From positions 1 to 6,933 of the forward strand of contig CAJWPW010000057.1 of assembly GCA_913045415.1 (NCBI GenBank): a DNA stretch of 6,933 nt, in the 5' to 3' direction. Of this stretch, positions 1 to 6,933 are shown in pieces (positions within the stretch are counted from its first letter, which is position 1; every line of letters begins with the position of its first letter). The stretch is from an uncultured Fidelibacterota bacterium. Lineage in GTDB: Bacteria > Marinisomatota > Marinisomatia > Marinisomatales > UBA1611. The notes under the pieces were generated by a model. The model was given only the letters and a program-made list of their open reading frames with translations, was not told the DNA's origin and made no database searches. The position numbers were made by a program, and so were the translations under genes.

Positions 1-54
1 TTAGGACTCCAGGTTTTCATCCTGGCAACAGGAGTTCGATTCTCCTACGGGCTA
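1..54 (+). tRNA. tRNA-Glu (anticodon UUC), 5' end cut by window edge
   Basis: This is the 3' part of a tRNA that decodes GAA/GAG as glutamate. The visible parts are the 3' strand of the D-stem (GGAC, 4-7), an anticodon stem CCAGG/CCTGG (9-13 and 21-25) with the seven-base loop TTTTCAT (14-20, anticodon TTC at 16-18), a four-base variable region (26-29), a T-arm AGGAG/CTCCT (30-34 and 42-46) with loop TTCGATT, the acceptor 3' strand ACGGGCT (47-53) and discriminator A54. The ACGGG acceptor strand and the CAAC variable region are like those of bacterial tRNA-Glu. CCA is not encoded, since CAT follows the discriminator, so CCA must be added by nucleotidyltransferase. The acceptor 5' strand and most of the D-arm lie outside the window. 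Confidence 0.93.
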
Positions 55-58
55 CATT

Positions 59-92
59 AAAAACCCTCGCTATTTACGAGGGTTTTTGTTTT
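59..92. terminator. Bidirectional rho-independent terminator
   Basis: A perfect stem CCCTCG (64-69) / CGAGGG (77-82) with a seven-base loop is extended outward by five A and five T residues, so a T-run follows the GC stem on either strand. On the plus strand it ends the tRNA transcript. On the minus strand it lies immediately after the stop codon of the secreted-protein gene. Confidence 0.9.
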
Positions 93-759
93 AATGAGTA
101 ACGGACACTTTTTCCCGCCAATCTTTATACCAACTAGCAAATGTCCACCAACCCCAAAATGTATCTTTTTTAATGGCGCGAAAAATGACTCTCTGATATT
201 CTAAAGAATCTTTAGGAGACATCCGGTAAGTACGCCTCGGATTTCCATGCAATCCTTTGATCACCAGCCATTGACCTTTCACATATATTAAGGTATGTTT
301 TGAGGCATCTCCTCCGGTGGGATTAATTAAATACACATGAATGAGGTCTTCTACGCCAGCCAGTTTCCTTCGCCAGTTTATTGATAAAACCGGGGTTTGA
401 AGGGTCACCCTTGTCATGGGCGTAAATAATACATCCACAATTCTCCAAGATTCACCTGGATTAATTTGACCATCCTTTGCATGAACCACCATATTTTTAA
501 TATTCTGGAGCTGTACGGGAACAATAAAATCCACTTCTCCTTCCTGAATTCCTTCTTCAAAGGAAAATTGTGTACCTAAATGGTGTATGGTAAACTGTTC
601 ACCCGTTTCTTCCACATGGATACCCAGGTGTTCAAAAACACCATCAAAATAGGTTAATAATTCAGGCGTTTGTAAAATATTCTGCCAGGTGTGTAGAGAC
701 GACGTAACTTGGGAATTCAGGGAAGTGATAGCGATAATACTGAGTATTATTTTTTTCAT
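91..759 (-). CDS. Secreted or periplasmic protein of unknown function (222 aa)
   Basis: I do not recognise this protein with confidence. The first ~20 residues (MKK, then a hydrophobic run IILSIIAITSL) look like a Sec signal peptide, so the mature protein is probably exported; there is no lipobox. The mature part is a mixed alpha/beta-looking domain without further membrane segments. It is poor in Cys and ends in a tryptophan-rich stretch (FWGWWTFASWYKDW, near residues 201-214). The middle section (acidic strands, then DFIVP, ESWRIVDVLF and an LTPVLS-like segment) vaguely suggests an SCP2/lipid-binding-like fold, but this is a guess. The ATG start is supported by a strong AAGGAGG ribosome-binding site (765-771) five bases upstream. 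The gene is monocistronic: it ends at a terminator and is divergent from the DUF2231 gene. Confidence 0.82.
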   Translation of the reverse strand: MKKIILSIIAITSLNSQVTSSLHTWQNILQTPELLTYFDGVFEHLGIHVEETGEQFTIHHLGTQFSFEEGIQEGEVDFIVPVQLQNIKNMVVHAKDGQINPGESWRIVDVLFTPMTRVTLQTPVLSINWRRKLAGVEDLIHVYLINPTGGDASKHTLIYVKGQWLVIKGLHGNPRRTYRMSPKDSLEYQRVIFRAIKKDTFWGWWTFASWYKDWREKVSVTH

Positions 760-764
760 GGCAA

Positions 765-771
765 CCTCCTT
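765..771 (-). promoter_or_regulatory. Strong Shine-Dalgarno site for the secreted-protein gene
   Basis: AAGGAGG on the minus strand lies five bases before the ATG at 757-759. It is a near-perfect complement to the 16S rRNA tail and fixes that start. The other genes in the window have weaker sites, so this gene may be translated unusually well. Confidence 0.8.
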
Positions 772-780
772 ATGGTGTAA

Positions 781-800
781 CCATTGGTATTTTCCAATGG
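781..800. promoter_or_regulatory. Perfect inverted repeat, candidate operator, in the divergent intergenic region
   Basis: CCATTGG (781-787) and CCAATGG (794-800) form an exact inverted repeat around a six-base AT-rich centre. It lies between two divergent genes, and its right arm overlaps the candidate -35 element of the plus-strand gene (791-796). This arrangement is typical of a repressor operator. A short mRNA hairpin is the other option. No regulator gene is in the window. Confidence 0.4.
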
Positions 801-819
801 AACCGAAAAGAAATATAAC
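791..819 (+). promoter_or_regulatory. Candidate sigma-70 promoter for the DUF2231 gene
   Basis: TTTCCA (791-796, four of six matches to TTGACA) is separated by 17 bases from TATAAC (814-819, five of six matches to TATAAT). This would start transcription near 826, about 25 bases before the ATG at 851. The prediction rests on spacing and consensus only. Confidence 0.35.
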
Positions 820-850
820 TTTAAACAGTTAATGTTCGCTAATTTTTTCC

Positions 851-1288
851 ATGAATTTTCCCCTTCATCCAGCACTGGTGCACTTTCCCATTGCATTTTT
901 GTATGGGGCACTTATTCTCCATGCGATTCAACTATGGCGACCGCACTGGATGTGCCGAATTATCGGCTTGTGGTTATTAGGCATGTCTGCCGTCATTTCT
1001 ATTGCCACATCTATTGCTGGGGAACGGGAAATGATTCGCGCTGGTCAAATAGGTTATTCGACTGAAATTATTGAAATCATGAACCGCCATGAGTTTATGG
1101 GAAATATTGTTGTTTGGGGATCCATCATACTTTTCATTATATGGATAACCCTATTTTTTAAAAATATGGAAGATCGCCGTGTGGATATATTGGCCTTTGC
1201 ATTTCTGGCCTTACTGGTTTGTGCCGTTTCTTTTACCGCCTATTTAGGTGGACAATTGGTATGGGTTCACGGGGTAGGTACCCCATAA
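851..1288 (+). CDS. DUF2231 family integral membrane protein (145 aa)
   Basis: This is a small inner-membrane protein of the DUF2231 family (COG4244-like predicted membrane protein). The family hallmarks are visible: the N-terminal HPALVHFPIAF motif (residues 6-16) and the C-terminal LGGQLVWVHGVG (132-143). Four transmembrane helices are apparent near residues 12-30, 37-56, 84-103 and 111-132. Histidines at 6, 11, 24, 80 and 140 lie at or near helix ends, and several are family-conserved, so heme or metal binding is conceivable. The biochemical role of the family is not established. The ATG at 851 is chosen because the HPALVHFP motif normally lies at the extreme N-terminus. No clear ribosome-binding site precedes it. 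The gene converges on the phosphatase gene with only 6 bp between stops. Confidence 0.88.
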   Translation: MNFPLHPALVHFPIAFLYGALILHAIQLWRPHWMCRIIGLWLLGMSAVISIATSIAGEREMIRAGQIGYSTEIIEIMNRHEFMGNIVVWGSIILFIIWITLFFKNMEDRRVDILAFAFLALLVCAVSFTAYLGGQLVWVHGVGTP

Positions 1289-1303
1289 AATAGTCTATTT
1301 TAT
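1271..1303. repeat. Nested palindromes at a convergent gene junction
   Basis: GGGGTAGGTACCCC (1271-1284) is a GC-rich inverted repeat in the last codons of the DUF2231 gene. It is followed directly by ATAAAATAG-T-CTATTTTAT (1285-1303), a perfect 9-bp inverted repeat holding the stop codons of both convergent genes. Together they may act as a weak bidirectional terminator, although neither has a clean T-run. The symmetry could partly be chance. Confidence 0.35.
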
Positions 1304-2407
1304 CAAACCAACCATTGGATCAACTACATGACCAACGGGCTGGTTACTGATAAAATCATAGCCGAGTAGATAGCCTAATGTTGTGGCCAATTGACTGGTA
1401 GCGATCGTATCAGTATTGGTCATTTCACCAATTGCAGGCGTATCCGGACCAATAATGGCTGTCCATAGAAATTCAGCCCCCGGCACACCATCGCCATGTG
1501 AACCCCAGGCACCATGTTCATAACTTCCACGACCATGGTCAGTTGTTATCATCATAGTTGTTTTACCCCGATACATTTCATTGGATTGTGTCCAATCCCA
1601 AATCGCTTTTATATAACCATCGGACCGGTTGGCTGTATTTAAATATTTGTCATATTCTCTTTGATGTGCAAACTCATCCGTTTCATCAAAAGAAATATAT
1701 AAGAATCGAGGTTTATTCAGTTTTAAATATTCAAAAGCATATTCAAACGTAAACGCGTCCCAACGTACAGCACTGCCATACCATGGAGAGGGAACATCTT
1801 CAATAAATGTGTTGAGCCACTGCTGTTTTGGAGTAAGCTTTTCATCATAAAATGGGTACCCGCCAGAATTAATAGTAAAATCATTTCTTTCCGTATTGAT
1901 AATCCAGTCAAACACATCCCAAGAAGCAAATGCGGCCACACGATCCTCAAAGCCTTCCTGCTGATCCAAAAATTCAAGCAAATTGATATTTGGATTCCAT
2001 TCTTTTTCATTACTATTCACACTATCGTCATTAAAGCCAACTAACAATTCATTATATCCTGGGTAGGAAAACCAATATGGGTTGGTCAATCGCATGACGC
2101 TCCCTTGTTCTTTATTCCCATAGATTTGACCCTGTTCTCCAATCGTGTTCCAAAAAAAGGGGAAAACTAATTTTCGTCTTTCACGATAGTCCTCAGACCA
2201 ATATTTAGCAGAAGTTGCTTCAACATCTTTTACGAACAAGGTATCAAGTACAATATTTTCATCGGCGCCATAAAACAAATCTTCCCAACGTACACCATCT
2301 AATGTAATTAAAATGACATTCTCAGTTTGGTACCCCTTTTGGTTTTTCGAATCATTTTTTCCACATCCAATCAGAATTAGACATAGAATAAAAATCTGCT
2401 TTTTCAT
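1295..2407 (-). CDS. Alkaline phosphatase superfamily lipoprotein (phosphodiesterase/sulfatase-like, 370 aa)
   Basis: This is a predicted metal-dependent hydrolase of the alkaline phosphatase superfamily, closest in style to type I phosphodiesterase/nucleotide pyrophosphatase proteins. A lipoprotein signal ends in the lipobox LIGC (Cys15), so the protein should be membrane-anchored outside the cytoplasm. Expected metal ligands are visible: Asp37 (ITLDGVR), Asp244 and His248 (DEFAH), Asp290-His291 (TTDHGRG) and His304 (WGSHGDG). Ser114 in FSYPGYNE aligns with the catalytic Thr of the TFPNH motif in phosphodiesterases, so it is the probable nucleophile. At 370 residues it is compact but complete. 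Its ATG overlaps the stop of the DUF4249-like gene (ATGA, 2404-2407), and AGGAT lies just upstream, which implies translational coupling. The substrate is unknown: a phosphoester, phosphonate or sulfate ester is possible. Confidence 0.88.
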   Translation of the reverse strand: MKKQIFILCLILIGCGKNDSKNQKGYQTENVILITLDGVRWEDLFYGADENIVLDTLFVKDVEATSAKYWSEDYRERRKLVFPFFWNTIGEQGQIYGNKEQGSVMRLTNPYWFSYPGYNELLVGFNDDSVNSNEKEWNPNINLLEFLDQQEGFEDRVAAFASWDVFDWIINTERNDFTINSGGYPFYDEKLTPKQQWLNTFIEDVPSPWYGSAVRWDAFTFEYAFEYLKLNKPRFLYISFDETDEFAHQREYDKYLNTANRSDGYIKAIWDWTQSNEMYRGKTTMMITTDHGRGSYEHGAWGSHGDGVPGAEFLWTAIIGPDTPAIGEMTNTDTIATSQLATTLGYLLGYDFISNQPVGHVVDPMVGLIK

Positions 2408-3411
2408 TGATCATCCTTTTTGACATAAATAACAAAATATATAGAGTGCGTTGATGAAAATAATCCATAGCCCCCTTCAATATTACTTTCCGGTAAAACA
2501 TATTGGTTTTGAGGCGGACCCATTGGAAAGCCCTTGAAATATTTTCGAAACGATTCATCCGCGACTTGAATTTCTATCAGGTGGGGACCATAATAGTTAA
2601 ATGACAGCCATCCAAAGTCTAAATAGTGCTGACTCAAATGCCATACAATTGGGTTAGCCCAATAATATTCTCCATCATCATTTACCATCATATGTCCTTT
2701 AAATATATGGGCAGAAAGGGATGTATCTACAATCGCGTTTGCAGGCGTCGCATCCATTGCATTACTAATAAGCCTGATCATACCAGGATCACTGTCCGCC
2801 TTCCAATCAACCACGAACATGGGTATAGAAGCAAAACTGGTTGTGTAACAACTTCCCTCTTTATAGGTCACTGTATCCATTTTTAGGATAGAAAAGTCTT
2901 TGGTTTTCATTGCAATAGAGATTTCCTGTTGGGTATTTTCATTGAGAAAAAGGTTAATCGGATCGATGATTATTTGTTTACCCTCACATTGGTAATCGGT
3001 AGTTTTAACCGATTGAATATGCAGACTGTCAGGAATGATAGTTTGAGACCTCAACTCTTGACCATTCCATTCAACCGATAATTCAAATGTTTCGTTTGGT
3101 TGAATCTGGCCTGCTCTATGTCCTACAATGTATCTCCCAGGATGGTTTGGATCAGACTCAAAAGGATATACTCGTGATCCTGTCCCGATAGATACTACCG
3201 CATCCGTAATCCAGTTGGCTTCCGCCTCATGGGCTTGATTAATATCATACGATCGTGAAACATAGATGGTATCCATCATCCATTCATTGGCTTTAAGATT
3301 TCCAAAAACTACCACTTTTTCTTCATATTTATCCGCATCATCCACCGGTTCACAGGATGATAATAAAATACCAAATGTCATCCCAATGAAAATAATTCGG
3401 TTAAAAGTCAA
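2404..3411 (-). CDS. DUF4249-like outer-membrane lipoprotein, partner of the TonB receptor (335 aa)
   Basis: The signal peptide ends in the lipobox LLSSC (Cys20), so this is a lipoprotein. The mature start is rich in Asp and Glu (CEPVDDADKYEEK). The body is beta-rich, with an early VVVFGNLKANEWMMDTIYVSRSYD region and a C-terminal SNIEGGYGLFSS motif (near 311-322), both of which resemble the DUF4249 family of Bacteroidota. That family commonly lies beside TonB-dependent receptors and is thought to act with them; its ligand is unknown. The start is TTG at 3409-3411: an in-frame TGA lies two codons upstream, and the next ATG (codon 11) would leave too short a signal peptide. The gene overlaps the receptor gene by 11 bp and the phosphatase gene by 4 bp. 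Family assignment is from motif memory and is moderately sure; the lipoprotein call is firm. Confidence 0.82.
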   Translation of the reverse strand: MTFNRIIFIGMTFGILLSSCEPVDDADKYEEKVVVFGNLKANEWMMDTIYVSRSYDINQAHEAEANWITDAVVSIGTGSRVYPFESDPNHPGRYIVGHRAGQIQPNETFELSVEWNGQELRSQTIIPDSLHIQSVKTTDYQCEGKQIIIDPINLFLNENTQQEISIAMKTKDFSILKMDTVTYKEGSCYTTSFASIPMFVVDWKADSDPGMIRLISNAMDATPANAIVDTSLSAHIFKGHMMVNDDGEYYWANPIVWHLSQHYLDFGWLSFNYYGPHLIEIQVADESFRKYFKGFPMGPPQNQYVLPESNIEGGYGLFSSTHSIYFVIYVKKDDQ

Positions 3412-5689
3412 AACTCACTCCAATACTAGGGATAATGGGTAATCCGTTTATCACCAAACGCTGGGGTCGGCCTTCATCCGCTTCATCTATTTCTTTATCC
3501 CCATCATCATCCATCCCATTTTGAGTGCTGCCAAACTGGTATGCATACCGGAATACATTTTTTTGCCAATAGGAATTAACGATTTGAATAAACAAATCCA
3601 TCTTTTTTCCTTTCACACTTGTATGCCATACAGCACCCAAGTCCAATCGATGGTACAGGGGATAGCGGCCACCATTCCTTGTGCCGGGAATGGTTCGATA
3701 GATCTGATTGGACGCGTCAGGTACCTTCTCAATATAATACCCTAAAATGGGCGTATAGGGCTGGCCAGTTTGATAGGTCCACTTACCGTTAATATCCCAT
3801 TTTTTATTTAATCTGTAATTACCGATAATATTAAATACGTGTCTCCGATCCCAGTTGGTATAATATTCTTCTCCATGGAATTTTTTGCGTGAGAGTGACC
3901 ATGCATATGATGCCCAGCCGTTTAATCGCCCCAATCGTTTTTCGAGAAACAATTCGAATCCATAGGCATGACCGTCTCCCACATCCACCAAATCATCCAA
4001 TGTTTCATCTGGAATCATTTCGTCAACCGTAGACCGAGTATCCACAAATGTCAGGAGATTTTTCATATCTTTATAATAGGTCTCAATCTGCACATGATAG
4101 GAAGAACCGAAATATTCTTCATAACCTAAAACAACCTGAATGGCAGATGCAGGATCCACCGAGGGATCAATGGCAAACCAAGCATCTAAAATTTTAGGAT
4201 TAAAATCATCTTGGATCGTTTCCATAAATTGATGATATATGCCAGTTGAAAAATTTATATAACGATCATTGGTCAATAAATATTTCATCCCAAGCCGAGG
4301 ATCCATAAACCAGTTTTCGGCGGCCTTATCATAATAATTCACTCTAAATCCTGGTTCAATCATTAGCTTTTTTGAAAGCCAATATTTTGTTTTGATATAG
4401 GCCGCTGCTTCAATCGGGTGAGACCGGGTATCAAAAATGACACTATCCAAAAAACTGCTACTATATACAAAATCCAAATCCTTTATTTCTATTCCAAATC
4501 GGACTTGGGCATCCTGGGACGCAAACCATGTCCAATCAGAGCGAAAGGTTAAATCATCAATATAATCTTCCTCATTAACGCCCGAATCACCCCCGAGTCC
4601 AAAAAATATATCGAATCGACTTTTTGCCAACAACCAGTTTGAAACCAACTTTGTATTAAAAAATTTGCGGTAATTCATACTGATGGTGCGATTCCCCCAT
4701 ACACCTTTCAGCATTATCTCATCCCAGAATAAATCATCTTTCCCCGTATAAAACGACATAGAAATCCGATCATTTTTCCCCACATCCTGAAAAATATGTC
4801 CCTGCAAATCGTAAAAATAATAGGGGAAATGAAAACTGGTTCCTTTAAAAACTTGATCAAAATATGTCCTTCTGCCTGACATGAGCCATGCGCCCTTCCC
4901 AATGGGTCCTTCCATGGTGGTTTGTGCCGAAAGAAGGGACACGGATCCTTTGCCGTTAAATTTATTTCTATTTCCCTCCCGGCTCCGCACATTCAACACT
5001 GCGGACAATCGGCCGCCATATTCCGCATTGAATCCCCCTTTTAAAAGGTCCGCTTCTTTAATGGCATCCACAATAAAGTTGGAAAAAAATCCTCCCACAT
5101 GAGATGGATTATATACAGTGATGCCATCAAGTAAAATTAAATTTTGATCCGAATTGCCGCCCCGAATAATTAAACCTGTGCTGAATTCAGATTCTGTTAA
5201 TACGCCTGGCAGACTTTGGAGAGAACGGAATAAATCGGCTTCACCTAATTGGGGTACATTTTTTAGTTGACGCATATTCAGGGTATTCCGACTGATTTGG
5301 ATATTGACTCTTCGGTCAACCTCTTCGCCTGTTACCTCAATCAAACTCATTTCGATTGGTGTTATTTCCAATGTGACAGAAAATGCTAAGTCAACGCCAT
5401 TTTTGAGAGAAACTGATTTTTTAAGTGTATTATATCCTAGATAAGAAACAACGACCGTATAATTCCCCGATGGAATTTCACTGATAACAAAATATCCATC
5501 ATGATTTGTAGCCGTTCCTCGATCCGTCCCTGCCAAATATACATTGGCACCGATAAGAGCTTCACCAGAACTTTCGTCGGTGATAAATCCATAAATCTGG
5601 TTGAATTCTTGGGATTGAAGAAATCCCAGTAACAAGATTAGGACTAAACTATTTTTTCCCCAAGATGTCGTCAAGAATTTCCCCTGCAT
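3401..5689 (-). CDS. TonB-dependent receptor with carboxypeptidase-regulatory-like domain (762 aa)
   Basis: This is an outer-membrane beta-barrel that should import a ligand using TonB energy. In order, it has a signal peptide (hydrophobic 15-24, ending near LQSQ, 24-27), a CarboxypepD_reg-like beta-sandwich (about 30-110, with the GEALIGANVYL and DGYFVISEIPSGNY signatures), a plug domain (about 130-240, with LPGVLTES, IIRGG and ILLDGITVYNPSHVGG) and a barrel to the C-terminal Phe762 (SFDF). A full-length size of 762 residues fits the family. An acidic DDDGDKEIDE segment (727-736) sits just before the last strands. The ATG at 5687-5689 lies 41 bp inside the peroxiredoxin gene and has no good ribosome-binding site. 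TTG at 5672-5674 (codon 6) has GGGG six bases upstream and is a serious alternative start. The ligand cannot be told from sequence. Confidence 0.94.
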   Translation of the reverse strand: MQGKFLTTSWGKNSLVLILLLGFLQSQEFNQIYGFITDESSGEALIGANVYLAGTDRGTATNHDGYFVISEIPSGNYTVVVSYLGYNTLKKSVSLKNGVDLAFSVTLEITPIEMSLIEVTGEEVDRRVNIQISRNTLNMRQLKNVPQLGEADLFRSLQSLPGVLTESEFSTGLIIRGGNSDQNLILLDGITVYNPSHVGGFFSNFIVDAIKEADLLKGGFNAEYGGRLSAVLNVRSREGNRNKFNGKGSVSLLSAQTTMEGPIGKGAWLMSGRRTYFDQVFKGTSFHFPYYFYDLQGHIFQDVGKNDRISMSFYTGKDDLFWDEIMLKGVWGNRTISMNYRKFFNTKLVSNWLLAKSRFDIFFGLGGDSGVNEEDYIDDLTFRSDWTWFASQDAQVRFGIEIKDLDFVYSSSFLDSVIFDTRSHPIEAAAYIKTKYWLSKKLMIEPGFRVNYYDKAAENWFMDPRLGMKYLLTNDRYINFSTGIYHQFMETIQDDFNPKILDAWFAIDPSVDPASAIQVVLGYEEYFGSSYHVQIETYYKDMKNLLTFVDTRSTVDEMIPDETLDDLVDVGDGHAYGFELFLEKRLGRLNGWASYAWSLSRKKFHGEEYYTNWDRRHVFNIIGNYRLNKKWDINGKWTYQTGQPYTPILGYYIEKVPDASNQIYRTIPGTRNGGRYPLYHRLDLGAVWHTSVKGKKMDLFIQIVNSYWQKNVFRYAYQFGSTQNGMDDDGDKEIDEADEGRPQRLVINGLPIIPSIGVSFDF
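3418..3421 (-). promoter_or_regulatory. Ribosome-binding site supporting the TTG start of the DUF4249-like gene
   Basis: GGAG on the minus strand lies six bases before the TTG at 3409-3411, inside the last codons of the receptor gene. An in-frame stop (TGA, 3415-3417) sits between the site and the start, which excludes any longer reading. This makes TTG the only start that keeps a full signal peptide. Confidence 0.6.
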
Positions 5690-6179
5690 GTGAATTGACG
5701 TTCATTTTTTTGTATATTTTTTCAATCCGTCCTTCCGGACTAATGAGAAATGTCACCCGGCTTGACCATAAACGTCCTTTCGTACCATATGCTTTGGATA
5801 CATCTTTTCCTTTATCTGATAATAAAGTGAATGGAAGCACATGCTTTTTCTTAAATGATTTTAAGGCTTTGGGTGAATCATAACTGATGCCAAATACAAT
5901 GATGTTTGCTTTTTCATATTCACTGAATGCGTCGCGGAACCCGCAAGCTTCTTTCGTTCATCCGGGCGTATCGGCTTTGGGAAAAAAATAAACCACCACT
6001 CTTTTCCCTCGATAATCCTTAAGGGTTACTTTTTGTTTATCGTGAGATAAAAGTGTAAAGTCCGGAGCCATATCTCCAACTTTGAGGGTATCACTTTCCT
6101 TCCCAAATATTTTTAATGTAGCAAAAAGAAATCCAATTGCGAGTATAATTATGAGTATTACCTTCATTTTCCTAACCAT
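5649..6179 (-). CDS. Selenocysteine-containing BCP-type peroxiredoxin, membrane-anchored (176 aa, UGA = Sec74)
   Basis: This is a thiol or selenol peroxidase of the BCP/PrxQ class, which reduces hydrogen and organic peroxides. The frame contains one in-frame TGA (5958-5960), precisely at the peroxidatic residue of the motif PKADTPG-U-TKEAC. It stays open from the ATG at 6179 to the TAG at 5649. Family features lie on both sides of the TGA: VGDMAPDFTL (34-43) and VVVYFFPKADTPG before it, and the resolving Cys79 (U+5, as in BCP), CGFRDAF, FGISYDS and the catalytic Arg141 (SSRVTFLISPEGRI) after it. Residues ~6-24 are strongly hydrophobic after MVRKMK and have no lipobox, so it is an anchored or exported enzyme. 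A later ATG at codon 5 (6165-6167) is also possible. A SECIS-like hairpin follows the TGA. It is the first gene of a four-gene overlapping operon. A pseudogene or sequencing error is the alternative reading. Confidence 0.88.
5925..5951 (-). promoter_or_regulatory. Candidate bacterial SECIS element in the peroxiredoxin mRNA
   Basis: After the UGA and six intervening bases, the mRNA can fold into an 11-bp stem. Six inner pairs (UUGCGG with CCGCGA) close a three-base GUU loop (5938-5940). A bulged C (5931) and two pairs follow, then a bulged A (5928) and three more pairs (GAA/UUC). The apical loop starts 18 bases after the UGA and begins with G. This is the distance and loop rule known for bacterial SelB-binding hairpins, such as the one in fdhF. 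The folding was done by eye, without energies. Confidence 0.65.
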
Positions 6180-6361
6180 TTTGTTTATTTAATGCCTGAA
6201 AATCGATAGGGTAAAATAAACCTATTCTCATAACCATCCTTTGAAATATATCAAATTTCATCACAACTCAGAAAAAAAGCTCAAATCAATCTTCCCTTTG
6301 ACTCCGAACAGTCGCAAACTCCCTAGGGACAGTTAAGAGAGATTTTCTCGGATCTATTAAA
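6180..6361. other. Intergenic region upstream of the operon
   Basis: No protein or structured RNA is evident here. It contains the candidate promoter, a 10-bp palindrome TCCCTAGGGA (6320-6329), an imperfect hairpin at 6297-6318 and a minus-strand run of seven T (6272-6278) preceded by only a weak stem. Part of it may be residue from decay of the neighbouring transporter gene. Confidence 0.5.
6227..6254 (-). promoter_or_regulatory. Candidate promoter of the selenoperoxiredoxin-receptor operon
   Basis: On the minus strand, TTGATA (6249-6254, five of six matches to TTGACA) is followed after 16 bases by TATGAG (6227-6232, four of six matches to TATAAT), about 48 bases before the ATG. The upstream half also lies in a TTTGA-N6-TCAAA inverted repeat (6240-6255). 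No strong match to the Bacteroidota-type TAnnTTTG element was found. The evidence is weak, and transcription could also come from further upstream. Confidence 0.25.
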
Positions 6362-6402
6362 CTATATAGCAATCCAAGTTAAAAGCAGATAAATCCCAAT
6401 TG

Positions 6403-6885
6403 TTATACCCATAATGGCGAATTGAGGTCGAACATACCAATCATGGCTAAGGATCCTGTATATAAGACCACGGGTAAAAGAACGGTAACATATCCAAATA
6501 AAAATAACCCGGATACCAGGGAACGCGTCGTTTTATCAAAGCGTTTTTCCAAAAACGCCGGTGTAGTTGTAAATCCAATGGCCAAATACCTTGGCAGAAA
6601 AACCAATGCAGTTGCAATCATGGCGAAGGCCGCAAGTGCTTCCCAGACAATTTCCACCAACGCTTTATCCCCAAATACGGAGCCATTTAGCCCTACCAAT
6701 TGTTCTGTGGAAAGATTGGTCAGTAATAAGGAACCTGCAACCACGGGCCATGCCAAGGCACGGTCACCGGTAAAATATTCTTCTGAGGTATTATCAGATT
6801 TTCTCATGCCATGAACGATCCGATATGTAAAAAAGGCCACAGCACCTGTAGCCAAAACGAATGAAATAATGGAAATTGTATTCAT
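6403..6885 (-). pseudogene. Truncated sodium:solute symporter (SSS/SLC5 family), N-terminal 160 aa
   Basis: The N-terminus of a sodium-coupled solute symporter is clear. It has a first membrane helix (about 4-24), EEYFTGDRALAWPVVAGSLL (36-54), the family signature NLSTEQLVGLNG (57-68), then helices near 77-98 and 122-148 with RYLAIGFTTTPAFLEKRF between them. Family members usually have about 450-600 residues and 11-14 helices. This frame stops at 6403-6405 after 160 residues, so about two thirds of the transporter is missing and it cannot be functional as a normal carrier. In another frame the same DNA reads through a hydrophobic tail (IMGITIGIYLLLTWIAI) to a TAG at 6362-6364, perhaps the original C-terminal helix left by an internal deletion. 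The ATG at 6883-6885 directly abuts the stop of the upstream gene, so it was once the second gene of an operon. Confidence 0.75.
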
Positions 6886-6933
6886 TTAATCCAACTTCAA
6901 TTTTGAAAGCTTATTTAAATCTTCCCCGCCTTC
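6886..6933 (-). CDS. C-terminal end of an upstream gene cut by the window edge
   Basis: Reading in from the right edge, only one frame is open. It gives EGGEDLNKLSKLKLD and ends in TAA at 6886-6888, immediately before the ATG of the symporter remnant (TAAATG). The perfect stop-start junction suggests a real co-transcribed gene. Fifteen residues are too few to identify it. Confidence 0.45.
   Translation of the reverse strand, partial: EGGEDLNKLSKLKLD

Follow-up and report, generated by a model that had tools for sequence, protein, structure and literature searches.

A predicted selenocysteine-containing peroxiredoxin of the BCP/PrxQ type in Fidelibacterota

A BCP/PrxQ-type peroxiredoxin frame of an uncultured Fidelibacterota bacterium almost certainly encodes a selenoprotein, with selenocysteine (Sec) inserted at the UGA of codon 74. 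The frame lies on a 6,933-nucleotide stretch of contig CAJWPW010000057.1, referred to here as the window, and the gene is real and in all likelihood functional. The Sec reading, already put forward in the original prediction, is strongly supported by the conservation of the catalytic UGA, by a hairpin directly after it and by SelA, SelB, SelD and tRNA-Sec in close relatives. Published papers are cited by PMC number.

Reading frame and catalytic codon

The original prediction described a BCP-like frame of 176 codons with a single TGA, which replaces the peroxidatic cysteine. Both points were borne out: the frame runs on the minus strand from 6179 to 5649, and the TGA is codon 74, within TPG-U-TKEAC. 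A plus-strand reading of 5649..6179 was rejected, its translation being full of stops. The gene and the residues of its site are as follows.

5649..6179, minus strand: predicted Sec-containing BCP/PrxQ-type peroxiredoxin coding sequence, 176 codons, ATG start, TAG stop
5979..5981, minus strand: Pro67 of the PxxxTxxU motif (motif from PMC13188914)
5967..5969, minus strand: Thr71 of the PxxxTxxU motif (motif from PMC13188914)
5958..5960, minus strand: in-frame UGA, codon 74, predicted to be read as selenocysteine (peroxidatic residue)
5943..5945, minus strand: Cys79, putative resolving cysteine, five residues after Sec
5757..5759, minus strand: Arg141, invariant in a 24-row alignment

The window protein thus contains PxxxTxxU with UGA at the peroxidatic position, and Pro67, Thr71, the UGA codon, Cys79 and Arg141 together fit a peroxiredoxin site. 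Cys79 and Arg141 were predicted to be intact, and both are present. The arginine and the resolving cysteine have recognised roles in peroxiredoxins.

With Cys put for Sec, the protein matches PF00578 (AhpC-TSA) at 132.1 bits against a cut-off of 26. The best NCBIfam model is NF006960 (BCP, thioredoxin-dependent thiol peroxidase), with 139.5 bits over residues 30-172, again with Cys put for Sec; this is half a bit short of the curated cut-off of 140 of a model for Cys enzymes. NF040737 (peroxi_PrxU), a thioredoxin-dependent peroxiredoxin model whose U presumably denotes a Sec member, gave 51.6 bits, below its cut-off of 270, and represents a different subfamily from the window protein. The best relative of solved structure is the Bcp homologue PDB 3drn (E 1.9e-31, residues 32-170), which differs in being no selenoprotein; in the deposited chain, Ser occupies the peroxidatic as well as the resolving position.

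To follow the catalytic codon among relatives, it was read in 103 loci, made up of the window and 12, 30 and 60 loci from three rounds of similarity matches. The codon is TGA in 74 loci, TGC in 18 and TGT in 11, and in all 74 TGA rows the TGA stands at the peroxidatic codon. Eleven of these rows repeat a locus already in the set, and one more duplicates a sequence found in a different genome, leaving 91 distinct rows (62 TGA and 29 Cys). Since the set was drawn from the highest-ranking similarity matches, the ratio of TGA to Cys is no census. Cys homologues aligning at residue 74, which the original prediction had proposed to look for, were found (TGC or TGT in 29 of 103 loci), and its argument that a chance nonsense mutation was unlikely is upheld by TGA at the same codon in the other 74.

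The window protein has a match at E 0.001 in 237 of the 245 genomes of the phylum of its nearest relative, and the TGA rows were contributed by 59 of these genomes and by locus L013. The contig of L013 is titled Chloroflexi (NP954), while its Sec peroxiredoxin groups with Fidelibacterota rows in the tree described below; it is perhaps a misnamed or misbinned MAG, or a transfer. The nearest locus, L001, belongs to a Candidatus Neomarinimicrobiota MAG and its peroxiredoxin shares 95% protein identity with that of the window. Because 59 genomes of the phylum share the same TGA, a read error at 5958-5960 is very unlikely.

Cys79 is kept in 71 of the 74 TGA rows. The exceptions, L203, L204 and L215, are TGA peroxiredoxins with Lys for the resolving Cys and without a stable hairpin of the common type; they may be a separate Sec lineage, or something else. 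A leader-like hydrophobic stretch is found in 54 of the 62 distinct TGA rows by a crude hydrophobicity count, which makes an envelope location of the Sec peroxiredoxin likely.

From these features a course of action can be proposed. SelB with Sec-tRNA would bind the hairpin, and Sec would be inserted at codon 74. The Sec74 selenolate, aided by Thr71 and Arg141, would reduce peroxide, whereupon a Sec74-Cys79 selenenylsulfide would form and be reset by a thioredoxin-like reductant. The hydrophobic leader suggests that the enzyme is active at the cell envelope.

The hairpin after the UGA and the Sec machinery

Bacterial SECIS elements are described as stem-loops that directly follow the UGA and carry a guanosine in their small apical loop (PMC1088965). 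The window has this feature:

5929..5948, minus strand: predicted bacterial SECIS hairpin, 5' arm GCUUGCGG, 3' arm CCGCGA-(C)-GC
5938-5940, minus strand: GUU loop of the predicted SECIS, starting 18 nt after the UGA

It recurs in 44 of 57 Sec rows, in which the optimal fold opens into an apical loop whose first base is a G lying 16-18 nt beyond the UGA; covariation of the stem pairs is weak. At 10-24 nt past the UGA lies GCUUGCGGGUUCCGC, which is largely invariant at the DNA level, the third base of Ala78 apart. Gly80 is GGG in 44 of the 53 Sec genes with Gly there (90 of 525 elsewhere in these genes), Phe81 is TTC in all 50 with Phe there (171 of 736 elsewhere) and Arg82 is CGN in 58 of 58 (105 of 299 elsewhere), with codons 80, 81 and 82 mixed in the 29 Cys genes. 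These codon counts indicate that the hairpin is held by synonymous codon choice.

When folds were compared with protein-keeping recodings, Sec genes had a hairpin of greater stability than expected and Cys genes did not: the median z was -2.35 for Sec genes (n=58; rows with N or shorter than 90 nt left out) and -0.06 for Cys genes (n=29), with p 1.5e-7. The 5% level was reached by 37 of the 58 Sec genes, leaving 21 below it, and by 4 of the 29 Cys genes; the window hairpin has -9.6 kcal/mol and a z of -2.0. The best fold differs from the common hairpin in 13 of 57 Sec rows, including L203, L204 and L215. Four rows (L176, L194, L195 and L196) build a six-pair stem from other letters; its loop, GUU or GUA, lies 17 nt downstream of the UGA.

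Covariation was scored on a 54-row alignment (A2), from which L203, L204 and L215 of the 57 rows were omitted, and for a structure that bulges base 28 and differs in its lower stem from the window's own fold. Both sides had changed in one of 8 pairs. The score was higher in three of six slid controls, and paired cells were most frequent in the structure itself (75.9%). A test for pairing between two synonymous sites, the third positions of codons 78 and 83, returned p 0.008 for Sec genes; we assign it no weight, since it comes from 18 related sequences and the pair was picked once the folds were known.

The genome of the nearest relative, G001, contains SelA, SelB, tRNA-Sec(TCA) and a SelD that itself carries an in-frame TGA; selB and selA are adjacent on one contig. 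From such relatives we infer Sec machinery in the window organism too. In the 12 genomes from which the first TGA loci came, matches above the cut-off were obtained for SelB in 9, for SelA in 9 and for SelD in 10. SelD is full length with one in-frame TGA in nine of them (L117-L125), and is thus probably a selenoprotein there; G004 has two such copies, and the SelD of G011 is partial and without an in-frame TGA. ARAGORN, given the one best RF01852 locus of each genome, confirmed tRNA-Sec(TCA) in 5 of 12, the other seven being tRNA-Ser or tRNA-Leu. RF01852 alone overcalls: it put 7 of the 12 genomes over its cut-off, yet in G009 and G010 the top-scoring locus is a tRNA-Ser, so that tRNA-Sec was counted as present in 5 of 12.

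Over the 245 genomes of the phylum, SelA is over the cut-off in 175 and SelB in 166, the latter against three SAR406 genomes with an orphan SelD in a table of PMC5029168. SelB (E<=1e-65) was found in 49 of the 59 genomes with the UGA versus 118 of the 186 others (one-sided Fisher p 0.003), and SelA in 51 of 59 versus 126 of 186 (p 0.003), in tests that count related genomes as independent and with some weaker TGA-bearing matches among the 186. Seven of the 10 UGA genomes without SelB have a SelD carrying an in-frame TGA, and two (G109 and G146) have SelA. At the thresholds used, 8 of the 59 UGA genomes have neither SelA nor SelB, and G104 and G135 (0.9 and 1.2 Mb) have none of SelA, SelB and SelD. 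The missing genes are likely due to incomplete MAGs.

Instead of Sec insertion, a near-cognate tRNA might read the UGA through at a low level in the window organism, whose own Sec machinery is predicted from that of its relatives. Such readthrough is hard to reconcile with a hairpin and a synonymous constraint that occur in UGA genes and not in Cys genes, or with the complete Sec machinery of G001, and we consider it very improbable.

Selection, neighbouring genes and decoding of the UGA

The frame could also be a pseudogene, an ordinary Cys peroxiredoxin truncated by a nonsense mutation or a sequencing error; decay does occur nearby, where the adjacent symporter gene has been cut short. Close relatives, which the original prediction had singled out as the place to look for decay, speak against it. 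Compared with L003, L002, L132 and L004, the window gene has dN/dS values of 0.07-0.08 across the 42 codons preceding the UGA and of 0.06-0.12 across the 102 that follow, the values for L132 and L004 being rough since dS is saturated (near or above 1.5). Against L001 there are 2 synonymous and 4 nonsynonymous differences after the UGA, too few to judge. The ratios indicate that purifying selection acts after the UGA.

A tree was calculated from fetched rows, 90 in all (59 Sec and 31 Cys, 2 of the Cys from Bacteroidota), after dropping identical proteins and rows in which X occurred more than 4 times; among 14 candidate outgroup loci, 12 fell out and 2 gave usable rows. One side of a supported branch (99/92) holds 51 Sec rows, including the window. 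The Sec/Cys label needs 3 changes on the tree, against 25.8 in shuffles, and at least 2 of the changes are forced by supported branches, so Sec and Cys have been exchanged more than once. This agrees with the 5 Cys-to-Sec events for Prx in a table of PMC1794560. The tree is midpoint rooted and therefore does not give the direction of exchange. With the UGA shared by 59 genomes of the phylum, low dN/dS after it against four relatives and a supported branch that sets apart a group of 51 Sec rows, the pseudogene reading is left with next to no probability.

After the peroxiredoxin, overlapping TonB-receptor, DUF4249 and sulfatase-like genes follow in this order on the same strand, the sulfatase-like match being just below the Pfam cut-off.

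3401..5689, minus strand: TonB-dependent receptor-like gene, directly downstream; the called ORF and the end of the peroxiredoxin gene overlap
2404..3411, minus strand: DUF4249 protein; ends in TGA and overlaps both neighbours

The peroxiredoxin and the TonB-dependent receptor-like gene form a probable operon. L003 matches window positions 38-6083 at 79.7%. L001 is 95.7% identical in DNA over positions 1-2484, and 95% in protein over the peroxiredoxin; between these flanks, the TonB-receptor/DUF4249 stretch (2485-5600, minus strand) is far less alike, with a 65% piece, 78% near the end and gaps between, which points to faster change of the receptor genes or to recombination. Upstream, a sodium:solute symporter gene (6403-6885, minus strand) is cut to 160 aa where L002 and L003 have 542-aa ORFs, and L001 matches just 81 bp of this stretch; to judge from these alignments, the truncation is local gene loss beside the peroxiredoxin. 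At the window edge, positions 1-54 (plus strand) hold the cut 3' part of a tRNA gene (Rfam RF00005, 32.7 bits), matched in L001-L004, L007 and L008.

A genome-wide altered code, with UGA read as Trp (as in table 4) or as another common amino acid, draws on the database proteins: at the Sec site, 22 of the 120 nearest proteins listed have Trp, 95 have Cys and 3 lack the motif. Two of the Trp proteins, P0012 and P0020, match at 100% identity the translations of loci that carry TGA in their DNA, so their Trp is a calling artefact, and gene calling under a UGA=Trp code would explain the false residue. A recurring database error is thereby brought out, the false 'TPGW' peroxiredoxins, 22 among the 120 nearest proteins listed. 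Two further proteins, P0029 and P0030, are C-terminal pieces. The original prediction rightly foresaw a two-fragment gene call, as table 11 gives a 73-aa ORF (5958-6179) and a 63-aa, GTG-started ORF (5649-5840). Trp is incapable of peroxidatic chemistry. Elsewhere in the window UGA serves as a stop, at the end of the DUF4249 gene; the five other complete window ORFs counted have 53 TGG and no internal TGA, one of them ending in TGA, and none of the SelB and SelA matches listed for the phylum has an internal TGA. An altered code is on these grounds scarcely credible. Window frames extended with TGA=U and read by eye gave no convincing second selenoprotein.

Relation to known Sec peroxiredoxins

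That Sec-containing peroxiredoxins are known, as stated in the original prediction, is confirmed by PMC1088965, which in 2005 listed COG1225 members with a TxxU motif and described the usual mis-annotation of such genes. These proteins (COG1225 Bcp, pfam00578, TxxU) share with the window protein the COG/Pfam label and the TxxU site; they likewise have a bacterial SECIS after the UGA, and they are marine. The 43 Sec Prx sequences from the Sargasso Sea (PMC1088965) and the 253 from GOS (PMC2398784) are metagenomic reads, likened here to the window protein by description. SAR406 is absent from the available GOS text (PMC2398784), and no Marinimicrobia assignment was seen there or in the available passages of PMC1088965. 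Sec peroxiredoxin is also listed by PMC9312934 and PMC13188914, both of which cite Sohling 2001 for the Sec-Prx of Eubacterium acidaminophilum. We found no report of a Sec peroxiredoxin in Marinimicrobia/SAR406 within an open-licence collection from which most subscription journals are absent, and the word peroxiredoxin is absent from the available part of PMC8318568, on a Marinimicrobia bin.

New here are the placement of a Sec peroxiredoxin in Fidelibacterota and the false Trp at the Sec site of database proteins. A phylum with few cultures thus gains a well-supported selenoprotein. More tentatively, and with somewhat less than even confidence, we suggest that an envelope Sec-PrxQ arose early in Fidelibacterota and kept its dependence on selenium across a broad clade (51 of 51 rows sampled); elsewhere in the phylum, other PrxQ lineages would have gained or lost Sec independently. 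Envelope peroxide defence in these bacteria would then depend on selenium supply, a dependence that may have gone unnoticed because databases show Trp or a split gene.
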